A stretch of 64,000 nt of DNA from Micromonospora halophytica (GTDB taxonomy: Bacteria; Actinomycetota; Actinomycetes; Mycobacteriales; Micromonosporaceae): positions 62,001 through 126,000 of the forward strand of contig NZ_FMDN01000011.1 of the NCBI RefSeq assembly GCF_900090245.1, given 5' to 3'. How positions within the stretch are numbered: the first letter of the stretch is position 1; the number at the start of each line of letters is the position of its first letter. A program made the position numbers and the translations under genes. Of the stretch, positions 1 to 64,000 are shown in pieces. Under the pieces are notes generated by a model, which worked only from the letters and a program-made list of their open reading frames with translations, was not told the origin of the DNA and ran no database searches.

Positions 1-1
1 C

Positions 2-316
2 ACGGTCACCCCGGCCGGCCCCCGTGACGTGATCAAGCTGACCGAGGTGGACGGCTTCGACGTGGAGATCGGCGCGGAGGGCATCCTGCTCTTCCTGCGC
101 TACGTCGACCGTCCGGGCGTGGTCGGCACGGTCGGCACCCTGCTCGGCGAGGCCGGCGTCAACATCGCGGCGATGCAGGTGGCGCGTCGGGAGGCCGGTG
201 GGGAGACGCTGATGACCCTCACCGTCGACCAGGCGCTCGGCGCCGACCTGCTCACCTCGGCCGCCGACTCGATCGGCGCGACCTCGGCGAGCGCGGCGGA
301 CCTGCGCGACGAGTAG
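2..316 (+). CDS. serA: D-3-phosphoglycerate dehydrogenase, C-terminal end (partial)
   Basis: The frame is already open at the left edge, so only about the last 104 residues are present. They carry the ACT regulatory domain, seen as RYVDRPGVVGTVGTLLGE followed by VNIAAMQVARREAGGETLM. This is the end of the long, actinobacterial form of SerA, which oxidises 3-phosphoglycerate with NAD in the first step of serine synthesis and binds serine through the ACT domain. A perfect hairpin follows the stop, so transcription probably ends here. In Streptomyces serA sits between ilvBNC and leuB, and the same order is seen on the leuB side here. The catalytic half lies outside the window. Confidence 0.9.
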   Translation, partial: TVTPAGPRDVIKLTEVDGFDVEIGAEGILLFLRYVDRPGVVGTVGTLLGEAGVNIAAMQVARREAGGETLMTLTVDQALGADLLTSAADSIGATSASAADLRDE

Positions 317-334
317 CCCGCGCACGACGCATCG

Positions 335-361
335 GGGGCCCGGCCGTCTCGGCCGGGCCCC
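335..361 (+). terminator. Rho-independent-like terminator after serA
   Basis: An 11-bp perfect stem GGGGCCCGGCC/GGCCGGGCCCC with a 5-nt loop lies 18 nt after the serA stop. There is no U tract, as is common in very GC-rich actinobacteria. Confidence 0.7.
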
Positions 362-416
362 TCGTCGTGGCCGCCCGGATCGAGCCGGGGGCCACGCCTC
401 GTCGCGCCCGTGGGGG

Positions 417-773
417 TCAGCGCGCGACGCGGGACGGCGGTGGGTACACCGAGCCGTCCTGGGCGTCGAAGAGCATCAGGTCGTGCTCGCCCGCCAGCCG
501 CTCGATGTCGAGCAGGACCTGGTCCTCGCAGGTCGGCACGAGGTTGAGCTCCACATGGTCGGCGGCCGCGTGCAGCGGCGCGACCTCCCACGGGGTGCCC
601 GGCCCGACGGGCCGGTCGGGATAGGTGGCGGTGATGGCCCGGTAGAAGGCGACCACCCGGGGGTCGGGGTGCCGGTCGCCGTGGCGTCCCTCGCGGCACC
701 GCCGCACCGCGGCGTGGACGTCCTCGGGCGTGGCCCCGTCCGGCAGGGCCCACACGCTGAGATCGAAACTCAC
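417..773 (-). CDS. Hypothetical protein, 118 aa
   Basis: A soluble 118-residue protein with no signal peptide or membrane segment. It begins MSFDLSVWALPDGATPEDVHAAV and has a hydrophobic, regularly spaced pattern (VVAFYRAITATYP, HVELNLVPTCEDQVLLDI, HDLMLFDAQDGSVYPP). The last segment reads like the end of a small alpha/beta domain. I do not recognise a named family; proteins of this kind recur as single hypothetical genes in actinobacteria. The start is GTG at 773, without a clear Shine-Dalgarno. Codon use is normal for the window, so the gene is likely real and native. Function is unknown. Confidence 0.65.
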   Translation of the reverse strand: MSFDLSVWALPDGATPEDVHAAVRRCREGRHGDRHPDPRVVAFYRAITATYPDRPVGPGTPWEVAPLHAAADHVELNLVPTCEDQVLLDIERLAGEHDLMLFDAQDGSVYPPPSRVAR

Positions 774-1035
774 GGCGGACAGCGTGCCATCCGCCGTTCA
801 CATTCCCGCAACTGACCCGCCGACCAGCGACACGATCGTGACATGGTGTCTGGTCAGGACGGTCCGTTGTGGAGACCGGAGACCCTTGCGTCGAGCTGCG
901 TCGATTCGCTAGCGTACCGGTGCGGTCACCGGCTGAGTTGGGGCGTTCGGCCCGTCTTCGGGTGACGAGGTCAGGCGTCCGACCGACCGGTCCGCACCCC
1001 TCGATTGCGCGAGCCACGCGCACTCGTCGCTGACC
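774..1035. other. Intergenic region, nothing recognised
   Basis: This stretch lies between the hypothetical gene at 417-773 and the terminator of apbE. It holds no convincing gene. Near 919-926 there is a TAGCGTAC stretch that could act as a -10 box on either strand (TAGCGT forward, TACGCT reverse); a reverse-strand promoter there would give the 118-aa gene a leader of roughly 140 nt. I see no riboswitch or RNA gene. Confidence 0.4.
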
Positions 1036-1069
1036 GGCCCCCACGGTCGTTGCCGAGACCGTGGGGGCC
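1036..1069 (-). terminator. Strong hairpin terminator after apbE
   Basis: A perfect 13-bp stem GGCCCCCACGGTC/GACCGTGGGGGCC with an 8-nt loop lies about 70 nt beyond the apbE stop on the minus strand. It has no U tract. Confidence 0.65.
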
Positions 1070-1140
1070 GATCGCGGGCCCGCCGACCGCGCCACCGGAG
1101 TGGACCCCCTCCACTCCGTCGGTCGACGCGCCCCGGCGCC

Positions 1141-2019
1141 TCAGCGGCGCCGGTGGGCGAAGAGAGCCTGATAACCCGATCCGTTGCGGAACCATGCCAG
1201 CCCGGTCGGGCCGGCGGCGTAGAGCGCGGTGGCGTACGCGTCGGCGACCGCGAGGTCGGGACCGACGACGGTTGCCGCGACGAGCTGGTCGGCCGGGTCG
1301 CCGGTGTGCGGGTCGACCACGTGCCCCCGGCGGCCGGACACCCCCGAGGTGCCCACCGCCCCGGCCGTCATCTCCAGCACCAGCGGCGCGCGGCGGCCGT
1401 CGGTCGGGTGGTGCACGGCCACCCGCCACGGCCCGCCGTGCGCGGCGTGCCCGCGTACGGTCAGGTCCGCGCCGGAGAGCACCGCGTAGTCGGTGATGCC
1501 GGCGGCGCGCAGCCGGGCGGCCGCGCGCTCCACCGCCCAGCCGTTGAGCAGGCCGCCCGGGTCGAAGCCGCCGGGCACCGCCCAGGCGTCGAACCAGCCG
1601 TCGGTCGCCGCGCGCATGGCCGCGCAGCGGTCCACCAGGTCGGCCAGCGGCGGGTACGACTCGGGGCTGATCTCGCCCCGGCGCAGCCGGGAGACCAGGC
1701 TGTCCGGGCGGGTCGGGCCGTAGGTGAGGTCGATGGCCCGCAGTTCGGCGACGGCGTCGCGCAGCGCGTCGCCGACCGTCCGGCGGCCCACGTGTCCGGG
1801 GGCGTTGAGCAGCAGCGAGTATTCGGCCGTGCTGGTGCGCACGCGGTGTTGGACGGCGATCCGGTCGCCGGTGGCGTCGCCGCCGGAGTCGACGCGGTGG
1901 TTGCGGGTGCCGAGGCGCAGGTCCGGCCGGCGCAGTGTGAAGGCGGCCTGGTCCACCCACCGGGTGCGCGGCTGCTCGTCGAGCCCCGCCGCCCCACGCT
2001 GCTGGTCGGTCCGCACCAC
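1141..2019 (-). CDS. apbE: FAD:protein FMN transferase (ApbE family)
   Basis: ApbE proteins move FMN from FAD onto a Thr/Ser of a target protein outside the membrane, or act as FAD pyrophosphatases. The family marks are present: [18 protein letters not shown] in the middle (usual form D-P-x-G-x-x-K-G-W-A-V), [10 protein letters not shown], and [14 protein letters not shown] near the C-terminus. The Lys usually found in the first motif is Asn here. The start chosen is the first of two adjacent GTG codons, 5 nt after GGAG (292 aa), because upstream frame is not conserved-looking. No signal peptide or lipobox is visible at this start. The gene stands alone, back to back with leuB; its target protein is not in the window. 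Confidence 0.85.
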
Positions 2020-2203
2020 ATCCGCTCCTTCGCTGACCGCGCCGCGACGACAGCGGCGGATCCCGTCGCGAGCCCCCGTGACCCGCTGCACACTGACCCT
2101 AGGTAGTGGAGATGACCGCACCATGAATGTCACCTGGGAGCCTCCTGAGCATTTCAATATCCCGAATCGTGGAAGACGCGTACCGGGAGACGGGACGGCG
2201 ACG

Positions 2204-2209
2204 TACCGT
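2204..2209 (+). promoter_or_regulatory. Probable -10 box for leuB
   Basis: TACCGT (TANNNT type) lies 36 nt before the leuB start and leaves a short leader carrying the AGGAG ribosome site. No clear -35 box is seen. Confidence 0.35.
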
Positions 2210-2239
2210 TCACGGGAACGACGAGGTGAGGAGCGCCAG

Positions 2240-3271
2240 GTGGCACGGATCGCGGTGGTGGCCGGGGACGGGATCGGACCCGAGGTGGTCGGGCAGGCCC
2301 GCAAGGTCCTCGACGCCGTGCTCCCCGGGATCGAGGCCACCGAGTACGACCTCGGCGCCGCGCGCTACCACCGCACCGGCGAGGTGCTGCCCGACTCGGT
2401 GCTGACCGAGCTGGCCGGGCACGACGCCATCCTGCTCGGCGCGGTCGGCGACCCGAGCGTCCCGCCGGGCGTGCTGGAGCGCGGCCTGCTGCTCAAGCTC
2501 CGCTTCGCCTTCGACCAGTACGTCAACCTGCGCCCGTCCCGGCTCTGGCCGGGCGTGCCGGGCCCGCTGGCCACCGTCAAGCCGGGCGAGGTCGATCTGG
2601 TGGTGGTCCGGGAGGGCACCGAGGGGCTGTACGCCGGCGCCGGTGGCTCGCTGCACCGCGACACCCCCGCCGAGGTCGCCACCGAGGAGAGCCTGAACAC
2701 CCGGCACGGGGTGGAGCGGGTCGTCCGCGACGCCTTCGCCCGGGCCGCCCGCCGGGAACGGCGCAAGGTCACCCTGGTGCACAAGACCAACGTGCTGACC
2801 CACGCCGGGTCGCTCTGGGCGCGCGCCTTCGAGGCGGTGGCCGCCGAGCACCCCGACGTGGCCACCGAGTACCAGCACGTCGACGCCGCCGCGATGTTCC
2901 TGGTCACCCAGCCCCAGCGGTACGACGTGGTGGTCACCGACAACCTGTTCGGCGACATCCTGACCGACATCGCCGCCGCCGTCACCGGCGGCATCGGGCT
3001 GGCCGCCAGCGGCTGCATCAACCCCTCCGGGGCGTACCCGTCGATGTTCGAGCCGGTGCACGGCTCGGCGCCGGACATCGCGGGCAAGGGCCTGGCCGAC
3101 CCGGTGGCCGCGGTGCTCTCCGCCGCCCTCCTGCTCGACCAGCTCGGCCACGCCGACGCCGCCGCCCGGGTGACCGCCGCGGTCGGCGCCGAGCTGGCCA
3201 ACCGCACCCCGGGCGTACCCCTGCGCACCGAGGAGGTCGGCGACCGGCTCGCCGGTTACGCCGTAGCCTGA
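2240..3271 (+). CDS. leuB: 3-isopropylmalate dehydrogenase
   Basis: LeuB oxidises and decarboxylates 3-isopropylmalate with NAD in leucine synthesis, and 3-methylmalate in the citramalate route to isoleucine. The 343-residue protein begins [20 protein letters not shown], the classical start of beta-decarboxylating dehydrogenases. It continues with [11 protein letters not shown], the substrate Arg segment [28 protein letters not shown], the catalytic Lys in LVHKTNVLT, and the metal-binding [17 protein letters not shown]. The nucleotide-binding end reads [19 protein letters not shown]. The GTG at 2240 follows AGGAG by 6 nt; an in-frame extension upstream exists but lacks family similarity. It is followed by ilvE on the same strand after a terminator. 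Confidence 0.95.
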
Positions 3272-3306
3272 CCGGGCGCCGCGTCGCCCGCCTCCACCGG
3301 CCCACC

Positions 3307-3329
3307 GCCCGGGTCCGCCGGACCCGGGC
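3307..3329 (+). terminator. Hairpin terminator after leuB
   Basis: Perfect 10-bp stem GCCCGGGTCC/GGACCCGGGC with a 3-nt loop, 35 nt after the leuB stop. Confidence 0.65.
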
Positions 3330-3506
3330 CGGGCCGGACTGCTCCCCGCCGTCGTCGGTGTCGACGCCCCGCGCCGCATCCCATCGGGTGTGCTCGTTCC
3401 GCCGGGCGCAGCTATCCGCTGAACGACCGTTCGGGGTAAGTTTCTGGCACCAGTGATGTCGGTGTGCGGCCCCGTACGCCGTTCAACCCTCAGGGAGGTC
3501 AGCGCG

Positions 3507-4604
3507 ATGAGCGGTGGTGACAAGCTCGATTTCGAGATCCGTCCGAATCCCGCCCCGGTATCCGCCGCCGACCGGGCCGCGCTGCTGGCCAACCCGGGTT
3601 TCGGCCGGGTCTTCACCGACCACATGGTCACCATCCGCTACGCCGAGGGCAAGGGCTGGTACGACGCCCGCGTCGAGGCCCGCGCGCCGATCCCGATGGA
3701 CCCGGCGAGCGCCGTCCTGCACTACGCGCAGGAGATCTTCGAGGGGCTGAAGGCGTACCGGACCGCCGACGGCGCGGTCACCATGTTCCGTCCGGAGGCG
3801 AACGCCGCCCGGTTCGTCGCCTCCGCCAGGCGGCTGGCCATGCCGGAGCTGCCGGAGGAGACGTTCGTCGAGTCGCTGCGCCGGATCGTCGAGATCGACC
3901 GGGAGTGGATCCCGGAGGGCCCGGACGCCAGCCTCTACCTGCGGCCGTTCATGTTCGCCAGCGAGGTCTTCCTCGGCGTGCGCCCGGCCAACGAGTACCT
4001 CTACTGCGTCATCGCCTCGCCGGCCGGGGCGTACTTCGCCGGTGGGGTCAAGCCGGTGACGGTCTGGGTCAGCCCGGACTACACCCGCGCCGCCCCCGGC
4101 GGCACCGGCGCGGCGAAGTGCGGCGGCAACTACGCCGCCTCGCTGGCCGCGCAGGCCGAGGCGATCGAGGCCGGCTGCGACCAGGTGGTCTTCCTCGACG
4201 CGGTGGAGCGCCGCTTCGTCGACGAGCTGGGCGGCATGAACGTCTTCTTCGTCTACGAGGACAACACCCTGGTCACCCCGCCGCTGACCGGCACGATCCT
4301 GCCGGGCATCACCCGCGACGCCGTCCTGTCCCTGGCTGCCGCCTCCGGGCACCGGGTCGAGGAGCGGCCGGTCAGCTTCGCCGACTGGCAGGCCGACGCG
4401 GCCAGTGGCCGGCTGCGGGAGGTCTTCGCCTGCGGCACCGCGGCAGTGATCACCCCGATCGGCCGGGTGCGTTTCCCCGACGGGGAGTTCCTGATCGGCG
4501 GGGGTGAGCCGGGTCGCTCCACGATGGCCCTGCGCGAGCAACTGGTGGCGATCCAGCGCGGCGAGGCCGAGGACCCGCACGGCTGGGTGCGCCGCGTCTG
4601 CTGA
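3507..4604 (+). CDS. ilvE: Branched-chain amino acid aminotransferase
   Basis: This class IV PLP aminotransferase makes leucine, isoleucine and valine from their 2-oxo acids with glutamate. It is 365 residues, the usual length for the actinobacterial type. Visible family segments are DHMVTIRYAEGKGWYDARV, LHYAQEIFEGLKAYR, FRPEANAARF, RPFMFASEVFLGVRP, and the PLP-lysine region GTGAAKCGGNYAASL. Later come MNVFFV and TGTILPGITRDAVL, then GRLREVFACGTAAVITPIG. The ATG at 3507 is preceded by GGGAGG at 8 nt spacing; upstream in-frame ATG/GTG codons are less likely. A TAAGTT box at 3437-3442 may be the promoter. It partners leuB, cimA and leuCD in branched-chain synthesis. Confidence 0.95.
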   Translation: MSGGDKLDFEIRPNPAPVSAADRAALLANPGFGRVFTDHMVTIRYAEGKGWYDARVEARAPIPMDPASAVLHYAQEIFEGLKAYRTADGAVTMFRPEANAARFVASARRLAMPELPEETFVESLRRIVEIDREWIPEGPDASLYLRPFMFASEVFLGVRPANEYLYCVIASPAGAYFAGGVKPVTVWVSPDYTRAAPGGTGAAKCGGNYAASLAAQAEAIEAGCDQVVFLDAVERRFVDELGGMNVFFVYEDNTLVTPPLTGTILPGITRDAVLSLAAASGHRVEERPVSFADWQADAASGRLREVFACGTAAVITPIGRVRFPDGEFLIGGGEPGRSTMALREQLVAIQRGEAEDPHGWVRRVC

Positions 4605-4617
4605 TCCGCCGACTGCC

Positions 4618-4656
4618 GACCGCCGGCCCGCCGCTGCCGCGGCGTGGCCGGCGGTC
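4618..4656. terminator. Hairpin between convergent ilvE and phosphatase genes
   Basis: An 11-bp stem GACCGCCGGCC/GGCCGGCGGTC sits just after ilvE and can serve both converging genes. Confidence 0.6.
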
Positions 4657-4719
4657 GCCGTTTCGGACCCTGGAGGTCGCCGGGCGCCCCGGCCAGATCG
4701 CGGGAGGGCGGGCCGTCAG

Positions 4720-5457
4720 TTACTCCAGCAGGTGGTCGCGTAGCGCGGCGAGCTGGGCGTCGGTCAGTCCGGCGTGCCGCAGGTAGTCCTCCACCGAGCC
4801 GTGCCGGTGACGCAGCTCGGTGAGGAAGAGCGTCATCGCCTCGGCGGGGGTGGTGAGCGGGGGCAGCCCGGGCCGGACCTGCTTGCCGGTGGAGTTGAAC
4901 CAGGTCTGGAACCGTTCGGCGGCCTCGGTGCTGAGCGCGTAGTCGGCGGCGATCTCGGTGTCGGGGACCCCGAGCACCGCCAGGGTGAGCCCGCAGACGA
5001 TGCCGGTGCGGTCCTTGCCCGCGACGCAGTGCACCAGAACCGGGGCGGCGGTCTCGTCGGCGATCAGCCCGACCGCCTCGCCCAGCCCGGTCGCGCCGGT
5101 CTCGGCCAGGTCGGCGTACCGGTCGGCCAGGTAGCGGGCGAGGTCGGTGCCCTGCCGGTACGGGTTCTCGCCCCAGTCGGCGTGCTCCGGGTGGATGTTG
5201 CGGTACGCCAGCCCGTCGAACTCGGGCACCCGGCCGTCCCGCTCCACCTCGGAGGGTCGGCGTAGGTCGATGACGGTCCGGACGCCGAGGGCGGCGAACG
5301 CCTCCCGGTCGGCGCCGTCGAGACGGTGCGGGGAGTCCGAGCGGTAGAGCCGGCCCCTGCGCACGGCGCGGCCGTCGCGGGCGGGGTGTCCGCCCACCTC
5401 TCGGAAGTTGAACATGACGGAGAAGGGAACGCGGCGGTTGACCTGTGTGTCGTCCAC
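4720..5457 (-). CDS. Tyrosine-protein phosphatase (Y_phosphatase3 family)
   Basis: A 245-residue soluble phosphatase of the MptpB/LMO type, which removes phosphate from tyrosine, other protein residues or phosphoinositides. It has the N-terminal NFREVGG and RLYRSDSPHRL segments, a VRTVIDLRRPSEVERDG segment, and the active-site loop VHCVAGKDRTGIVCGL with catalytic Cys and Arg (CX5R, with the Lys-Asp pair typical of this family). The C-terminus contains HGSVEDYLRHAGLT. The GTG at 5457 has no Shine-Dalgarno but lies 7 nt from a TACCGT box, so it is probably leaderless. A start at 5490 would place the start inside the terminator hairpin of the upstream gene. Its physiological substrate is not evident from neighbours. 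Confidence 0.85.
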   Translation of the reverse strand: MDDTQVNRRVPFSVMFNFREVGGHPARDGRAVRRGRLYRSDSPHRLDGADREAFAALGVRTVIDLRRPSEVERDGRVPEFDGLAYRNIHPEHADWGENPYRQGTDLARYLADRYADLAETGATGLGEAVGLIADETAAPVLVHCVAGKDRTGIVCGLTLAVLGVPDTEIAADYALSTEAAERFQTWFNSTGKQVRPGLPPLTTPAEAMTLFLTELRHRHGSVEDYLRHAGLTDAQLAALRDHLLE

Positions 5458-5463
5458 TCGGAC

Positions 5464-5469
5464 ACGGTA
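5464..5469 (-). promoter_or_regulatory. Leaderless -10 box for the phosphatase gene
   Basis: TACCGT on the minus strand ends 7 nt before the GTG at 5457, placing the transcription start at the start codon. Confidence 0.5.
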
Positions 5470-5470
5470 A

Positions 5471-5496
5471 CGGCCGGCGGGTTTCCCCACCGGCCG
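5471..5496 (-). terminator. Hairpin after the PRC-barrel gene
   Basis: CGGCCGG/CCGGCCG arms with an inner GGG/CCC pairing, 17 nt past the stop of the PRC-barrel gene on the minus strand. Confidence 0.5.
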
Positions 5497-5512
5497 TCGA
5501 GGTCCGTGCCGC

Positions 5513-5971
5513 TCAGCGCGCGGTGCCCGGGGGCACGTTGCCGTACGTCTCGTCGTAGTAGCCGCCCAGCGTGTCCCGGTACGACGGGTCGCTGTGGCTG
5601 GTCTCGTCGTACTCCGGCGCGGCCTTGATCTGGTCCTTGCCGCGGTCCACGTAGACCTTCCTGTCGTCGTGGTCCACCTGGTTCACGGTGCCGGCCGGCA
5701 GCATGACCTTCTTGCCGAAGATCCACGGGCCGGTGTCGACGACCAGGTAGCTGCCGCCGACCTCGTGGCTCGCGCTGTCGATCTTGCCGATGCCGCCGTC
5801 GGTGGCCTCGACCTTGTAGCCGACCAGGTCGGCGTCGACCACCCCGGCCTCGTCGCGGTAGCGCCAGGGGTTGAAGGCGCCGGCGGGGGCGCCGCCGGCG
5901 ACGCTGCCCTGACCGCCGTCGATCATCGGGTCGGTGCTGCCGTACGTGGCGTGCGGGTCGAGCCTGTCCAT
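5513..5971 (-). CDS. PRC-barrel domain protein
   Basis: A 152-residue protein whose middle part (about residues 35-110) is a PRC barrel, a beta-barrel found in photosynthetic reaction-centre H subunits and in the ribosome-maturation protein RimM. The segment GYKVEATDGGIGKIDSASH followed by SYLVVDTGPWIFGKKVMLP is the typical adaptor fold. The flanks are hydrophilic, ending in HSDPSYRDTLGGYYDETYG. The ATG follows AGGAG by 6 nt. Such small PRC proteins are common in actinobacteria, where several are stress-linked, but the role of this one is not known. It has its own terminator and no operon partner. Confidence 0.8.
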   Translation of the reverse strand: MDRLDPHATYGSTDPMIDGGQGSVAGGAPAGAFNPWRYRDEAGVVDADLVGYKVEATDGGIGKIDSASHEVGGSYLVVDTGPWIFGKKVMLPAGTVNQVDHDDRKVYVDRGKDQIKAAPEYDETSHSDPSYRDTLGGYYDETYGNVPPGTAR

Positions 5972-6083
5972 GGGGAACTCCTGCCCCGACTGTCGTAGTC
6001 GTATCGGAGGAAAAGTGCTTCGTGTCCACGGATGGGGTACCCGGACCCGCCGCCCTCCACACTCGGTGACCGGAAACGACGAC

Positions 6084-6113
6084 GGGCCGGTACCGCGGTC
6101 GCGGTACCGGCCC
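6084..6113 (-). terminator. Terminator of the ahpC-ahpD operon
   Basis: Perfect 13-bp stem GGGCCGGTACCGC/GCGGTACCGGCCC with a 4-nt loop, about 20 nt beyond the ahpD stop on the minus strand. Confidence 0.75.
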
Positions 6114-6130
6114 GGTGCCGAGTGTCCGGC

Positions 6131-6661
6131 TCAGACCAGGGCGGCCTGCGCGTCGAGCGCCACCGCGGCGGCGTGCACGACGGCGGCGATGCGCAGCCCC
6201 TCGTGCACCTGCTCGCGGGTGAACCCGGCGCCGCGCAGGGCCTTCTCGTGCGACTCCAGGCAGACGCCACAGCCGGTGATGGCCGAGACGGCGAGGCACC
6301 AGAGTTCGAAGTCACCCTTGTCCACGCCCGGCCTGGCGATGATCTGCATCCGCAGCCGGGCCGGCATCGAGGCGTACTGCTCGTCGCCGATGAGGTGCTT
6401 GGCCCGGTAGTAGACGTTGTTCATCGCCATGATCGTGGCGGCGCCCTTGGCGGCCTCGACGGCCTCCGGCGACAGGTGGGTCGAGGCCTCGTCGGCGATC
6501 TCCCTCAGCACCACCGGGTTACGTGCGGCGACCGCGCAGGCCAGGGCGGTGCCCCAGGCCTGCTCGGGCTTGAGCGTCGAGGTGCCGACGGTGGAGCCGA
6601 GGTTGAGCTTGATGTCCTTGGCGTACTCGGGCAGCGTCGCCTTGACCGCGTCCAGACCCAT
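6131..6661 (-). CDS. ahpD: Alkyl hydroperoxide reductase AhpD (carboxymuconolactone decarboxylase fold)
   Basis: AhpD regenerates the peroxiredoxin AhpC in actinobacteria, taking electrons through dihydrolipoamide. The 176-residue protein carries the redox motif GCGVCLESH, giving Cys131, Cys134 and His138, the catalytic set of mycobacterial AhpD (which also uses a nearby Glu). The preceding MNNVYYRAKHLIGDE segment is characteristic. It starts one base after the ahpC stop (TGACATG), so the two are one operon and probably translationally coupled. Length is normal for the family. Confidence 0.95.
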   Translation of the reverse strand: MGLDAVKATLPEYAKDIKLNLGSTVGTSTLKPEQAWGTALACAVAARNPVVLREIADEASTHLSPEAVEAAKGAATIMAMNNVYYRAKHLIGDEQYASMPARLRMQIIARPGVDKGDFELWCLAVSAITGCGVCLESHEKALRGAGFTREQVHEGLRIAAVVHAAAVALDAQAALV

Positions 6662-6662
6662 G

Positions 6663-7223
6663 TCAGGCGCCGGCGCCGGCGAGCAGGGCGTTGGCGTCGA
6701 GGGTGGCGCCGCCCTTGTTCCAGTTGCACGGGCAGAGCTCGTCGGTCTGCAGCGCGTCCAGCACCCGCAGCACCTCGGAGACGTTCCGGCCGACGGAGCC
6801 GGCGGTGACCATGGCGAACTGGATCTCGTTGTCCGGGTCGACGATGAAGGTGGCCCGCTGCGCCACGCCGTCGTCGCCCAGCACGCCGCAGGCGGCGCTC
6901 AGCTCACGCTTGATGTCGCTGAGCATCGGGAAGGGCAGCTCGCGCAGGTCCGGGTGGTCCTTGCGCCAGGCGTAGTGCACGAACTCGTTGTCCACCGAGA
7001 CGCCGAGCACCTGGGCGTCGCGGTCGGCGAACTCACCGTTGAGGCGGCCGAACTCGGCGATCTCCGTCGGGCAGATGAAGGTGAAGTCCTTCGGCCAGAA
7101 GAAGACGACGCGCCACTTGCCCTCGTGGGACTTGTGGTGGAGCGTCTCGAACGCCTTGTCGGCGTCGAGCGAGACGCACGCGGTGAGTTCGTACTCGGGA
7201 AAGCGGTCACCGACAGTGAGCAC
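6663..7223 (-). CDS. ahpC: Alkyl hydroperoxide reductase AhpC (peroxiredoxin)
   Basis: A two-cysteine peroxiredoxin of 186 residues that reduces H2O2, organic peroxides and peroxynitrite. The peroxidatic Cys51 is in DFTFICPTEI and the resolving cysteines Cys164/Cys166 are in ELCPCNW, as in the mycobacterial AhpC that pairs with AhpD. The GTG at 7223 follows AAGGAGG closely. In many actinobacteria oxyR is divergent from ahpC; here the divergent neighbour is the cimA leader, and no oxyR is present in the window, so control must come from elsewhere. Confidence 0.95.
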   Translation of the reverse strand: MLTVGDRFPEYELTACVSLDADKAFETLHHKSHEGKWRVVFFWPKDFTFICPTEIAEFGRLNGEFADRDAQVLGVSVDNEFVHYAWRKDHPDLRELPFPMLSDIKRELSAACGVLGDDGVAQRATFIVDPDNEIQFAMVTAGSVGRNVSEVLRVLDALQTDELCPCNWNKGGATLDANALLAGAGA

Positions 7224-7439
7224 GGGTCCTCCTTGACTGCGGCACGAGGGCCGGTAACTGGATCGGTTCCAGATACTTCCGCAGCGAAGTTTCCTGCTGG
7301 TGGCGGCCGGGTGACTTGTGAAGTCGATCACCGCCGGCGGGTTCTGCCCGAGGAGCTGCGGTGAATCTGTTATGAACACTCAACGTCACCATCCCGACAT
7401 GTGGATTATGCCTCCCAGAAGTCGGTCGGGAGTGGCAGA

Positions 7440-7481
7440 GTGGCCACCGTGAGCAGCACCGTCCTGATTATTGGCACGTAG
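7440..7481 (+). CDS. cimA leader peptide (attenuator peptide)
   Basis: A 13-codon frame reads MATVSSTVLIIGT and stops at TAG. It starts with GTG 7 nt after GGGAG, and a second in-frame GTG is at 7449. The run Val-Leu-Ile-Ile near its end, using two ATT codons that are rare in this genome, is what is expected of a branched-chain attenuator: ribosome stalling for lack of charged tRNA-Ile/Leu/Val would change RNA folding before the terminator at 7512-7541. It lies 92 nt upstream of cimA on the same strand. The peptide itself likely has no other function. Confidence 0.75.
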   Translation: MATVSSTVLIIGT

Positions 7482-7511
7482 CGCGCCGGCCTCCCCTCCG
7501 CCGAGCGCGCA

Positions 7512-7541
7512 GACCTCCCGCACCCCGCGGGGGGTCTTTTT
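7512..7541 (+). terminator. Attenuator terminator before cimA
   Basis: A 10-bp stem GACCTCCCGC/GCGGGGGGTC (one G-U pair) with a 5-nt loop is followed directly by five Ts. This is the only canonical U-tract terminator noted in the window and it lies inside the cimA leader, not after a gene. The pyrimidine-rich CCTCCCCTCC stretch at about 7490-7500 could pair with the G-rich 3' arm as antiterminator. Confidence 0.8.
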
Positions 7542-7573
7542 GTTGCTCCCCGGCCCGTGAAGAAGGGACTCCC

Positions 7574-9157
7574 ATGACGTTCCAGGTGTACGACACCACG
7601 CTGCGCGACGGCGCCCAGCGTGAGGGGCTCAGCTACTCGGTGGTCGACAAGCTGGCCGTGGCCCGGCTCCTCGACGAGCTGGGGGTGGGCTTCATCGAGG
7701 GCGGGTGGCCCGGCGCGGTCCCGAAGGACACCGAGTTCTTCCGCCGGGCGCGTACCGAGCTGGACCTGAAGCACGCCGTGCTGGTCGCCTTCGGGGCCAC
7801 CCGGCGGGCCAACGTGGCCGTGCAGGACGACCCGCAGGTGCGGGGCCTGCTCGACGCCGAGACCCCGGCGGTCGCGCTGGTCGCCAAGGCGGACATCCGG
7901 CACGTCGAGCGCGCGCTGCGCACCACCGGCGCGGAGAACCTGGCCATGATCCGGGACACGGTGGCGTACCTGGTCGCGCAGGGCCGGCGGGTCTTCGTCG
8001 ACGGCGAGCACTTCTTCGACGGGTGGCGGCACGATCCGGTGTACACCGCCTCGGTGGTGCAGGCCGCGCTCGGTGCGGGGGCCGAGCGGTTCGTGCTCTG
8101 CGACACCAACGGCGGGATGCTGCCGTCGCAGGTGACGGCGGCCATCGCCGACCTCACCGCACGCACCGGCGTCGCGCCGGAGCTGCTCGGCATCCACTGC
8201 CAGAACGACACCGCCTGCGCGGTGGCCAACACGATCGCCGCCGTCGAGGCCGGGGTCCGGCACGTCCAGGGCACCGCCAACGGGTACGGCGAGCGCCCCG
8301 GCAACGCCGACATCTTCGCGGTCGTCGCCAACCTCCAGCTCAAGCTCGGCATGCCCGTCCTACCGGATGGCTGCCTGGAACAGATGGTGCGGGTCTCGCA
8401 CGCCATCGCCGAGATCGCCAACATCGCCCCCGACACCCACCAGGCGTACGTCGGGGCTGCGGCCTTCGCCCACAAGGCGGGGCTGCACGCGAGCGCGATC
8501 AAGGTCGACCCGTTGCTCTACAACCACGTGGACCCGTCGGTGGTGGGCAACGACATGCGGATCCTCGTCACCGAGATGGCCGGCCGGGCCAGCGTCGAGC
8601 TCAAGAGCCGCGAGCTCGGCCTGGACCTGGCCGGCCATCCGGAGGCGTTGTCGAAGGTGACCAGCCGGGTCAAGGAGCTGGAGGCGGGCGGGTGGTCGTT
8701 CGAGGCCGCTGACGCCTCGTTCGAGCTGCTGGTCCGCTCCGAACTGCCGGACGCCGCGCCGACGCGGCCGTTCGCGCTGGAGTCGTACCGGGTGCTGGTC
8801 GAGCACCGGGAGGACGGCGCGGTGGTCTCCGAGGCCACCGTGAAGATCCGGGTACGCGGGGAGCGGGTGATCGCCACCGCCGAGGGCAACGGCCCGATCA
8901 ACGCCCTCGACGAGGCGCTGCGGGTCGGGCTGTCCCGGCACTACCCGGAGCTGCGCGACTTCGAGCTGGCCGACTACAAGGTCCGGATCCTGGAGGGCAG
9001 CCACGGCACCGGCGCGGTGACCCGGGTGCTGGTGGAGACCGCCGACGGCACCGGCCGGGACTGGACCACCGTCGGGGTGCACCCCAACGTGGTCGAGGCG
9101 TCCTGGCACGCTCTCGTCGACGCGCTCACCTACGGCCTGGACCGCGCCCGGGTCTGA
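7574..9157 (+). CDS. cimA: (R)-citramalate synthase
   Basis: CimA condenses pyruvate and acetyl-CoA to citramalate, the first step of a threonine-independent route to 2-oxobutyrate and isoleucine. The 527-residue protein has the HMG-CoA-lyase-like barrel, beginning VYDTTLRDGAQREGLSYSV, with FVLCDTNGGMLP, LLGIHCQNDTACAVAN and the signature GTANGYGERPGNADI. HKAGLHASAIKVDP follows, and a C-terminal LeuA-type allosteric domain spans about residues 390-527. The GYGERPGN pattern and the long form fit CimA better than 2-isopropylmalate synthase, but substrate choice cannot be proved by eye. The start follows a GAAGAAGGGA stretch. Regulation is likely by the upstream leader-peptide attenuator. Confidence 0.9.
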   Translation: MTFQVYDTTLRDGAQREGLSYSVVDKLAVARLLDELGVGFIEGGWPGAVPKDTEFFRRARTELDLKHAVLVAFGATRRANVAVQDDPQVRGLLDAETPAVALVAKADIRHVERALRTTGAENLAMIRDTVAYLVAQGRRVFVDGEHFFDGWRHDPVYTASVVQAALGAGAERFVLCDTNGGMLPSQVTAAIADLTARTGVAPELLGIHCQNDTACAVANTIAAVEAGVRHVQGTANGYGERPGNADIFAVVANLQLKLGMPVLPDGCLEQMVRVSHAIAEIANIAPDTHQAYVGAAAFAHKAGLHASAIKVDPLLYNHVDPSVVGNDMRILVTEMAGRASVELKSRELGLDLAGHPEALSKVTSRVKELEAGGWSFEAADASFELLVRSELPDAAPTRPFALESYRVLVEHREDGAVVSEATVKIRVRGERVIATAEGNGPINALDEALRVGLSRHYPELRDFELADYKVRILEGSHGTGAVTRVLVETADGTGRDWTTVGVHPNVVEASWHALVDALTYGLDRARV

Positions 9158-9176
9158 CCGTCGCAGGTGACGCGGT

Positions 9177-10160
9177 TCAGGCGGCCGGGAGGCGCAGTTC
9201 GGCGAGGACCGCCCGGTGGTCGCTGCCCGGCACCGGGTGCACGTCGACGGTGCGGACGGCGATCCGCCGGTCGACCAGCACATGGTCGATGGTGACCGGC
9301 GGGACCGGGCCGCCGTCGTACGGCCCCCAGGTGCCGGCCAGCCCCGCCCCGGCGGCGTCGGCCGCGTCCACGTACCCGCTGTCCAGCAGCGCCCGCAGCG
9401 GGGCGTGGTCGAGGGTGGCGTTGAAGTCCCCGGCGAGGACGCTCAGCGGCCCGTCCGGGGTGGCGCGCGGCTGCGCCCGCAGGTCGGTGAACCATTCGTC
9501 GACCACCTCGACGCCGTACGGGGCGGCCGGATGCGCCGACTCGACCCGCAGCGGTGCCGCGCCGGGGACCGCCACCCGCGCGTACGCCTGGGTGAACGCC
9601 ATGCCGGCGTTGCGCCGGAAACCGCCGTCGGAGAGCGGGTGGCGTGCGTAGAGCCCCGAGCCGGTGGTGCCGACCTCCGGGTTGAGCTGCCGGTGGGGGA
9701 GCAGCTCGGACAGCCCCTGCCGGTCCAGTTCGGCCTGCGCCTGCGGGGTGAACTCCTGCACGGCGAGCACGTCCACCCGGTGCCGGCGGACCAGGTCGAC
9801 CAGGGTGCGGGCGTCCGCGCCGCCCTTGAGCAGGTTGGCGGTGAGCAGCCGCAGCACCGGTCCGTCCACGTCCGGCTGCCCGGAGGCGAGGGCCCGGGGC
9901 GCCACCGTGCCGACCAGCGTCAGCGTCACCAGTGCCGCGACCACCGCCGGCCCGCGACGCCGCAGGGCGAGCGCCAGCCCGAGCGGCACCAGGCTCCCGA
10001 CCGCGACGTACGGGGTGAAGGCCAGCGCCTGCACCAGGGGGCCGCGTTCCAGCCCGGCCAGGCGTACCACCGCCCAGGCGAGGCCGGGTACGACCGCCAG
10101 CCAGCAGAGCAGCATGGTCCACGAGTGCTGCGTACGCGGTGGCGCGACGGTGTCGATCAT
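9177..10160 (-). CDS. Membrane-anchored endonuclease/exonuclease/phosphatase family protein
   Basis: A 327-residue protein with three or four hydrophobic segments in the first 110 residues (MLLCWLAVVPGLAWAVV, LAFTPYVAVGSLVPLGLALAL, VVAALVTLTLVGTVAP). They are followed by an exported DNase I-like domain. The catalytic landmarks of that fold are visible: LLTANLLKGGAD, VDVLAVQEFTP, VLAGDFNATLDH and the final GSDHRAVLAEL. Members act on nucleic acids, phospholipids or sugar phosphates; the substrate here is unknown. The ATG is 8 nt from a TAGCCT box, implying a leaderless transcript. It is divergent from the moxR cluster and convergent with cimA. Confidence 0.85.
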   Translation of the reverse strand: MIDTVAPPRTQHSWTMLLCWLAVVPGLAWAVVRLAGLERGPLVQALAFTPYVAVGSLVPLGLALALRRRGPAVVAALVTLTLVGTVAPRALASGQPDVDGPVLRLLTANLLKGGADARTLVDLVRRHRVDVLAVQEFTPQAQAELDRQGLSELLPHRQLNPEVGTTGSGLYARHPLSDGGFRRNAGMAFTQAYARVAVPGAAPLRVESAHPAAPYGVEVVDEWFTDLRAQPRATPDGPLSVLAGDFNATLDHAPLRALLDSGYVDAADAAGAGLAGTWGPYDGGPVPPVTIDHVLVDRRIAVRTVDVHPVPGSDHRAVLAELRLPAA

Positions 10161-10167
10161 GGTGCTC

Positions 10168-10173
10168 AGGCTA
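10168..10173 (-). promoter_or_regulatory. Leaderless -10 box for the endonuclease/phosphatase-fold gene
   Basis: TAGCCT on the minus strand ends 8 nt before the ATG at 10160. Confidence 0.5.
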
Positions 10174-10378
10174 GCCGTCGGCCTGTCGCGCGGTGGCCCG
10201 CCACACCGTCTCGTGAACGGCGCGGGTGATCGGCACGGAACCCCCGTCGACGTGCCGACGGGTCGGGACCGTCGCTCTGTCGGCTGTGGTGCCGCTCGTC
10301 CCGGATAGGCCCGGAGAAGCGCCGTCCGGCCCGGAAATTCCGACGTTTGTCGGGCCGGTGGCCCGGGAAGCAAGCACC

Positions 10379-11428
10379 GTGACGGACATCTCGGACACCC
10401 TGGCCAGCCTGCCCACCCCGGCCGAACCCGATCCGGCGGGCATCGAGCTGGAACAGACCCTCTTCGAGGTCAAACGTGTGATCGTCGGGCAGGATCGGCT
10501 CGTCGACCGCCTGCTCACCGCACTGGTCGCCGACGGGCACTGCCTGCTGGAGGGCGTGCCCGGCGTGGCCAAGACGCTCGCCGCGCAGACCCTCGCCACG
10601 GTGGTCGGCGGGACGTTCTCGCGGATTCAGTTCACCCCCGACCTGGTCCCCTCCGACATCGTCGGCACCCGCATCTACCGGGCGTCGAAGGAGAGCTTCG
10701 ACGTCGAGCTGGGCCCGATCATGGCCAACCTCGTGCTGGCCGACGAGATCAACCGAGCCCCGGCCAAGGTGCAGTCCGCGCTGCTGGAGGCGATGGCCGA
10801 GCGGCAGGTCTCGATCGGTGGTCGGAGCTGGCCGGTGCCGGAACCCTTCCTGGTGCTCGCCACCCAGAACCCGATCGAGTCCGAGGGGGTGTACCAGCTG
10901 CCCGAGGCGCAGCGGGACCGCTTCCTCATGAAGATCGTCGTGGACTACCCGGACGACGCCGACGAACTGGCGATCCTCTACCGGATGAGCGTCGAGAAGC
11001 CCCGGGCCCGGCAGGTGCTCGACCCGGTACGCCTGCGCGACCTGCAACAGCGCGCCGCCCGCGTCTTCGTCCACCACGCCATCGCCGAGTACGTCGTCCG
11101 GCTCATCCTCGCCACCCGCGACCCGGGTCGCTTCGGGCTGCCCGAGATCGCGCCGCTGCTGGCGTACGGGGCGAGCCCCCGGGCCACCCTCGGCCTGGTC
11201 GCCGCCGCCCGCGCCCAGGCGCTGCTGCGCGGCCGGGAGTACGTGCTCCCCGAGGACGTCCGGGACCTCGCCGTGGACGTCCTCGCCCACCGGCTGGTGC
11301 TCTCCTTCGACGCGGTCGCGGACGGGGTCGCCGCCGAGGCGCTGGTGCACCGGCTCGTCCAGGCCGTGCCACCACCCGTGCTCGCCACCGGGCAGCCCGA
11401 GCACGCACCCGACCTGGCGGCGGCATGA
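10379..11428 (+). CDS. MoxR-type AAA+ ATPase
   Basis: MoxR ATPases act as chaperones that insert metals or assemble complexes together with VWA-domain proteins. The 349-residue protein has Walker A as EGVPGVAKT, Walker B as LVLADEINRAP, sensor 1 in LVLATQNPIESEGVYQLPEAQRDRF and a C-terminal lid with ASPRATLGL. The GTG at 10379 gives the usual length; an earlier in-frame start at 10226 would add a weakly conserved extension. It overlaps the next gene by ATGA and heads a four-gene cluster (MoxR, DUF58, VWA, protease), the standard arrangement for this system. Confidence 0.92.
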   Translation: MTDISDTLASLPTPAEPDPAGIELEQTLFEVKRVIVGQDRLVDRLLTALVADGHCLLEGVPGVAKTLAAQTLATVVGGTFSRIQFTPDLVPSDIVGTRIYRASKESFDVELGPIMANLVLADEINRAPAKVQSALLEAMAERQVSIGGRSWPVPEPFLVLATQNPIESEGVYQLPEAQRDRFLMKIVVDYPDDADELAILYRMSVEKPRARQVLDPVRLRDLQQRAARVFVHHAIAEYVVRLILATRDPGRFGLPEIAPLLAYGASPRATLGLVAAARAQALLRGREYVLPEDVRDLAVDVLAHRLVLSFDAVADGVAAEALVHRLVQAVPPPVLATGQPEHAPDLAAA

Positions 11429-12429
11429 GGCGGGTCGCCGCCCGGCCACCGGCCGACCCGGGACTGGCCGACCTCGCCCCCGGCCAGCGACTGCGCCGAC
11501 TGGAGCTGACCGTGACCCGACGCCTGGACGGCCTGCTCCAGGGACAGCATCGTGGGCTGCTGCCCGGGCCGGGCAGCGAGATCGCCGGCAGCCGGGAGTA
11601 CCGGCCCGGTGAGGACGAGGTACGCCGGATGGACTGGGCGGTGACCGCCCGCACGGGCGTGCCGCACGTGCGTGAGGTCGACGCCGACCGGGAACTCACC
11701 ACCTGGCTGCTGGTGGACGCCAGCCCCAGCATGGAGTTCGGCACCGCGGAGCTGGACAAGCGGGAGCTGTCGGTGGCCGCCGTCGCCGCGGTCGGCTTCC
11801 TCACCGCCGGGGCGGGCAACCGGCTCGGCGCCCAGGTGCTCGGCCCTTCCGGGCTGCGTCGCTTCCCGGCGCGCGGTGGGCGTACCCACCTGCTGAGCCT
11901 GCTCCGGGCGCTGCTGGCGGCCCCGCGCTCCGGCGGGCACGACGCCGCCGGCCACCCGCCGGAGCCGCCCGACCTGGGCGCGGCGCTCGCCGCGACGCAG
12001 CGGGTCGCCACCCGGCGCGGCCTGGTCGTGGTGGTCTCCGACTTCCTCGACGGGCTGCCCGAGCATCCCGACGACCCGGCTCCCTGGGAGCCGGCGCTGC
12101 GCCGGCTCGCGGCCCGCCACCAGGTGCTCGCGGTGGAGATCACCGACCCCCGCGAGCTGGAGCTGCCGGACGTCGGCCTGATCACCCTGGTCGACCCGGA
12201 GACCGGCCGGCGGCGTGAGGTCTGGACCGGCGATGCGGTCCTGCGCCGGCGCTACGCCGACGCCGCCGCCGTGCAGCGCGACCAGGTACGCCGGGCGCTG
12301 CGCCGGTGCGCGGCGGCCCACCTGCCGCTGCGGACCGACCGGGACTGGACCGCCGACATCGTGCGCCACGTGCACGCCCAGCGTCGCCTCGCGGCGGCGC
12401 CCGCGGCGGCCCGGGGAGGTGTGGCGTGA
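11425..12429 (+). CDS. DUF58 domain protein (VWA-like partner of MoxR)
   Basis: A 334-residue protein with the DUF58 signature GSREYRPGEDEVRRMDW (about residues 53-70) followed by a VWA-like fold with a MIDAS-type WLLVDASPSMEFG. Further along is VVVVSDFLDG. DUF58 proteins are thought to be client adaptors for MoxR ATPases; no reaction is known. It starts inside the stop of the moxR gene (ATGA) and ends inside the start of the next (GTGA), so the three genes are tightly coupled. No membrane segment is visible. Confidence 0.9.
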   Translation: MRRVAARPPADPGLADLAPGQRLRRLELTVTRRLDGLLQGQHRGLLPGPGSEIAGSREYRPGEDEVRRMDWAVTARTGVPHVREVDADRELTTWLLVDASPSMEFGTAELDKRELSVAAVAAVGFLTAGAGNRLGAQVLGPSGLRRFPARGGRTHLLSLLRALLAAPRSGGHDAAGHPPEPPDLGAALAATQRVATRRGLVVVVSDFLDGLPEHPDDPAPWEPALRRLAARHQVLAVEITDPRELELPDVGLITLVDPETGRRREVWTGDAVLRRRYADAAAVQRDQVRRALRRCAAAHLPLRTDRDWTADIVRHVHAQRRLAAAPAAARGGVA

Positions 12430-13385
12430 GCTGGCAGTCACCCGCCCGCCTGCTGCTGCTGTTCGGGGTGCTCGCGCTGGCCGTCGGCTACCTGCTCGCC
12501 CAGCGCCGGCACAGCCGGTACGCCGTCCGCTTCACCAACCTGCGGCTGCTCGACCGGGTCGCGCCGGCCCGCCCCGCCTGGCGGCGGCACGTGCCGGCCG
12601 GCCTCTTCCTGGCCATGCTGGCGCTGCTGGTGGTGGGCTTCGCCCGGCCCGAGGCCGAGGTGCGGGTGCCCCGGGAACGCGCCACCGTCATGGTCGCCGT
12701 CGACGTCTCCACCTCGATGCTCGCCACCGACGTGGAGCCGGACCGGCTGGCGGCGGCCAAGGAGGCGGCCCGCCGCTTCGTCGAAGGGCTGCCCGACGAG
12801 TTCAACGTCGGTCTGGTCGCCTTCGCCGGAAGCGCCGCGGTGCTGGTGCCGCCGAGCACCGACCGGGAGGCGCTGGACGAGGGGATCGAGCGGCTCGCCG
12901 AGGGGATCACCGGCGTGCAGGGCACCGCGATCGGCGAGGCGATCAGCGCCTCGCTCGGGGCGGTGAAGAGCCTCGACGCCAACGCCGCCAAGCAGCCGCC
13001 GCCGGCCCGGATCATCCTGCTCTCCGACGGGGCGAACACCTCCGGCATGGACCCGATGGAGGCGGCCTCGGCCGCCGTGACGGCGAAGGTGCCGGTGCAC
13101 ACCATCTCGTTCGGCACGCCGGGCGGCTTCGTCGACCGGGGCGGCCGGCCGATCCAGGTGCCGGTCGACGGGCAGACCCTCAAGGCGGTCGCCGAGGACA
13201 CCGGGGGCCGGTTCCACGAGGCGGGCAGCAGCCAGGAACTGCGCGAGGTGTACGAGGACATCGGCTCCTCGGTCGGTTGGCGCAAGGAACGCCAGGACAT
13301 CTCCGCCCGGTTCATCGGCCTCGGGCTGGTGTTCGCGATGGGCGCCGCGGCCGGGTCGATGCGCTGGTTCTCCCGGCTGCCCTGA
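12426..13385 (+). CDS. Membrane VWA-domain protein (BatA-like)
   Basis: A 319-residue BatA/BatB-like protein. It has two N-terminal membrane segments (LLLLFGVLALAVGYLLA and GLFLAMLALLVVGFA), a VWA domain from about residue 85 with the MIDAS motif VAVDVSTSM and LLSDGANTSG, and a C-terminal hydrophobic segment (FIGLGLVFAMGAAAGSM). The GTG start overlaps the DUF58 stop (GTGA). With MoxR and DUF58 it forms a membrane-linked MIDAS/AAA+ chaperone system of unknown client, possibly the protease encoded next. Confidence 0.9.
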   Translation: MSWQSPARLLLLFGVLALAVGYLLAQRRHSRYAVRFTNLRLLDRVAPARPAWRRHVPAGLFLAMLALLVVGFARPEAEVRVPRERATVMVAVDVSTSMLATDVEPDRLAAAKEAARRFVEGLPDEFNVGLVAFAGSAAVLVPPSTDREALDEGIERLAEGITGVQGTAIGEAISASLGAVKSLDANAAKQPPPARIILLSDGANTSGMDPMEAASAAVTAKVPVHTISFGTPGGFVDRGGRPIQVPVDGQTLKAVAEDTGGRFHEAGSSQELREVYEDIGSSVGWRKERQDISARFIGLGLVFAMGAAAGSMRWFSRLP

Positions 13386-13410
13386 CCCCCGACGAGTGAG
13401 GAGCACGCGT

Positions 13411-14274
13411 ATGGCTGTGCAGACCGGTCTGGGCGAGCCCCGGGGACCGTGGTTCGTCTCGCCCGAGCTGGGTCCGGACGGGAGGTCCCGGTGGGACGTA
13501 CCGGGGTCGGGGGAGGACCCGTCCCGGCGGCGCTGGCGCGGACGGCTGCTGACCGCGGCGGCGGTGGTTGCCCTCTCCACCGTCTCCGGCGCGGCGGCCG
13601 GCGGCTGGGTGGCCGGCCAGGGCGGCGGCCCGGGGCCGACGGCGGCCTCCGCCGCGCCGGTGCCCGCGGAGCTGGTGACCGCCGCCCAGAAGACCGTGCC
13701 GGGCGTGGTGTCGGTGATGGCCGGCGGCGGCACCCGGGCGGGCGCCACCGGCTCCGGTTTCGCCATCGACAATCAGCAGCACATCATCACCAACGACCAC
13801 ATCCTGGCAAAGGGCGGTGGCGGCGAGGTGACCGTGGAGCTGCCCGACGGCCGCCGGTACGCCGCCGAGGTGGTCGGCCGGGAACCGGGCAGCGACCTGG
13901 CGGTGCTGAAGGTGCCGACAGAGGCCGGCCTGGCGCCCCTGCCGCTGGCCAAGCCGCGCTCGACCCGGGTGGGGGAGCCGGTGCTGGCGGTCGGTTCGCC
14001 GCTCGGGCTGGCCGGCACGGTCACCGCGGGCATCGTCAGCGCGCTGGACCGCCAGGTGCGGCTGGGCACCAACCGGCGCAGCGCGGTGCAGACCGACGCC
14101 TCCATCAACCCGGGTAACTCAGGAGGTCCGCTGGTCAACGCCCGGGGCGAGGTGGTCGGGGTGAACACCGCGATCGCCACCATCGACGGCAACGGCTCGA
14201 TCGGGATCGGGTTCGCCATCCCGATCGACCAGGTTCAGCAGACCGCCGACACGATCATCGGCAAAGGCGGCTGA
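13411..14274 (+). CDS. Membrane-anchored S1C (HtrA-like) serine protease without PDZ domain
   Basis: A 287-residue protease of the HtrA/DegP clan. A basic segment and a membrane anchor (about residues 45-70) precede an exported trypsin-like domain. The catalytic triad is visible as His130 (TNDHIL), Asp162 (GSDLAVLKV) and Ser237 (NPGNSGGPL). The chain ends soon after the protease domain, so the PDZ domain of typical HtrA proteins is absent. The ATG follows GAGGAG by 7 nt. It lies 25 nt after the VWA gene and is likely in the same operon; the idea that the MoxR-VWA genes act on it is inference. Confidence 0.9.
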   Translation: MAVQTGLGEPRGPWFVSPELGPDGRSRWDVPGSGEDPSRRRWRGRLLTAAAVVALSTVSGAAAGGWVAGQGGGPGPTAASAAPVPAELVTAAQKTVPGVVSVMAGGGTRAGATGSGFAIDNQQHIITNDHILAKGGGGEVTVELPDGRRYAAEVVGREPGSDLAVLKVPTEAGLAPLPLAKPRSTRVGEPVLAVGSPLGLAGTVTAGIVSALDRQVRLGTNRRSAVQTDASINPGNSGGPLVNARGEVVGVNTAIATIDGNGSIGIGFAIPIDQVQQTADTIIGKGG

Positions 14275-14362
14275 GCCGGACGTGCCAGGACCGGAAGGGC
14301 GTAACGGTAGAACTATCGGATACCCGGCATGGGACCATCGGGCCATAGAAATATCACGTTGA

Positions 14363-14686
14363 GTGTGGATACTGGCGTGGGTGGAGCTTTCTCTCGTTGC
14401 GGTCCTGCTCGCGGTGGGACTCTTCCTCGGATGGGGCGTGGGCGCCCAGTACGCCAGGGCCAGACGCGGCTGGAACGACTACCGGGCCGCCAAGAACGCC
14501 GTACCGGGCGCCCGGCGGACCGCGTGGCTGCTGCTCCGGGCGGTCACCACCAAGGTCGGCGTGATCGCGCTGCTGCTCGTCGGTGCGGTCGCGTACGCCA
14601 CGGTGGGGCCCGACCACGAGCGCGCCGAGCCGGCCCCCAGCCCTACCCCGACCGCTTCCACCAAGGCCGGCGTGAAGGAGCGCTAG
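14363..14686 (+). CDS. Small membrane protein, 107 aa
   Basis: Two hydrophobic segments (LSLVAVLLAVGLFLGWGVGA and VGVIALLLVGAVAYATVG) flank a basic cytoplasmic loop (ARARRGWNDYRAAKNAVPGARR), and a Pro/Ser/Thr tail follows. I do not recognise a family. The GTG start at 14363 has only a weak ribosome site; codon use is typical. It stands between the protease gene and arfB and its stop lies next to the arfB promoter box. Confidence 0.65.
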   Translation: MWILAWVELSLVAVLLAVGLFLGWGVGAQYARARRGWNDYRAAKNAVPGARRTAWLLLRAVTTKVGVIALLLVGAVAYATVGPDHERAEPAPSPTPTASTKAGVKER

Positions 14687-14689
14687 CCT
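14684..14689 (+). promoter_or_regulatory. Leaderless -10 box for arfB
   Basis: TAGCCT overlaps the stop codon of the preceding membrane gene and ends 7 nt before the arfB GTG at 14696. Confidence 0.55.
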
Positions 14690-14695
14690 CGGGGC

Positions 14696-15121
14696 GTGGA
14701 TGACGGACTGCGGGTCAACGACCGGTGGGTGGTGCCCGCCACCGAGCTGCGGGAGCGGTTCTCCCGGTCGTCCGGCCCGGGCGGGCAGGGGGTCAACACC
14801 ACCGACTCGCGGGTGGAGCTGAGCTTCGACCTGGCCGCCACGCCGAGTCTCCCGCCGGGGCTGCGGGGCCGGGCGCTGGAACGGTTGGCCGGTCGGCTGG
14901 TCGGCGGGGTGCTCACCGTCACCGCCAGCGAACACCGGGCCCAGCTCGCCAACCGGGAGGCGGCCCGGGAGCGACTGGCCGCGCTGCTGCGCGAGGCCGT
15001 CGCGCCGCCGCCCCCGCCCCGACGGCCCACCCGTCCCTCCCGTGGGGCCAAGGAGCGCCGACTGGCCGAGAAGAAGCGCCAGTCCCAGCGCAAGCGGGAC
15101 CGGCGGGTCGACGGGGACTGA
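14696..15121 (+). CDS. arfB: Alternative ribosome-rescue factor, peptidyl-tRNA hydrolase ArfB
   Basis: ArfB (YaeJ/ICT1) frees ribosomes stalled on broken mRNAs by hydrolysing peptidyl-tRNA. The 141-residue protein has the catalytic GGQ at residues 29-31 within SSGPGGQGVNTTDSRVEL and lacks the codon-recognition domain of RF1/RF2. It also has the basic C-terminal tail (RGAKERRLAEKKRQSQRKR) that enters the empty mRNA channel. Length matches the family. The GTG is placed 7 nt after a TAGCCT box, so the message is probably leaderless. Confidence 0.92.
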   Translation: MDDGLRVNDRWVVPATELRERFSRSSGPGGQGVNTTDSRVELSFDLAATPSLPPGLRGRALERLAGRLVGGVLTVTASEHRAQLANREAARERLAALLREAVAPPPPPRRPTRPSRGAKERRLAEKKRQSQRKRDRRVDGD

Positions 15122-15155
15122 CCGGGAAAGCCCGCGTACCCGGGCGGCGCGTGCC

Positions 15156-15161
15156 TAGGCT
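15156..15161 (+). promoter_or_regulatory. Leaderless -10 box for the DUF4180 gene
   Basis: TAGGCT ends 7 nt before the ATG at 15168, with no Shine-Dalgarno between them. Confidence 0.55.
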
Positions 15162-15167
15162 GCGACC

Positions 15168-15557
15168 ATGTCCGGCGACACCCTCGTCACCCTGCACGGC
15201 CGTTCGGTGCTGGCCTGCGCCGCCGACGGCCCGAAGCTCTGTGAGGGCGCCGACGCGCTGCGGGTGATCGGTGAGGCCTCCGGGTACGGCGCGGAGCTGG
15301 TGGTGCTCCCGGTACGGCGGCTGGCCGTCGAGTTCTTCACTCTGCGTTCCGGGGTGGCCGGGGAGCTGATGCAGAAGTTCGTCAACCACCGGATGCCGTT
15401 GGCCGTGGTCGGGGACATCTCCGTCCACGTGGCACGCAGCGCCGCGCTGCGCGACTTCGTCACCGAGGCCAACGAGGGCCACCAGCTCTGGTTCGTCGAC
15501 ACCATGTCCGAGCTGGAGGAGAAGCTGCGCCGGCAGGGGGAGAGCGCCACCGCCTGA
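15168..15557 (+). CDS. DUF4180 domain protein
   Basis: A 129-residue soluble protein matching DUF4180 in length and in its ALRVIGEASGYGAELVVLP and FFTLRSGVAGELMQKFVNH segments, with the C-terminal LWFVDTMSELEEKL. No function is established for the family, which has a small alpha/beta fold. The gene is monocistronic and appears to be read from a leaderless transcript. Confidence 0.85.
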   Translation: MSGDTLVTLHGRSVLACAADGPKLCEGADALRVIGEASGYGAELVVLPVRRLAVEFFTLRSGVAGELMQKFVNHRMPLAVVGDISVHVARSAALRDFVTEANEGHQLWFVDTMSELEEKLRRQGESATA

Positions 15558-15611
15558 GCCGGCCGGCGCGGGCCGCCCCGCCCGGGCGGTGGGCCCGCGG
15601 ACGGCAGGACG

Positions 15612-15640
15612 TTGAGTTCGATGATGTTCGATGCTGGAAT
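15612..15640 (+). promoter_or_regulatory. Probable promoter of the secreted esterase gene
   Basis: TTGAGT, a 17-nt spacer and TGGAAT form a plausible sigma-70-type promoter about 64 nt before the ATG. Two direct copies of GTTCGATG (15616-15623 and 15626-15633), 10 bp apart, overlap the -35 and spacer and could be an operator. A TGGGAGC half-site like that of CebR lies just downstream at 15646-15652 but lacks its second half. Confidence 0.4.
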
Positions 15641-15703
15641 GGCCGTGGGAGCAAGGGCCGTCACCGACCGCACGCACCGTCACGTGACAGGAGTTCCTTC
15701 ACC

Positions 15704-16810
15704 ATGCCCCGAAGGCCGTTCGTCTCCGCCCTGCTCGCCGCGCTCGCGGCCGCCCCGCTCGTCCTGATCTCCGGGCTGGCCGCCGCCGCGCCCGCCCAAC
15801 CGGCCGCTGCCGCCGCACCGGTACGCGTCATGCCGCTCGGCGACTCGATCACCGGGTCACCGGGCTGCTGGCGGTCGATCCTCTGGAACCGGCTCCAGTC
15901 CACCGGCCACACCGACATCGACTTCGTCGGCACCCTCGGCCCACAGGGCTGCGGCCAGCCGCACGACGGGGACAACGAGGGCCACGGCGGATACCTGGCG
16001 ACCAACGTCGCCAACCAGAACCTGCTGCCCGGCTGGCTCTCCGCCACCCGGCCCGACATCGTGCTGATGCACTTCGGCACCAACGACGTGTGGAGCAACA
16101 TCCCGCCGGCCACCATCCTGGCCGCGTACGGCAAGCTGGTCGACCAGATGCGGGCCAGCAACCCGGCGATGCGGGTGATCGTCGCGAAGATCATCCCGAT
16201 GGCGCCGGCCTCCTGCGCCGAGTGCGGCCAGCGGGCCGTGGCGCTCAACAGCGCCATCGACGGCTGGGCGGCGGGGAAGACCACCGCGCAGTCGCCGGTC
16301 GTCGTGGTCGACCAGTGGACCGGGTTCAGCACCGCCACCGACACCTACGACGGGGTGCACCCCAACGCGGCCGGCGACCAGAAGATGTCCGACCGCTGGT
16401 ACCCGGCCGTGGTGGCCGCCCTCTCCGGCGCCACCCCGAGCCCGACGGTCAGCCCGACCGTGTCGCCCAGCCCGACGGTCAGCCCCACGTCGACCCCGTC
16501 CGCTCCGGTGGCCTGCGCCGCGACCTACCGGATCACCAACCAGTGGCAGGGCGGCTGGCAGGGCGAGGTGACCGTACGCAGCACCGGCACCGCCCGGACC
16601 AGCGGCTGGCGGGTCGGCTTCACCCTGCCCGACGGCCAGCGGATCACCCAGGCATGGAACGCCGAACTGACCCAGAGCGGCACGGCCGTCTCCGCACGCA
16701 ACGTGAGCTGGAACGGCGCCCTGGCCGCCGGTGCCGAGGCCACCTTCGGGTTCCTCGGCAGCACGACCGGCACGCCCACTGTGCCGGCGGTGACCTGCAC
16801 CGCCGGCTGA
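15704..16810 (+). CDS. Secreted SGNH/GDSL esterase (CE3-like) with C-terminal CBM2
   Basis: A 368-residue exported enzyme. Residues 1-38 form a signal peptide ending in an Ala-rich cleavage region. The SGNH domain (about 40-235) resembles CE3 acetylxylan esterases: VRVMPLGDSITGSPGCW with nucleophile Ser48, HFGTNDVWSN as block III and YDGVHPNAAGDQ with the Asp/His pair. A Pro/Ser/Thr linker of SPTVSPT repeats leads to a family 2 carbohydrate-binding module (about 270-368), seen in YRITNQWQGGWQGEVTV and WNGALAAGAEATFGF. The likely role is deacetylation of xylan or similar plant polymers. A perfect terminator follows. Confidence 0.93.
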   Translation: MPRRPFVSALLAALAAAPLVLISGLAAAAPAQPAAAAAPVRVMPLGDSITGSPGCWRSILWNRLQSTGHTDIDFVGTLGPQGCGQPHDGDNEGHGGYLATNVANQNLLPGWLSATRPDIVLMHFGTNDVWSNIPPATILAAYGKLVDQMRASNPAMRVIVAKIIPMAPASCAECGQRAVALNSAIDGWAAGKTTAQSPVVVVDQWTGFSTATDTYDGVHPNAAGDQKMSDRWYPAVVAALSGATPSPTVSPTVSPSPTVSPTSTPSAPVACAATYRITNQWQGGWQGEVTVRSTGTARTSGWRVGFTLPDGQRITQAWNAELTQSGTAVSARNVSWNGALAAGAEATFGFLGSTTGTPTVPAVTCTAG

Positions 16811-16815
16811 GTCGC

Positions 16816-16858
16816 ATGCCCGACGGCCCGTGTCCCGTGCGGCGCGGGCCGTCGGGCA
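16816..16858. terminator. Strong terminator between esterase and glycosylase-like gene
   Basis: A perfect 15-bp stem ATGCCCGACGGCCCG/CGGGCCGTCGGGCAT with a 13-nt loop lies between two converging genes. Confidence 0.8.
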
Positions 16859-16938
16859 TCGTCCACCACCGACGGTACGACCCGACGCCCCTCGGCCCGA
16901 ACGCCCTCGGCCCGACGTCCTGTCGACGAGCGGGGCGG

Positions 16939-17802
16939 TCAGCCCAGCGCCGCCAGCAGCCGCCCGCGCAGCACGGCCGCCCGTTCGGCGAAGTCCCGCT
17001 GGGCGGCGGCATACTCGGCGCGGCCCTCCGGGGTCTCCACCCGCACCGGGGCGTACCCGAGGTCGGCCAGGTCGTACGGGCTGGCCCGCATGTCCAGCGC
17101 GCGGATCTCCCGGGCCAGGGCGAAACAGTCCGCCACCAGCTCGCTGGGCACCAGCGGAGAGAGCTTGTAGGACCACTTGTAGAGGTCCATGTTGGTGTGC
17201 AGGCAGCCCGGCTGCTCCAGCGCGTGCTGGCTCTCCCTGGTCGGCGTGAGCAGGTTCAACGGTCGGGCCGGCGGGGTGAAGAACCGGTACGCGTCGAAGT
17301 GGCTGCACCGTACGCCGCGTTCCTCGACCACCGCGGCCGTCCGTTCCGGTGTCAGGCGCAGCGGCCAGGCATTGTGGCGTACCTCCTCCTGGGTCTGCCG
17401 GTAGACCATCGCCCACTCGTGCATCCCGAAGCAGCCCAGGTGCGCCGGCCGGCCGGCGGTGGCGACGAGCAGGGCACGGATCCAGGCGACGGACTCGCCG
17501 CGCCGTGCGCGTACCCGATCGGTGTCGAGGGTGACCCCGGCGGCGTCGGCGCGGTAGTCCGGGCCGAACTCGGCCGGGTCGGCGTCGCGCAGCACCACCC
17601 CCGCGCCCGGGTGCCAGCGGCGCAGCTGGGCCGGGCGGTGCGAGTAGTAGGTGAAGAGGAAGTCCTCCACCGGGTGCTTCCCGCCCGCCTTGCGGCGGGC
17701 CAGGTGCGGCGCCAGCCAGGCGTCCACCCGCTGTTCGTGCGCGGCGCGCCGGGCCTGCCAGTCGGCCGCGTCGAGGGCGGCGGGGGCGAGGGCGGCGGTC
17801 AC
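16939..17802 (-). CDS. Helical protein annotated in actinobacteria as 3-methyladenine DNA glycosylase
   Basis: A 287-residue soluble protein with RRAAHEQRVDAWLAPHLARR at the N-terminus, HPVEDFLFTYYSHRPAQLRRW, HLGCFGMHEWAMVYR, and CLHTNMDLYKWSYKLSPLVPS. This pattern belongs to a conserved actinobacterial family that is often labelled 3-methyladenine DNA glycosylase. I cannot see the helix-hairpin-helix motif or catalytic residues of known glycosylases, so the function is doubtful. The conserved His and Tyr residues suggest an enzyme. The GTG at 17802 is 7 nt from a TACCCT box, implying leaderless expression. Confidence 0.7.
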   Translation of the reverse strand: MTAALAPAALDAADWQARRAAHEQRVDAWLAPHLARRKAGGKHPVEDFLFTYYSHRPAQLRRWHPGAGVVLRDADPAEFGPDYRADAAGVTLDTDRVRARRGESVAWIRALLVATAGRPAHLGCFGMHEWAMVYRQTQEEVRHNAWPLRLTPERTAAVVEERGVRCSHFDAYRFFTPPARPLNLLTPTRESQHALEQPGCLHTNMDLYKWSYKLSPLVPSELVADCFALAREIRALDMRASPYDLADLGYAPVRVETPEGRAEYAAAQRDFAERAAVLRGRLLAALG

Positions 17803-17808
17803 GGACCC

Positions 17809-17814
17809 AGGGTA
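17809..17814 (-). promoter_or_regulatory. Leaderless -10 box for the glycosylase-like gene
   Basis: TACCCT on the minus strand ends 7 nt before the GTG at 17802. Confidence 0.55.
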
Positions 17815-17835
17815 CGACCGCCGCCCGCACGCCGG

Positions 17836-19311
17836 TCAGGGCACGTCCACCCGGACCCCGGCGGAGAAGACCCCGCTGCGCAGTTCGAGCTGTTCCGGCT
17901 TCTGCGCCCCGTTCATGGTGAAGACCAGCGGCAGCACCAGCCGACTGTTCGCGGCGACCGGCTGGGCGAAGACGTCGCGGCCCAGGTTGGCCAGCCGGGT
18001 GGCGTCCGCGTCGGCGGTGACCCAGTTGCCGCCCCGCAGGTAGGCCCGTTGCAGCTCGCCGTGCCAGGTCTGCTGCTCGGGCGTGACGTTGCGTACCCCG
18101 ACGGTGGCCTGGCACCGCCGCGCCGACCCGGGGGCGTTCGTGCAGTCCACCCGGTAGACGGTGAACTCGAACGCCCGCTCCCGCAGCGGCACTCCGACGG
18201 TGCCGGTGGTGCTCCGGCCCACCCAGGCGCCGCTGGTCGGCTGCTTGGCCGTGTCGATCGCGGAGACCTGCCGGGTGGCGGTGAACACCGCCGTCGAGAC
18301 GACTGCGGCGAGTACCACCACGGCCACCCCGACGATCGCCCAGACCGGCGGTCTGCGGCGTCGTCCGGTCGCGCCGGGTGCGGCCGGGCGCGGACGGCCG
18401 GTGCCGCCGGGAGCGTCGGGGCCGCCGGCGTACGGCGGGACGCCCGCCGCCGTCGGCACGGCGCCGGTCGGCTCGGCGCGTCGCCGACGGGCGCGCCGCC
18501 ACGCCCAGGCTCCGGCGGCGCTCAGCATGAGCAGCACCACCAGCGTCGCGGCCAGGATCGACGGTCGTCGCCAGGCCGGGGTCGCCTCCTCCACCTCCGC
18601 GGCCGGCACCCCTGCGCCCTGCCAGGTGGCGGTGGCGCAGTCGTACGGCCGGTTGCCGTCGCCGGTGAAGGCGCAGGCGGGCGCGGTGACCGCCCGGCCC
18701 GGCGCGGTGACCGCGAGCGCGGTGTCCAGCGTCGTGGTGCTCCGGGCCGGCAGGCGCAGCTGCCAGGTCACCTCCCCGGTGCTGTTCGGCCCCGGGACGC
18801 GGGTGGCCCGGCCGCCCGCGCTCACCGCCGTCGTCGACGAGCCGGCCGGCAGCTCCTGCCGCACCGTGGTCTCGATCGGCGTGGTGGCGTCGTTGTGGAC
18901 GCGGATCCGGTAGCCCGGCGCGGGCGTTCCGGCCGCCGTCACCGACACGGTGACCGGTGGGGCGGGCCGGGGCGCTCCCGGCGCGGCCGTGGCGCCCATT
19001 CCGGGGGCCGGCACGGCGGGCGTCACCGGGATCACCGCCCCGGTCGCGGCGACTCCCGGGGCTGCCGGCGCCTTGCGCGCCCCGGGTGCCGCGGCCGGGG
19101 CGAGCACACCGGTCGGCCCGGGTGCCGGGCTCGTGGACGCCGACGGCGCCGGGCTGGTGGGCGCGGCCGCCGGTGGCGCCGGGGCGACCACCGCCGGTGC
19201 GGCCTCGGCTCTCGGGGACGTCGCCGTGGGCAGGGCCGGCACGGCGGCGAGGATGCCCAGGCCGTGCACGAACACGGCGAGGGCCCTGTGGTGTCGTCTC
19301 GATGCAGGCAT
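17836..19311 (-). CDS. Two-part membrane protein with exported beta domains
   Basis: A 491-residue protein of unknown function. A signal peptide (about residues 1-38) is followed by a long Pro/Ala/Thr linker and a beta-rich domain (about 118-220) with paired cysteines (CAFTGDGNRPYDC). A membrane segment (SILAATLVVLLMLSAAGAWA) then ends in the stop-transfer cluster RRARRRR. After a Gly/Pro cytoplasmic linker a second membrane segment (VWAIVGVAVVVLAAVVSTAV) leads to another exported beta domain resembling DUF4352, with two cysteines. It looks like a fusion of two membrane proteins. The ATG follows GGAGG by 9 nt, and a TAGCGT box lies at 19333-19338. Confidence 0.75.
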   Translation of the reverse strand: MPASRRHHRALAVFVHGLGILAAVPALPTATSPRAEAAPAVVAPAPPAAAPTSPAPSASTSPAPGPTGVLAPAAAPGARKAPAAPGVAATGAVIPVTPAVPAPGMGATAAPGAPRPAPPVTVSVTAAGTPAPGYRIRVHNDATTPIETTVRQELPAGSSTTAVSAGGRATRVPGPNSTGEVTWQLRLPARSTTTLDTALAVTAPGRAVTAPACAFTGDGNRPYDCATATWQGAGVPAAEVEEATPAWRRPSILAATLVVLLMLSAAGAWAWRRARRRRAEPTGAVPTAAGVPPYAGGPDAPGGTGRPRPAAPGATGRRRRPPVWAIVGVAVVVLAAVVSTAVFTATRQVSAIDTAKQPTSGAWVGRSTTGTVGVPLRERAFEFTVYRVDCTNAPGSARRCQATVGVRNVTPEQQTWHGELQRAYLRGGNWVTADADATRLANLGRDVFAQPVAANSRLVLPLVFTMNGAQKPEQLELRSGVFSAGVRVDVP

Positions 19312-19465
19312 ACGAACGAACCTCCGCAGCCGACGCTAGGGGCGCGTCACCTCCGGCCGGGTACGAAGTACCGAACCCGGCCCCGCCCGGCCGTCGATGG
19401 CGTACGCTGCGCCGACGCCGCCGGCGGCCGGGCCGTCGCCGGGCTCGGGGCGCGCCGGCAGGGGC

Positions 19466-19471
19466 TAGATT
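19466..19471 (+). promoter_or_regulatory. Leaderless -10 box for the FAH-family gene
   Basis: TAGATT ends 7 nt before the GTG at 19478. Confidence 0.55.
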
Positions 19472-19477
19472 GGCCTG

Positions 19478-20281
19478 GTGCGTATCGCTCGTTTTGCTCA
19501 TGCCAAGGGAATGTCGTTCGGGGTCGTCGAGGGCGATCCGGGGGGCGGGCCGCAGGGCCTGACCGTCGCCGAGATCGAGGGTCACCCGTTCGGTCCGATC
19601 CAGTTCTCCGGCGCCCGCTGGGCGCTCTCCGACGTCCGGCTGCTCTCGCCGATCCTGCCGAGCAAGGTGGTCTGTGTCGGCCGTAACTACGCCGAGCACG
19701 CCGCCGAGCACGGCGGCGAGGTGCCGAAGGAGCCGCTGCTCTTCCTCAAGCCCTCCACTTCGGTGATCGGGCCGCGGGACGCGATCCGGTTGCCGATCTT
19801 CTCCAAGCAGGTCGAGCACGAGGCGGAGTTGGCCGTGGTGATCGGCGCGCCCGGCGCGCGGCGGGCCGATCGGGCCGCCGCCGAGAAGGCGATCTTCGGC
19901 TACACCTGCGCCAACGACGTGACCGCGCGGGACCTGCAGCGCTCCGACGGGCAGTGGACCCGGGCCAAGGGCTTCGACTCGTTCTGTCCGATCGGCCCGT
20001 GGATCACCACCGGCCTGGACGTCTCCGACCTGGAGGTCCGCTGTGAGGTGGGTCGCGACCCGGAGGAGACGGAGGTACGCCAGCTCGGCCGGACCAAGGA
20101 CATGGTCTTCGACGTGCCGGCGCTGGTGTCGTACATCTCGCACGTGATGACGCTGCTCCCCGGCGACGTGGTGCTGACCGGAACCCCGGCGGGGGTTAGC
20201 CCGCTCACGGAGGGGGATACGGTCACCGTGCGGATCGAGGGGATCGGCGAGCTCACCAACCCGGTGGTCCCGGTCGCCTGA
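19478..20281 (+). CDS. Fumarylacetoacetate hydrolase family protein
   Basis: A 267-residue FAH-fold enzyme; relatives hydrolyse or decarboxylate acylpyruvates, oxaloacetate or homoprotocatechuate intermediates using a divalent metal. Family marks are KVVCVGRNYAEHAAEHG, LLFLKPSTSVIGP, the metal-ligand segment VEHEAELAVVIG, GYTCANDVTARDLQ and LLPGDVVLTGTPAGVSPL. In Streptomyces the equivalent gene precedes gltX; here three tRNA genes follow and gltX is not in the window. The physiological substrate cannot be told from sequence. Confidence 0.9.
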   Translation: MRIARFAHAKGMSFGVVEGDPGGGPQGLTVAEIEGHPFGPIQFSGARWALSDVRLLSPILPSKVVCVGRNYAEHAAEHGGEVPKEPLLFLKPSTSVIGPRDAIRLPIFSKQVEHEAELAVVIGAPGARRADRAAAEKAIFGYTCANDVTARDLQRSDGQWTRAKGFDSFCPIGPWITTGLDVSDLEVRCEVGRDPEETEVRQLGRTKDMVFDVPALVSYISHVMTLLPGDVVLTGTPAGVSPLTEGDTVTVRIEGIGELTNPVVPVA

Positions 20282-20387
20282 TGCGTCCGACGCCCTGTTT
20301 GCGCAGTTCAGAGGCGGTTCAGGGGGTTGGATTTGGCCTGTCGGCGCGGGGAGGGTAGAGTTCTTTCTCGGCGCCGCAAGGGGCCAA

Positions 20388-20459
20388 TGGGGTATGGGGT
20401 AATTGGCAGCCCGACTGATTCTGGTTCAGTTAGTCTAGGTTCGAGTCCTGGTACCCCAG
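20388..20459 (+). tRNA. tRNA-Gln (CTG anticodon)
   Basis: A 72-nt cloverleaf with acceptor stem TGGGGTA/TACCCCA, anticodon stem ACTGA/TCAGT around the loop TTCTGGT (anticodon CTG) and T arm with GGTTCGAGTCC. No encoded CCA. It is followed by two tRNA-Glu genes. Confidence 0.95.
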
Positions 20460-20598
20460 CGCAACCGCGGATTCGCGAGAGTCCCGGACGCTGGATTCTG
20501 GCGGAGTTCCGCTCCCCTCCTTCCCGGAGGGGTGGCGGATGATCTCTGGTAGAGTGCAGCTTCCCCGCCCGTGAGGGTGGGGAAGCGACATGAGTTCT

Positions 20599-20671
20599 GG
20601 CCCCGTCGTCTAGCGGCCCAGGACGCCGCCCTCTCAAGGCGGTAGCGCCGGTTCGAATCCGGTCGGGGCTA
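20599..20671 (+). tRNA. tRNA-Glu (CTC anticodon), copy 1
   Basis: A 73-nt cloverleaf with acceptor GGCCCCG/CGGGGCT (G-U at the first pair), anticodon stem CCGCC/GGCGG around CTCTCAA, and T loop TTCGAAT. No encoded CCA. A terminator follows at 20682. Confidence 0.95.
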
Positions 20672-20681
20672 CAGCGCTGAC

Positions 20682-20709
20682 AGCCCGTTCCACCTCGGTG
20701 GGGCGGGCT
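20682..20709 (+). terminator. Terminator after first tRNA-Glu
   Basis: Stem AGCCCGTTCCACC/GGTGGGGCGGGCT with two G-U pairs, followed by TTCTTCG. Confidence 0.7.
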
Positions 20710-20833
20710 TCTTCGTGTCTCCGTCTCCGCCACGCACCTGCCCGGCCGGGTGCCCCCGCGTCGGCGCGGGAAAGTGGTGCCGCTAGACTACAACCGCACC
20801 GCTCGCCAGGGCGGTGATGCAGGAAAAGTGCCT

Positions 20834-20906
20834 GGCCCCGTCGTCTAGCGGCCCAGGACGCCGCCCTCTCAAGGCGGTAGCGCCGGTTCGAATCCGGTCG
20901 GGGCTA
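20834..20906 (+). tRNA. tRNA-Glu (CTC anticodon), copy 2
   Basis: Identical base for base to the copy at 20599-20671, 235 nt downstream, while flanks outside the tRNA differ except for a few bases on each side. This is a recent or gene-converted duplication. Confidence 0.95.
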
Positions 20907-20917
20907 CAGAGCAGGTG

Positions 20918-20948
20918 CGGCCCGTCTCGCTGATCGTGGGGCGGGCCG
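20918..20948 (+). terminator. Terminator after second tRNA-Glu
   Basis: Stem CGGCCCG/CGGGCCG with a 17-nt loop, 11 nt past the tRNA end. Confidence 0.5.
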
Positions 20949-21034
20949 TTCGCTATCCACCTCACTGAGCGTGTTGCTCGCTCGTCGTTACTCTTCGTGT
21001 GCATCGGTGCCGGGTTGTCTGGTGACCTTTGCGT

Positions 21035-21160
21035 CCTTTGCTCTGCTGCCACCCACGCGCCACCGCTGTGAGCAGCGATGAAGCGACCAGGTCCTGTCGC
21101 GGTTGGGCGCTCACCCAGTCACCCTCCGCTGCTGGCGCGTATGTGGCAGCAGAGCAAAGG
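21035..21160. repeat. Long imperfect inverted repeat next to the tRNA cluster
   Basis: Arms 21035-21052 and 21143-21160 are perfect 18-bp inverted copies of CCTTTGCTCTGCTGCCAC. Pairing continues imperfectly inward over ACGCGCCA, and nested GAGCAGCG/CGCTGCT and GCGAC/GTCGC stems fill the middle. No protein-coding signal is convincing inside. The rest of 20949-21397 holds no gene that I can support; a TTGGCAGAATATGACG stretch near 21183 is the only promoter-like sequence. It could be a mobile-element remnant, a structured RNA or a family repeat. Confidence 0.6.
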
Positions 21161-21397
21161 GGCAAGGTGGTGGGTCCGCACCTTTGGCAGAATATGACGC
21201 ACAGTGACCGTGGCGAGGCGTTCTCGCCGGCTCGGCCCTTGCTCGAGGTCCGGCTCGTGCCGCTCGACCCGGCCGGCCGATCCCCAGGTCCGGCTCCTGC
21301 CGCCCTGCCTGCCGCCCTGCCCGGGGTCGAGCCGGCCCGGCCTGGACACCGCGATCTCGCCCCGCCGTCCGACCGGGCCTCGACGGCCGGGCTGCGG

Positions 21398-22096
21398 TCA
21401 GAGGCCGGAGAGGCGTTGGCCGGCGCGGACCACCGCCATGGCGTGGCGTTCGCCGGGGCGGCGGCCGAGGCGCTCGATGGGGCCGGAGATGCTGATCGCG
21501 GCGATCACCCGGCCGGTGCGGTCCCGGATCGGGGCCGAGACGCTCGCCACCCCCGCCTCGCGCTCGGCGACGCTCTGCGCCCAGCCTCGGCGACGGACCT
21601 CGGCCAGGGTGCGGCCGGTGAACTTCGACCGGGGCAACAGCGGCATGACCGCCTCCGGCGGCTCCCAGGCGAGCAGGATCTGCGCCGCCGAGCCCGCCGT
21701 CATGGGCAGCACCGAGCCGACCGGCACGGTGTCCCGTAGGCCGCTGGCGCGCTCGGCGGCGGCCACGCAGACGCGCTCGTCGGCGCGGCGCAGGTAGAGC
21801 TGGGCGCTCTCACCGGTGGCGTCGCGCAGCGCGGCCAGCAACGGCTCCGCCGCCGTCAGCAGCACGTCCGGAGCGGCGTTGGCCAGCTCGCCGAGCCGGG
21901 GCCCGGGACGCCAGCGCCCCTGGGTGTCCCGGACCAGCATCCGGTGGATCTCCAGCGCCTGTGCCAGCCGGTGCGCGGTGGCCCGGGGCAGCTTGGTGCG
22001 TTCAACGAGTTCGGCCAGGCTGGCACCGTCGACACAGGCGGCCAGGATGACCACCGCCTTGTCGAGGACGCCGACACCGCTCATACTGTGTCCCAC
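21398..22096 (-). CDS. ndgR: IclR-family regulator NdgR of leuCD
   Basis: A 232-residue IclR-type repressor/activator with an N-terminal winged helix (GVLDKAVVILAACVDG, then LAELVERTKLPRATAHRLAQAL) and an effector-binding domain (GESAQLYLRRADERVCVAAAERASGLRDTVPVGSVLPM split around residues 95-130). The sequence and its position divergent from leuC match NdgR (LtbR in corynebacteria), which controls leuCD and other amino-acid genes. The start at 22096 (GTG, MGHSMSGVGVLDKA) aligns with the short N-terminus of Streptomyces NdgR; ATG at 22084 is the alternative. Only 37 bp separate it from leuC. Confidence 0.92.
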   Translation of the reverse strand: MGHSMSGVGVLDKAVVILAACVDGASLAELVERTKLPRATAHRLAQALEIHRMLVRDTQGRWRPGPRLGELANAAPDVLLTAAEPLLAALRDATGESAQLYLRRADERVCVAAAERASGLRDTVPVGSVLPMTAGSAAQILLAWEPPEAVMPLLPRSKFTGRTLAEVRRRGWAQSVAEREAGVASVSAPIRDRTGRVIAAISISGPIERLGRRPGERHAMAVVRAGQRLSGL

Positions 22097-22133
22097 AAGC
22101 CGAAATTTACCTCCCAGAATTTAGGATGTCCAG
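22097..22133. promoter_or_regulatory. Divergent ndgR-leuC control region
   Basis: The 37-bp gap is the most AT-rich spot nearby and contains AAATTT...AGAATTT, an inverted AAATT/AATTT pair about 10 bp apart, fit for an IclR-family operator. AGGA at 7 nt serves leuC. Confidence 0.5.
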
Positions 22134-23576
22134 ATGGTGGGAGTCACTCGACCGAGGACCCTGGCCGAGAAGGTCTGGGACGCGCACGTCGTACGGACCG
22201 CCGAGGGTGAGCCGGACCTGCTCTACATCGACCTGCACCTGCTGCACGAGGTGACGAGCCCGCAGGCCTTCGACGGGCTGCGCCTGGCCGGCCGCCGGGT
22301 CCGCCGCCCCGATCTCACGCTCGCGACCGAGGACCACAACACCCCGACCTGGTACGACGACCCGTCGTTCCGGCTGCGCCGCGGTGACCTGCTCACCATC
22401 GCGGACCCGACCTCGCGTACGCAGATCGAGACGCTGCGCCGCAACTGCGCCGAGTTCGGCCTGCGGCTGCACCCCCTGGGCGACGAGAACCAGGGCATCG
22501 TGCACGTCATCGGCCCGCAGCTCGGCGTCACCCAGCCCGGCATGACCATCGTCTGCGGCGACTCGCACACCGCCACCCACGGCGCCCTCGGGGCGCTCGC
22601 CTTCGGCATCGGCACCAGTGAGGTCGAGCACGTCCTGGCCACCCAGACGCTGCCCCAGGCCCGGCCGAAGACCATGGCGGTGAACGTCACCGGCGAGCTC
22701 GGCCCCGGCGTCACCGCCAAGGACCTGGTCCTCGCGCTGATCGCCCAGGTCGGCACCGGCGGCGGACGCGGCCACATCGTGGAGTACCGGGGCGAGGCGA
22801 TCCGCGCCCTGTCCATGGAGGGCCGGATGACGGTCGCCAACATGTCCATCGAGTGGGGCGCCAAAGCCGGGCTGATCGCACCGGACGAGACCACCTTCGC
22901 GTACCTCAAGGGCCGGCCGAACGCCCCGCAGGGCGCGGACTGGGACGCCGCGGTGGCCTACTGGCGGACCCTGCCCACCGACGCCGACGCGACCTTCGAC
23001 GCCGAGATCACCCTCGACGCCGGCCGGATCACCCCCTTCGTGACCTGGGGCACCAACCCCGGCCAGGGCGCGCCGCTCGGCTCGGCCGTGCCCGACCCGG
23101 AGGAGTTCGTCAGCGAGGCGGACCGGACCGCCGCCCGCCGGGCCCTGGAGTACATGGACCTCACCCCCGGCACTCCGTTGCGGGACCTCGCGGTCGACGT
23201 GGTCTTCGTCGGCTCCTGCACCAACGGCCGGCTGGAGGACCTGCGTGCCGCCGCGGACGTGCTGCGCGGCCACCGGGTCGCCGACGGCGTACGGATGCTG
23301 GTGGTGCCCGGCAGCGCGGCCGTGCGGGAGGCGGCCGAGGCGGAAGGGCTGGACAAGGTCTTCGCCGACGCCGGCGCCGAGTGGCGCTTCGCCGGTTGCT
23401 CGATGTGCCTCGGGATGAACCCGGACACGCTCAAGCCCGGCCAGCGCTCCGCGTCCACCTCCAACCGCAACTTCGAGGGCCGTCAGGGCCGGGGAGGGCG
23501 CACCCACCTGGTGTCCCCGCCGGTCGCCGCCGCCACCGCCGTGGCCGGTCGGCTCGCCGCCCCCGCCGATCTGTAG
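22134..23576 (+). CDS. leuC: 3-isopropylmalate dehydratase large subunit
   Basis: LeuC holds the 4Fe-4S cluster of the enzyme that isomerises 2- to 3-isopropylmalate and citramalate to 3-methylmalate. The 480-residue protein shows the aconitase-family segments [32 protein letters not shown] (around residues 140-170). The cluster cysteines lie in [14 protein letters not shown] and [13 protein letters not shown]. The C-terminus has [21 protein letters not shown]. It is followed by leuD after 15 nt and is divergent from its regulator ndgR. Confidence 0.96.
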
Positions 23577-23591
23577 AAGGGCAGCCGAGAG

Positions 23592-24179
23592 ATGGACAAG
23601 TTCACCACCCACACCGGCACCGCCGTGCCGCTGCGACGGTCCAACGTGGACACCGATCAGATCATCCCGGCCGTGTACCTCAAGCGGGTGACCCGAACCG
23701 GTTTCGCGGACGGACTCTTCAACGCGTGGCGGGAAGATCCGCAATTCGTGCTCAATGATCCGGCGTATTCCGGTGCGTCGATTCTCGTGGCCGGTCCGGA
23801 GTTCGGTACCGGATCTTCACGGGAGCACGCCGTCTGGGCGCTGCGCGACTGGGGCTTCCGCGCGGTGATCTCCCCCCGCTTCGGTGACATCTTCCGGGGC
23901 AACGCCCTCAAGGAAGGGCTCCTGCCGGTGGAGCTGGAATTGAAAGCGGTCGAGGAGATCTGGGCTCGGATCGAGTCCGACCCGCGCACTGCGGTGACCG
24001 TCGACCTGACCGCCCGGGAGGTCCGGCTCGGCGAGTCCACCTGGTCGTTCCCGCTGGACGACCACAGCCGTTGGCGGCTGATGGAGGGCTTGGACGACAT
24101 TGGACTCACCCTCCGGCACGCCGACGACATCGCCGCCTACGAGGCCACCCGGCCGTCCTTCAAGCCCGCCGTGGCATAG
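23592..24179 (+). CDS. leuD: 3-isopropylmalate dehydratase small subunit
   Basis: LeuD is the swivelling small subunit that completes the LeuC active site. At 195 residues it has the family's N-terminus ([27 protein letters not shown]), [17 protein letters not shown], and [16 protein letters not shown]. The ATG follows AAGGGCAG; the two genes form one operon ended by a 13-bp terminator. Codons in the first third include several AT-ending ones, unusual in this window, possibly to weaken local structure. Confidence 0.96.
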
Positions 24180-24204
24180 CCGTACGCCGCACCACTCATC
24201 GGTT

Positions 24205-24237
24205 TTCGCCCCCACCGGTTCGCCCGGTGGGGGCGAA
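24205..24237 (+). terminator. Terminator after leuCD
   Basis: Perfect 13-bp stem TTCGCCCCCACCG/CGGTGGGGGCGAA with a 7-nt loop, 26 nt after the leuD stop. Confidence 0.8.
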
Positions 24238-24351
24238 TCCGTTACGACACAAGGGCTTTTTTCCATCGAATGTTTGTGTCCAGGCAGCACAGGGCATACC
24301 GTGCGCGCAGAATGGCTCGCGTCGAGTCAGTTGCACAATCGGGAGGAAGTC

Positions 24352-25023
24352 GTGAACAAGGCCGAGCTCATCGAGGCGCTCGCCGCTCGCCTGGGGGACC
24401 GGAAGACGGCGACGGCCGCGCTCGACGCGGTTCTCGCTGAGGTCCAGGCAGCGGTCACCAAGGGCGAAAAGGTGGCGATCACCGGTTTCGGAGCGTTCGA
24501 AAAGCGTGTCCGAGGGGCCCGAACAGCGCGCAACCCACGTACCGGCGAGGCGGTGAAGGTCAAGAAGACGTCCGTCCCGACCTTCCGCGCCGGCGCCGGA
24601 TTCAAGGAGATGGTGGCCAGCGGCAAGGTGCCGAAGGCCGCGGCCCCGGCGAAGAAGACCGCCACGGCGGCCGCCAAGGCCACCGGGGTGAAGGCGGCGG
24701 GGGCCAAGGCGACCGGGGCGAAGGCCACCGGCGCGAAGGCCACCGCGGCCAAGAAGACCACGGCCGCCGCCAAGAAGACCACGGCCACCGCGGCCAAGAA
24801 GACCACGGCCGCCAAGGCCACCAGGACCACCGCGGCGAAGGCCGCCACCAAGAAGGCCGCCCCGGCGAAGAAGACCGCCGCGGCGACCAAGGCCACCGCC
24901 GCCAGGAAGACCGCCGCGGCCAAGAAGACCGCGGCCACGAAGAGCACCGCCGCCAAGAGCACCGCGGCGAAGAGGGCCCCGGCGAAGAAGGCGCCGGCCA
25001 AGAAGGCCGCCACCAAGCGCTGA
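24352..25023 (+). CDS. hup: HU-family nucleoid protein with long Lys/Ala tail
   Basis: A 223-residue two-part protein. Residues 1-95 are a standard HU domain (MNKAELIEALAARLGDRK, then ITGFGAFEKRVRGARTARNP and the DNA-binding beta arm). Residues 100-223 are a low-complexity tail of AKKT, KATA and AKKA repeats resembling eukaryotic histone H1, as in mycobacterial HupB and Streptomyces HupS. The tail binds DNA and is often acetylated in relatives. The GTG follows GGAGGAAG closely. The same place after leuCD is occupied by this gene in Streptomyces. A strong terminator follows. Confidence 0.95.
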   Translation: MNKAELIEALAARLGDRKTATAALDAVLAEVQAAVTKGEKVAITGFGAFEKRVRGARTARNPRTGEAVKVKKTSVPTFRAGAGFKEMVASGKVPKAAAPAKKTATAAAKATGVKAAGAKATGAKATGAKATAAKKTTAAAKKTTATAAKKTTAAKATRTTAAKAATKKAAPAKKTAAATKATAARKTAAAKKTAATKSTAAKSTAAKRAPAKKAPAKKAATKR

Positions 25024-25041
25024 TCTCCGCGTACGACGCAC

Positions 25042-25070
25042 AGGGCGCCCACCGCGACGGTGGGCGCCCT
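25042..25070. terminator. Terminator between hup and mutT1
   Basis: Perfect 13-bp stem AGGGCGCCCACCG/CGGTGGGCGCCCT with a 3-nt loop between converging genes. Confidence 0.8.
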
Positions 25071-25082
25071 TCGTGCGTGCGG

Positions 25083-25967
25083 TCAGAGGCGGTCGGCGGT
25101 GAGCAGCCGGTCGGCGGTGAAGGCGAGCAGCCAGCCGCTGCCCTTCGGGGTGGTCCAGTCGGCGGCCCGCCCGGCCAACCGTTCCAGCGCGCCCGGGATC
25201 ACCTTGCCCTGGCTGCACACCCCGACCGACGCCCCGGCGGCGGCCAGCTCCGCCAGCCGGCCGGCCGCAGCCAGCGCACACTCCTCGTTCTGCTGGCCCG
25301 GGCGCGGCTCGTCCAGGTCGCCGCAGACCTCGACCGCCAGGTCGAGCAGGGCCGCCGCCGGGGCGAGGGTCTGCACGCAGCGGCGCGCCGACGCCGACAG
25401 CAGCCGGGTCGGGCGGACGAGCGCCAGCAACGGCGCCAGCGCCTCGGCCTGGGCCTCGCCCTCGGCGTCGAGCGGGCGGCCGTCGTCCGGGCCGGACCAG
25501 GTGGCCCGCCTCCCGGCGTGCCCGTGCCGGACCAGGACGATCGTCGCGGTCACCGGGGGCAGCGCGGCGAACGCGGCCAGCACCTCCGCGTCGTGCGGGT
25601 AGCTGACCAGCCGGACCGCGTCGTCGACGCCGAGCCAGCGCACGTCGTCGACCTCGGTGTCCGGTTGGAACCCGCCCTCGCCCACCGCCCGCATGGACCA
25701 GTAGTCGACCTCCTTGGGCCGGCCCTCGCTGCGGTAGCGCACGGTGGGCAGGCGGACCTGCGGGACGGCCCGTACGTCGCTCTCCTCGGCCATCTCGCGG
25801 ACGGCGGCCAGCAGCGGATGCTCGCCGGACTCCAGCTTCCCCTTGGGCAGCGACCAGTCGCCGTAGCGGGGGCGGTGCACCAGGCAGACCTCGACGCCGC
25901 CGGCGGCGTCCGGCCGCCAGGCCACCCCGCCGGCCGCCCGGATCCCGACCGGTTCCTCGTCCACCAT
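25083..25967 (-). CDS. mutT1: Nudix hydrolase fused to histidine phosphatase (MutT1-like)
   Basis: A 294-residue two-domain enzyme. The N-terminal Nudix domain (about 1-135) has the box GKLESGEHPLLAAVREMAEE; the Gly expected two residues after this segment is Asp (EESDV). The C-terminal domain (about 140-294) is a phosphoglycerate-mutase-like histidine phosphatase with IVLVRHGHAGRR. In mycobacteria MutT1 hydrolyses 8-oxo-(d)GTP and diadenosine polyphosphates, with the second domain removing further phosphate. It precedes ppk in no shared operon order: ppk lies upstream on the same strand, 64 nt away. The ATG is 7 nt from TAGGGT, so it has its own leaderless promoter. Confidence 0.92.
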   Translation of the reverse strand: MVDEEPVGIRAAGGVAWRPDAAGGVEVCLVHRPRYGDWSLPKGKLESGEHPLLAAVREMAEESDVRAVPQVRLPTVRYRSEGRPKEVDYWSMRAVGEGGFQPDTEVDDVRWLGVDDAVRLVSYPHDAEVLAAFAALPPVTATIVLVRHGHAGRRATWSGPDDGRPLDAEGEAQAEALAPLLALVRPTRLLSASARRCVQTLAPAAALLDLAVEVCGDLDEPRPGQQNEECALAAAGRLAELAAAGASVGVCSQGKVIPGALERLAGRAADWTTPKGSGWLLAFTADRLLTADRL

Positions 25968-25973
25968 CCCGTC

Positions 25974-25979
25974 ACCCTA
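25974..25979 (-). promoter_or_regulatory. Leaderless -10 box for mutT1
   Basis: TAGGGT on the minus strand ends 7 nt before the ATG at 25967. Confidence 0.55.
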
Positions 25980-26031
25980 CGTCCGGGGCGGTCCCCGTAC
26001 GGGCCGCTCAGTTTCCTGCGCCTGCGCCTGG

Positions 26032-28329
26032 TCAGCCCGCCGTGCCGCCGACCCGGCGCAGCAGCAGCTCCTGCAGGTCCACCAGCGGCTCCTCCGGGCT
26101 GCCGGTACGCCGGGCCCAGGCGCCGTCGGCGGCCAGCTCGAAGGCGTCCACGTCAGGGCTGAACGCGGCGGTCAGCACGTGGTCCAGCTCGGCCCGGGCC
26201 ACCGGGTCGCTGACCTGCACCAGCGCCTCCACCCGGCGGTCCAGGTTGCGGTGCATCAGGTCGGCCGAACCCATCCAGAACTCGGCGTCGCCGTTGTTGC
26301 CGAACCGGAAGATCCGCGAGTGCTCCAGGAACCGGCCGAGGATCGAGCGGACCCGGATGTTCTCCGACAGTCCCGGCACCCCCGGTCGCAGCGTGCACAT
26401 GCCCCGGATCAGCAGGTCGACGTGCACGCCGGCCCGGGAGGCCCGGTAGAGCGCGTCGGTCACCTCCTCGTCGACCAGGGCGTTCACCTTGAACTGCACC
26501 AGCCCCGGCATGCCGAGCCGGACGTGCGCGATCTCCCGCTCGATCCGCTCGACCAGGCCGCGACGGATGCCCTGCGGCGCCACCAGCAGTCGCCGGTACG
26601 CGGTCTGCCGGCTGTACCCGGTGAGGACGTTGAACAGGTCGGTCAGGTCGGCGCCGATCTCCGGGTCGGCGGTGAGCACCCCGAAGTCCTCGTAGAGCCG
26701 GGCGGTCTTCGGGTGGTAGTTGCCGGTGCCGATGTGGCAGTAGCGGCGGATCTGGTTGCCCTCCTGGCGTACCACCAGCGCGGTCTTGCAGTGCGTCTTG
26801 AGGCCGACCAGGCCGTAGACGACGTGGCAGCCGGCCCGCTCCAGGGTGCGTGCCCAGCCGATGTTGGCCACCTCGTCGAAGCGCGCCTTCAGCTCCACCA
26901 GCACGACCACCTGCTTGCCGGCGGCGGCCGCGTCGACCAGGGCGTCGACGATCGGGGAGTCGCCGCTGGTGCGGTAGAGGGTCTGCTTGATGGCGAGCAC
27001 GTCCGGGTCGGCGGCGGCCTGCTCGATGAAGCGCTGCACGCTGGTGGCGAACGAGTGGTACGGGTGGTGCACCAGCACGTCGCCGTCGCGCAGCGTGGCG
27101 AAGACGCTGCGCGGCACCTCGCCCTCGGCGAGCCGGGGGTGGGTGGCCGGCACGAACGGCGGGTCCTTCAGGTCCGGACGGTCGGCCTCGCCGTAGAGCT
27201 GCCAGAGCGCCGACAGGTCGAGCAGCCCCGGGACCCGGAGCACGTCGTGCCCGTCCATGTCCAGCTCGCGTACGAGCAGCTCCAGCATGTGGTCGGAGAT
27301 CGAGGCGGCGACCTCCAGCCGTACCGGGGGCCCGAAGCGGCGCCGGGCCAGCTCCCGTTCCAGCGCCTGGAGCAGGTCCTCGTCCCGGTCCTCGTCGACC
27401 TCCACCTCGGCGTTGCGGGTCACCCGGAACAGGTGGCACTCCACCACCTGCATGCCGGAGAAGAGCTGCCCCAGGTGCACCGAGATCAGCTCCTCGACCG
27501 GCAGCATGTGCACCCCGGGCCGGTCCTTGGCGACCCGGACGAAACGCGGCACGTTGTTCGGCACCTTGACCCGGGCGAAGAGTTCCGAGCCGCCGTCCGG
27601 GTCGCGTACCGCCACCGCCAGGTTCAGCGACCGCCCGGAGATGTACGGGAACGGGTGCGCCGGGTCCACCGCGAGCGGCGTCAGCACCGGGAAGATGTGC
27701 TCGCGGAAGTAGGTGCGCAGCCGCTCCCGCTCCGGGTCGTCCAGCTCGGCCCAGCGCAGGATCCGGACGTCCTGCTCGGCGAGCCTCGGCAGCACGTCGT
27801 CGACGAAACAGGCCGCGTGCCGGGCGACCAGGTCGGTGGTCTTCTCGGTGATCCGTTCCAGCTGGGTACGCAGCGGCAGCCGGTCCCCGCCGCGTACCGG
27901 CAGGCCGGCGGAGAGGCGGCGCTTCAGGCCGGCCACCCGCACCATGTAGAACTCGTCGAGGTTGCTGGCGAAGATGGCCAGGAACTTCGCCCGCTCCAGC
28001 AGCGGGGTGCCCGGGTCCTCGGCCAGCGCCAGCACCCGGGCGTTGAAGTCGAGCCAGGAGACCTCGCGGTTGAGGAAGCGGTCCTCCGGCAGCGGCTCGT
28101 GGGCCGCCGGGGCGTCCGGGCCCGGGGTGGGCCGCTGCCCGGAGTCCAGCACCTCGTCGAGTCCCGCCGAGGCGCCGGCGGCGCCGACCCCGGAGGAGCC
28201 GGGCGTCGTGGTGACGACGTCCTCGGGGCTGCGCGGGGCACGGCCGCCGCGACGGCGGGCGCCGTTGCGGGGGACCGTGGGGTCGGTGGCCTGCGGTGGG
28301 CTGGTGGGGTGCTCCCGAGGGGTGCTCAC
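26032..28329 (-). CDS. ppk: Polyphosphate kinase 1
   Basis: PPK1 makes inorganic polyphosphate from ATP. The 765-residue protein begins with a disordered, basic 95-residue extension before the conserved [22 protein letters not shown]. It then shows [20 protein letters not shown], the ATP-binding [50 protein letters not shown] and the phospho-histidine region [39 protein letters not shown] and [20 protein letters not shown] follow. The GTG at 28329 has GATTAT 7 nt away as a weak leaderless -10. Linkage to mutT1 is common in actinobacteria. Confidence 0.96.
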
Positions 28330-28383
28330 CCGCTCATAATCACCCGATTTTGGTTAACTGAAAATGAACTCCGGCCGGGTCGG

Positions 28384-28581
28384 TCAGGCCATCGTCGGGA
28401 ACGTCACCCGGACGACCGTTCCGTCCGGGTCCCGCTGCACCCCTAACCGCTGCCCGAGGCGGAGCAGCCGCAGCCCGGAGGCGTCGAAGGCGTGCGCCGG
28501 GAAGGCCAGCTCGGTGCCGTCGTCCAGCAGCAGCACCCCGGTGCGGGTCTGCGCGTCGAAGCTCGCCACGGTGCCCTGCAT
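28384..28581 (-). CDS. Cold-shock-like small protein, 65 aa
   Basis: A 65-residue protein, MQGTVASFDAQTRTGVLLLDDG..., with the beta-barrel rhythm of cold-shock domains but without the aromatic RNP1 (KGFGFI) motif, so nucleic-acid binding is uncertain. Such degenerate CSD proteins next to cofC occur in other actinobacteria. The ATG at 28581 lies 7 nt after a TACGGT box; GTG at 28596 is a less likely alternative because it would fall within the promoter. Confidence 0.75.
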   Translation of the reverse strand: MQGTVASFDAQTRTGVLLLDDGTELAFPAHAFDASGLRLLRLGQRLGVQRDPDGTVVRVTFPTMA

Positions 28582-28587
28582 GCCAGC

Positions 28588-28593
28588 ACCGTA
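28588..28593 (-). promoter_or_regulatory. Leaderless -10 box for the cold-shock-like gene
   Basis: TACGGT on the minus strand ends 7 nt before the ATG at 28581 and lies in the short gap after the cofC stop. Confidence 0.45.
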
Positions 28594-28603
28594 CACGGTG
28601 TGG

Positions 28604-29230
28604 TCAGGGGCAGGGCGCCAGCAGCGCGGCGCTGTGCGGGCCGAGCCCGAGCCGGGCGGCGGTGGTCAGGTCGGCGGCGGTGTCCACGTCCCGGCGCAGG
28701 GTGGGCCAGTCGCCGTGCAGCGGGAGCGCCCCGCCGGCGGCGTGCGCCGCCGCCGAGCCGATCCCGAACCGGGGCTCCAGCGCGACGCCCGGCGGTGCGG
28801 CCAGCAGCACGGTGCCGCTGCCCGGCGCGTCGGCGACGAACCGACGTACCCCCGGGGTGTCGGTGGCGGCGGCGAGCAGCGCGGCGGCCAGCTCGGCCGG
28901 GCGCAACGCGGGCAGGTCCGCGGTGAGGCCGGCGACCCAGCCACGGCCGGCGACCTCGGCGCCGTGCCGGAAGGCGGCGTTGAGCCCGGCGTCCGGCCGG
29001 TCGGGCACGGCCCGCGCGCCCGCCGCCCCGGCGGTGGCCGCCACCGCCGGGTCGTCGGTGACCACCAGGACCTCGGCCACCGCCGGGCAGGCCACCGCCG
29101 CGCGGACCGTGTCGGCCGCCAACGCCAGCGCCAGCTCCTCGTGGGGTACGGCCGGCAGCGCGCCCCGCAGCCGGCTCTTCGCCGCGTCGAGGCGCTTCAC
29201 CGGCACCACCACGGTCCAGGTCGGCTGCAC
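28604..29230 (-). CDS. cofC: Phosphoenolpyruvate/2-phospholactate guanylyltransferase (F420 synthesis)
   Basis: CofC/FbiD activates phospholactate or, in actinobacteria, phosphoenolpyruvate with GTP to begin coenzyme F420 synthesis. The 208-residue protein shows the nucleotidyltransferase start VVVPVKRLDAAKSRLRG, EVLVVTDDPAVAA, the acidic GLTADLPALRP and the end segment FGIGSAAAHAAGGA with LRRDVDTAADL. The GTG at 29230 follows AGGA by 7 nt. Other F420 genes (fbiA, fbiB, fbiC) are not in the window. Confidence 0.92.
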   Translation of the reverse strand: MQPTWTVVVPVKRLDAAKSRLRGALPAVPHEELALALAADTVRAAVACPAVAEVLVVTDDPAVAATAGAAGARAVPDRPDAGLNAAFRHGAEVAGRGWVAGLTADLPALRPAELAAALLAAATDTPGVRRFVADAPGSGTVLLAAPPGVALEPRFGIGSAAAHAAGGALPLHGDWPTLRRDVDTAADLTTAARLGLGPHSAALLAPCP

Positions 29231-29345
29231 GCGACAATCCTGCCAGCGTCGCCGGCCGGTACCCTCACTGGCCGTACCCCGGGCGAGCAGGCATGATTTC
29301 CGCTGCGGGGCCACACCGCGGGGGTCGGGGCGACGAGGAGGCAGA

Positions 29346-30071
29346 GTGACACGGCGCAGGCTGGGCTTCTGGCAACGATTCGCCGTGGTGCTGGTCAAGC
29401 CGGTGATGCTGCTCTGGACCCGGCGCACCTGGCGCGGCGCCGAGCAGTTGCGCCGCGAGGGCGGGATCATCATCGTGCCCAACCACCTCTCGCACGCCGA
29501 TCCGCTGGTCTCCGCGCACTTCATCTACGAGGCCGGGCGCTGGCCGCAGTACCTCGGCAAGGCCAGCGTCTTCCGGGTGCCGGTCATCGGGTGGATCCTG
29601 CACCGCTGCAAGCAGATCCCGGTGGAGCGGGAGACCGTCCACGCGGTGAAGTCGCTGGACAAGCTGGTCGCCGCGCTGGACGCCGGTGGCGCGGTGGTGA
29701 TCTACCCGGAGGGGACGATCACCCGCGAACCGCAGTTGTGGCCGATGAAGGGCAAGACCGGGGCGGCCCGGCTGGCGCTGGCCACCGGCGCGCCGGTGAT
29801 CCCGGTGGCGATGTGGGGTCCGGAGAAGCTCTTCGACCCGCGCACGACCCGCTTCGGGCTGCGACCCCGAACGCCGGTGACCGTGGTCGCCGGCCCGCCG
29901 GTGGACCTGGGCCGCTGGGCGGGCGCGACGCCGACCCGGGCGGTGCTCGAAGAGATGACCGACGAGATCATGCTGAGCCTGCGCGACCTGCTCGCCGAGA
30001 TCCGGGGCGGCACGCCGCCACCGCTGTGGGAACGTCCCGCCCGTCCGCGTACTTCCGAGGTGACCGAATGA
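29346..30071 (+). CDS. plsC: 1-acyl-sn-glycerol-3-phosphate acyltransferase
   Basis: A 241-residue membrane-associated acyltransferase of phospholipid synthesis. The catalytic NHLSHAD (NHX4D) follows GGIIIVP, and the acceptor-binding segment is [35 protein letters not shown] is also typical. The GTG follows AGGAGG by 4-5 nt. Its stop is inside the ATGA of a MIRU-like mini-frame that in turn overlaps gpsA, so plsC and gpsA, two glycerolipid genes, are expressed together. Confidence 0.92.
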
Positions 30072-30097
30072 GCGAGCGCAGCGAGGTGACGGCATGA
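30068..30097 (+). repeat. MIRU-like coupling micro-ORF between plsC and gpsA
   Basis: A nine-codon frame MSERSEVTA starts in the ATGA that ends plsC and ends in the ATGA that starts gpsA. It contains GAGCGCAGCGAGGTGA, which also supplies the gpsA ribosome site. The same opening (ATGAGCGAGCGC) recurs before thiL, and this design matches mycobacterial interspersed repetitive units. Confidence 0.6.
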
Positions 30098-31098
30098 GCC
30101 ATGTGGCGGTGCTGGGGGCGGGTTCCTGGGGGACCGCCTTCGCGAAGATCCTCGCCGACGCCGGTCGGGACGTGACGATCTGGGCGCGTCGGGAGTCGGT
30201 CGCCGAGGCGATCCGCACCCACCGGCACAACCCGGACTACCTGACCGGCACGCGGCTGCCCGAGCGGGTCACCGCGACCGGCGACGCCGCCAAGGCGATC
30301 GCCGGCGCCGAGGTGGTGGTGCTGTCGGTGCCGTCGCAGACGCTGCGCGGCAACCTCGCCGACTGGGCCCCGCACCTCGCCCCCGACTCGACCCTGGTCT
30401 CCCTGATGAAGGGGATCGAGCTGGGCACCACCAAGCGGATGAGCGAGGTGATCGTCGAGACCGCCCGGGTCACCCCGGACCGGGTGGTGGTGGTCTCCGG
30501 CCCCAACCTGGCCCCCGAGATCGCCGCCGAGCAGCCGGCCGCGACCGTGGTCGCCGGCACCGACGCCCGCCGGGCCGAGCTGGTGCAACGCTCGATCCGC
30601 ACCCCGTACTTCCGGCCGTACACCAACGACGACGTGATCGGCTGCGAGCTGGGCGGCGCGGTCAAGAACGTGATCGCCCTGGCGTACGGGATCGCGACCG
30701 CGATGGGCTTCGGCGACAACACCCGGGCGATGCTGATGACCCGTGGGCTCGCCGAGACCGCCCGGTTGGGCGTGGCGCTCGGCGCCGACCCGATCACCTT
30801 CGCCGGCCTGGCCGGCATGGGCGACCTGGTCGCCTCCTGCTCGTCGCCGCTGGCCCGCAACCGCACCTTCGGTGAGCACCTGGGCCGGGGGGAGACCCTG
30901 GAGCAGGCGCAGGCGGCCACCCGGCAGACCGCCGAGGGCGTGAAGAGCTGCCTCGCCATCCGGGACCTGGCCCGGGCGCACGGGGTGGAGATGCCGATCA
31001 CCGAGCAGATCGAACGGATCTGCCACGAGGGAATGGACCCGAGACTCGCCGTGGACGCCCTGATGAGCCGTACCGCCAAGCCGGAGTCGTACGAGTGA
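30094..31098 (+). CDS. gpsA: NAD(P)-dependent glycerol-3-phosphate dehydrogenase
   Basis: GpsA reduces dihydroxyacetone phosphate to sn-glycerol-3-phosphate, the backbone for plsC and plsX/Y. The 334-residue protein has the Rossmann start [51 protein letters not shown], and the catalytic Lys region [16 protein letters not shown]. It also shows [16 protein letters not shown] and [12 protein letters not shown]. The ATG overlaps the stop of the upstream mini-frame; the gene's stop overlaps the start of the next mini-frame (GTGA). Confidence 0.96.
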
Positions 31099-31217
31099 GC
31101 GCGAGGAGTGAGCCGGGTCTGCGAGCCCCGCAGTCGCGAACTGAGGTGACAGCGGTGAGCGCGAGGAGTGAGCCGGTGTTGCGAGCCCCGCAGTCGCGAA
31201 CTGAGGTGGCACCGTGA
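31095..31217 (+). repeat. Tandem MIRU-like element encoding a 40-residue micro-ORF
   Basis: Two head-to-tail 60-bp units (31095-31154 and 31155-31214) keep one frame. Each encodes MSARSEP-x-LRAPQSRTEV, with the unit ends VTA and VAP. The frame starts in the GTGA that ends gpsA and stops in the GTGA that starts the PLP enzyme gene. The units differ at six positions. GAGGTG near each unit end is the ribosome site for what follows. A third partial copy appears as the first codons of the PLP gene (GTGAGCGCGAG). Confidence 0.75.
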
Positions 31218-32350
31218 GCGCGAGAGATTGGCACGACGGCACCCGGTGCGTGCACGCCGGCCTGCCCGAGCCGGCCCCGGGCGATGCGTTCCTGCCCGGG
31301 CCGGTCTTCGCCGCGCCGTACCACCTCGACCCGTGGCAGGGGCCGGCGGCGAGCCCGAACGGCTACGGCCGGCCGGACAACCCCACCCGCCGGCTGCTGG
31401 AGGCGGCCATCGGCGAGCTGGAGGGGGGCGAGTGCCGGGTCTTCGCCAGTGGGCAGGCGGCCATCACCGGGCTGCTGCTGGCCCTGCTGCGCCCCGGGGA
31501 CCGGGTGCTGCTCCCCGCCGACGGGTACTTCCCGGTCCGTGCCTTCGCCACCGCCACGCTGGAGGGCATCGGGGTCTCCGTCGGGTTCGTGCCGACCGCC
31601 GGGCCGTACCCGTCGTTCGACGGCGTCCGGCTGCTGATGCTGGAGACCCCGGCCAACCCGGGGCTGGACGTGGCCGATGTCGCCGCGCTCACCGCCGAGG
31701 CGCACGCCGCCGGCACGCTGGTCGTGGTCGACAACACCACCGCCACCCCGCTCGGGCAGCGTCCGCTGGACCTCGGCGCCGACCTGGTCGTCGCCTCCGG
31801 CACCAAGGCCCTGACCGGGCACTCCGACCTGCTGCTGGGCTACGTCGCGGCCCGCTCGGCGGAGCTGCTGGAGACGCTGACCGGTTGGCGTACCACCACC
31901 GGTGCGGTGCCCGGGGCGTTCGACGCCTGGCTCGCCCACCGGTCGCTGGCCACGCTGGACCTGCGGCTGGCCCGGCAGTCGGCCAACGCGGCGGCCGTCG
32001 TCGAGCTGCTCGCCGGGCGCGCCGACGTGACCGGGCTGCGCTGGCCCGGGCGGCCGGAGGACCCGGCGTACCCGGTGGCGTCGGCGCAGATGCGGCGGAT
32101 GCCCGGGGTGCTCTGCTTCGACCTCGGTGACGCCGCGCGGGTCGCCCGGTTCGTCGAGGCGTCCCGGCTGGTCGCCGCCGCCACCTCGTTCGGTGGCCTG
32201 CACACCACCGCCGACCGGCGGGCGCAGTGGGGCGACGACACCGCCCCGGGTTTCGTCCGGCTCTCCTGCGGGGTGGAGGACACCGCCGACCTGGTGGCCG
32301 ACATCGGCGCCGCGTTGGACGCCGCGGGGCCGGCCGGTCCGCTATCGTGA
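31214..32350 (+). CDS. Cys/Met metabolism PLP-dependent enzyme (cystathionine gamma-lyase type)
   Basis: A 378-residue fold-type I enzyme of trans-sulfuration. YGRPDNPTRRLLEAAIGELEGGE, VFASGQAAITGLLLAL, LMLETPANPGLDVADV and LVVVDNTTATPLGQRPL are family segments. The PLP lysine is in VVASGTKALTGHSDLLLGYV, and SFGGLHTTADRRAQWGDD and FVRLSCGVEDTADLVADI close it. It may be a cystathionine gamma-lyase, gamma-synthase or related lyase; sequence alone does not decide. The N-terminus MSARDW continues the MIRU-like repeat, so the native start may have been overwritten by the insertion. Confidence 0.88.
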   Translation: MSARDWHDGTRCVHAGLPEPAPGDAFLPGPVFAAPYHLDPWQGPAASPNGYGRPDNPTRRLLEAAIGELEGGECRVFASGQAAITGLLLALLRPGDRVLLPADGYFPVRAFATATLEGIGVSVGFVPTAGPYPSFDGVRLLMLETPANPGLDVADVAALTAEAHAAGTLVVVDNTTATPLGQRPLDLGADLVVASGTKALTGHSDLLLGYVAARSAELLETLTGWRTTTGAVPGAFDAWLAHRSLATLDLRLARQSANAAAVVELLAGRADVTGLRWPGRPEDPAYPVASAQMRRMPGVLCFDLGDAARVARFVEASRLVAAATSFGGLHTTADRRAQWGDDTAPGFVRLSCGVEDTADLVADIGAALDAAGPAGPLS

Positions 32351-32445
32351 TCGGCGACCCGCAGGGGTCCCGACCGGAGGAGGTGAGTCCGATCCACCAG
32401 TACCGAGGACCGGCGCTCTCCTCCGAGTCCCCGTCGCCGGAGTAG
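32347..32445 (+). CDS. Possible small ORF coupled to the PLP enzyme gene, 32 aa
   Basis: A 32-codon frame begins with GTG in the GTGA that ends the PLP enzyme gene and reads MIGDPQGSRPEEVSPIHQY and onward to SSESPSPE. Third positions are mostly G/C. GGAGG lies inside it, just upstream of a second GTG. It is not MIRU-like in sequence. It could be a real small protein, or a chance frame in the leader of the methyltransferase gene that follows 42 nt later. Confidence 0.35.
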   Translation: MIGDPQGSRPEEVSPIHQYRGPALSSESPSPE

Positions 32446-32487
32446 GCGACGGCGGGAGCGCCGACGAGCGTTCCCGAGAGGCATCCC

Positions 32488-33273
32488 ATGGCACCGTTGC
32501 ACCCTGACCGTTCCGCCCTCGTCTCGCGGCTGCGTGCCGCCGGCTGCGTCTACGCCGAGGACGAGGCGGACCTGCTCGTCGCCGCCGTCGACTCGTCCGA
32601 CGCGCTGGCCGCGCTGGTCGACCGCCGGGTCGGCGGCGAACCGCTGGAGTACGTCCTCGGCTGGGCCGAGTTCTGCGGGCTGCGGGTCGCCGTCGTGCCC
32701 GGCGTCTTCGTGCCCCGCGCGCGTACCGCCCTGTTGGTGGAGGCCGCCGTGTCGGTCGCCGGGCCGGCGCCCGCGGTGGCTGACCTCTGCTGCGGGTCGG
32801 GCGCGACCACCCTCGCGCTCGCCGCGCGGCTCACCCCGCGCTGGCTGGTCGCCGTCGACCTGGACCCGACCGCGGTGGCCTGCGCCCGTCGCAACCTCGC
32901 CGGCCGTGACGTCCCCGTCCTCCAGGGCGACCTGTACGACCCGTTGCCCCCCGCCTGGCGGGGCCGGCTCGACCTGGTGGTGGCCAACGCCCCGTACGTC
33001 CCGACGGAGGCGGTGGCGCTGATGCCGGCCGAGGCGCGGCTGCACGAGGCTCCGGTGGCGCTCGACGGTGGGGCCGACGGGCTGGCCGTGCTGCGCCGGG
33101 TGGCGGCCGGGGCGGTGGACTGGCTGGCCCCCGGCGGTCACCTGGTGGTCGAGGTGAGTGACGGCCAGGCCGACGCCCTCTGCGTCGTGCTGACCGGGCT
33201 GGGCCTGGCGCCGCGTGTGCTCCGTGAACCGGAGTGGGACGCCACCGCCGTCACCGCCCGCCGGCCCGGCTGA
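32488..33273 (+). CDS. Putative protein N5-glutamine methyltransferase (PrmC-like)
   Basis: A 261-residue SAM-dependent methyltransferase similar to HemK/PrmC, which methylates the GGQ glutamine of release factors. VGGEPLEYVLGWAEFCGLRV and VFVPRARTALLVEAAV resemble the PrmC N-terminal domain junction. ADLCCGSGATTLALAA is SAM motif I, and the catalytic tetrapeptide is NAPY (VVANAPYVPTEA) instead of NPPY. The true prmC of actinobacteria lies near prfA, so this is the known paralogue; its substrate is unknown. Confidence 0.85.
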   Translation: MAPLHPDRSALVSRLRAAGCVYAEDEADLLVAAVDSSDALAALVDRRVGGEPLEYVLGWAEFCGLRVAVVPGVFVPRARTALLVEAAVSVAGPAPAVADLCCGSGATTLALAARLTPRWLVAVDLDPTAVACARRNLAGRDVPVLQGDLYDPLPPAWRGRLDLVVANAPYVPTEAVALMPAEARLHEAPVALDGGADGLAVLRRVAAGAVDWLAPGGHLVVEVSDGQADALCVVLTGLGLAPRVLREPEWDATAVTARRPG

Positions 33274-33351
33274 CCGCCGCCGCCGTCGTGCCCCGGTGGC
33301 GCTGCGGTCGGTTCGGGTCGTTCGGGCGTGGCGGGGGCCGGGCGCGGGAAC

Positions 33352-33357
33352 TAGCCT
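33352..33357 (+). promoter_or_regulatory. -10 box for the ROK gene
   Basis: TAGCCT lies 33 nt before the ATG at 33390, leaving a leader with GGGGAGG as ribosome site. Confidence 0.4.
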
Positions 33358-33389
33358 CGCATCAGGCTCGGGCGGGGAGGCGACCGGAG

Positions 33390-34451
33390 ATGGACAGCGC
33401 GGACGTGCCGGTGGTGGTCGGCATCGACAACGGTGGCACCAGCAACAACGCCACCGTGCTCACCGTCGACGGGCGGTTCCTGGTCGACGGGCTGCTGGAG
33501 ATCCCCAGCGAGGTGGGGGCCGGCCCGGAGGCGGCGATCGAGGCGATGGCCCGCGCGCTGGACGGGGTGCTCGCCCACACCGGCGTACCGCGCGCGTCGG
33601 TGCGGGCGGTGGGGCTGGACACACCGGGGCCGGCCAGCGCCGACGGGGTGATCTCGTCGCGCGGGTCGACGAACTTCGCCCAGCCCGCCTGGCACGGGTT
33701 CGACGTGCGGGGCGCGCTGCAGCGGCGGTTGGGCCTGCCGGTGGTGTACCACAACGACGGCAACGCGGCGGCGCTCTACGCCCACCACGTCCACTTCGGA
33801 GCCGACGCTACGGCCCGTTCCTCGGTGTCGGCGATCGTCGGCACCGGGCTGGGCGGGGGAGTGGTGGTGGACGGCCGGGTGCTCACCGGGGCGGCGGGGA
33901 TGGCCGGCGAGTTCGGGCACGTGCACATTCCGCTGACCGGGCTGCTCGCCCCGGACCAGCCGGTCCCGACCTGCGCCTGCGGGTTCGTCGGGGACGCGGA
34001 GAGCGTCGCCTCGCTGACCGCGATCCGGCGCAACCTGCTGCCGTACTGGCTGACCCGGTATCCGGGGCACCCGCTCGCGGCGGAGCCGGCCGACCGGGCC
34101 GCGAGGCTGCTGCGGGGGTACGCCGAGCGGGGTGACGGCTTGGCCCGGGAGGTCTTCGCCCAGCAGGCGGCCGCGCTCGGCCGGCTCTTCACGATCGCGG
34201 CAAACGTCACCGACCCGCACGCGTACTTCGTGGGCGGTGGCGTGGTGGAGGCGGCGCCGGAGTTCCGGGACTGGTTCCTGGCGACCGTACGCGAGCACAC
34301 GGTGCTCCGCGCGGAGCAGGCCGCGGTCGCGACCTTCGCCCTGGTCCCCGACCGTGACATGGCCGGCGCCCGCGGCGTCGCCATCGCCGCGCTGACCGCC
34401 CTCCGACCCGCCACCCGCACCCCGGCCCCCCTGCCCGTCACGCCGGGTTGA
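33390..34451 (+). CDS. ROK-family sugar kinase/regulator
   Basis: A 353-residue ROK protein. The N-terminal phosphate loop is VGIDNGGTSNNATVL; GLDTPGPASADGVISS, the catalytic Asp in VVYHNDGNAAALYA, and IVGTGLGGGVVVDG follow. GEFGHVHIPLTG and CACGFVGDAES form the zinc site, but the usual third cysteine of CXCGXXGCXE is Asp here. There is no helix-turn-helix, so it is a kinase rather than a repressor of the NagC type. ROK kinases use glucose, fructose, ManNAc or similar sugars; the substrate is not evident. Confidence 0.9.
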   Translation: MDSADVPVVVGIDNGGTSNNATVLTVDGRFLVDGLLEIPSEVGAGPEAAIEAMARALDGVLAHTGVPRASVRAVGLDTPGPASADGVISSRGSTNFAQPAWHGFDVRGALQRRLGLPVVYHNDGNAAALYAHHVHFGADATARSSVSAIVGTGLGGGVVVDGRVLTGAAGMAGEFGHVHIPLTGLLAPDQPVPTCACGFVGDAESVASLTAIRRNLLPYWLTRYPGHPLAAEPADRAARLLRGYAERGDGLAREVFAQQAAALGRLFTIAANVTDPHAYFVGGGVVEAAPEFRDWFLATVREHTVLRAEQAAVATFALVPDRDMAGARGVAIAALTALRPATRTPAPLPVTPG

Positions 34452-34501
34452 CCAGGCGGTTCGCGCCCCGGACCGGGCCTTCCGGGGACGCGAACCCTGG
34501 T
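34451..34501. terminator. Long hairpin between ROK and DUF397 genes
   Basis: Arms ACCAGG..GGTTCGCG.CCCCGG and CCGGGG.CGCGAACC.TGGT pair with small bulges around a 10-nt loop, between converging genes. Confidence 0.65.
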
Positions 34502-34526
34502 CGACCCGGTGGTCGCGCCGGGTGGG

Positions 34527-34727
34527 TCAGCGGCGGGGCGGGGCGGCGGCGAAGGCGGCCCAGGCGGCCGGGGGGAAGAGCAGGACCGGGCCGGCGGGGT
34601 CCTTGGAGTCGCGGACGGCCACCACGTCCGGCACGGCGGCCAGCTCGACGCAGGCCCCCTCGTCGCCGCTGTGGCTGCTCTTGCGCCACGCGGCCGTGGC
34701 CAGTGTCGCGCTGATCGTCGGTGTCAT
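34527..34727 (-). CDS. DUF397 domain protein
   Basis: A 66-residue protein with the DUF397 core WRKSSHSGDEGACVELAA, VVAVRDSKDPAGPVLLF and a terminal WAAFAAA. It starts 3 nt after the stop of the HTH-DUF5753 gene. Such pairs are abundant in Streptomyces and relatives (for example the BldB and WhiJ families), where the small protein is thought to act together with the DNA-binding partner in development or as an antagonist. Confidence 0.92.
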   Translation of the reverse strand: MTPTISATLATAAWRKSSHSGDEGACVELAAVPDVVAVRDSKDPAGPVLLFPPAAWAAFAAAPPRR

Positions 34728-34730
34728 CTT

Positions 34731-35576
34731 CTACCGTCCCTTCAACAGTTGCACGAGCTGGTCGCGGCTGTCCGCCGGGCTGAGCGCGACGGTCCGCAGG
34801 TGTTCCATGATCTTGGTGCAGGTACGCAGGTCACCCGGGCGGTCGAGGACCATCTGACCGGCGACCGTCTCCACCGACGCGATGAGTGGGTCCTCCGGGT
34901 CGGCGAACTCCAGGATGTGCAGCGAGCCGCGGGTGCCCCGGTGGTAACCCGCCGCCAGGGGGATGACCTGGACGGTCACGTTCGGCAGCTCGCCCATCTT
35001 GAGCAGGTGTCGCAGCTGCCCCTGCATCACCTCGCGGTCGCCGACCGGGCGCAGCAGCGCGCCTTCGTCGATGATCGCGTCGAAGATGGGCGGGTCGTCG
35101 GCGGTGATCCGCTGCTGCCGGTCCAGCCGTAGCTGCACCCGCTGCTCGACATGGTCGTCGCTGAGGGTGTGCGGCCCGCCGCGCATCACGCCCCGGACGT
35201 AGTCCGCGGTCTGGAGCAGCCCCGGCACCACCGAGGGTTCGAAGTTGGCGATTCCGGTCGCCTCCGCCTCCAGCGCGATGAAGTCGATGGTGCGCTTGTC
35301 CAGCAGGTGCGAGTACGGCACCCACCAGCCGGGTTTCCGGGTGTCCTTGGCGAGCTGCACCGCCGCGGCGATCTCGTCCGGCCCGACGCCGTAGACGCTG
35401 AGCAGCGCCCGCACGGTGGCGGGGCTGACCAGCGTCTGCGCGTTCTCGTAGCGGGAGAGCGTGCTGCGGGTGCTGTTGATCTCGTCGGCGGCGGCCTCCA
35501 GCGTGAGGCCGGCCGCCTCCCGGTGGGTGCGCAGGGCGATGCCCAGCCGTCGCGCCCGGGCGGTCTTGGGAGCCAT
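34731..35576 (-). CDS. XRE-type regulator with DUF5753 (WhiJ-like)
   Basis: A 281-residue DNA-binding protein. Residues 1-70 are a helix-turn-helix of the XRE type (LRTHREAAGLTLEAAADEI, TRSTLSRYENAQT). Residues 90-280 are DUF5753, seen in FIALEAEATGIANFEPSVVPGLLQTADY, DRQQRITADDPPIFDAIIDEGALLR and GTRGSLHILEFADPEDPLIASVE. This is the WhiJ-type architecture. It is followed by its DUF397 partner. The ATG at 35576 has no good ribosome site. The actual targets are unknown. Confidence 0.92.
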   Translation of the reverse strand: MAPKTARARRLGIALRTHREAAGLTLEAAADEINSTRSTLSRYENAQTLVSPATVRALLSVYGVGPDEIAAAVQLAKDTRKPGWWVPYSHLLDKRTIDFIALEAEATGIANFEPSVVPGLLQTADYVRGVMRGGPHTLSDDHVEQRVQLRLDRQQRITADDPPIFDAIIDEGALLRPVGDREVMQGQLRHLLKMGELPNVTVQVIPLAAGYHRGTRGSLHILEFADPEDPLIASVETVAGQMVLDRPGDLRTCTKIMEHLRTVALSPADSRDQLVQLLKGR

Positions 35577-35816
35577 ACGTTGATGGTGGCATATGTCTTC
35601 GGGAAAGCGCGCATGAGAGAACGTCGATGAGAGTTGCATTCACGCCTGCACACCTGTCAATCTGTGACGGCGTCCTCACCAACGGTTGTCGTGGCGACGG
35701 CGATGGTGAGCGACCGGAGGGGATGGGGCGCGTGGTGATCGGGTTTACTCCCCCGTTCCCGATCGCCACGTGCCACACCCCGGGGCGCCACCATCCACCG
35801 TGGAGGGAGACGTCGG

Positions 35817-35852
35817 ATGAGGTCGAGCGGATGTCCCGGCGAGCGGCGATGA
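35817..35852 (+). CDS. Micro-ORF, 11 aa, coupled by ATGA
   Basis: The best ribosome site in the 35.6-36.1 kb region (GGAGGGAGA, 6 nt spacing) precedes an ATG that opens only 11 codons, MRSSGCPGERR. Its TGA overlaps an ATG at 35849 in the frame of the next small gene. It may be a translational-coupling leader. Confidence 0.35.
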   Translation: MRSSGCPGERR

Positions 35853-36076
35853 CGCGGTTCCTCGTGGTGCTCACCGACGTCCGTCCGGCGGAGGGGGAGG
35901 TCCGCGACGAGCGCACCTGCCCGGAGCGGCGTCGCCAGGTGCTCGGCGCCGGTAGTCGGGCGGCAGCCGACCGGATCGCCGGCGCGTTCATGGCCCTGGG
36001 GATGGTGCGCGCCGGCCGGCAACGGGTGAAGGTGATCGCAGTCGGCCGTGGCCGACCCACCAGCCCGGACAGGTGA
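35831..36076 (+). CDS. Hypothetical protein, 81 aa
   Basis: A small basic protein MSRRAAMTRFLVVLTDVRPAE... with QRVKVIAVGRGRP near the end. About 88% of third positions are G or C, which favours real coding over the opposite strand. The start is uncertain: ATG 35831 is given, but ATG 35849 is joined by ATGA to the micro-ORF at 35817-35852. I recognise no family. It is divergent from the HTH-DUF5753 gene, with about 250 bp between them; that gap (35577-35830) shows no other feature that I can support. Confidence 0.45.
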   Translation: MSRRAAMTRFLVVLTDVRPAEGEVRDERTCPERRRQVLGAGSRAAADRIAGAFMALGMVRAGRQRVKVIAVGRGRPTSPDR

Positions 36077-36163
36077 GTCACGCACCGTGTCGGTGCGGGT
36101 GACCGTTTGCGAGGGAGACTCAGCTCCTCCCGGGTATCACCATCGGCCCGCCGCCACCCACAG

Positions 36164-36169
36164 TAGGGT
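36164..36169 (+). promoter_or_regulatory. Leaderless -10 box before the ddl micro-ORF
   Basis: TAGGGT ends 8 nt before the GTG of the 14-codon micro-ORF at 36177, so the ddl transcript probably begins with that micro-ORF. Confidence 0.5.
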
Positions 36170-36176
36170 CAACCGG

Positions 36177-36221
36177 GTGAGTGCGCCGCAGGCGGCTCCG
36201 CAGTCGCGTACCGAGAGGTGA
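36177..36221 (+). repeat. MIRU-like micro-ORF upstream of ddl
   Basis: A 14-codon frame [14 protein letters not shown], apparently leaderless, shares AAPQSRTE and the DNA CCGCAGTCGCG with the tandem element at 31095-31217. Its stop codon lies within GAGAGGTGA, which is the ribosome site of ddl, whose GTG follows 4 nt later. Confidence 0.6.
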
Positions 36222-36225
36222 CCCA

Positions 36226-37326
36226 GTGACCACCCCAGGCAAGACCCGCGTGGCGATCGTCTTCGGCGGACGCAGCCCCGAGCACGGCATCTCCTGCGTC
36301 AGTGCCGGCAGCGTCCTCGCCGCGCTGGACCCGGACGAGTTCGAGGTGGTGCCGGTGGGCATCACCCGCCAGGGGCAGTGGGTGCTGGCCAGCGGTGACC
36401 CGAGCCAGCTCGCCATCGCCGACCGGAAGCTGCCGGAGATCACCGCCGGCTCCGGCGCCGAGCTGGTCCTGCGTGCCGACCCGACCGCCGGCGGCCTGAT
36501 GGTGCTCGACCCGGCCGAGGGCCCGCGCGCGCTGGCCGACGTCGACGTGGTCTTCCCGGTGCTGCACGGCGCGTACGGCGAGGACGGCACCATTCAGGGC
36601 ATGCTGGAGATGGCCGACATCCCGTACGTCGGGGCGAACGTCTTCGCCTCCGCCGCCGCGATGGACAAGGAGTTCACCAAGAAGCTCTGCGCCGTCGAGG
36701 GCATCCCGGTCGGGCCGTACGCGGTGCTGCGCAACGGCATGACGCTCAGCGAGGAGGACAGGGAGCGACTCGGCCTGCCGGTCTTCGTCAAGCCGTCCCG
36801 GGCCGGCTCGTCCTTCGGCATCACCAAGGTCGACGACTGGGCCCAGCTCGACGCGGCGGTCGCAGCAGCCCGGGAGATCGACACCAAGGTGCTGGTGGAG
36901 GGCGCGATCGTCGGCCGGGAGATCGAGTGCGGCGTGCTGGAGGGTGAGGCCGGCGGCGCCCCCGAGGCGTCCGTGCTGGCCGAGGTCCGGGTCGTCGCCG
37001 GCCACGACTGGTACGACTTCGAGGCCAAGTACATCGACGACTCCTGCGAGTACGACATCCCCGCCACCCTGCCCGAGCAGGTCACCCGCCGGGTGCAGGA
37101 GTACGCCACCCGGGCCTTCACCGCGCTGGACTGCTCGGGGCTGGCCCGGGTCGACTTCTTCGTCACACCCGAGCTGGACGTCTACCTCAACGAGATCAAC
37201 ACGATGCCGGGCTTCACCCCGACCTCGATGTTCCCCCGGATGTGGGCGGCCTCCGGCCTGGAGTACCCGAAGCTGGTCAATCGCCTGATCCGCACCGCCC
37301 TGCACCGCGACACCGGCCCCCGCTGA
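36226..37326 (+). CDS. ddl: D-alanine--D-alanine ligase
   Basis: Ddl joins two D-alanines for peptidoglycan and is a 366-residue ATP-grasp enzyme. [16 protein letters not shown] starts the N-terminal domain; [57 protein letters not shown] and [19 protein letters not shown] follow. The metal-binding end is [32 protein letters not shown]. The GTG at 36226 follows GAGAGGTGA of the repeat element. It lies next to DUF3515 and thiL as in Streptomyces. Confidence 0.96.
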
Positions 37327-37331
37327 CCCAC

Positions 37332-37397
37332 CCCGCCCCACCACCCGCCCCCGCCCCGCCCCGCCCCGCCCCGCCCCGCCCCACCCCGCGCCCCGCG
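37332..37397. repeat. (CCCCG)n low-complexity tract
   Basis: A pyrimidine/G-only stretch with at least six consecutive CCCCG pentamers (about 37352-37381) and imperfect flanking units, directly after ddl. It can vary by slippage and the G-rich strand may form quadruplexes. Confidence 0.7.
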
Positions 37398-37410
37398 TTC
37401 AAGATCTGCA

Positions 37411-37468
37411 CAATTTCCCGAAAAGAGTGGTCATTCCGAGCTGGATGGCCACTCTTTCCGGGAAATTG
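37411..37468. repeat. Long palindromic hairpin between ddl and DUF3515
   Basis: A 24-bp stem (37411-37434 with 37445-37468) with one mismatch, one G-U pair and a 10-nt loop; arms begin CAATTTCCCG and end CGGGAAATTG. It is much more AT-rich than the surroundings. It may terminate both converging genes and may be a dispersed palindrome; compare 49792-49861, which has a related GATCTTGCA/GATCTGCA edge. Confidence 0.7.
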
Positions 37469-37592
37469 CGGGCACCACAGACCGACGCGTGGCCGGGCCG
37501 GCAGACGAGCGCGCCCCCGCGGCGGCGTGCTGCGGGGGCGGGGTGACTCGCGCTGGTGCGCTGGTGCTCGTCGGCTACCGGGCCGGAGAGAG

Positions 37593-38216
37593 TCAGGCTC
37601 GGCAGCCGGCCGGGGCCGCGCCGTCCGACGGCACCGAGGCGACGATCGTGTCGGAGATCGGGGTGACCCACTGCAACGGCTGCTCGTACGACAACGGCAC
37701 GGTGACCGTCACGGCGGTCTCCCGGTCGACGGTGGTGAGCACCGTGGCGTCGGACTTCTGCTCCGCGTACCAGCAGACCTTGTTGACCGTCCAGACGTCG
37801 GCGGTCGCGTCCACGGTCGGCTCGGCGCCGCCGCAGGTCACGGTCAGCGCCGGGTCGCCGTAGGCGGCGTTCTGCTCCGGCCCGGCGGTGACCGGCCGCT
37901 GCCTCAGCTCGCGCACGGAGTCGGGCAGCTGCGACACCAGCGCCCGGCAGACGACGGCCGGGCGGGCGTCGAGCGCCGGGGCGGCCATCTCGACCGGGGT
38001 CGTGGCCTGCGCCCGCGCGGTCGTCGCGGTCGGGCTGGGCGCGGCGGCCGGGGTGTCCGGCGCCAGCCTGGCGAACGTGATCCCGGCGACCACCACGGTC
38101 ACCGGCACCGCGACCAGGGTGGCGATCAGCGCGGCCTTACGGGTCGCCGGATCCTTGGCTCGGCCGGCGCCCTTCGTGGGCCGCTGGTCGACCTCGGGAG
38201 CGGAGGTGGAAGTCAT
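37593..38216 (-). CDS. DUF3515 family membrane/exported protein
   Basis: A 207-residue protein with a short cytoplasmic start, one membrane segment (ALIATLVAVPVTVVVAGITFA, about residues 30-50) and an exported domain. Features of that domain are RPAVVCRALVSQLPDSVRELRQRPV, DPALTVTCGGAEP and VCWYAEQ, whose cysteines probably form disulfides. This is DUF3515, found next to ddl across actinobacteria; function unknown, an envelope role is inferred from the neighbourhood. ATG 38216 is chosen; GTG 38225 directly abuts the stop of the upstream Lrp-like gene. Confidence 0.85.
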   Translation of the reverse strand: MTSTSAPEVDQRPTKGAGRAKDPATRKAALIATLVAVPVTVVVAGITFARLAPDTPAAAPSPTATTARAQATTPVEMAAPALDARPAVVCRALVSQLPDSVRELRQRPVTAGPEQNAAYGDPALTVTCGGAEPTVDATADVWTVNKVCWYAEQKSDATVLTTVDRETAVTVTVPLSYEQPLQWVTPISDTIVASVPSDGAAPAGCRA

Positions 38217-38225
38217 CTCGTCCAC

Positions 38226-38459
38226 TTACAGGCGCACCACCGAACACGTGAGGGTGCGGGTGATGCCGGGCACCATCTGCACCTTGCTGACGATCAGTTT
38301 GCCGAGCTCGTCGACGGTGTTCGCCTCGGTGAGCACCACCACGTCGTACGGCCCGGTGACGGCGTCGACCCGGACCACGCCGGCAAGGTCCGCGATCAGA
38401 CCGGCCACGTCACGCGCCCGGCCGACCTCCGTCTGGATGAGGATGTACGCCTGTACCAC
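38226..38459 (-). CDS. Stand-alone Lrp/AsnC RAM-domain protein
   Basis: A 77-residue protein that is only the ligand-binding RAM domain of Lrp/AsnC regulators (VQAYILIQTEVGRARDVAGLI, VTGPYDVVVLTEANTVDELGKLI, ITRTLTCSVV), with no DNA-binding helix-turn-helix. Such stand-alone RAM proteins bind amino acids and form rings; this one is conserved between DUF3515 and thiL. The GTG follows GGAGG by 7 nt. It is co-transcribed with DUF3515. Confidence 0.92.
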   Translation of the reverse strand: MVQAYILIQTEVGRARDVAGLIADLAGVVRVDAVTGPYDVVVLTEANTVDELGKLIVSKVQMVPGITRTLTCSVVRL

Positions 38460-38555
38460 GACTCGACCTCCGTCCGTCGCCGCCCGTGGGCGGCCCGAAG
38501 GGTGAAACTACCTTACGGAGCAGGCGTGATCCCTATCGGTGGCCGCCTGGACGCG

Positions 38556-38626
38556 GTGAGCGAGCGCACGTGGTGGCGGGACGGCAGGGTCGGGGCATGA
38601 GTGAGCGCGACGAGGGGACGGGATGA
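38556..38626 (+). repeat. Chain of two ATGA-linked micro-ORFs before thiL
   Basis: GTG 38556 opens MSERTWWRDGRVGA, whose TGA (38598-38600) overlaps ATG 38597 of a second frame MSERDEGTG, whose TGA (38624-38626) overlaps the thiL ATG at 38623. The second is nearly the same as the plsC-gpsA micro-ORF. The pattern MSER plus four-base overlaps is MIRU-like; GAGGGGAC gives a weak thiL ribosome site. Confidence 0.65.
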
Positions 38627-39561
38627 CAGTCGCGGGTGTGGGCGAGTTCGGACTGATCGACCGGGTGACGGCCCGCCTGACGCACGGCGGGAGCTGCCTG
38701 CTCGGTCCGGGCGACGACGGGGCGGTGGTCGCGGCGCCGGACCGGCGGGTGGTGGCCTCGACCGACGTGCTGGTCGAGGGGAGGCACTTCCGCCGGGACT
38801 GGTCCGGCGCGGCCGACGTCGGGCACCGGGCGGCGGCGGCGAACCTGGCCGACATCGCCGCGATGGGGGCCACCCCCACCGCGCTGCTGGTGGCCCTCTG
38901 CCTGCCGGCGGACCTGGACACCGCCTGGGCCGAAGGGCTGGCCGACGGGCTCGGCGCGGAGGCGGCCACGGTGGGGGCGAGCGTGGTCGGTGGGGACATG
39001 TCCGCCAGCCCCACCCTGACCATCGCCGTCACCGCGCTGGGGGACCTCGGCGGGCGCGCCCCGGTGGTCCGCTCCGGCGCCCGGCCGGGGGACGTGGTCG
39101 CGCTGGCCGGGCGGACCGGCTGGGCGGCTGCGGGGCTGACCGTGCTCTCGCGGGGGTTCCGCACGCCCCGGCTGCTGGTCGAGGCGTACCGGCGGCCGGA
39201 GGTGCCGTACGCGGCCGGGCCGCACGCCGCCCGGCTCGGCGCCACCGCCATGATCGACATCTCGGACGGGCTGCTGGCCGATCTCGGTCATGTGGCGAAG
39301 GCCAGCGGGGTCGGTGTCGACGTGCACCGGGACGCCTTCGAGGTGCCCCGGCAGATGCGCGACGCCGCGCAGGCGCTCGGCGTCGACCCGTACTCGTGGA
39401 TCCTCGCCGGTGGCGACGACCACGCGCTGGCGGCGACGTTCCCCCGGTCGGCGGCCCTGCCCGCGGAGTGGCGGCCGATCGGCCGGGTGGTCGAGGGCGA
39501 GGGGGTGACGGTCGACGGGGCCGCGTACGACGGCCCGGCCGGCTGGGACCACTTCCGGTAA
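38623..39561 (+). CDS. thiL: Thiamine-monophosphate kinase
   Basis: ThiL phosphorylates thiamine phosphate to thiamine diphosphate. The 312-residue PurM-like protein shows LLGPGDDGAVVAAPDRRVVAS, DVGHRAAAANLADIAAMGATP, VVGGDMSASPTLTIAVTALG, MIDISDGLLADLGHVAKASG and GGDDHALAATFP. Metal- and ATP-binding aspartates (GDD, GGDM) are in place. Its start is coupled by ATGA to the micro-ORF chain. It is conserved next to the Lrp-like gene in actinobacteria. Confidence 0.95.
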   Translation: MTVAGVGEFGLIDRVTARLTHGGSCLLGPGDDGAVVAAPDRRVVASTDVLVEGRHFRRDWSGAADVGHRAAAANLADIAAMGATPTALLVALCLPADLDTAWAEGLADGLGAEAATVGASVVGGDMSASPTLTIAVTALGDLGGRAPVVRSGARPGDVVALAGRTGWAAAGLTVLSRGFRTPRLLVEAYRRPEVPYAAGPHAARLGATAMIDISDGLLADLGHVAKASGVGVDVHRDAFEVPRQMRDAAQALGVDPYSWILAGGDDHALAATFPRSAALPAEWRPIGRVVEGEGVTVDGAAYDGPAGWDHFR

Positions 39562-39577
39562 CGGCCCGTCCCGGTCG

Positions 39578-39583
39578 TACCCT
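39578..39583 (+). promoter_or_regulatory. Leaderless -10 box for the GNAT gene
   Basis: TACCCT ends 7 nt before the GTG at 39590. Confidence 0.55.
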
Positions 39584-39589
39584 TTACCG

Positions 39590-40051
39590 GTGAGTGAGAT
39601 CGAGATCCACGCGTCGGCCTTCGACTCGCCGGTGGCGCAGGCGCTGATCCGCGCGGCCCTGGCCGACCTCGGCCGGCGGTACGGCGGCAGCGGCGACGAG
39701 ACCCCGGTCGACGCCGCCGAGTTCGTCCCGCCGCACGGCGCGTTCCTCGTCGCCCACCTGGACGGCGAGCCGGTCGGGTGCGGTGGCTGGCGCAGCCACG
39801 ACGACGACACGGCCGAGCTGAAGCGGATGTTCACCGCCCCGGCGGCCCGGGGGCGGGGTGTGGCCCGCGCGGTGCTGGCCGCGGTCGAGCGGTCCGCCCG
39901 GGACCACGGCCGCAAGCGGATCATCCTGGAGTGCGGCGATCGGCAGCCCGAGGCGATCGCCATGTACACCTCGGCCGGGTACGAGTCGATCCCCAACTTC
40001 GGCTTCTACGCCGACGAGCCGGGCTGTCTCTCCTTCGGCCGGGTCCTCTGA
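39590..40051 (+). CDS. GNAT-family N-acetyltransferase
   Basis: A 153-residue acetyl-CoA-dependent acetyltransferase. GAFLVAHLDGEPVGCGGWR, AELKRMFTAPAARGRGVARAVL (the acetyl-CoA pyrophosphate loop R-G-x-G-V-A) and EAIAMYTSAGYESIPNFGFYADEP are typical motifs A and B. The substrate is unknown. Its promoter box and start indicate a leaderless message independent of thiL. Confidence 0.9.
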   Translation: MSEIEIHASAFDSPVAQALIRAALADLGRRYGGSGDETPVDAAEFVPPHGAFLVAHLDGEPVGCGGWRSHDDDTAELKRMFTAPAARGRGVARAVLAAVERSARDHGRKRIILECGDRQPEAIAMYTSAGYESIPNFGFYADEPGCLSFGRVL

Positions 40052-40099
40052 CCGTCCGCCGGCGGAGCCCGGCTCGACCGTCACGGCGGCGGGAGCGGC

Positions 40100-41356
40100 T
40101 CAGCCGACGCTGATCCGGACCAGTCCGGCGGCGTGCCGGGCGGCCCGCGTCGCCTCGGCCGGGTCGGCGCCCCAGGTGAGCACGTGACCGCTGCGCCGGG
40201 TGGAGGAGACCAGCTCGCCGACGGTGTCGCCGACCCGCACGTCCAGCTCGACGGAGAGCACCCCGGGGGCGCGCAGCGCGTCGCGTACCCCGTCCACCGC
40301 GGTCACCGTCCCGGGCGGGGCGAGCAGGAACTCCACCGCCGCCGCGCCGGAGGCCCGGGCCGGCAGCGCGGGGCGCCCGCCGCGCAGCACGTCCAGGTAC
40401 GCGCCGATGAACGCGCACTCGTACGCGGCCGCGACCAGCGCGGTGATCATGTCCCCGGGGAGTCGGGCGGCGCACTCCACCAGGGTCGGCGTCCCGTCGG
40501 CGACGATCCATTCGCTGTGCAGCACCCCGGTTCCGAAACCGGCCGCCACGGCGAGCCGGGTGGTCACCGCCACCAGTTCCGCCTGCCGCGCCGGGGGCAG
40601 CGCGGAGGGCACGGTGTGCCCGGTCTCGACCGGGCGGCGCCCGGGCAGGACCCGCTTGTCGGTGACGTTGGCGAAGAGCACCTCGCCGTCGGCCACCAGC
40701 AGTTCGACGCTGTACTCCGGGCCGACGAGGGTCTGCTCGACCAGCACCTCGCTGGGCAGGCCCCGGTCGGTGGCCTCCGGCGACTCCGCCGGGGCGGCCG
40801 TCGCCGCCCAGGCGGGGACGATCTGCTCCCGGTCGGTGATCAGCTGCACGCCCAGGCTGCCCGCGCGGCGGGTCGGCTTGAGCACGCACCGCCCGCCGAA
40901 ACGCTCGGCGAACACCGCCGCCTCCTGCGGGCCGGTGACCAGCGTGTAGGCGGGATTCGCCAGTCCCGCCGCCGCGGCGGCCCGCCGCATCCGGTGCTTG
41001 TCGGTGAAGACCTCGGCGGCCGGTGGGCCGGCGCCGGGCAGGCCGAGCCGGTCGGCGAGTCGGGCCGCGGCGGTCACGGCGTACTCGGTGCCGGGCACGA
41101 CCAGCCGGGCGGCGGCCAGGCCCGGCTCGCGGGCGAGCAGCGTGTCGACGTCGAGCCCGGTCTGGTACTCGACGGCCACCGTCCGGGAGATGACGGGCAA
41201 CCCGGCCACGAGCCGGTCCACGCCCCGCCGCCGGATCACGTCCGGTTCCTCGACGAGAACCACGCTGGACGGCGGGAGCTGCTCGTCGAGCCAGCGCAGG
41301 ATGCCGACGGAGGACCCGAAGAAGATGATCTCGTCTGGGTCGAGGTCCAGGTGCAC
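40100..41356 (-). CDS. ATP-grasp domain enzyme of unknown substrate
   Basis: A 418-residue carboxylate-amine/thiol ligase-like protein. After a preATP-grasp domain (DEIIFFGSSVGILRWLDEQ, SSVVLVEEPDVIRR) the ATP-grasp part shows FTDKHRMRRAAAAAGLANP, CVLKPTRRAGSLGVQLI, VLVEQTLVGPEYSVELLV and the metal-binding GVLHSEWIV and LVECAARLPGDMITAL. This resembles the BioC/carbamoyl-phosphate-synthase-like ligases that join amino acids in small peptides or siderophores. The GTG follows GGGAGGA by 5 nt. No neighbour suggests the product. Confidence 0.85.
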   Translation of the reverse strand: MHLDLDPDEIIFFGSSVGILRWLDEQLPPSSVVLVEEPDVIRRRGVDRLVAGLPVISRTVAVEYQTGLDVDTLLAREPGLAAARLVVPGTEYAVTAAARLADRLGLPGAGPPAAEVFTDKHRMRRAAAAAGLANPAYTLVTGPQEAAVFAERFGGRCVLKPTRRAGSLGVQLITDREQIVPAWAATAAPAESPEATDRGLPSEVLVEQTLVGPEYSVELLVADGEVLFANVTDKRVLPGRRPVETGHTVPSALPPARQAELVAVTTRLAVAAGFGTGVLHSEWIVADGTPTLVECAARLPGDMITALVAAAYECAFIGAYLDVLRGGRPALPARASGAAAVEFLLAPPGTVTAVDGVRDALRAPGVLSVELDVRVGDTVGELVSSTRRSGHVLTWGADPAEATRAARHAAGLVRISVG

Positions 41357-41513
41357 GGTCGTCCTCCCGGGGGTGCGGGCAGGCAGGCCGGTGCGGACGC
41401 GCCCTGCGGGGCCGGCGGGGCAGACGCTAGTCGGCTGACCGGGACCGGTCGAGAGCCACGTCGCCGATCTGTCAGAGGCAGGGCCGGTTGGTGCGGGCGT
41501 ACCCGGACACGAC

Positions 41514-41546
41514 AGCACCGGCGGACCGTGACGGCCCGCCGGTGCT
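41514..41546 (-). terminator. Terminator after rpmB
   Basis: An 11-bp stem AGCACCGGCGG/CCGCCGGTGCT about 32 nt past the rpmB stop on the minus strand. Confidence 0.7.
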
Positions 41547-41577
41547 GGCGAATATTCGAGCTGGAGGCGCTACCGGG

Positions 41578-41769
41578 TCAGGCGCGGGTGACCTTGCCGG
41601 CCTTGATGCACGAGGTGCAGACCTGCATCTTCTTGGTGTTGCCGCCACCGGCCGGGGTACGCACCGACTGGATGTTCGGGTTCCAGCGGCGGTTGGTCCG
41701 CCGGTGCGAGTGGGACACGTTGTGGCCGAAGCCCGGTCCCTTGCCACAGACGTCGCACACGCTAGCCAC
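41578..41769 (-). CDS. rpmB: Ribosomal protein L28
   Basis: A 63-residue large-subunit protein, [32 protein letters not shown]. It has two CXXC pairs (Cys5/Cys8 and Cys51/Cys54 in VCTSCIKAG), the zinc-binding C+ form. GTG follows GGAG by 6 nt. It lies divergent from the DAK2 gene, as in Streptomyces. Actinobacteria often carry a second, zinc-free L28 elsewhere. Confidence 0.96.
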
Positions 41770-42110
41770 GGGATACTCCTGGGATTGAAACGTTCATGAG
41801 GTCGCCGGCAGGCGCTGCCCGGGCAACCTGGCCAGGTTACAGGATCACACCCACCCCGGACCAACCGGCCCGGTCTGCAGGCGTCGGCGTGACAGCGGTC
41901 ACCGCCCGGTGGCGACCAGGCCGTCGTGGTGGGGACCGACTCAAGTAACGCCGCACAGGCTACCGTCGGTCGGCTCCCCGGGGCGCGACCGGGTGTCCGG
42001 CCCGGACGTCCGGCGTGCCGGCCCGCGCCACCCCGCCGGGCCACGCCGGACGGGACCTCGGACACGCCGGGTGAGGACGGCCGACCCGGGCGCGTGTCGG
42101 TGCGCGACAG
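41770..42110. promoter_or_regulatory. rpmB upstream region
   Basis: About 340 bp between divergent rpmB and the DAK2 gene. Beyond the rpmB ribosome site I see no clear Zur-type palindrome or riboswitch; a TACCGT box (41961-41966, plus strand) is a possible distal promoter. No gene is supported here. Confidence 0.3.
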
Positions 42111-42116
42111 TAGGCT
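42111..42116 (+). promoter_or_regulatory. Leaderless -10 box for the DAK2 gene
   Basis: TAGGCT ends 8 nt before the GTG at 42124. Confidence 0.5.
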
Positions 42117-42123
42117 TCTGGCC

Positions 42124-43743
42124 GTGCTGGACACCCTCGACGCCGCCGCGGTGCGCCGCTGGTGCGCGGGTGGGCTCATCTCGCTCCGGCACCACCAGAG
42201 CGAGATCGACGAGCTGAACGTCTACCCCGTCCCCGACGGTGACACCGGCACCAACATGGTGCTCACCCTCACCTCGGCCCAGCAGGCCCTCGCGATGGAC
42301 CTGGACACCCTGCCGGAGGACGGGCACACCCCGCACGGTCACGCGCTGCGGCTGATGGCCCGTGGGGCGCTGCTCGGCGCGCGGGGCAACTCCGGGGTGA
42401 TCCTGTCGCAGATCCTGCGCGGCTTCGCCGACGCGCTCGCCGACGTGTCGCGAGTCGGCGGCCGTGAGCTGGCCCGCGCGCTGCGCCACGCCGCCGACGC
42501 GGCGTACGCGGCCGTCGCCCGGCCGGTGGAGGGCACCCTGCTCAGCGTGGTCGCCGCCGCCGCGACCGCCGCCGAGCAGGCCGACACCGACGACCTGCGC
42601 ACGGTGGTGCGGGCGGCGGCCGGGGAGGCGGCGCGCGCCCTGGCCCGCACCCCCGAGCAACTGCCCGCGCTGGCCCGGGCCGGGGTCGTCGACGCCGGCG
42701 GGCGGGGGCTCTGCCTGCTGCTCGACGCGCTGGTCGAGGTGGTCACCGGGGAGAGCCCACCCCGGCCGGCGCCGGTGGCCCGCGCGGTCCGCCCGCCGCT
42801 CACAGCCGTCCGCGAGACCGGCTCCGAGGAGTACGCCTACGAGGTGCAGTTCCTCCTCGACGCCGACGACCGGGCGGTGTCGAGGATGCGGGACACCCTG
42901 GACACGCTGGGGGACTCCCTCGTGGTCGTCGGCGACGGGGGCGAGCCGCAGGCCACCTGGAACGTGCACGTGCACGTCAACGACGTCGGCGCGGCGATCG
43001 AGGCCGGGGTGGTCGCCGGCCGGCCGTACCGGATCTCGGTGACCCGCTTCGCCGACCAGAACCCGCCGGCCCCGCGCCCCGGGCCCGCCACCGACGGCCG
43101 GGCGGCCGTGGTGGTCGCGGCCGGCGTGGGCATCGCGGAACTCTTCGCCGGCGAGGGCGCGACGGTGGTGCCGGGCAACCCGTCCACCAGGGAGTTGCTG
43201 GATGCCGTCCGGGCCACCTCCGCGGCCCGGGTGGTGGTGCTGCCCAACGACCCCAACACGCAGGCCGTGGCGAGCGCCGCCGCGAAGGAGGCGCACGCCC
43301 TCGGCGTCAAGGTCAGTGTCGTGCCGACCCGCTCGCCGGTGCAGGCGCTCGCCGCGCTCGCCGTCCGCGACCCGAAGCGGCGCTTCGAGGACGACGTCAT
43401 CGCGATGGCCGAGGCCTCCGGCGCCTGCCGGTACGCCGAGGTCTGCCGGGCCAGCCGGGAGGCGCTGACCGTCGCCGGCCCGTGCCGCCCCGGTGACGTG
43501 CTCGCCCTGGTCGAGGGGGAGGTGCACCTGATCGGCGCCGACCTCGTCGACACCTGCGTCGCCGTGGTCGACCGGATGCTCGGCGGCGGTGGCGAACTGG
43601 TCACGCTGCTCACCGGCGAGGACGCCCCGGACGGCCTCGCCGAGGCGGTCCGCGCCCACGTCGCCCGGCGCTGGCCCTTCGTCGAGGTGCAGGCGTACCC
43701 GGGCGGGCAGCCGCACTATCCGCTGCTGGTGGGGGTCGAATGA
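42124..43743 (+). CDS. DAK2-DegV-like protein (YloV/FakA-type)
   Basis: A 539-residue protein with an N-terminal Dak kinase-like DAK2 domain (IDELNVYPVPDGDTGTNMVLTL, RGALLGARGNSGVILSQILRGF, LARAGVVDAGGRGLCLLLDAL) and a C-terminal region like FakA/YloV. That region holds GAGIAELFAGEGATVVPGNPST-like and VVVLPNDPNTQAVASAA segments. FakA phosphorylates fatty acids bound to FakB/DegV proteins in Firmicutes, so a fatty-acid-kinase role is possible here, but no FakB is next to it. The start is taken at GTG 42124 because of the promoter box; its stop overlaps recG (ATGA). Confidence 0.85.
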   Translation: MLDTLDAAAVRRWCAGGLISLRHHQSEIDELNVYPVPDGDTGTNMVLTLTSAQQALAMDLDTLPEDGHTPHGHALRLMARGALLGARGNSGVILSQILRGFADALADVSRVGGRELARALRHAADAAYAAVARPVEGTLLSVVAAAATAAEQADTDDLRTVVRAAAGEAARALARTPEQLPALARAGVVDAGGRGLCLLLDALVEVVTGESPPRPAPVARAVRPPLTAVRETGSEEYAYEVQFLLDADDRAVSRMRDTLDTLGDSLVVVGDGGEPQATWNVHVHVNDVGAAIEAGVVAGRPYRISVTRFADQNPPAPRPGPATDGRAAVVVAAGVGIAELFAGEGATVVPGNPSTRELLDAVRATSAARVVVLPNDPNTQAVASAAAKEAHALGVKVSVVPTRSPVQALAALAVRDPKRRFEDDVIAMAEASGACRYAEVCRASREALTVAGPCRPGDVLALVEGEVHLIGADLVDTCVAVVDRMLGGGGELVTLLTGEDAPDGLAEAVRAHVARRWPFVEVQAYPGGQPHYPLLVGVE

Positions 43744-45941
43744 CGAGCGAGCCGTCGACGGTGGACACGCCGCTGAGGAAGCTGGTCGGGGAGCGTACGG
43801 CCAAGGCCCTGGCCGGCCACCTCGACCTGCACACCGCCGGTGACCTGGTCTACCACTTCCCCCGCCGGTACGACGAGCGCGGCGAGCACACCGACATCCG
43901 CTCGCTCGACGTGGGCGAGCAGGTCACCGTGCTGGCCCAGGTGCAGCGCACCGCCGTGCGGCCGATGCGGCAGCGCCGGGGCAACCTGCTGGAGGTGACC
44001 GTCGGCGACGGCTCCGGCGGTGTGTTGACGTGCACCTTCTTCGGCAACCAGGCCTGGCGGGAGCGGGAGCTGCGCCCCGGGCGCTGGGGCCTGTTCGCCG
44101 GCAAGGTCACCGAGTTCCGGGGCAAGCGGCAGCTCAACGGCCCGGAGTACGTCCTGCTCGGCGAGGGCGGCGACGGCGAGGCGGCGGCCAGCGAGGAGGT
44201 GGAGGAGTTCGCCGGCGCGCTGATTCCGGTCTACCCGGCCGCCGCGGCGGTGCCGACCTGGGTCATCGCCCGCTGCGTCCGGGTGGTGCTGGACACCTTC
44301 ACCCCGCCGGACGACCCGCTGCCGGTCGCCGTGCGCTCCAGCCGCAACCTGGTCGGCATCGGCTCCGCGCTGCGGGAGATCCACCGCCCGTCCAGCAAGG
44401 AGGCGCTGTACCGGGCCCGGCGTCGGCTCAAGTGGGACGAGGCGTTCGCCGTGCAGCTCACCCTGGTGCAGCGCAAGGTGCGGGCGGCGTCCTGGCCGGC
44501 GAAGCCCCGCCCCCCGAAGGCCGGTGGGCTGCTCGACGCGTTCGACGCCCGGCTGCCGTACGAGTTGACCACCGGCCAGCGGGACGTCGGCGTCGAGATC
44601 GCCGCCGACCTGGCCACCCCGCACCCGATGCACCGGCTGCTGCAGGGCGAGGTCGGCTCCGGCAAGACCATGGTGGCGTTGCGGGCCATGCTCCAGGTGG
44701 TCGACGCCGGCGGGCAGGCGGCGCTGCTCGCCCCGACCGAGGTGCTCGCCGCCCAGCACCACCGGGGGATGCTGGAGCTGCTCGGCCCGCTCGCGCAGGC
44801 GGGTGAGCTGGGCGCGGCCGACGACGCGACCCGGGTGGAGCTGGTCACCGGCTCGCTCGGGGCGGCCGCCCGGCGAAGGGCCCTGGCGGAGGTCGCCGAG
44901 GGCCGGGCCGGGATCGTCCTCGGCACCCACGCCCTGCTCTACGAGGGGGTGGACTTCGCCGACCTCGGCCTCGTGGTGGTTGACGAGCAGCACCGCTTCG
45001 GCGTCGAGCAGCGTGACGCGCTGCGGTCCAAGGCCGACCAGCCGCCGCATGTGCTGGTGATGACGGCGACCCCGATCCCGCGCACGGTGGCGATGACCGT
45101 CTACGGCGACCTGGAGACCTCCACCCTGTCGCAGCTGCCGCAGGGGCGCTCGCCGATCGCCTCGCACGTGGTACCGGCCGCCGAGAAGCCCGCCTTCCTC
45201 GACCGGGCCTGGCGTCGGTTGCGCGAGGAGGTGGCGGCCGGGCACCAGGCGTACGTGGTGTGTCCCCGCATCGGGGAGGGGCCGCAGAGCGACGAGGAGC
45301 CGCCCCGGGAGGACGACAACGGCCGACGGCCGCCGCTGGCGGTGACCGAGGTGGCGCCGCTGCTCGCCGAAGGACCGCTGCACGGGCTGCGGATCGGGGT
45401 GCTGCACGGCCGGTTGCCGGCCGACGAGAAGGACGCGGTGATGCGGTCCTTCGCCGCCGGTGACCTGGACGTGCTGGTCGCCACCACGGTGGTCGAGGTC
45501 GGCGTCAACGTCCCCAACGCCACCGTGATGATCGTGCTGGACGCCGACCGGTTCGGTGTCTCCCAGCTGCACCAGCTCCGCGGCCGGGTGGGGCGGGGTA
45601 CCGCACCGGGTCTCTGCCTGCTGGTCACCGAGGCGGCCGAGGGTACCTCGGCCCGGGAGCGTCTCGACGCGGTCGCCTCCACCACCGACGGTTTCAAGCT
45701 GGCCGAACTCGACCTCGAACAGCGCCGCGAGGGCGACGTGCTGGGCGCGACCCAGTCCGGTCGCCGGTCGCATCTGCGGCTGCTGTCGCTGCTGCGCGAC
45801 GCCGACCTGATCCGTGACGCCCGCGCCGAGGCCCAGGCGCTGATCGCGGAGGACCCGGAGCTGGAACGGCATCCGGCGCTGGCCGCCTCGGTCGCCGTGC
45901 TGGTCGACGAGGAGCGCGCGGAGTACCTGGAGAAGGGCTGA
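43740..45941 (+). CDS. recG: ATP-dependent DNA helicase RecG
   Basis: RecG reverses stalled forks and processes Holliday junctions. The 733-residue protein has the N-terminal wedge/OB domain (HFPRRYDERGEHTDIRSL, NLLEVTVGDGSGGVLTCTFFG) and a superfamily 2 helicase core. Core motifs are Walker A QGEVGSGKTMVAL, VLLAPTEVLAAQHH-like segment, DEQH box VVVDEQHRFGVEQR, MTATPIPRTVAM, and motif VI QLRGRVGRGTAPGLC preceded by ATTVVEVGVNVPNATVMIV. It is coupled to the DAK2 gene by ATGA, an order seen across actinobacteria. Confidence 0.96.
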   Translation: MTSEPSTVDTPLRKLVGERTAKALAGHLDLHTAGDLVYHFPRRYDERGEHTDIRSLDVGEQVTVLAQVQRTAVRPMRQRRGNLLEVTVGDGSGGVLTCTFFGNQAWRERELRPGRWGLFAGKVTEFRGKRQLNGPEYVLLGEGGDGEAAASEEVEEFAGALIPVYPAAAAVPTWVIARCVRVVLDTFTPPDDPLPVAVRSSRNLVGIGSALREIHRPSSKEALYRARRRLKWDEAFAVQLTLVQRKVRAASWPAKPRPPKAGGLLDAFDARLPYELTTGQRDVGVEIAADLATPHPMHRLLQGEVGSGKTMVALRAMLQVVDAGGQAALLAPTEVLAAQHHRGMLELLGPLAQAGELGAADDATRVELVTGSLGAAARRRALAEVAEGRAGIVLGTHALLYEGVDFADLGLVVVDEQHRFGVEQRDALRSKADQPPHVLVMTATPIPRTVAMTVYGDLETSTLSQLPQGRSPIASHVVPAAEKPAFLDRAWRRLREEVAAGHQAYVVCPRIGEGPQSDEEPPREDDNGRRPPLAVTEVAPLLAEGPLHGLRIGVLHGRLPADEKDAVMRSFAAGDLDVLVATTVVEVGVNVPNATVMIVLDADRFGVSQLHQLRGRVGRGTAPGLCLLVTEAAEGTSARERLDAVASTTDGFKLAELDLEQRREGDVLGATQSGRRSHLRLLSLLRDADLIRDARAEAQALIAEDPELERHPALAASVAVLVDEERAEYLEKG

Positions 45942-45990
45942 CGCCCCGGTCCCCTGTGGAGCCTGCCCCCACGGCTCGGTGCTGCGCGCC

Positions 45991-45996
45991 TAGGCT
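45991..45996 (+). promoter_or_regulatory. Leaderless -10 box for the serine hydrolase gene
   Basis: TAGGCT ends 7 nt before the ATG at 46003. Confidence 0.55.
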
Positions 45997-46002
45997 CGAT
46001 CG

Positions 46003-46935
46003 ATGGCGATTTCCCTCACCCGCGGTGTGCTCCTGCTGGCCCATGGCGACGACCTCGTCCTGGAGCAGGTCGGTGGCGTCGCGGACGACACCTCCGGGGG
46101 GGTGCCGTGCACCCGCGCGACCCGGTTCCAGATCGCGTCGATCAGCAAGCAGATGACCGCGGTGGCGGTGCTGCTCCTCGCGGAGCGGAAGGCCCTTGAC
46201 CTGGCCGACCCGGTCGCCCGCTGGCTGCCGCGCACGCCCGCGCACTGGTCCGGGATCACGCTGCACCACCTGTTGACCCACACCTCCGGGATCGGGCACT
46301 GGTCGGACTACCCGATGATCGACCTGGCCGGACCGGCCGACCCGGACGACCTGCTCGCCACCTTCGCCGCCGGCGCGCCGCTGTTCGCCCCCGGCGCGGG
46401 CTGGAGCTACAGCAGCCCGGGCTACGTGCTGCTGTCCCGCGTCGTCGAGCGGGCCGCCGACCGGCCGTACGGCACCGTCCTCGACGAGGAGGTGTTCGGG
46501 CCGCTCGGGATGACCGGCAGCTTCGCCGGCACGCCGGTGGACCGCGCCGAGGTGGCGGTGGGCCACGAGGACGGCAGGCCGGTGCCCTCCTGGGACCTCG
46601 ACGTCGTCAACCAGGGCACGGGCGACGTCTGGTGCACCGGGCCGGATCTGCTCACCTGGCTGGACGTGCCGCGCCGGGGGCGACTGCTCACCGCAGACTC
46701 GGTCGCGGCGATGACCACCCGGCACGCGTTGACCCCCCGGGACGGCGAGGCGTACGGCTACGGCTGTTTCCTCGGCCCGCTGGCGGGGGAACCGGCGGTG
46801 CACCACTCCGGGTACAACCTGGGCTTCAAGTCGCTCGCGGTGTGGCTGCCGGAATCGGACCGCCGCCTGGTGCTGCTGACCAACCAGGCCGAGGTGGATC
46901 CGGCGCTAGCGTCGGCGGCGCTCGCGGCGCGCTGA
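46003..46935 (+). CDS. Beta-lactamase-family serine hydrolase
   Basis: A 310-residue class C beta-lactamase/D-Ala-D-Ala carboxypeptidase-like enzyme. The catalytic SXXK is IASISKQMTAVAVLLLAE, the Tyr motif is WSYSSPGYVLLSRVVE (YSS in place of YXN), and LLTHTSGIGHWSDYP and HHSGYNLGFKSLAVWLP (the KTG-equivalent HSG) are present. No signal peptide is visible, so it is probably cytoplasmic and an esterase or peptidase rather than an antibiotic-resistance enzyme. It is monocistronic. Confidence 0.9.
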   Translation: MAISLTRGVLLLAHGDDLVLEQVGGVADDTSGGVPCTRATRFQIASISKQMTAVAVLLLAERKALDLADPVARWLPRTPAHWSGITLHHLLTHTSGIGHWSDYPMIDLAGPADPDDLLATFAAGAPLFAPGAGWSYSSPGYVLLSRVVERAADRPYGTVLDEEVFGPLGMTGSFAGTPVDRAEVAVGHEDGRPVPSWDLDVVNQGTGDVWCTGPDLLTWLDVPRRGRLLTADSVAAMTTRHALTPRDGEAYGYGCFLGPLAGEPAVHHSGYNLGFKSLAVWLPESDRRLVLLTNQAEVDPALASAALAAR

Positions 46936-47108
46936 CCCACGTCGGGGCCGCACGGGGCGGTGGCGTGCCCGTCCGTGGCGCGCCCGTTGCGAGGCGGCCG
47001 TTCCCGGCGCGCCCGTTCGGGTGCCGTCGGCGCGGCCCCACGTCCCCGATCCCGGCGCGCGGCTCGACCAGCGCGGCCGAGCCGCCCGGGCCCCACCCTG
47101 GAACCGCC

Positions 47109-47142
47109 GGGGGCGCGCCGACCTCGCGGTCGACGCGCCCCC
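47109..47142. terminator. Bidirectional terminator
   Basis: GGGGGCGCG..CGACC TCGC GGTCG..CGCGCCCCC nearly perfect hairpin between converging genes at 46935 and 47164. Confidence 0.75.
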
Positions 47143-47163
47143 GCGCGGTCAGGCAGGTGTCGC

Positions 47164-48411
47164 TCAGGCGGTGAAGCGGATCCGTCGGCGTCGGGCGACG
47201 ACGAAGAGCACCGCGCCGGCCGCCAGCAGGGCGAGTGCGCCCGCGGCGATGCCGCCGGCCGCCGCGCCGGTCACCGGCAGGCCGGGCTCGCCGCCGCCGG
47301 TGCCACCCTCTTCGCAGTTCTCCGGCTGCTCCCAGGCCAGCGGGCCGCCGGAGTCGAGGTCACCGGTGACGGTGACGGTGAAGCCCTCGCCGGCCTTGAA
47401 GCTGACGGTGCCGGTGCGGCCCGGCTCGACGGTCAGCGTCTTGGCCGCACCCTTGCTCGGAGTGAACGTCGAGGTCAGCGTGACGCCGTCCTCCGGGTTG
47501 GCGATCCGGAAGACCATCTCGTCGCAGGTGGACTCGTAGTCGGCGTCCGGGACGCCGACCTCGGGCCGCTGGCAGTCCTCGGGCTTCTCCCACCCGCCGG
47601 TGAAGTCCTTCATGCCCGGCGTGGTCACGGTGATCTCCTGCGCCTGGCCCGGGCTGAGCTTGCGGGTCTCGATCTTGCGCATGGGGACGGTCACCTTCTC
47701 GGTGAAGCCGTTGCTGCCGGTGATGACGAACTCGGCCGCCGCGTTGCCGGTGCGGTTGACCAGGGTCAGCTCGACGGTGCCCTCGCAGTCGGACTCGGCG
47801 ATGACCTCCGGGACGGCGGTGCAGGTGCCGGAGCCGCCGTTGTACCAGGCCCGCGGGCCGGTGGACCGGGAGCCGATGCCCTTCCTGCTGCCGACCTTGC
47901 GGTCGCCGTAGCGGTCGCTGGTGTCGGTCAGCGGGTCGACGACGGTGCTGCCGAAGACGAAGTCGACCTGGGTGTAGCAGTTCGGCACCTCGACGGTGAA
48001 GTCCAGGGTGGCCAGGCCCAGCTCGCCCTCGCCCACGCCGGTGAACTTCTTGACCGACTTGTCGAGCACGTACTGCGGCACGGCGAACTTCGCCGACGGC
48101 GTCACGTACGAGACCAGGGCCAGTTCCTGCTCCTCGCCGGCGCAGAGCGGGCCGTTGGTCAGCGTGATCGAGGCCTCGCCCTTCGGGCCGTCGAAGGTGT
48201 GCGTGTACTTCGCGTCGGCGGCCTCGACACAGTTCGGCGCCGGTTCCGTCGGGGTGGTCGGCGTCGCGGTCGCGGTCGGGGAGGCCGACGGCGAGGGCGA
48301 GGTGTTGGTGGCGCTCGCGGGCGCCGTGAAGGCGAGTGCCGTGGCGAGGCCGGCCAGTGCGGCGGCGGCCACGGCGAGCGGTCGCCGGGGCGACAGCTGG
48401 GGACGGATCAC
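47164..48411 (-). CDS. LPXTG-anchored surface protein
   Basis: A 415-residue cell-wall protein. A twin-Arg-free signal peptide (about residues 1-35, ending PASATN) precedes a Thr/Pro/Ser-rich segment and three beta-domain-like units with paired cysteines (NCVEAAD, SDCEGTVELTLVNRTGNAA, STCDEMVFRIANPEDGV, EDCQRPEVG). The sortase signal is LPVTGAAAGGIAAGALALLAAG followed by VVARRRRIRFTA. The repeated W-E-x-P-E-x-C units suggest adhesin or scaffold roles. GTG follows GGGAG by 5 nt. Its sortase is not in the window. Confidence 0.9.
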   Translation of the reverse strand: MIRPQLSPRRPLAVAAAALAGLATALAFTAPASATNTSPSPSASPTATATPTTPTEPAPNCVEAADAKYTHTFDGPKGEASITLTNGPLCAGEEQELALVSYVTPSAKFAVPQYVLDKSVKKFTGVGEGELGLATLDFTVEVPNCYTQVDFVFGSTVVDPLTDTSDRYGDRKVGSRKGIGSRSTGPRAWYNGGSGTCTAVPEVIAESDCEGTVELTLVNRTGNAAAEFVITGSNGFTEKVTVPMRKIETRKLSPGQAQEITVTTPGMKDFTGGWEKPEDCQRPEVGVPDADYESTCDEMVFRIANPEDGVTLTSTFTPSKGAAKTLTVEPGRTGTVSFKAGEGFTVTVTGDLDSGGPLAWEQPENCEEGGTGGGEPGLPVTGAAAGGIAAGALALLAAGAVLFVVARRRRIRFTA

Positions 48412-48695
48412 GCGTACTCCCGGGGTGAAGAAGCGTCAGGGTGCGGCGGGCGGGGTGGCGACGGCTGGTCGCGGTCGCTTGCGGTGCGTCCCGCGACGGC
48501 GCCCTCCCCGGCGCCGCTCGGCCGGCGCAGCGTCGCCGGCACCCGGCAGACCCTAGTGGGATCGCCGTTCGCGTTACAGCGCTCAGGAAAGGCTAAGAAT
48601 GATGTTATGAATCTGAGATCATTGATGCACTGAAGGTGATCACAGTGCCACCCTTCCTGCACGCACCGTCTCGCCCGGACCCCCGGGCCGTCGCG
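48412..48695. promoter_or_regulatory. Divergent control region with AT-rich island
   Basis: Nearly 300 bp between the LPVTG gene and rsmD. A TAGGGT box on the minus strand (48550-48555) could start the surface-protein message with a leader of about 130 nt. Bases 48575-48650 form an island strikingly richer in A and T than the rest, with TGATCA and GATCATTGATG motifs, perhaps a binding site for a nucleoid or regulatory protein. Confidence 0.4.
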
Positions 48696-48708
48696 TAGCG
48701 TCATCGGT

Positions 48709-48729
48709 ATGAGCAGGGGGAGACCGTGA
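48709..48729 (+). CDS. Micro-ORF coupled to rsmD
   Basis: ATG 48709 lies 8 nt after TAGCGT (48696-48701) and opens six codons, MSRGRP, whose TGA overlaps the rsmD GTG (GTGA). It looks like a leaderless micro-ORF feeding translation into rsmD; its interior GGGGGAG is only 3 nt from the rsmD start. Confidence 0.4.
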
Positions 48730-49285
48730 CCCGGATCGTGGCCGGCACGCTCGGCGGGCGGCGGATCGCCGCGCCGCCCGGCGCCGGCACCCGACCCACC
48801 TCCGACCGGGTGCGGGAGGCGTTGTTCAGTGCGGTGCAGGCCGAGGTCGACCTCGTCGGCGCGCGCGTCGCCGACCTGTACGCCGGCTCCGGCGCCGTCG
48901 GCCTGGAGGCGCTCTCCCGGGGTGCCGGGCATGTGCTGCTGGTCGAGTCCGACCCGCGTGCCGCCCGGGTGATCCGGGAGAACGTGGCCACGCTCCGGGC
49001 CGCCCCCGCCGCCCGGCTGGTCGCCGGCAAGGTGGCCGGGGTGCTCGCGGCCGGCCCCGGCGGCGAGCCGTACGACGTGGTCTTCGCCGACCCGCCGTAC
49101 GCGGTGCCCGACGCCGAGATCACCGCGATGCTGGCCGCGCTGGTCGCGCACGACTGGCTGGCCCCGGACGCCCTGGTGGTGGTGGAGCGGTCCAGCCGCA
49201 CCGGACCGGTCGTCTGGGTGGAAGGCGTCACCGGCGAGCGCAGTCGCCGCTACGGCGAGACCACCCTTTGGTACGGTCGCCGATC

Positions 49286-49289
<4 letters not shown>
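48726..49289 (+). CDS. rsmD: 16S rRNA (guanine966-N2)-methyltransferase
   Basis: RsmD methylates G966 of 16S rRNA. The 187-residue protein begins [18 protein letters not shown] and has [18 protein letters not shown] motif [27 protein letters not shown] and catalytic FADPPYAVP. The stop overlaps coaD (ATGA), the standard rsmD-coaD pair. Confidence 0.96.
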
Positions 49290-49774
<485 letters not shown>

Positions 49775-49791
49775 CCCGCCTCCGACCGCCA

Positions 49792-49861
49792 CGATCTTGC
49801 AGTTGTGGCCGGGCTTTCGTCCGGGTGAGGGCGGAATGACCGGACCGAAACTGCAAGATCG
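49792..49861. repeat. Palindromic repeat with 13-bp arms
   Basis: Arms CGATCTTGCAGTT (49792-49804) and AACTGCAAGATCG (49849-49861) are perfect inverted copies around a 44-nt core with CCGG-rich sub-hairpins. It lies just after coaD. The outer motif resembles AGATCTGCACAA at 37401, so both may be members of one dispersed palindrome family. Confidence 0.65.
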
Positions 49862-50002
49862 GCGGGGCGGGGTGGGACGACGCGCCGGGTGGGGGCGGAT
49901 CGGCGCGGGGTGGAGTGGGCGCGACATGATGGATGGAGCGCCGAACCCGGGCGCAGGCCGCATCATGTAGGTCGGCCGACGAACGACAGGAGTGAGGTAC
50001 CG

Positions 50003-50500
50003 GTGGACCCGCTCGATCGCATCGACGAACTGATCGCCATGGTGGAGCAGGCCCGCTCCGTACCGATGTCGCGCAACAACTGCATGGTCGACCGGGGCGA
50101 GATGATCGCGGTCCTGGACGAGTTGCGCGCCGAGCTTCCCGCCGACCTGCGCCGGGCCGCCGCCCTCCTGGAGGAGCGGGACAAGATCATGGAGGCCGGC
50201 AAGCGGGAGGCCGACCGGATCATCAGCGAGGGTGAGGCGGAACACGCCCGGCTGGTCTCGGTGAACGAGATCACGGTCTCCGCCGAGCACGAGGGCGCCC
50301 GGATCATCGGCGAGGCCCGGGCCGAGGCGCAGCGGCTGCGGGAGGAGGTCGACGACTACGTCGACACCGCGCTGGCCAACTTCGAGCAGTTCCTGACTCG
50401 GGCGCTGGCCTCGATAGAGCGTGGCCGGGACAAGATGCACGCGCTGCGGGAGATCGGCACCTTCGCCGGGGACGAGGCGGAGCGCCCGCTACCCTTCTGA
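50003..50500 (+). CDS. sepIVA: DivIVA-like coiled-coil protein (SepIVA-type)
   Basis: A 165-residue, almost fully helical protein rich in Glu, Arg and Ala, starting MDPLDRIDELIAMVEQARSVPMSRNNCMVDR. DELRAELPADLRRAAALLEERDKIMEAGKREADRII and REEVDDYVDTALANFEQFLTRALASIERGRDKM give long coiled coils. In mycobacteria the orthologue SepIVA works in septation and polar growth, and it also lies beside DUF177 and rnc, as here. GTG follows GGAGTGAGG. An 8-bp inverted repeat ACATGATG/CATCATGT (49924-49968) lies upstream. Confidence 0.9.
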   Translation: MDPLDRIDELIAMVEQARSVPMSRNNCMVDRGEMIAVLDELRAELPADLRRAAALLEERDKIMEAGKREADRIISEGEAEHARLVSVNEITVSAEHEGARIIGEARAEAQRLREEVDDYVDTALANFEQFLTRALASIERGRDKMHALREIGTFAGDEAERPLPF

Positions 50501-50611
50501 GCGGCACCTCACCAGCCGACATGAGCAGGAGGGCGTCCGCCCCCGGTTCGACGGTCCGGCGGTCGCCCAGGTAACCTTTTTTGTCGGCCTCTCACCGGCC
50601 GGAGTCTGACT

Positions 50612-51175
50612 ATGCCCAAGAACTCGCCATCGAACCTGAACCCCAGGTCGCCGCTGGTCCTCGACACGAGGGACCTGCCGCGTCGACCTGGCGCGATGCG
50701 TACGGTCAAGCGGGTCGCACCGGCACCGGCGGACCTCGGCGTGGAGTTGATCGGCGTGCCGGAGGGCGCGGACCTCGACCTCGACCTGAGGTTGGAGTCG
50801 GTGTCCGAGGGCGTGCTCGTCTCCGGGACCATCAGCGGTCCCGTCCGGGGCGAGTGCGGCCGGTGCCTGCGTGAGATCAACGACTCGGTGGTCGTGAACG
50901 TCCAGGAGCTGTACGCGTACCAGGACAGCACCACGGACTCCACGACCGACGAGGACGAGGTGGGCCGGATGCAGGGCGATCTGATCGACCTGGAGCCGGC
51001 GCTGCGGGACGCGGTGGTGCTCACACTGCCGACCAACCCGCTCTGCCGGGAGGACTGCCCAGGCTTGTGCCCCGAGTGTGGGGTGCACTGGGACGATCTG
51101 CCGGTCGACCACAGCCACCAGCAGATCGACCCGCGTTGGGCGGGCCTGTCGCAACTGAACCGTACAGAGGAGTAG
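50612..51175 (+). CDS. DUF177 (YceD-like) protein
   Basis: A 187-residue protein of the YceD/DUF177 family, conserved before rpmF and linked to 23S rRNA accumulation in bacteria and plastids. SPLVLDTRDLPRRPGAMR, VSGTISGPVRGECGRCL and the cysteine cluster NPLCREDCPGLCPECGVHWDDL (possible zinc site with CGRC) are visible. It precedes rpmF by 5 nt, so they are co-transcribed. Confidence 0.94.
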   Translation: MPKNSPSNLNPRSPLVLDTRDLPRRPGAMRTVKRVAPAPADLGVELIGVPEGADLDLDLRLESVSEGVLVSGTISGPVRGECGRCLREINDSVVVNVQELYAYQDSTTDSTTDEDEVGRMQGDLIDLEPALRDAVVLTLPTNPLCREDCPGLCPECGVHWDDLPVDHSHQQIDPRWAGLSQLNRTEE

Positions 51176-51180
51176 GAACC

Positions 51181-51354
51181 GTGGCCGTCCCCAAGCGCAA
51201 GATGTCGCGCAGCAACACCCGGTCCCGCCGGGCGAACTGGAAGGCGGCCGTGGTCGCGACCGTGGCCTGCCCGCAGTGCAAGTCCGCCAAGCTGCCGCAC
51301 GCCGCGTGCTCCGTCTGCGGCACGTACAACGGCCGCCAGGTCCTCGAAGTCTGA
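51181..51354 (+). CDS. rpmF: Ribosomal protein L32
   Basis: A 57-residue large-subunit protein, MAVPKRKMSRSNTRSRRANWK, with the four zinc-binding cysteines in CPQCKSAKLPHAACSVC. GTG lies 5 nt after the DUF177 stop, with GGAGTAGGA overlapping it. Confidence 0.97.
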   Translation: MAVPKRKMSRSNTRSRRANWKAAVVATVACPQCKSAKLPHAACSVCGTYNGRQVLEV

Positions 51355-51368
51355 GACCTGGACGCCGA

Positions 51369-52448
51369 GTGACGCCCCCGACCACGGGTCGGGTGGCGCG
51401 CGCACCCTGGCGATCGCCCGGTGCCCCGGCTCCCTGCGACACCGACCGGCCCGCTCCGGCCGGTGTCACGGTGGAGCCGGGCACCGCGCGGATCGCCGTT
51501 GACCTCCTCGGCGGGGACGACGCCCCCGCCGTCGTGGTTGACGGCGCTCTGCGAGCCGTCCGCGCCGATCCGGACCTGCACCTGCTGCTCGTCGGCCCGA
51601 CCGAGGTCGCGGTCGCGGTGACCGACGCCCTCACCCCGGTGGAGCGCGCCCGGATCACCGTCCGACCGGCGCACGCCGCGGCCGGCCCGGCCCATCACGC
51701 GCCGCGCGCCGACAGCACCGTCCGGGCGGCCGTCGCCGCCGTCCGCGACGGCACCGCCGACGCCCTCGTCTCCGCCGGGTCGACCGGCGCCACCGTCTCC
51801 GCCGCCGCCCTCGGCCTCGGTCGGTGGGACGACGTCCGCCACCCGGCCCTGGTGGCCACCGTCCCGGCCGTGTCCGGCCCGGTGGTCCTGCTCGACGTCG
51901 GCGGCTCCCTGGAACCCCGTCCCGCCACCCTGGCCCGGCACGCCGTGCTCGGTGCCGCGTACGCCGCCGTGGCGCACGCCGTCGACGCTCCCCGGGTGGG
52001 GCTGCTCTCCGTCGGCACCGAGGCGGGCAAGGGCGACCGCCCCCGCAAGGCCGCCGACCCCCTGCTCGCCGCCGCGCCGTTGCCGTGCGGGGCCCGCTAC
52101 GTCGGCCTGGTCGAGGGGTACGACCTCTCGATCGGCGCGCGCGCCGATGTGGTGGTCACCGACGGCTTCACCGGTAACGTGCTGCTCAAGGCCATCGAGG
52201 GCGCGTACGCGATGGCCGGCGGCCCGCCCGAGATCGGTGGCGCACCCCGCGCGGCGGCCCTGCTCGGCGTGGCCGGGACGGTGGTGGTCTGCCACGGCGC
52301 CGCCGAACCCGCCGACGTCGCCTCCGGCATCGCCCTCGCCGCGCACCTGTGGCGACGCGGCGCCACCGACCGGGTCCGCGCGCTGCTCGCCGGCGCCCCC
52401 GTGCACTCCTCGACCAGTGACAGCATCGACACCGAGGTGAGCCCATGA
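51369..52448 (+). CDS. plsX: Phosphate acyltransferase PlsX
   Basis: PlsX makes acyl-phosphate from acyl-ACP for phospholipid synthesis. The protein has [24 protein letters not shown] (usually D-x-M-G-G-D), [54 protein letters not shown] and [31 protein letters not shown]. The start is uncertain: GTG 51369 gives 359 aa with a proline-rich extension, GTG 51471 gives 325 aa with the core at once; neither has a strong ribosome site. The stop overlaps rnc (ATGA). Confidence 0.9.
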
Positions 52449-53227
52449 CGAACGACAAGCGCCGACGTGCCCACGTCGGTCACCTGGAGGCGGCGTTCGG
52501 CGTGACGCTCGACCCCGAGCTGCTGGAGCGGGCCCTGACCCACCGCTCCTACGCGTACGAGAACGGCGGCCTGCCCACCAACGAGCGGCTGGAGTTCCTC
52601 GGCGACTCGGTGCTCGGTGTGGTGATCACCACCGCGCTCTTCCGCAACCACCCGGACCTGCCCGAGGGGCAGCTCGCCAAGCTGCGGGCCAGCGTGGTCA
52701 ACATGCGCGCCCTGGCCGACGTGGCCCGGGGCCTGGGGCCGGACGGGCTCGGCGCGTACCTGCTGCTCGGCAAGGGCGAGGAGGCCACCGGCGGCCGGGA
52801 CAAGGCCAGCATCCTCGCCGACACGCTGGAGGCGCTGCTCGGCGCGATCTACCTCCAGTACGGCCTCGACACCGCCGCCCTGGTCATCCACCGCCTCTTC
52901 GACCCGGTGATGGCCGAGTCCGCCGGCCGCGGCGCCGCCCTGGACTGGAAGACCAGCCTCCAGGAGCTCACCGCCGCGCTGGGGCTGGGTGTGCCCGAGT
53001 ACCGGATCGAGGGCACCGGTCCGGACCACCTCAAGACCTTCACCGCCTGGGTGGTGGTGGCCGGCAACCGCTACGGCGGGGCCGAGGGGCGCAGCAAGAA
53101 GGAGGCGGAGCAGCGGGCCGCCGAGGCGGCCTGGCGGGAGCTGACCGCGCAGGCCGAGAAGGAGCAGGCCGCGCTGGCGGCCGAGGAGTCCGCGGCCACC
53201 GCCGAGGCAGGTCTGGGCAGTGCCTGA
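52445..53227 (+). CDS. rnc: Ribonuclease III
   Basis: A 260-residue double-strand RNase for rRNA and mRNA processing. The catalytic signature is [21 protein letters not shown], with [22 protein letters not shown] containing the second acidic cluster, and a C-terminal double-strand RNA-binding domain (about 165-235: [35 protein letters not shown]). An Ala/Glu tail follows. It overlaps plsX (ATGA) and mutM (8 nt). Confidence 0.96.
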
Positions 53228-54077
53228 ACTGCCCGAGGTCGAGACGGTCCGGCACGGTCTGGCCCAGTGGGTCACCGGCCGGCGGATCGCCTCGGTCCAG
53301 GTGCGCCACCCCCGCGCGGTACGCCGGCACGTCCCCGGCGCGGCACACTTCGCCGCCGTGCTGGCCGACCGTACGGTCACCGACGTGCGGCGCCGCGGCA
53401 AGTACCTCTGGCTGCCGCTGGACAGCGGCGACGCGCTGATCGGCCACCTGGGCATGTCCGGCCAGCTGCTGCTGCAGCCGGTGGACGCCGCCGACGAGCT
53501 GCACCTGCGGGTGCGGTTCCGGTTCGCCGACGACGGCCCCGAGCTGCGCTTCGTCGACCAGCGCACGTTCGGCGGGCTGTCGGTCAGCGAGGGCGGCGCC
53601 GAGCTGCCGGCGGAGATCGCGCACATCGCCCGCGACCCGATGGACGACGAGTTCGCCGACGCCGGCTTCGTGGCGGCGCTGCGCCGGCGGCGTACCGAGG
53701 TGAAGCGGGCGCTGCTCGACCAGACGCTGATCTCCGGAGTGGGCAACATCTACGCCGACGAGGCGTTGTGGCGGGCGAAGCTGCACGGCGCGCGGCCGAC
53801 CGACGCGCTGACCGCCCCGGCCGCCACCCGGCTGCTCGGGCACGTCCGTGACGTGCTCGGCGAGGCGATCGCGCAGGGCGGCACCAGCTTCGACGACCTG
53901 TACGTCGACGTCAACGGCGAGAGCGGCTACTTCGACCGGTCGCTCAACGTGTACGGCCGGGAGGGTGAGCCCTGCCGGCGGTGCGGCGCGCCGATCAAGC
54001 GGGAGGCGTTCATGAACCGCTCGTCGTACAGTTGCCCGCGATGCCAGCCACGTCCCCGGGGGGCCCTGAGGGGGTGA
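53220..54077 (+). CDS. mutM: Formamidopyrimidine-DNA glycosylase
   Basis: MutM removes 8-oxoguanine and nicks the DNA. The 285-residue protein begins [19 protein letters not shown], whose Pro and Glu are catalytic, and has [50 protein letters not shown] and the C-terminal zinc finger [26 protein letters not shown]. The GTG is inside rnc. With mutT1 it guards against oxidised guanine. Confidence 0.96.
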
Positions 54078-54294
54078 CCCCGAGCCGGCTCGGGGTGGCG
54101 CCGGTGTGCCGTTCCCGGCGGGTCCCTGACATCGGCCCGCTCTGCCCGTCCGGTCCGCCCGGGTGCCCCTTACCACGCGCCGGGTGACGTCCGGGACGAG
54201 CCGGGGCCGATCCCCGATGCCGGCGGCTGCCCGTTTCCCTAGCGTCAGCACCGTCGGCAGGACGCCGACGGGTGCGACAGGGGGAACGCGACAG

Positions 54295-56514
54295 ATGGGC
54301 AGAAGACCGGTGACGGTGCGGCTGGCGCGGTGGAGCGCCGAGCACCCGTGGCGTGCGATCGCGCTCTGGGTGGTGTTCGTGGCGGTGTGCTTCGTCGGTG
54401 GCAGCGCCGCCGGGCTGAAGGAGGCCACGAACGCCGACATGGCGATCGGGGAGTCCGGCCGGGCGGACATCCTCGTCACCGAGGGGGACTTCGACGACCC
54501 CGCCGTCGAGAACATCCTCATCACGCCGCGTACCGGGACGCTGGACCAGGCGGCGGCGAAGGCGGCGGCGGCCGACGCGACCGAGCGGATGCGCCAGGTG
54601 GCCGGGGTGGCGTCGGTGGGGGCGCCGGTGTCGTCCCGGGACGGCAACGCGCTGCTGGTGCCGGTCACCATGGCCGGCGACCCGGAGGACGCCTCCGACC
54701 GGGTGCAGCCGCTGCGCGACGCCACGGCGGGCATCCAGGGCTCGTATCCGGGGCTGCGGGTCGAGCAGGTCGGCGGGCCGTCGATCGGCAAGGCCCTGGA
54801 CGACACGCTCGGCAAGGACTTCAAGCGGGCCGAACTGCTGAGCCTGCCGGTCACCCTGGCCATCCTGATCGTCGCCTTCGGCGCGCTGATCGCCGCCGGG
54901 GTGCCGGTGCTGCTGGCGCTCTCCTCGGTGGCCGCCGCGATGGGACTCTCCACGCTCGCCTCGCACCTGGTGCCGGCGACCGACACCACGTCCAGCGTGA
55001 TCCTGCTGATCGGCATGGCCGTCGGCGTCGACTACTCGCTGTTCTACGTGCGCCGGGAGCGGGAGGAACGCGCCAAGGGCCGCTCCGGGCTGGACGCGGT
55101 GGAGATCGCCGCGGAGACCTCCGGGCACGCCGTGGTGGTCTCCGGCTTCGCGGTGATCATCTCGATGGCCGGGCTGCTGCTCGCCAACGACGCGGTCTTC
55201 TCCTCGCTGGCGGTCGGCTCGATCCTGGTGGTGGCGGTCGCGGTGACCGGCTCGCTGACCGTGCTGCCGGCGCTGCTGGCGAAGCTGGGCCGCTGGGTCG
55301 ACCGGCCCCGGGTGCCGCTGCTGTGGCGGCTCACCGCGGCGCGTACCGGGCGGCACGGGCAGCCGGCGAAGGCGCGGTTCTGGCCGGCCGTGCTGCGCCC
55401 CGCGCTGCGTGCGCCGCTGGCCACCCTGGTCGTCTCGGTCGGGCTGCTGCTCGCCCTGGCCGCGCCGGCGCTGGGCATGAAGCTGAAGTTCCCCGGCATG
55501 GAGGACCTGCCCCGCACCACGCCGGCCATGCAGGCGTACGACCGGCTCACCGCCGCCTTCCCGAGCACCGGCACCAGCCACCTGGTGGCCGTGCAGGCGC
55601 CCGCCGAGCAGGCCGACCGGGTACGGGCGGCGCTTACCGACCTGGCCGGGCGAGCCGCCGCCGACCCGCTCTTCGCGCCGGCCGAGGGGGACGGCCCGAG
55701 GATCGAGGTGTCGGCCGACCGGCGGGTGTCGACGCTGGAGGTCGCCACCCCGTACGCCAGCCGGGACGACGAGGCGGCGCGCTCGCTGCACACGCTGCGC
55801 GACGACCTGCTGCCGGCGGCGATGCGCGGCATCCCCGGCGTCGAGTACGCGGTCGGCGGCGGGGTCGCCGCCAGCGAGGACTACGCGCAGCACGTCGAGG
55901 AGAAGCTGCCGCTGGTGATGGCCTTCGTGCTGGCGCTGACCTTCCTGGTGATGACCTGGACGTTCCGTTCGGTGGTCGTGGCGCTCACCTCGATCGTGCT
56001 CAACCTGCTCTCCGCCGGCGCCGCGTACGGCCTGCTGGTGCTGGTCTTCCAGGGCGAGTGGGCCGAGGGGCCGCTCGGCTTCACCTCGATGGGGGCGATC
56101 GTCTCCTGGCTGCCGCTCTTCCTCTTCGTGGTGCTCTTCGGGCTCTCCATGGACTACCACGTCTTCGTGGTCAGCCGGATCCGCGAGGGGATCCGGGCCG
56201 GCATGTCCAACCGGGACGCGGTGGCGTACGGGATCACCTCGTCGGCGGGCGTGGTGACCAGCGCGGCGGTGGTGATGGTCGGGGTCTTCGCGATCTTCGC
56301 CACGCTGAGCACGATCGACATGAAGCAGCTCGGCATCGGGCTGGCGGCGGCGATCCTGCTGGACGCCACGATCATCCGGGCGGTGGTGCTGCCGTCGCTG
56401 ATGACGCTGCTCGGCGACGCCAACTGGTGGGCCCCGCGCTTCCTGCGGGCCCGGGCGGTCGCCCCGCCGGCCGACCCGCCCACCCCCACCCCGGAGCTGG
56501 TCGGCGCCCGCTGA
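54295..56514 (+). CDS. MMPL-family RND transporter
   Basis: A 739-residue membrane protein with about 11-12 segments in two halves and two large exported loops (about residues 40-180 and 430-560). DYSLFYVRREREER (with the following AKGRSGLDAVEIAAETSGHAVV) in the first half and MDYHVFVVSRIREGIRAG in the second carry the Asp-Tyr pairs used in proton relay by MmpL3-type proteins. Actinobacterial MMPLs export lipids, siderophores or drugs. No partner lipid genes lie near, so the cargo is unknown. A TAGCGT box near 54239 is the likely promoter. Confidence 0.93.
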   Translation: MGRRPVTVRLARWSAEHPWRAIALWVVFVAVCFVGGSAAGLKEATNADMAIGESGRADILVTEGDFDDPAVENILITPRTGTLDQAAAKAAAADATERMRQVAGVASVGAPVSSRDGNALLVPVTMAGDPEDASDRVQPLRDATAGIQGSYPGLRVEQVGGPSIGKALDDTLGKDFKRAELLSLPVTLAILIVAFGALIAAGVPVLLALSSVAAAMGLSTLASHLVPATDTTSSVILLIGMAVGVDYSLFYVRREREERAKGRSGLDAVEIAAETSGHAVVVSGFAVIISMAGLLLANDAVFSSLAVGSILVVAVAVTGSLTVLPALLAKLGRWVDRPRVPLLWRLTAARTGRHGQPAKARFWPAVLRPALRAPLATLVVSVGLLLALAAPALGMKLKFPGMEDLPRTTPAMQAYDRLTAAFPSTGTSHLVAVQAPAEQADRVRAALTDLAGRAAADPLFAPAEGDGPRIEVSADRRVSTLEVATPYASRDDEAARSLHTLRDDLLPAAMRGIPGVEYAVGGGVAASEDYAQHVEEKLPLVMAFVLALTFLVMTWTFRSVVVALTSIVLNLLSAGAAYGLLVLVFQGEWAEGPLGFTSMGAIVSWLPLFLFVVLFGLSMDYHVFVVSRIREGIRAGMSNRDAVAYGITSSAGVVTSAAVVMVGVFAIFATLSTIDMKQLGIGLAAAILLDATIIRAVVLPSLMTLLGDANWWAPRFLRARAVAPPADPPTPTPELVGAR

Positions 56515-56530
56515 TCCCGCCCACGACCGC

Positions 56531-56563
56531 CGAGGCCCGGACCGTGCGACGGTCCGGGCCTCG
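56531..56563. terminator. Terminator after the MMPL gene
   Basis: Perfect 15-bp stem CGAGGCCCGGACCGT/ACGGTCCGGGCCTCG with a 3-nt loop between converging genes. Confidence 0.85.
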
Positions 56564-56590
56564 GCTCGTCCCGCCCCAGGGCGGGTGGCG

Positions 56591-57472
56591 TCAGGGCAGG
56601 GGGCAGGGGTCGCGCCAGGGGCCGAGGTCGCGCTGCTTGCGCATGGAGGCGAAGCCGTAGCCGACGGTGGTGACGCAGAACGTGGCGGTGGTCCCGGTGT
56701 ACTCCACGTGGAAGACCGGCTTGTGCGCCTCGGTGAAGGGCAGCAGCTTGGCGCACCGGTGCAGCCGTACGCACTCCTCGTTGACCGCGAAGTCGAAGTC
56801 GGGCGCCAGCGCGGCGACCTGATCCAGGTCGTCGACCAGGCCGGGGGAGAGCTCCAGGGAGCGGGCCAGCGTGGCGACCCGCCGGTTGAACCGGAGCTGG
56901 TCGTCGAAGTGCAGCGGGAACCCGGAGCGGTGGGCGTACCCGTCGGCGTCGGCCAGGGCGACCGCGCCGAATCCTTTGCCCCGGCAGAGCCGGAACCGGT
57001 CGGCCAGCACCGGGCGCAGCACGTCCCAGCGGCGGACGTCCAGCCAGTGGCGGCGCGGCCGGTCGGTCGCGACGCCGCGGACCGCCGCCGGGAAGCGGGT
57101 GGCGTCCGGGTCGGTGTCGGCGTACGACCCGACGTGCACCTGGCACACCAGCCGACGGTCCCGCCGGCGCAGTTCGGCCGTCTCGGCGGAGGTGGTCCGG
57201 ACCGGGTCGAGCAGGAAGACGTCGGCCTCCACCGTGGTGTCGACCGGGCCGGTGAGCTGCCACTGCCACTGCCACCGGTGGGCGTACCCGGCCGGCCACG
57301 GGGTCGGCGCGCTCGGCGGGGTGGGCACGGCGCGGCAGGCGTACATCGGGACGAGCAGGGTGAGCGCGACGACGGCCGGCAGGGCCCGGCGGGCGGTGCG
57401 GCGCGACGGCGCCCGGGCGGGCGTGCCGGAGCGGGCCGGCCCGCCGCACCGCGCTGGCAGCCGGATCCGCAT
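56591..57472 (-). CDS. GH114-like (endo-alpha-1,4-polygalactosaminidase family) exported protein
   Basis: A 293-residue protein. A long basic start and a hydrophobic segment (LPAVVALTLLVPMYAC) form a signal peptide; the Cys may be a weak lipobox. The mature part follows GH114: QWQWQLTGPVDTTVEADVFLLD, HVGSYADTDPDATRFPA, WLDVRRWDVLRPVL, KGFGAVALADADGYAHRSGFPL, and FDFAVNEECVRLHRC with KPVFHVEYTG. Where family members usually have EPDN before DGY, this one has ALAD, and GLKND is GLVDD, so the active site may be damaged. Known members cleave polygalactosamine of biofilms. A terminator follows. Confidence 0.8.
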   Translation of the reverse strand: MRIRLPARCGGPARSGTPARAPSRRTARRALPAVVALTLLVPMYACRAVPTPPSAPTPWPAGYAHRWQWQWQLTGPVDTTVEADVFLLDPVRTTSAETAELRRRDRRLVCQVHVGSYADTDPDATRFPAAVRGVATDRPRRHWLDVRRWDVLRPVLADRFRLCRGKGFGAVALADADGYAHRSGFPLHFDDQLRFNRRVATLARSLELSPGLVDDLDQVAALAPDFDFAVNEECVRLHRCAKLLPFTEAHKPVFHVEYTGTTATFCVTTVGYGFASMRKQRDLGPWRDPCPLP

Positions 57473-57558
57473 GCGCCGCTCCCGGGTCCTCGGGCGGGCC
57501 GCGCCGCCCCGCGCCGGTACGCCGGGCCACCTCGCGCGGCCTTCCTCACCCGGTCAAA

Positions 57559-57610
57559 CGACGCGCCCCCGGCCGACGACGCGGTGGGCGTCGCGGACGG
57601 GGGCGCGTCG
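57559..57610 (-). terminator. Terminator after the CAP gene
   Basis: Arms CGACGCGCCCCCG and CGGGGGCGCGTCG pair perfectly (13 bp) around 26 nt, just past the CAP-gene stop on the minus strand. Confidence 0.7.
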
Positions 57611-57619
57611 GTGGGCGGC

Positions 57620-58804
57620 TCAGCGGGGCGCGGCGAAGACCTGCGTCCAGTACGGGCCGTTGCTGCTCGCCACGCCGACACCGATCTCGGTGAAGGCGCA
57701 GTTGAGGATGTTCGCCCGGTGCCCGGGGCTGTTCATCCAGGCGTCCATGACCGCTGCCGGGGTCTTCTGGTTCCAGGCGACGTTCTCGCCGTAGGTGCGC
57801 CAGGCGTAGCCGACCCGGTCGATCCGGTCACCGGCGTCGCTGCCGTCGCTGCCGGTGTGCGACATCTTCTGGTGGTCGGCCTGGTCCTGGCTGTGCCGCT
57901 GGGCGGCGGTCATGAGCTTGTCGTCGATGCCCAGCTTCCCGCAGCCGGCCTTGGCCCGCTCCGCGTTGACCAGGTCGACGACCTGCTGGGCCTGGCTGCT
58001 GACGCCGGGGCTCAGCGAGTTCGTGGTGCTGCCGCCGGTCGAGGCGCTGCCGTTGCGTCCGGTGCCCTGCCGGGACGCCGCCGTGGTCCGCGTCGGCGCG
58101 GGAGTCGGCCGGACGGTCTTCGTCGGTGACGGCTTGGGACTCGCGGTGGTCGGCGTGGCGCTGGGGGAGGGGCTGCCGGTGGCGGCCAGCGCGTCGGCGC
58201 CGGTGACGTCGGGGGCCACCGGGGCGGCGGCCGCCGTGTCGTCGAAGGACGCCTTGTCGGCCCCGCCGCCGTCGCCGGGCAGGACCAGGGCGCCCACGCC
58301 GAGGCTCACCACCAGCGTGGCGGCCGCGGCGGCGCCGCCGATCACCAGCGGGCGGGGGAAGCGGCCGCGCTGCCGGTGTCGCCCCTGTCCCTCGGCGGAC
58401 GGGTCGCCCGCCGGGCTCCAGGCGGGTGCGGTCTCCGGTCCCCGGCCGGCGGCCCGCTCGAACCGGGCCACCACCGGGCCCGAGGCGTCCCGGGGCAGCC
58501 GGTCGGCGGTCCGCTCGAAGGGCGTCACGACCGGGCCGGTCGGCGCGTCGACCACCGGGAGGGCGGCGGTGTGGTGCGGCTCCCCGTACGGCCGGTCGGC
58601 GGGCGCAACCTGCCAGCCCCCGGTGGGGGCCTCGGTCCAGTCGTCGCCGGGCTGCTCCGGGGCGTCCCCGAAGAGGTACGCCGAGCGCGGCTCCGGGCGG
58701 TCGGTCAGCCAACTCGGCTGCTCGTCGGCAGGCGGTCGCGGTCGGCGGGGAACGCCGTCCGGTTCGTTGGGGTCGGTCCAGCCGTACACGCCTGTCGCCT
58801 CCAC
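57620..58804 (-). CDS. CAP-domain (SCP/PR-1) membrane protein
   Basis: A 394-residue protein with a disordered, acidic/proline-rich cytoplasmic part (about 1-150), one membrane segment (PLVIGGAAAAATLVVSLGVGALVL), a Ser/Thr/Pro linker and a C-terminal CAP domain (about 268-394). The CAP part shows VVDLVNAERAKAGCGKL, HSQDQADHQKMSHTG (conserved His), YGENVAWNQKTPAAVMDAWMNSPGHRANILN and GVGVASSNGPYWTQVFA. Two cysteines (AGCGKL, ILNCAF) likely pair. CAP proteins bind lipids or act on wall components; the role here is unknown. Confidence 0.9.
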   Translation of the reverse strand: MEATGVYGWTDPNEPDGVPRRPRPPADEQPSWLTDRPEPRSAYLFGDAPEQPGDDWTEAPTGGWQVAPADRPYGEPHHTAALPVVDAPTGPVVTPFERTADRLPRDASGPVVARFERAAGRGPETAPAWSPAGDPSAEGQGRHRQRGRFPRPLVIGGAAAAATLVVSLGVGALVLPGDGGGADKASFDDTAAAAPVAPDVTGADALAATGSPSPSATPTTASPKPSPTKTVRPTPAPTRTTAASRQGTGRNGSASTGGSTTNSLSPGVSSQAQQVVDLVNAERAKAGCGKLGIDDKLMTAAQRHSQDQADHQKMSHTGSDGSDAGDRIDRVGYAWRTYGENVAWNQKTPAAVMDAWMNSPGHRANILNCAFTEIGVGVASSNGPYWTQVFAAPR

Positions 58805-59014
58805 GGGTCGGTTGCGGGCCGGGGTGACGCTACGGACGCGCCGTGAACTGCGGCAACCTGGCTAAGGAAGAGTTAAGGGAGAGTGACTCACGTACTGACC
58901 GTACGCACATTTCCGGGCGTACAGTCAAGGAGTCCGGACAGAGTGTGTCCGAGCCTGGTGGCCCCCGACGAGTGGACAGGGTGGACGTGGAGATGATCTA
59001 CGGCCTGCGGGAAC

Positions 59015-59046
59015 TTGACGAAGGAGGGGTCCTCGGCTCAATATAT
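59015..59046 (+). promoter_or_regulatory. Promoter upstream of the small coiled-coil gene
   Basis: TTGACG at 59015-59020 and CAATAT at 59039-59044 are separated by 18 nt and followed by ATATACG. This is the most sigma-70-like promoter in the window, about 110 nt before the ATG. The rest of 58805-59014 has no supported gene; it contains GTAC-centred repeats (GTACTGACCGTAC and GCGTACAGTC) near 58890-58925 that might bind a regulator. Confidence 0.55.
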
Positions 59047-59161
59047 ACGTGTCGCCAGTCGCGCCCAGCCATGCCCGGATTTCGCCCGGGATAGCAGTCG
59101 CGGACAGTTCATGGGCGCGCGTTGGCCGGCCTTTCCGGCAGCGCATATCAAGGAGTTCAGC

Positions 59162-59356
59162 ATGGCCAAGGCCCTCTTCGGCCACGTAGGTGCAGCGCCC
59201 GACCGGCGTCTGCTCGACGAGGTCACCCGACTGCGTGCCACGGTTCAGGCACTGGAGTTCGAGATCACGCGTCTGCGCGCCGAGAACGATCGGCTCGCCG
59301 CGGCCGCCGCGGAGGCTGACGACCTCCTCCGGCTCGCCGAGCCCGCGCTGACCTGA
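59162..59356 (+). CDS. Small leucine-zipper-like protein, 64 aa
   Basis: A 64-residue protein, MAKALFGHVGAAPDRRLLDEVTRLR, whose second half is a heptad-repeat coiled coil (LRATVQALEFEITRLRAENDRLA). ATG follows AAGGAG by 7 nt and a strong promoter lies upstream. Its position just before smc and its conservation-like composition suggest a real actinobacterial small protein, but I cannot name a function. Confidence 0.8.
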   Translation: MAKALFGHVGAAPDRRLLDEVTRLRATVQALEFEITRLRAENDRLAAAAAEADDLLRLAEPALT

Positions 59357-59401
59357 TCTCATCGGGATCCCGCACAACTGAATAGCACCACTCGAAACAA
59401 C

Positions 59402-59430
59402 GCGCGCCGACACTCGAAGTGCCGGCGCGC
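59402..59430 (+). terminator. Terminator after the small coiled-coil gene
   Basis: Stem GCGCGCCGACACT/AGTGCCGGCGCGC with one A-C mismatch and a 3-nt loop. The remaining gap to smc (59431-59624) holds a TAGTCT box at 59555-59560, probably the smc -10. Confidence 0.6.
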
Positions 59431-59624
59431 AGCTCTGTCCCCGCAATTTCGCCACCGCAGTTTCGCGATCTTGTCGGATGCGTCACGCCGCATTCAGCGG
59501 TGCCGTGCCGTGCCCCGGGGCGGGTCGCGTGCCGACCGGCCCCCACCGAGGGGTTAGTCTGCGGGTTCACCAGGTCCGCGCAGCCCGCGACGCCTGCGGC
59601 GGCCACCGGACGAGGATCGAGAAG

Positions 59625-62600
59625 GTGCATCTCAAGAGCCTGACGGTGAAGGGGTTCAAGTCCTTCGCCTCCGCGACGACGCTGAAGTTGGAGCCCGGGA
59701 TCACCTGCGTGGTCGGCCCGAACGGCTCCGGCAAGTCCAACGTCGTCGACGCCATCGCCTGGGTGCTGGGCGAGCAGGGCGCCAAGGCGCTGCGCGGCGG
59801 CAAGATGGAGGACGTCATCTTCGCCGGCACCGCCGGCCGGGCGCCGCTGGGCCGCGCCGAGGTCACCCTCACCATCGACAACACCGACGGCGCGCTGCCG
59901 ATCGAGTACACCGAGGTCTCCATCACCCGCCGGATGTTCCGCTCCGGCGAGAGCGAGTACGAGATCAACGGCGACTCCTGCCGGCTGCTCGACATCCAGG
60001 AGCTGCTCTCCGACTCCGGCATCGGCCGGGAGATGCACATCATCGTCGGCCAGGGCCGCCTCGACGGCATGCTGCACGCCAAGCCGGAGGACCGGCGGGC
60101 GTTCATCGAGGAGGCGGCCGGCGTCCTCAAGCACCGCAAGCGCAAGGAGAAGGCGCTGCGGAAGCTCGACGCGATGCAGACCAACCTCAACCGGCTCACC
60201 GACCTCACCGCCGAGCTGCGCCGCCAGCTCAAGCCGCTGGGCCGGCAGGCCGAGGTGGCCCGCCGCGCCGCCGCCATCCAGGCCAACCTGCGCGACGCCC
60301 GGCTGCGGCTGCTCGCCGACGACCTGCACACCCTGCGCACCACCCTGAACAAGGAGATCGCCGACGAGACCGCGCTGCGGGAGCGACGCGAGCAGGTGGA
60401 GGCGGAACACACCGAGGTGCAGGCCCGGCTGGCCGAGCTGGAGGCGGCCCTCGCCCAGGACGCGCCGCTGCTGGCCGCCGCCCAGGACACCTGGTACAAG
60501 CTCTCCGCCCTGCAGGAGCGGTTCCGCTCCATCGAGCAGCTCGCCCGGGAACGCCTGCGCCACCTCAGCGCCACCTCCGACGACGAGCGCACCGGCCGCG
60601 ACCCGGACCAGTTGGAGGCCGAGTCGCAGCGGGTCCGCGAGCAGGAGGAGGAACTGCGCGCCGCGCTCACCGAAGACCAGGTCCGCCTCGCCGAGGCGGT
60701 CGAGCAGCGGCAGGAGCTGGAACGGCAGCTCGCCACCGCCGAGCGGGAACTGGTCGCCGCCGCCAAGGCCATCGCCGACCGGCGGGAAGGGCTGGCCCGG
60801 CTCACCGGGCAGGTCAACTCGGCGCGGGCCCGTACCACCAGCGCGGGTGAGGAGATCGACCGCCTCGCCGCCGCCCACACCGACGCGCTGGCCCGGGCCG
60901 AGAAGGCGCAGGCCGACCTGGACGCGGTCGCCGCGCAGTCCACCGAGGCCGACCGGGACAACGCCGAGCTCGACGAGCGGCACGCCGAGGCGGTCGCCGT
61001 CCACGAGCGGGCCCAAGCGGCCGTCCGCGCCCTCGCCGACGCCGAGCGGAGCGCCGAGAAGGACGCCGCCACCTGGAAGGCCCGCGAGGAGGCACTCGCC
61101 CTCGGCCTGCGCCGCAAGGACGGCGCGGGCGCGCTGCTCGCCCGCGCCGGTGAGGTGCCCGGCCTGCTCGGCAGCCTCGCCGGGCTGCTCACCGTCGCTC
61201 CCGGCCACGAGGCGGCGCTCGCCGCCGCGCTCGGCGGGCTCGCCGACGCGGTCGCGGTCACCGGGGTGGACGAGGCCGTCGAGGCGATGCGGCTGCTCAA
61301 GATCTCCGACGCCGGCCGGGCCGGGCTGCTGGTCGGCAGCCCTGCCGGCCCCGGCATGGACGGCAGCGCGGACGCACTGCGCCCGAAGCTCCCCGAGCAC
61401 GCCCGCTGGGCCCCCGACCTGGTCGAGTGCTCCGCCGAGATCCGTCCGGCGGTGCACCGCGCGCTGCGCGACGTGGCGCTCGTCGACGACCTCGCCGCCG
61501 CGGCCGAGCTGGTCGCCGCCAACCCGGAGCTGCGCGCGGTCACCGGAGACGGTGACGTGGTCGGGGCGTACGCGGCGGCCGGCGGGTCGGCGAAGGCACC
61601 CAGCTACATCGAGGTGCAGGCAGCCGTCGAGGAGGCGCGGGCCAACCGGCTCACCGCCGAGCGGACCAGCGGCGAGCTGCGCGAACAGCTCGTCGACGCC
61701 CGGGCCGAGGTGGCGGCGGCCAAGGAGGCGGTGCAGCACGCCGCCGCCGCCAGGCGGGAGGCGGAGAGCCACCGCAACGCCGCCGCCCGCCGGCTGGCCG
61801 AGCTGGGGGCCGCCGCCCGCTCGGCGAAGGCGGAGACCGACCGGCTCGGCGAATCCCGGGCCCGCGCCGAGGCGGCAAGGGAACGCGACCTGACCGCCCT
61901 GGCGGAGCTGGAGGAGCGGCTGCGGCTGGCCGAGGCCACCCCGATCGACGCCGAACCGTCCACCGAGGAACGGGACCAGCTCGCCGCGATGGTGCCCCGG
62001 GCCCGGCAGAACGAGATGGAGGTCCGGCTCGCGGTGCGTACCGCCGAGGAGCGGGTCGCCTCCATCGCCGGCCGCGCGGACTCCCTGGCCCGGCAAGCGA
62101 CCGCGGAGCGCGCCGCCCGGGAACGGGCCGCCGCCCGGCGGGCCGCGCGGGCCCGGGGCGCGACCATCGCCCGGGCCGTGGTCGGCGGCGCCCGTGCGGC
62201 GCTCACCCGGCTCACCGGCTCGATCGCCGCCGCCGAGGAGCACCGCGACGCCGTGGCGCGCGAACGCGCCGCCCGCGAGGCCGAGCTGTCGGAGGTACGC
62301 GGCGCGGCCAAGCGGCTCGGCGCGGAGCTGGAACGGCTCACCAGCCAGGTGCACCGGGACGAGGTGGCCCGCGCCGAGCAGCGGCTGCGCATCGAGCAGC
62401 TGGAGGCCAAGGCCGCCGAGGATTTCGGCCTGGACGTGGAGACCCTGGTCGCCGAGTACGGCCCGAACCAGCCCGTCCCGCCCACCCAGGTGGACGTCGC
62501 GGCGGCAGAACGCGACGGCCTGCCGGTGCCCGAGCCGGTCCGCTACGAGCGCCCGGTGCAGGAGAAGCGCGCCGCCAAGGCGGAACGGGAACTGGCCCTG

Positions 62601-63236
62601 CTCGGCAAGGTCAACCCGCTCGCACTGGAGGAGTTCGCCGCGCTGGAGGAGCGCTTCAAGTTCCTCTCCGAGCAGCTGGAGGACCTGAAGGCCACCCGCC
62701 GCGACCTGCTCACCGTGGTCAAGGACGTCGACGACCGGATCCTGGAGGTCTTCGCCAGCGCGTTCGCCGACACCGCCCGGGAGTTCGAGCAGGTCTTCAC
62801 CGTGCTCTTCCCCGGCGGCGAGGGCCGGCTGATCCTCACCGACCCGGAGGACCTGCTCACCACCGGAGTCGAGGTCGAGGCGCGACCCCCGGGCAAGAAG
62901 ATCAAGCGGCTCTCGCTGCTCTCCGGCGGGGAACGCTCGCTGACCGCGGTGGCGATGCTGGTGGCGATCTTCCGTGCCCGGCCCAGCCCGTTCTACATCA
63001 TGGACGAGGTCGAAGCGGCGCTGGACGACGTCAACCTGGGCCGGCTGATCACGCTGCTGGCACAGTTGCGGGAGAAGAGTCAGCTGATCGTCATCACGCA
63101 CCAGAAGCGGACGATGGAGATCGCCGACGCGCTGTACGGGGTGACCATGCGCAGTGGGGTCACCCAGGTGATCAGTCAACGGCTCAACCGGGCCGACGGG
63201 GACGAGCGGCCAGGCCGCGGCGAGGAGAACGAGTAG
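59625..63236 (+). CDS. smc: Chromosome segregation protein SMC
   Basis: A 1203-residue condensin ATPase. The N-terminal head (HLKSLTVKGFKSFASATTL, Walker A VGPNGSGKSNVVDAIAWVLG) leads to a long coiled coil, then the hinge at about 505-680 (GEVPGLLGSLAGLLTVAPGHE, then AVAVTGVDEAVEAM). A second coiled coil is very rich in Ala, Arg and Glu. The C-terminal head has the ABC signature LSLLSGGERSLTAVAML and Walker B FYIMDEVEAALDDVN. GTG 59625 is preceded by GAGGA at 8 nt. The position before ftsY-type genes is standard; scpAB are elsewhere in actinobacteria. Confidence 0.97.
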   Translation: MHLKSLTVKGFKSFASATTLKLEPGITCVVGPNGSGKSNVVDAIAWVLGEQGAKALRGGKMEDVIFAGTAGRAPLGRAEVTLTIDNTDGALPIEYTEVSITRRMFRSGESEYEINGDSCRLLDIQELLSDSGIGREMHIIVGQGRLDGMLHAKPEDRRAFIEEAAGVLKHRKRKEKALRKLDAMQTNLNRLTDLTAELRRQLKPLGRQAEVARRAAAIQANLRDARLRLLADDLHTLRTTLNKEIADETALRERREQVEAEHTEVQARLAELEAALAQDAPLLAAAQDTWYKLSALQERFRSIEQLARERLRHLSATSDDERTGRDPDQLEAESQRVREQEEELRAALTEDQVRLAEAVEQRQELERQLATAERELVAAAKAIADRREGLARLTGQVNSARARTTSAGEEIDRLAAAHTDALARAEKAQADLDAVAAQSTEADRDNAELDERHAEAVAVHERAQAAVRALADAERSAEKDAATWKAREEALALGLRRKDGAGALLARAGEVPGLLGSLAGLLTVAPGHEAALAAALGGLADAVAVTGVDEAVEAMRLLKISDAGRAGLLVGSPAGPGMDGSADALRPKLPEHARWAPDLVECSAEIRPAVHRALRDVALVDDLAAAAELVAANPELRAVTGDGDVVGAYAAAGGSAKAPSYIEVQAAVEEARANRLTAERTSGELREQLVDARAEVAAAKEAVQHAAAARREAESHRNAAARRLAELGAAARSAKAETDRLGESRARAEAARERDLTALAELEERLRLAEATPIDAEPSTEERDQLAAMVPRARQNEMEVRLAVRTAEERVASIAGRADSLARQATAERAARERAAARRAARARGATIARAVVGGARAALTRLTGSIAAAEEHRDAVARERAAREAELSEVRGAAKRLGAELERLTSQVHRDEVARAEQRLRIEQLEAKAAEDFGLDVETLVAEYGPNQPVPPTQVDVAAAERDGLPVPEPVRYERPVQEKRAAKAERELALLGKVNPLALEEFAALEERFKFLSEQLEDLKATRRDLLTVVKDVDDRILEVFASAFADTAREFEQVFTVLFPGGEGRLILTDPEDLLTTGVEVEARPPGKKIKRLSLLSGGERSLTAVAMLVAIFRARPSPFYIMDEVEAALDDVNLGRLITLLAQLREKSQLIVITHQKRTMEIADALYGVTMRSGVTQVISQRLNRADGDERPGRGEENE

Positions 63237-63856
63237 TGGGTCGGGAACGCGCGACGGCGCTCCTGGTGGACTTCGACGGTGTACTGCGTCGCTGGGACCC
63301 GGCGGTGGCCGTCGGCGTCGAGCGGGAGTACGGGCTCTCCGAGGGCGTCCTCGGCGAGATCGCCATGCAGTGGGGGCGGCTCCAGCCGGTGCTGACCGGC
63401 CGGGTCAGCCACGCCGAGTGGATGTCCAGCGTGGCGGACGCGCTGACCGAGTCGGTGGGCAGCCCGGAGCGGGCCCGCGCCGCGGTCGAGCAGTGGCAGC
63501 GCTACCGGGGCGAGGTGGACCCGGAGGTGCTCGGCTTCGTCCGCGAGGTGCGGGCGGCCGGCGTACGGGTCGGGCTGGGCACCAACGCCACCGACCTGCT
63601 CGACGCCGACCTGGCCGCGCTGGGCCTGACCGGTGAGCTGGACGTGGTGGTCAACTCCTCGGTCGTCGGGGTGAACAAGCCGGCCAAGGAGTACTTCCAG
63701 GCGGCCTGTGACGCGCTTCAGACCGCGCCGTCGCGGGTGCTCTTCGTCGACGACGAGGACTGGGCGATCCGGGGCGCGCGGGTGGCCGGCCTGTCGGCGC
63801 TGCGCTGGTCCGGCCCTGACGACCTGCACTACCTGCGCAAAGCCCTGGTGTACTGA
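63236..63856 (+). CDS. HAD-superfamily hydrolase
   Basis: A 206-residue HAD phosphatase. Motif I is LLVDFDGVLRRWD (nucleophile Asp and second Asp), motif II is GLGTNATDLL, the Lys of motif III is in GVNKPAKEYF, and motif IV is VLFVDDEDWAIRGARVAG. An alpha-helical cap is inserted after motif I. The GTG uses the G of the smc stop codon (TAGTG), so it is probably co-transcribed with smc. Substrate unknown. Confidence 0.92.
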   Translation: MGRERATALLVDFDGVLRRWDPAVAVGVEREYGLSEGVLGEIAMQWGRLQPVLTGRVSHAEWMSSVADALTESVGSPERARAAVEQWQRYRGEVDPEVLGFVREVRAAGVRVGLGTNATDLLDADLAALGLTGELDVVVNSSVVGVNKPAKEYFQAACDALQTAPSRVLFVDDEDWAIRGARVAGLSALRWSGPDDLHYLRKALVY

Positions 63857-63898
63857 GCCGGACTCCCCGATAGGTGCACGAGCCGGCCGAGGAGTGCT

Positions 63899-63926
63899 CC
63901 CAGGCGGGCGCCGGACACCGCCTGGG
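63899..63926. terminator. Hairpin after the HAD gene
   Basis: Stem CCCAGGCGG/CCGCCTGGG (9 bp) with a 10-nt loop, 42 nt past the stop and before an apparent converging gene. Confidence 0.55.
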
Positions 63927-63960
63927 TCCGTCGCAGGCCGGCGAAGATCCGGGAGACGCC

Positions 63961-64000
63961 CTAGTTTCCGGAGTCGTCCGGGTGCTGCTCGTCCGGGCGG
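63961..64000 (-). CDS. Possible C-terminal end of a converging gene (partial)
   Basis: Reading the minus strand from the right edge gives RPDEQHPDDSGN and a TAG stop at 63963-63961. Only 12 codons are visible. The acidic, hydrophilic sequence and the hairpin between it and the HAD gene fit the tail of a minus-strand gene, but no family can be named. Confidence 0.3.
   Translation of the reverse strand, partial: RPDEQHPDDSGN

Follow-up and report, generated by a model that had tools for sequence, protein, structure and literature searches.

A predicted isoleucine-sensing, ribosome-mediated transcription attenuator upstream of cimA in Micromonospora and related actinobacteria

Leader-peptide attenuation, including leaderless and branched-chain examples, is known in actinobacteria (PMC1262725, PMC8079986, PMC10272879, PMC11857589, PMC13236596). 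In the Corynebacterium ilvBNC leader (the ilvB-II motif; PMC10272879, PMC11857589), a short ORF with branched-chain codons starts no more than 1 nt from the transcript start and is accompanied by two neighbouring hairpins, the second being a U-tract terminator, with antiterminator and terminator bases adjacent. We describe here a candidate element with this general plan upstream of cimA. However, the Corynebacterium terminator and antiterminator share the bases GCC and an extra antiantiterminator hairpin overlaps the ORF, whereas the two hairpins of the cimA leader (A and T) share no base and hairpin A begins at the stop codon. Nor does the element fall within ilvB-II as defined by ilvB downstream and the GCC overlap, since its gene is cimA, its codon is Ile and there is no overlap. 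The M. tuberculosis ilvB1NC leader (PMC13236596) offers a likeness in mechanism, as its antiterminator is hidden when the ribosome stands on the stop codon and exposed when it stands on the regulatory codons; that system concerns ilvB1, has LVVI codons and a 166-nt leader and is experimentally supported, whereas the cimA attenuator is predicted. The Streptomyces leaders IlvL, LeuL and TrpL (PMC8079986; PMC1262725) are likewise leaderless ORFs with pathway codons, some with U-tract terminators. The list of eight leader peptides in S. lividans is without cimA, although Streptomyces-type cimA genes do carry the element. Finally, the LEU element of actinobacterial leuA (PMC1262725) also has a leader peptide with product codons, but its architecture differs from that of the cimA leader, as it lacks a terminator and has a pseudoknot linked to the ribosome site of leuA.

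The window analysed here is a stretch of 64,000 nt from Micromonospora halophytica, and the features of its cimA leader are collected in Table 1. The downstream gene scores 608 bits against the citramalate synthase model (curated cut-off 450). A leader of 10 codons runs from GTG 7449 to the stop TAG at 7479-7481, and 8 nt separate the end of its second ATT from hairpin A, whose 5' end is the last base of that stop codon. In hairpin A, 7481-7490 pairs with 7500-7503 and 7505-7510, and the spacing to hairpin T is 0 nt. For the 126-nt leader the predicted folding energy is -61.6 kcal/mol, lower than in shuffled sequence (z -3.2). An earlier sequence-only reading had described a short ORF with ATT ATT followed by a strong G/C hairpin and T7537-T7541 ahead of cimA, and all of this is present. 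That reading had overlooked hairpin A, which stands immediately before the terminator.

Table 1. Predicted features of the cimA leader region, in window coordinates
Feature	Position	Strand	Basis
Extended -10 promoter element TGG-CAGAGT	7433..7441	+	conserved columns, genus alignment
Leader ORF GTG..TAG, MSSTVLIIGT, predicted leaderless	7449..7481	+	start conserved, 61/61 genus genomes
ATT ATT, two Ile codons, putative sensor	7467..7472	+	Ile conservation, ATT rarity
Hairpin A	7481..7510	+	fold; pair counts, 29 diverse sequences
Intrinsic terminator hairpin T, 11 bp	7511..7537	+	fold; pairing across 29 sequences
Terminator U-tract	7538..7541	+	sequence; conserved TTTTGTT
AAGGGA, probable Shine-Dalgarno of cimA	7563..7568	+	sequence
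cimA, citramalate synthase, putatively regulated gene	7574..9157	+	TIGR00977

The terminator had also been singled out as the only one with a U-tract. It is indeed unique within 3000-12000, yet such a match by itself is not beyond chance, as two overlapping matches were found there against 1.6 +/- 1.4 expected. Because the U-tract hairpin alone does not exceed chance here, the case rests on comparison and conservation. The same weakness would suit a reading in which nothing is regulated and a chance ORF happens to adjoin an ordinary terminator that simply ends an antisense or upstream transcript, the more so as the next upstream gene (a peroxiredoxin) is on the other strand. Against it stand the conservation, the codon specificity and the gene association set out below, which refute it as far as sequence can, and we give it a negligible probability. 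Membership of a T-box, riboswitch or other curated RNA family was not found either: within 7380-7620 no Rfam model reached its gathering score, and the highest-scoring one gave 21.7 bits where 58.8 were required.

Conservation around the -10 element suggests how the leader is started. Among 59 aligned genus sequences, its columns T, G, G, A, A and T are 100% conserved and the others 93-98%. Counted from the start, positions -16 to -8 (TGGCAGAGT) are 93-100% conserved and positions -7 to -2 only 46-75%. Leaderless transcripts characteristically show just this, a conserved -10 element near the start and a spacer free to vary in sequence, and leader peptides have been mapped as leaderless in S. 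lividans (PMC8079986). In the window GTG 7449 lies 7 nt 3' of TGG-CAGAGT. More widely, 78 of the 80 elements carry NANNNT at a distance of 5-9 nt upstream of an in-frame start, compared to 12% at random places (P ~1e-68). Thus the pattern expected of leaderless leader peptides, a -10 element 6-8 nt before the start and no ribosome site, is what we observed, and judging from the alignment the leader mRNA is probably leaderless, with its transcript start at or near GTG 7449. This differs from the sequence-only reading, which had placed the start at GTG 7440 behind a proper ribosome site. A GTG is found at 7440 in only 30 of the 61 Micromonospora genomes, while a start at 7449 or one codon later (GTG, once ATG; later in two genomes) is present in all 61. 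The supposed ribosome site, GGGAG at 7428-7432, is not conserved and, lying 5' of the -10 element, probably falls outside the transcript. Further upstream, at 7393-7418, a block TCCCGACATGTGGATTATGCCTCCCA shows strong conservation among Micromonospora, with several columns at 90-100%, and may be a -35 region or a protein site; its core has two more matches in the same genome, on contig C26 (up to 3 mismatches). Two peroxide-defence genes, presumably AhpD-like and AhpC-like by their sequences, occupy 6131-7222 on the minus strand; since they diverge from cimA, both promoters must lie within 7222-7449.

The element is closely tied to cimA. A search of 101 related genomes gave cimA homologues in 100, with some weak matches in a few genomes that may be leuA relatives. 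The element precedes cimA in all 61 Micromonospora genomes examined and at 19 of 28 usable loci from other families of the order; one further upstream region (L075), taken at the wrong place, was left out of the comparison. All nine cimA loci without the element (L069, L072, L074, L080, L085-L089) have the end of leuB directly upstream, so that the element goes with cimA genes that come first in their transcript. Several of these leuB-cimA genomes instead have a covariance-model match before ilvB at the head of the cluster, with a Val/Leu leader. The association was also recovered with a DNA pattern that is blind to the gene, TAGCGCGC-N5..25-GCGCGCAGACCTCCC, scanned against one genome per species (84,980 species in the scan set). 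At least 120 matches were obtained, and among the matches listed 116 have cimA no more than 400 nt downstream. For the other four of the 120 listed, the fetched DNA stops 76-222 nt away, before the downstream gene can be read. Within the M. halophytica genome itself, the covariance model gives a strong match only at the cimA leader (1.9e-25; next 0.03). A conserved short upstream ORF with codons for the amino acid of the operon is therefore found at this locus, as is a conserved intrinsic terminator between ORF and gene (7511-7537 and its U-tract), both of which characterise leader-peptide attenuators. Taken together, the comparison supports the leader, its Ile codons, hairpins A and T, their geometry and the link to cimA, and the leader-peptide attenuation of cimA that had been proposed is strongly supported as a prediction by this comparative evidence.

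What amino acid would the leader sense? Conservation of the leader codons had been named beforehand as a test that could refute attenuation, and the codons are kept: among the 120 pattern matches listed, Ile stands at the third codon before the stop in 111 and at the fourth in 103. Leu at the fifth codon (49/120) and Val at the sixth (25/120) are far from constant. The two ATT codons had been called rare, which is correct, since 30 Micromonospora cimA genes together have 455 Ile codons and just 1 of them is ATT; it is nevertheless the usual Ile codon of the cimA leader in the genus. With all but a few exceptions, the Ile codon in diverse cimA leaders ends exactly 8 nt before hairpin A. Four leaders (L028, L043, L065, L070) have Ile one codon earlier and Leu or Val at the 8-nt place. 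A response to any branched-chain amino acid (Ile, Leu or Val), the signal originally suggested, would agree with the V, L, I and I of the window peptide and with the mixture of V, L and I in ilvB leaders of the same layout. However, Ile alone is constant in cimA leaders while Leu and Val vary freely, so the broader signal is not borne out and we regard it as quite improbable.

We then consider the two hairpins. When 29 diverse leaders were aligned, hairpin T was 96.5% paired and hairpin A 80%, the upper part of A being variable and the alignment there loose; several pairs in the two hairpins are changed on both sides. In L044 the stop codon is TGA in place of TAG and the pair changes to match, from G-C to A-U in A, and because stop and pairing base change together, hairpin A can be said to begin on the last base of the stop codon. 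At three non-Micromonospora cimA loci (L081, L084, L090), and also in Streptomyces-type leaders, A includes the stop codon, and the spacing between Ile and A is kept. In the Streptomyces-type cimA leaders (L096-L102, L104-L106, L108), A is also much longer, at ~70 nt, and GCGCGC closes it. Hairpin T abuts A with no base between them in most cimA leaders, and in some distant lineages the gap is 2-5 nt. Some automatically assigned A/T boundaries were wrong (e.g. L063, L065-L067, L082, L083, L100, L104-L106, L129), and these were read by eye.

A classical trp-type attenuator would have an antiterminator sharing bases with the terminator, but A and T share none, and a search for antiterminator pairing with either arm of T found none beyond shuffles (5' arm z +1.2; 3' arm z -0.3); a candidate using the 5' arm of T is weaker than chance. 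Another candidate, in which hairpin A gains two further pairs reaching into T past a bulged A of the UAG, can be drawn in many cimA leaders. It is not general, because it is impossible in the window (ACG before TAG) and in Streptomyces-type leaders. The sequence-only reading had proposed one specific fold, and on this basis the element would be a classical three-hairpin attenuator whose antiterminator is formed between the G run in the 3' arm of T and CCTCCCC (7490-7496), the C-rich loop of A. Such an 8-bp helix (-17 kcal/mol) can indeed be drawn in the window, Micromonospora leaders commonly have a C-rich loop, and there is a precedent in the pairing of the P1 loop with the right shoulder of P2 in the Corynebacterium ilvB-II motif (PMC10272879). 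Nevertheless, when this check was run the pairing did not exceed that of dinucleotide shuffles (z -0.33 in the window, mean z -0.04 over the genus) and was less stable than T itself (-23.8 kcal/mol). Other families lack the C-rich loop, and loops of theirs such as TCGTC (L077) and ACACTT (L063) cannot pair in this way, yet A and T are kept. We therefore consider a three-hairpin attenuator unlikely.

The same layout is found at other genes of the phylum. A model built from the cimA leaders has matches in 102 of 396 genomes, and the downstream genes other than cimA are mostly ilvB-like (ilvB being identified by the conserved sequence TGAQALIRSLE... and TIGR00118), with some leuA, leuS and leuB-like dehydrogenase genes. 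The codons before A follow the gene: Val, Leu and Ile at ilvB, Leu at leuA (L103, L157, L163, L164) and leuS (L161, L173, L200), and Ile at the leuB-like dehydrogenase (L143, L144, L151, L158). Since the model has no insert between A and T, its matches outside cimA are biased to flush hairpins, and for this reason ilvB leaders were also collected by protein homology alone. Among those with a terminator, from across the order, the gap between A and T is 0-1 nt in 27 of 29, compared to 17% in shuffles (P ~3e-19). Hairpin A was counted in this test at -15 kcal/mol or below, and the script that finds it may favour near stems, which the shuffle control addresses. M. halophytica has such an ilvB leader of its own (L321 1135-1170), MSSIRSLRVLT*, with Val-Leu codons and predicted to be leaderless. 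A TTGACT/CAGGCT promoter lies 7 nt before its ATG, A starts on the last base of TGA and T is flush behind A. The whole element (L321 1135-1222) lies on contig C18 at ~56630, 5.4 kb before the window. The leuA gene of the same genome (L324, reverse strand) has the leader MWRAYLLLGRRDEA* with three Leu codons upstream; no U-tract terminator was seen beside this leader.

We consider it likely that the element is an isoleucine-sensing, ribosome-mediated transcription attenuator of cimA, a reading that comes from comparative sequence analysis. For its operation we infer a leaderless start, stalling, premature termination and an opposition of A to T. RNA polymerase would start at or next to GTG 7449, and a 70S ribosome would begin directly at the mRNA 5' end. 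A ribosome covers ~12 nt beyond the first base of its A-site codon. With ample Ile-tRNA, the ribosome would pass ATT ATT, reach TAG and mask ~12 nt beyond, the whole 5' arm of A; with A masked, T would fold fully and transcription would end near 7541. When Ile-tRNA is short, the ribosome would stall on ATT, A would form, T would not close and cimA would be transcribed. The position of A relative to the stop codon and the first ATT thus makes its structure dependent on ribosome position, by geometry. As a ribosome on the stop codon covers the 5' arm of A and one on the first ATT leaves A free, A would be the structure of the starved cell and must then work against T for control to make sense. 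Such a course has precedents in the ilvB leaders of C. glutamicum (PMC11857589) and M. tuberculosis (PMC13236596; a total ribosome footprint of 26 nt is used there), where a ribosome stalled by starvation frees the antiterminator. On the other hand, changing the regulatory codons of the S. coelicolor ilvB leader is cited as having had no effect (Craster et al. 1999, as related in PMC1262725), which is counter-evidence.

How A would oppose T is less straightforward. The folding probability of T is ~0.99 with A free, with A covered or in the full leader, so that no switch follows from thermodynamics by itself. With A and T adjacent yet without a base in common, the opposition would be steric: the foot of T would have to close inside the RNA exit channel and would be prevented from doing so by the directly attached A. 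Termination is reported to need closure of the last 2-3 bp of the terminator, which a ribosome near the foot prevents (PMC4824070), and in the C. glutamicum ilvB leader the hairpins abut and compete for three boundary bases (PMC11857589). This putative steric blocking is the step most likely to be wrong. The thermodynamic compatibility of A and T would equally suit a role for A as a pause or synchronising hairpin, or as a booster of T, with a terminator that is constitutive or senses translation in general and not Ile, and adjacent double hairpins do occur at ordinary terminators (PMC8355165). That reading, however, leaves unexplained the fixed Ile codons with their rare ATT spelling as well as the change of codons with the downstream gene, and we think it has a rather low probability. 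As for the preferred isoleucine attenuator, its extension to a phylum-wide class at cimA, ilvB, leuA and leuS, in which A would form from the stop codon, flush with T and not overlapping it, and block T sterically, is put forward tentatively and may well not hold.

To conclude, neither an attenuator at cimA nor the flush arrangement of A and T as a general rule was found reported in the open-access full-text literature searched. If our reading is true, isoleucine-tRNA would directly control the citramalate entry to isoleucine in a large group of actinobacteria that produce antibiotics. Moreover, actinobacterial leader peptides with terminators have been reported without a visible antiterminator (PMC1262725), and an answer to this puzzle would be offered by two hairpins that stand flush without overlapping, an arrangement retained across the order at two unrelated loci.
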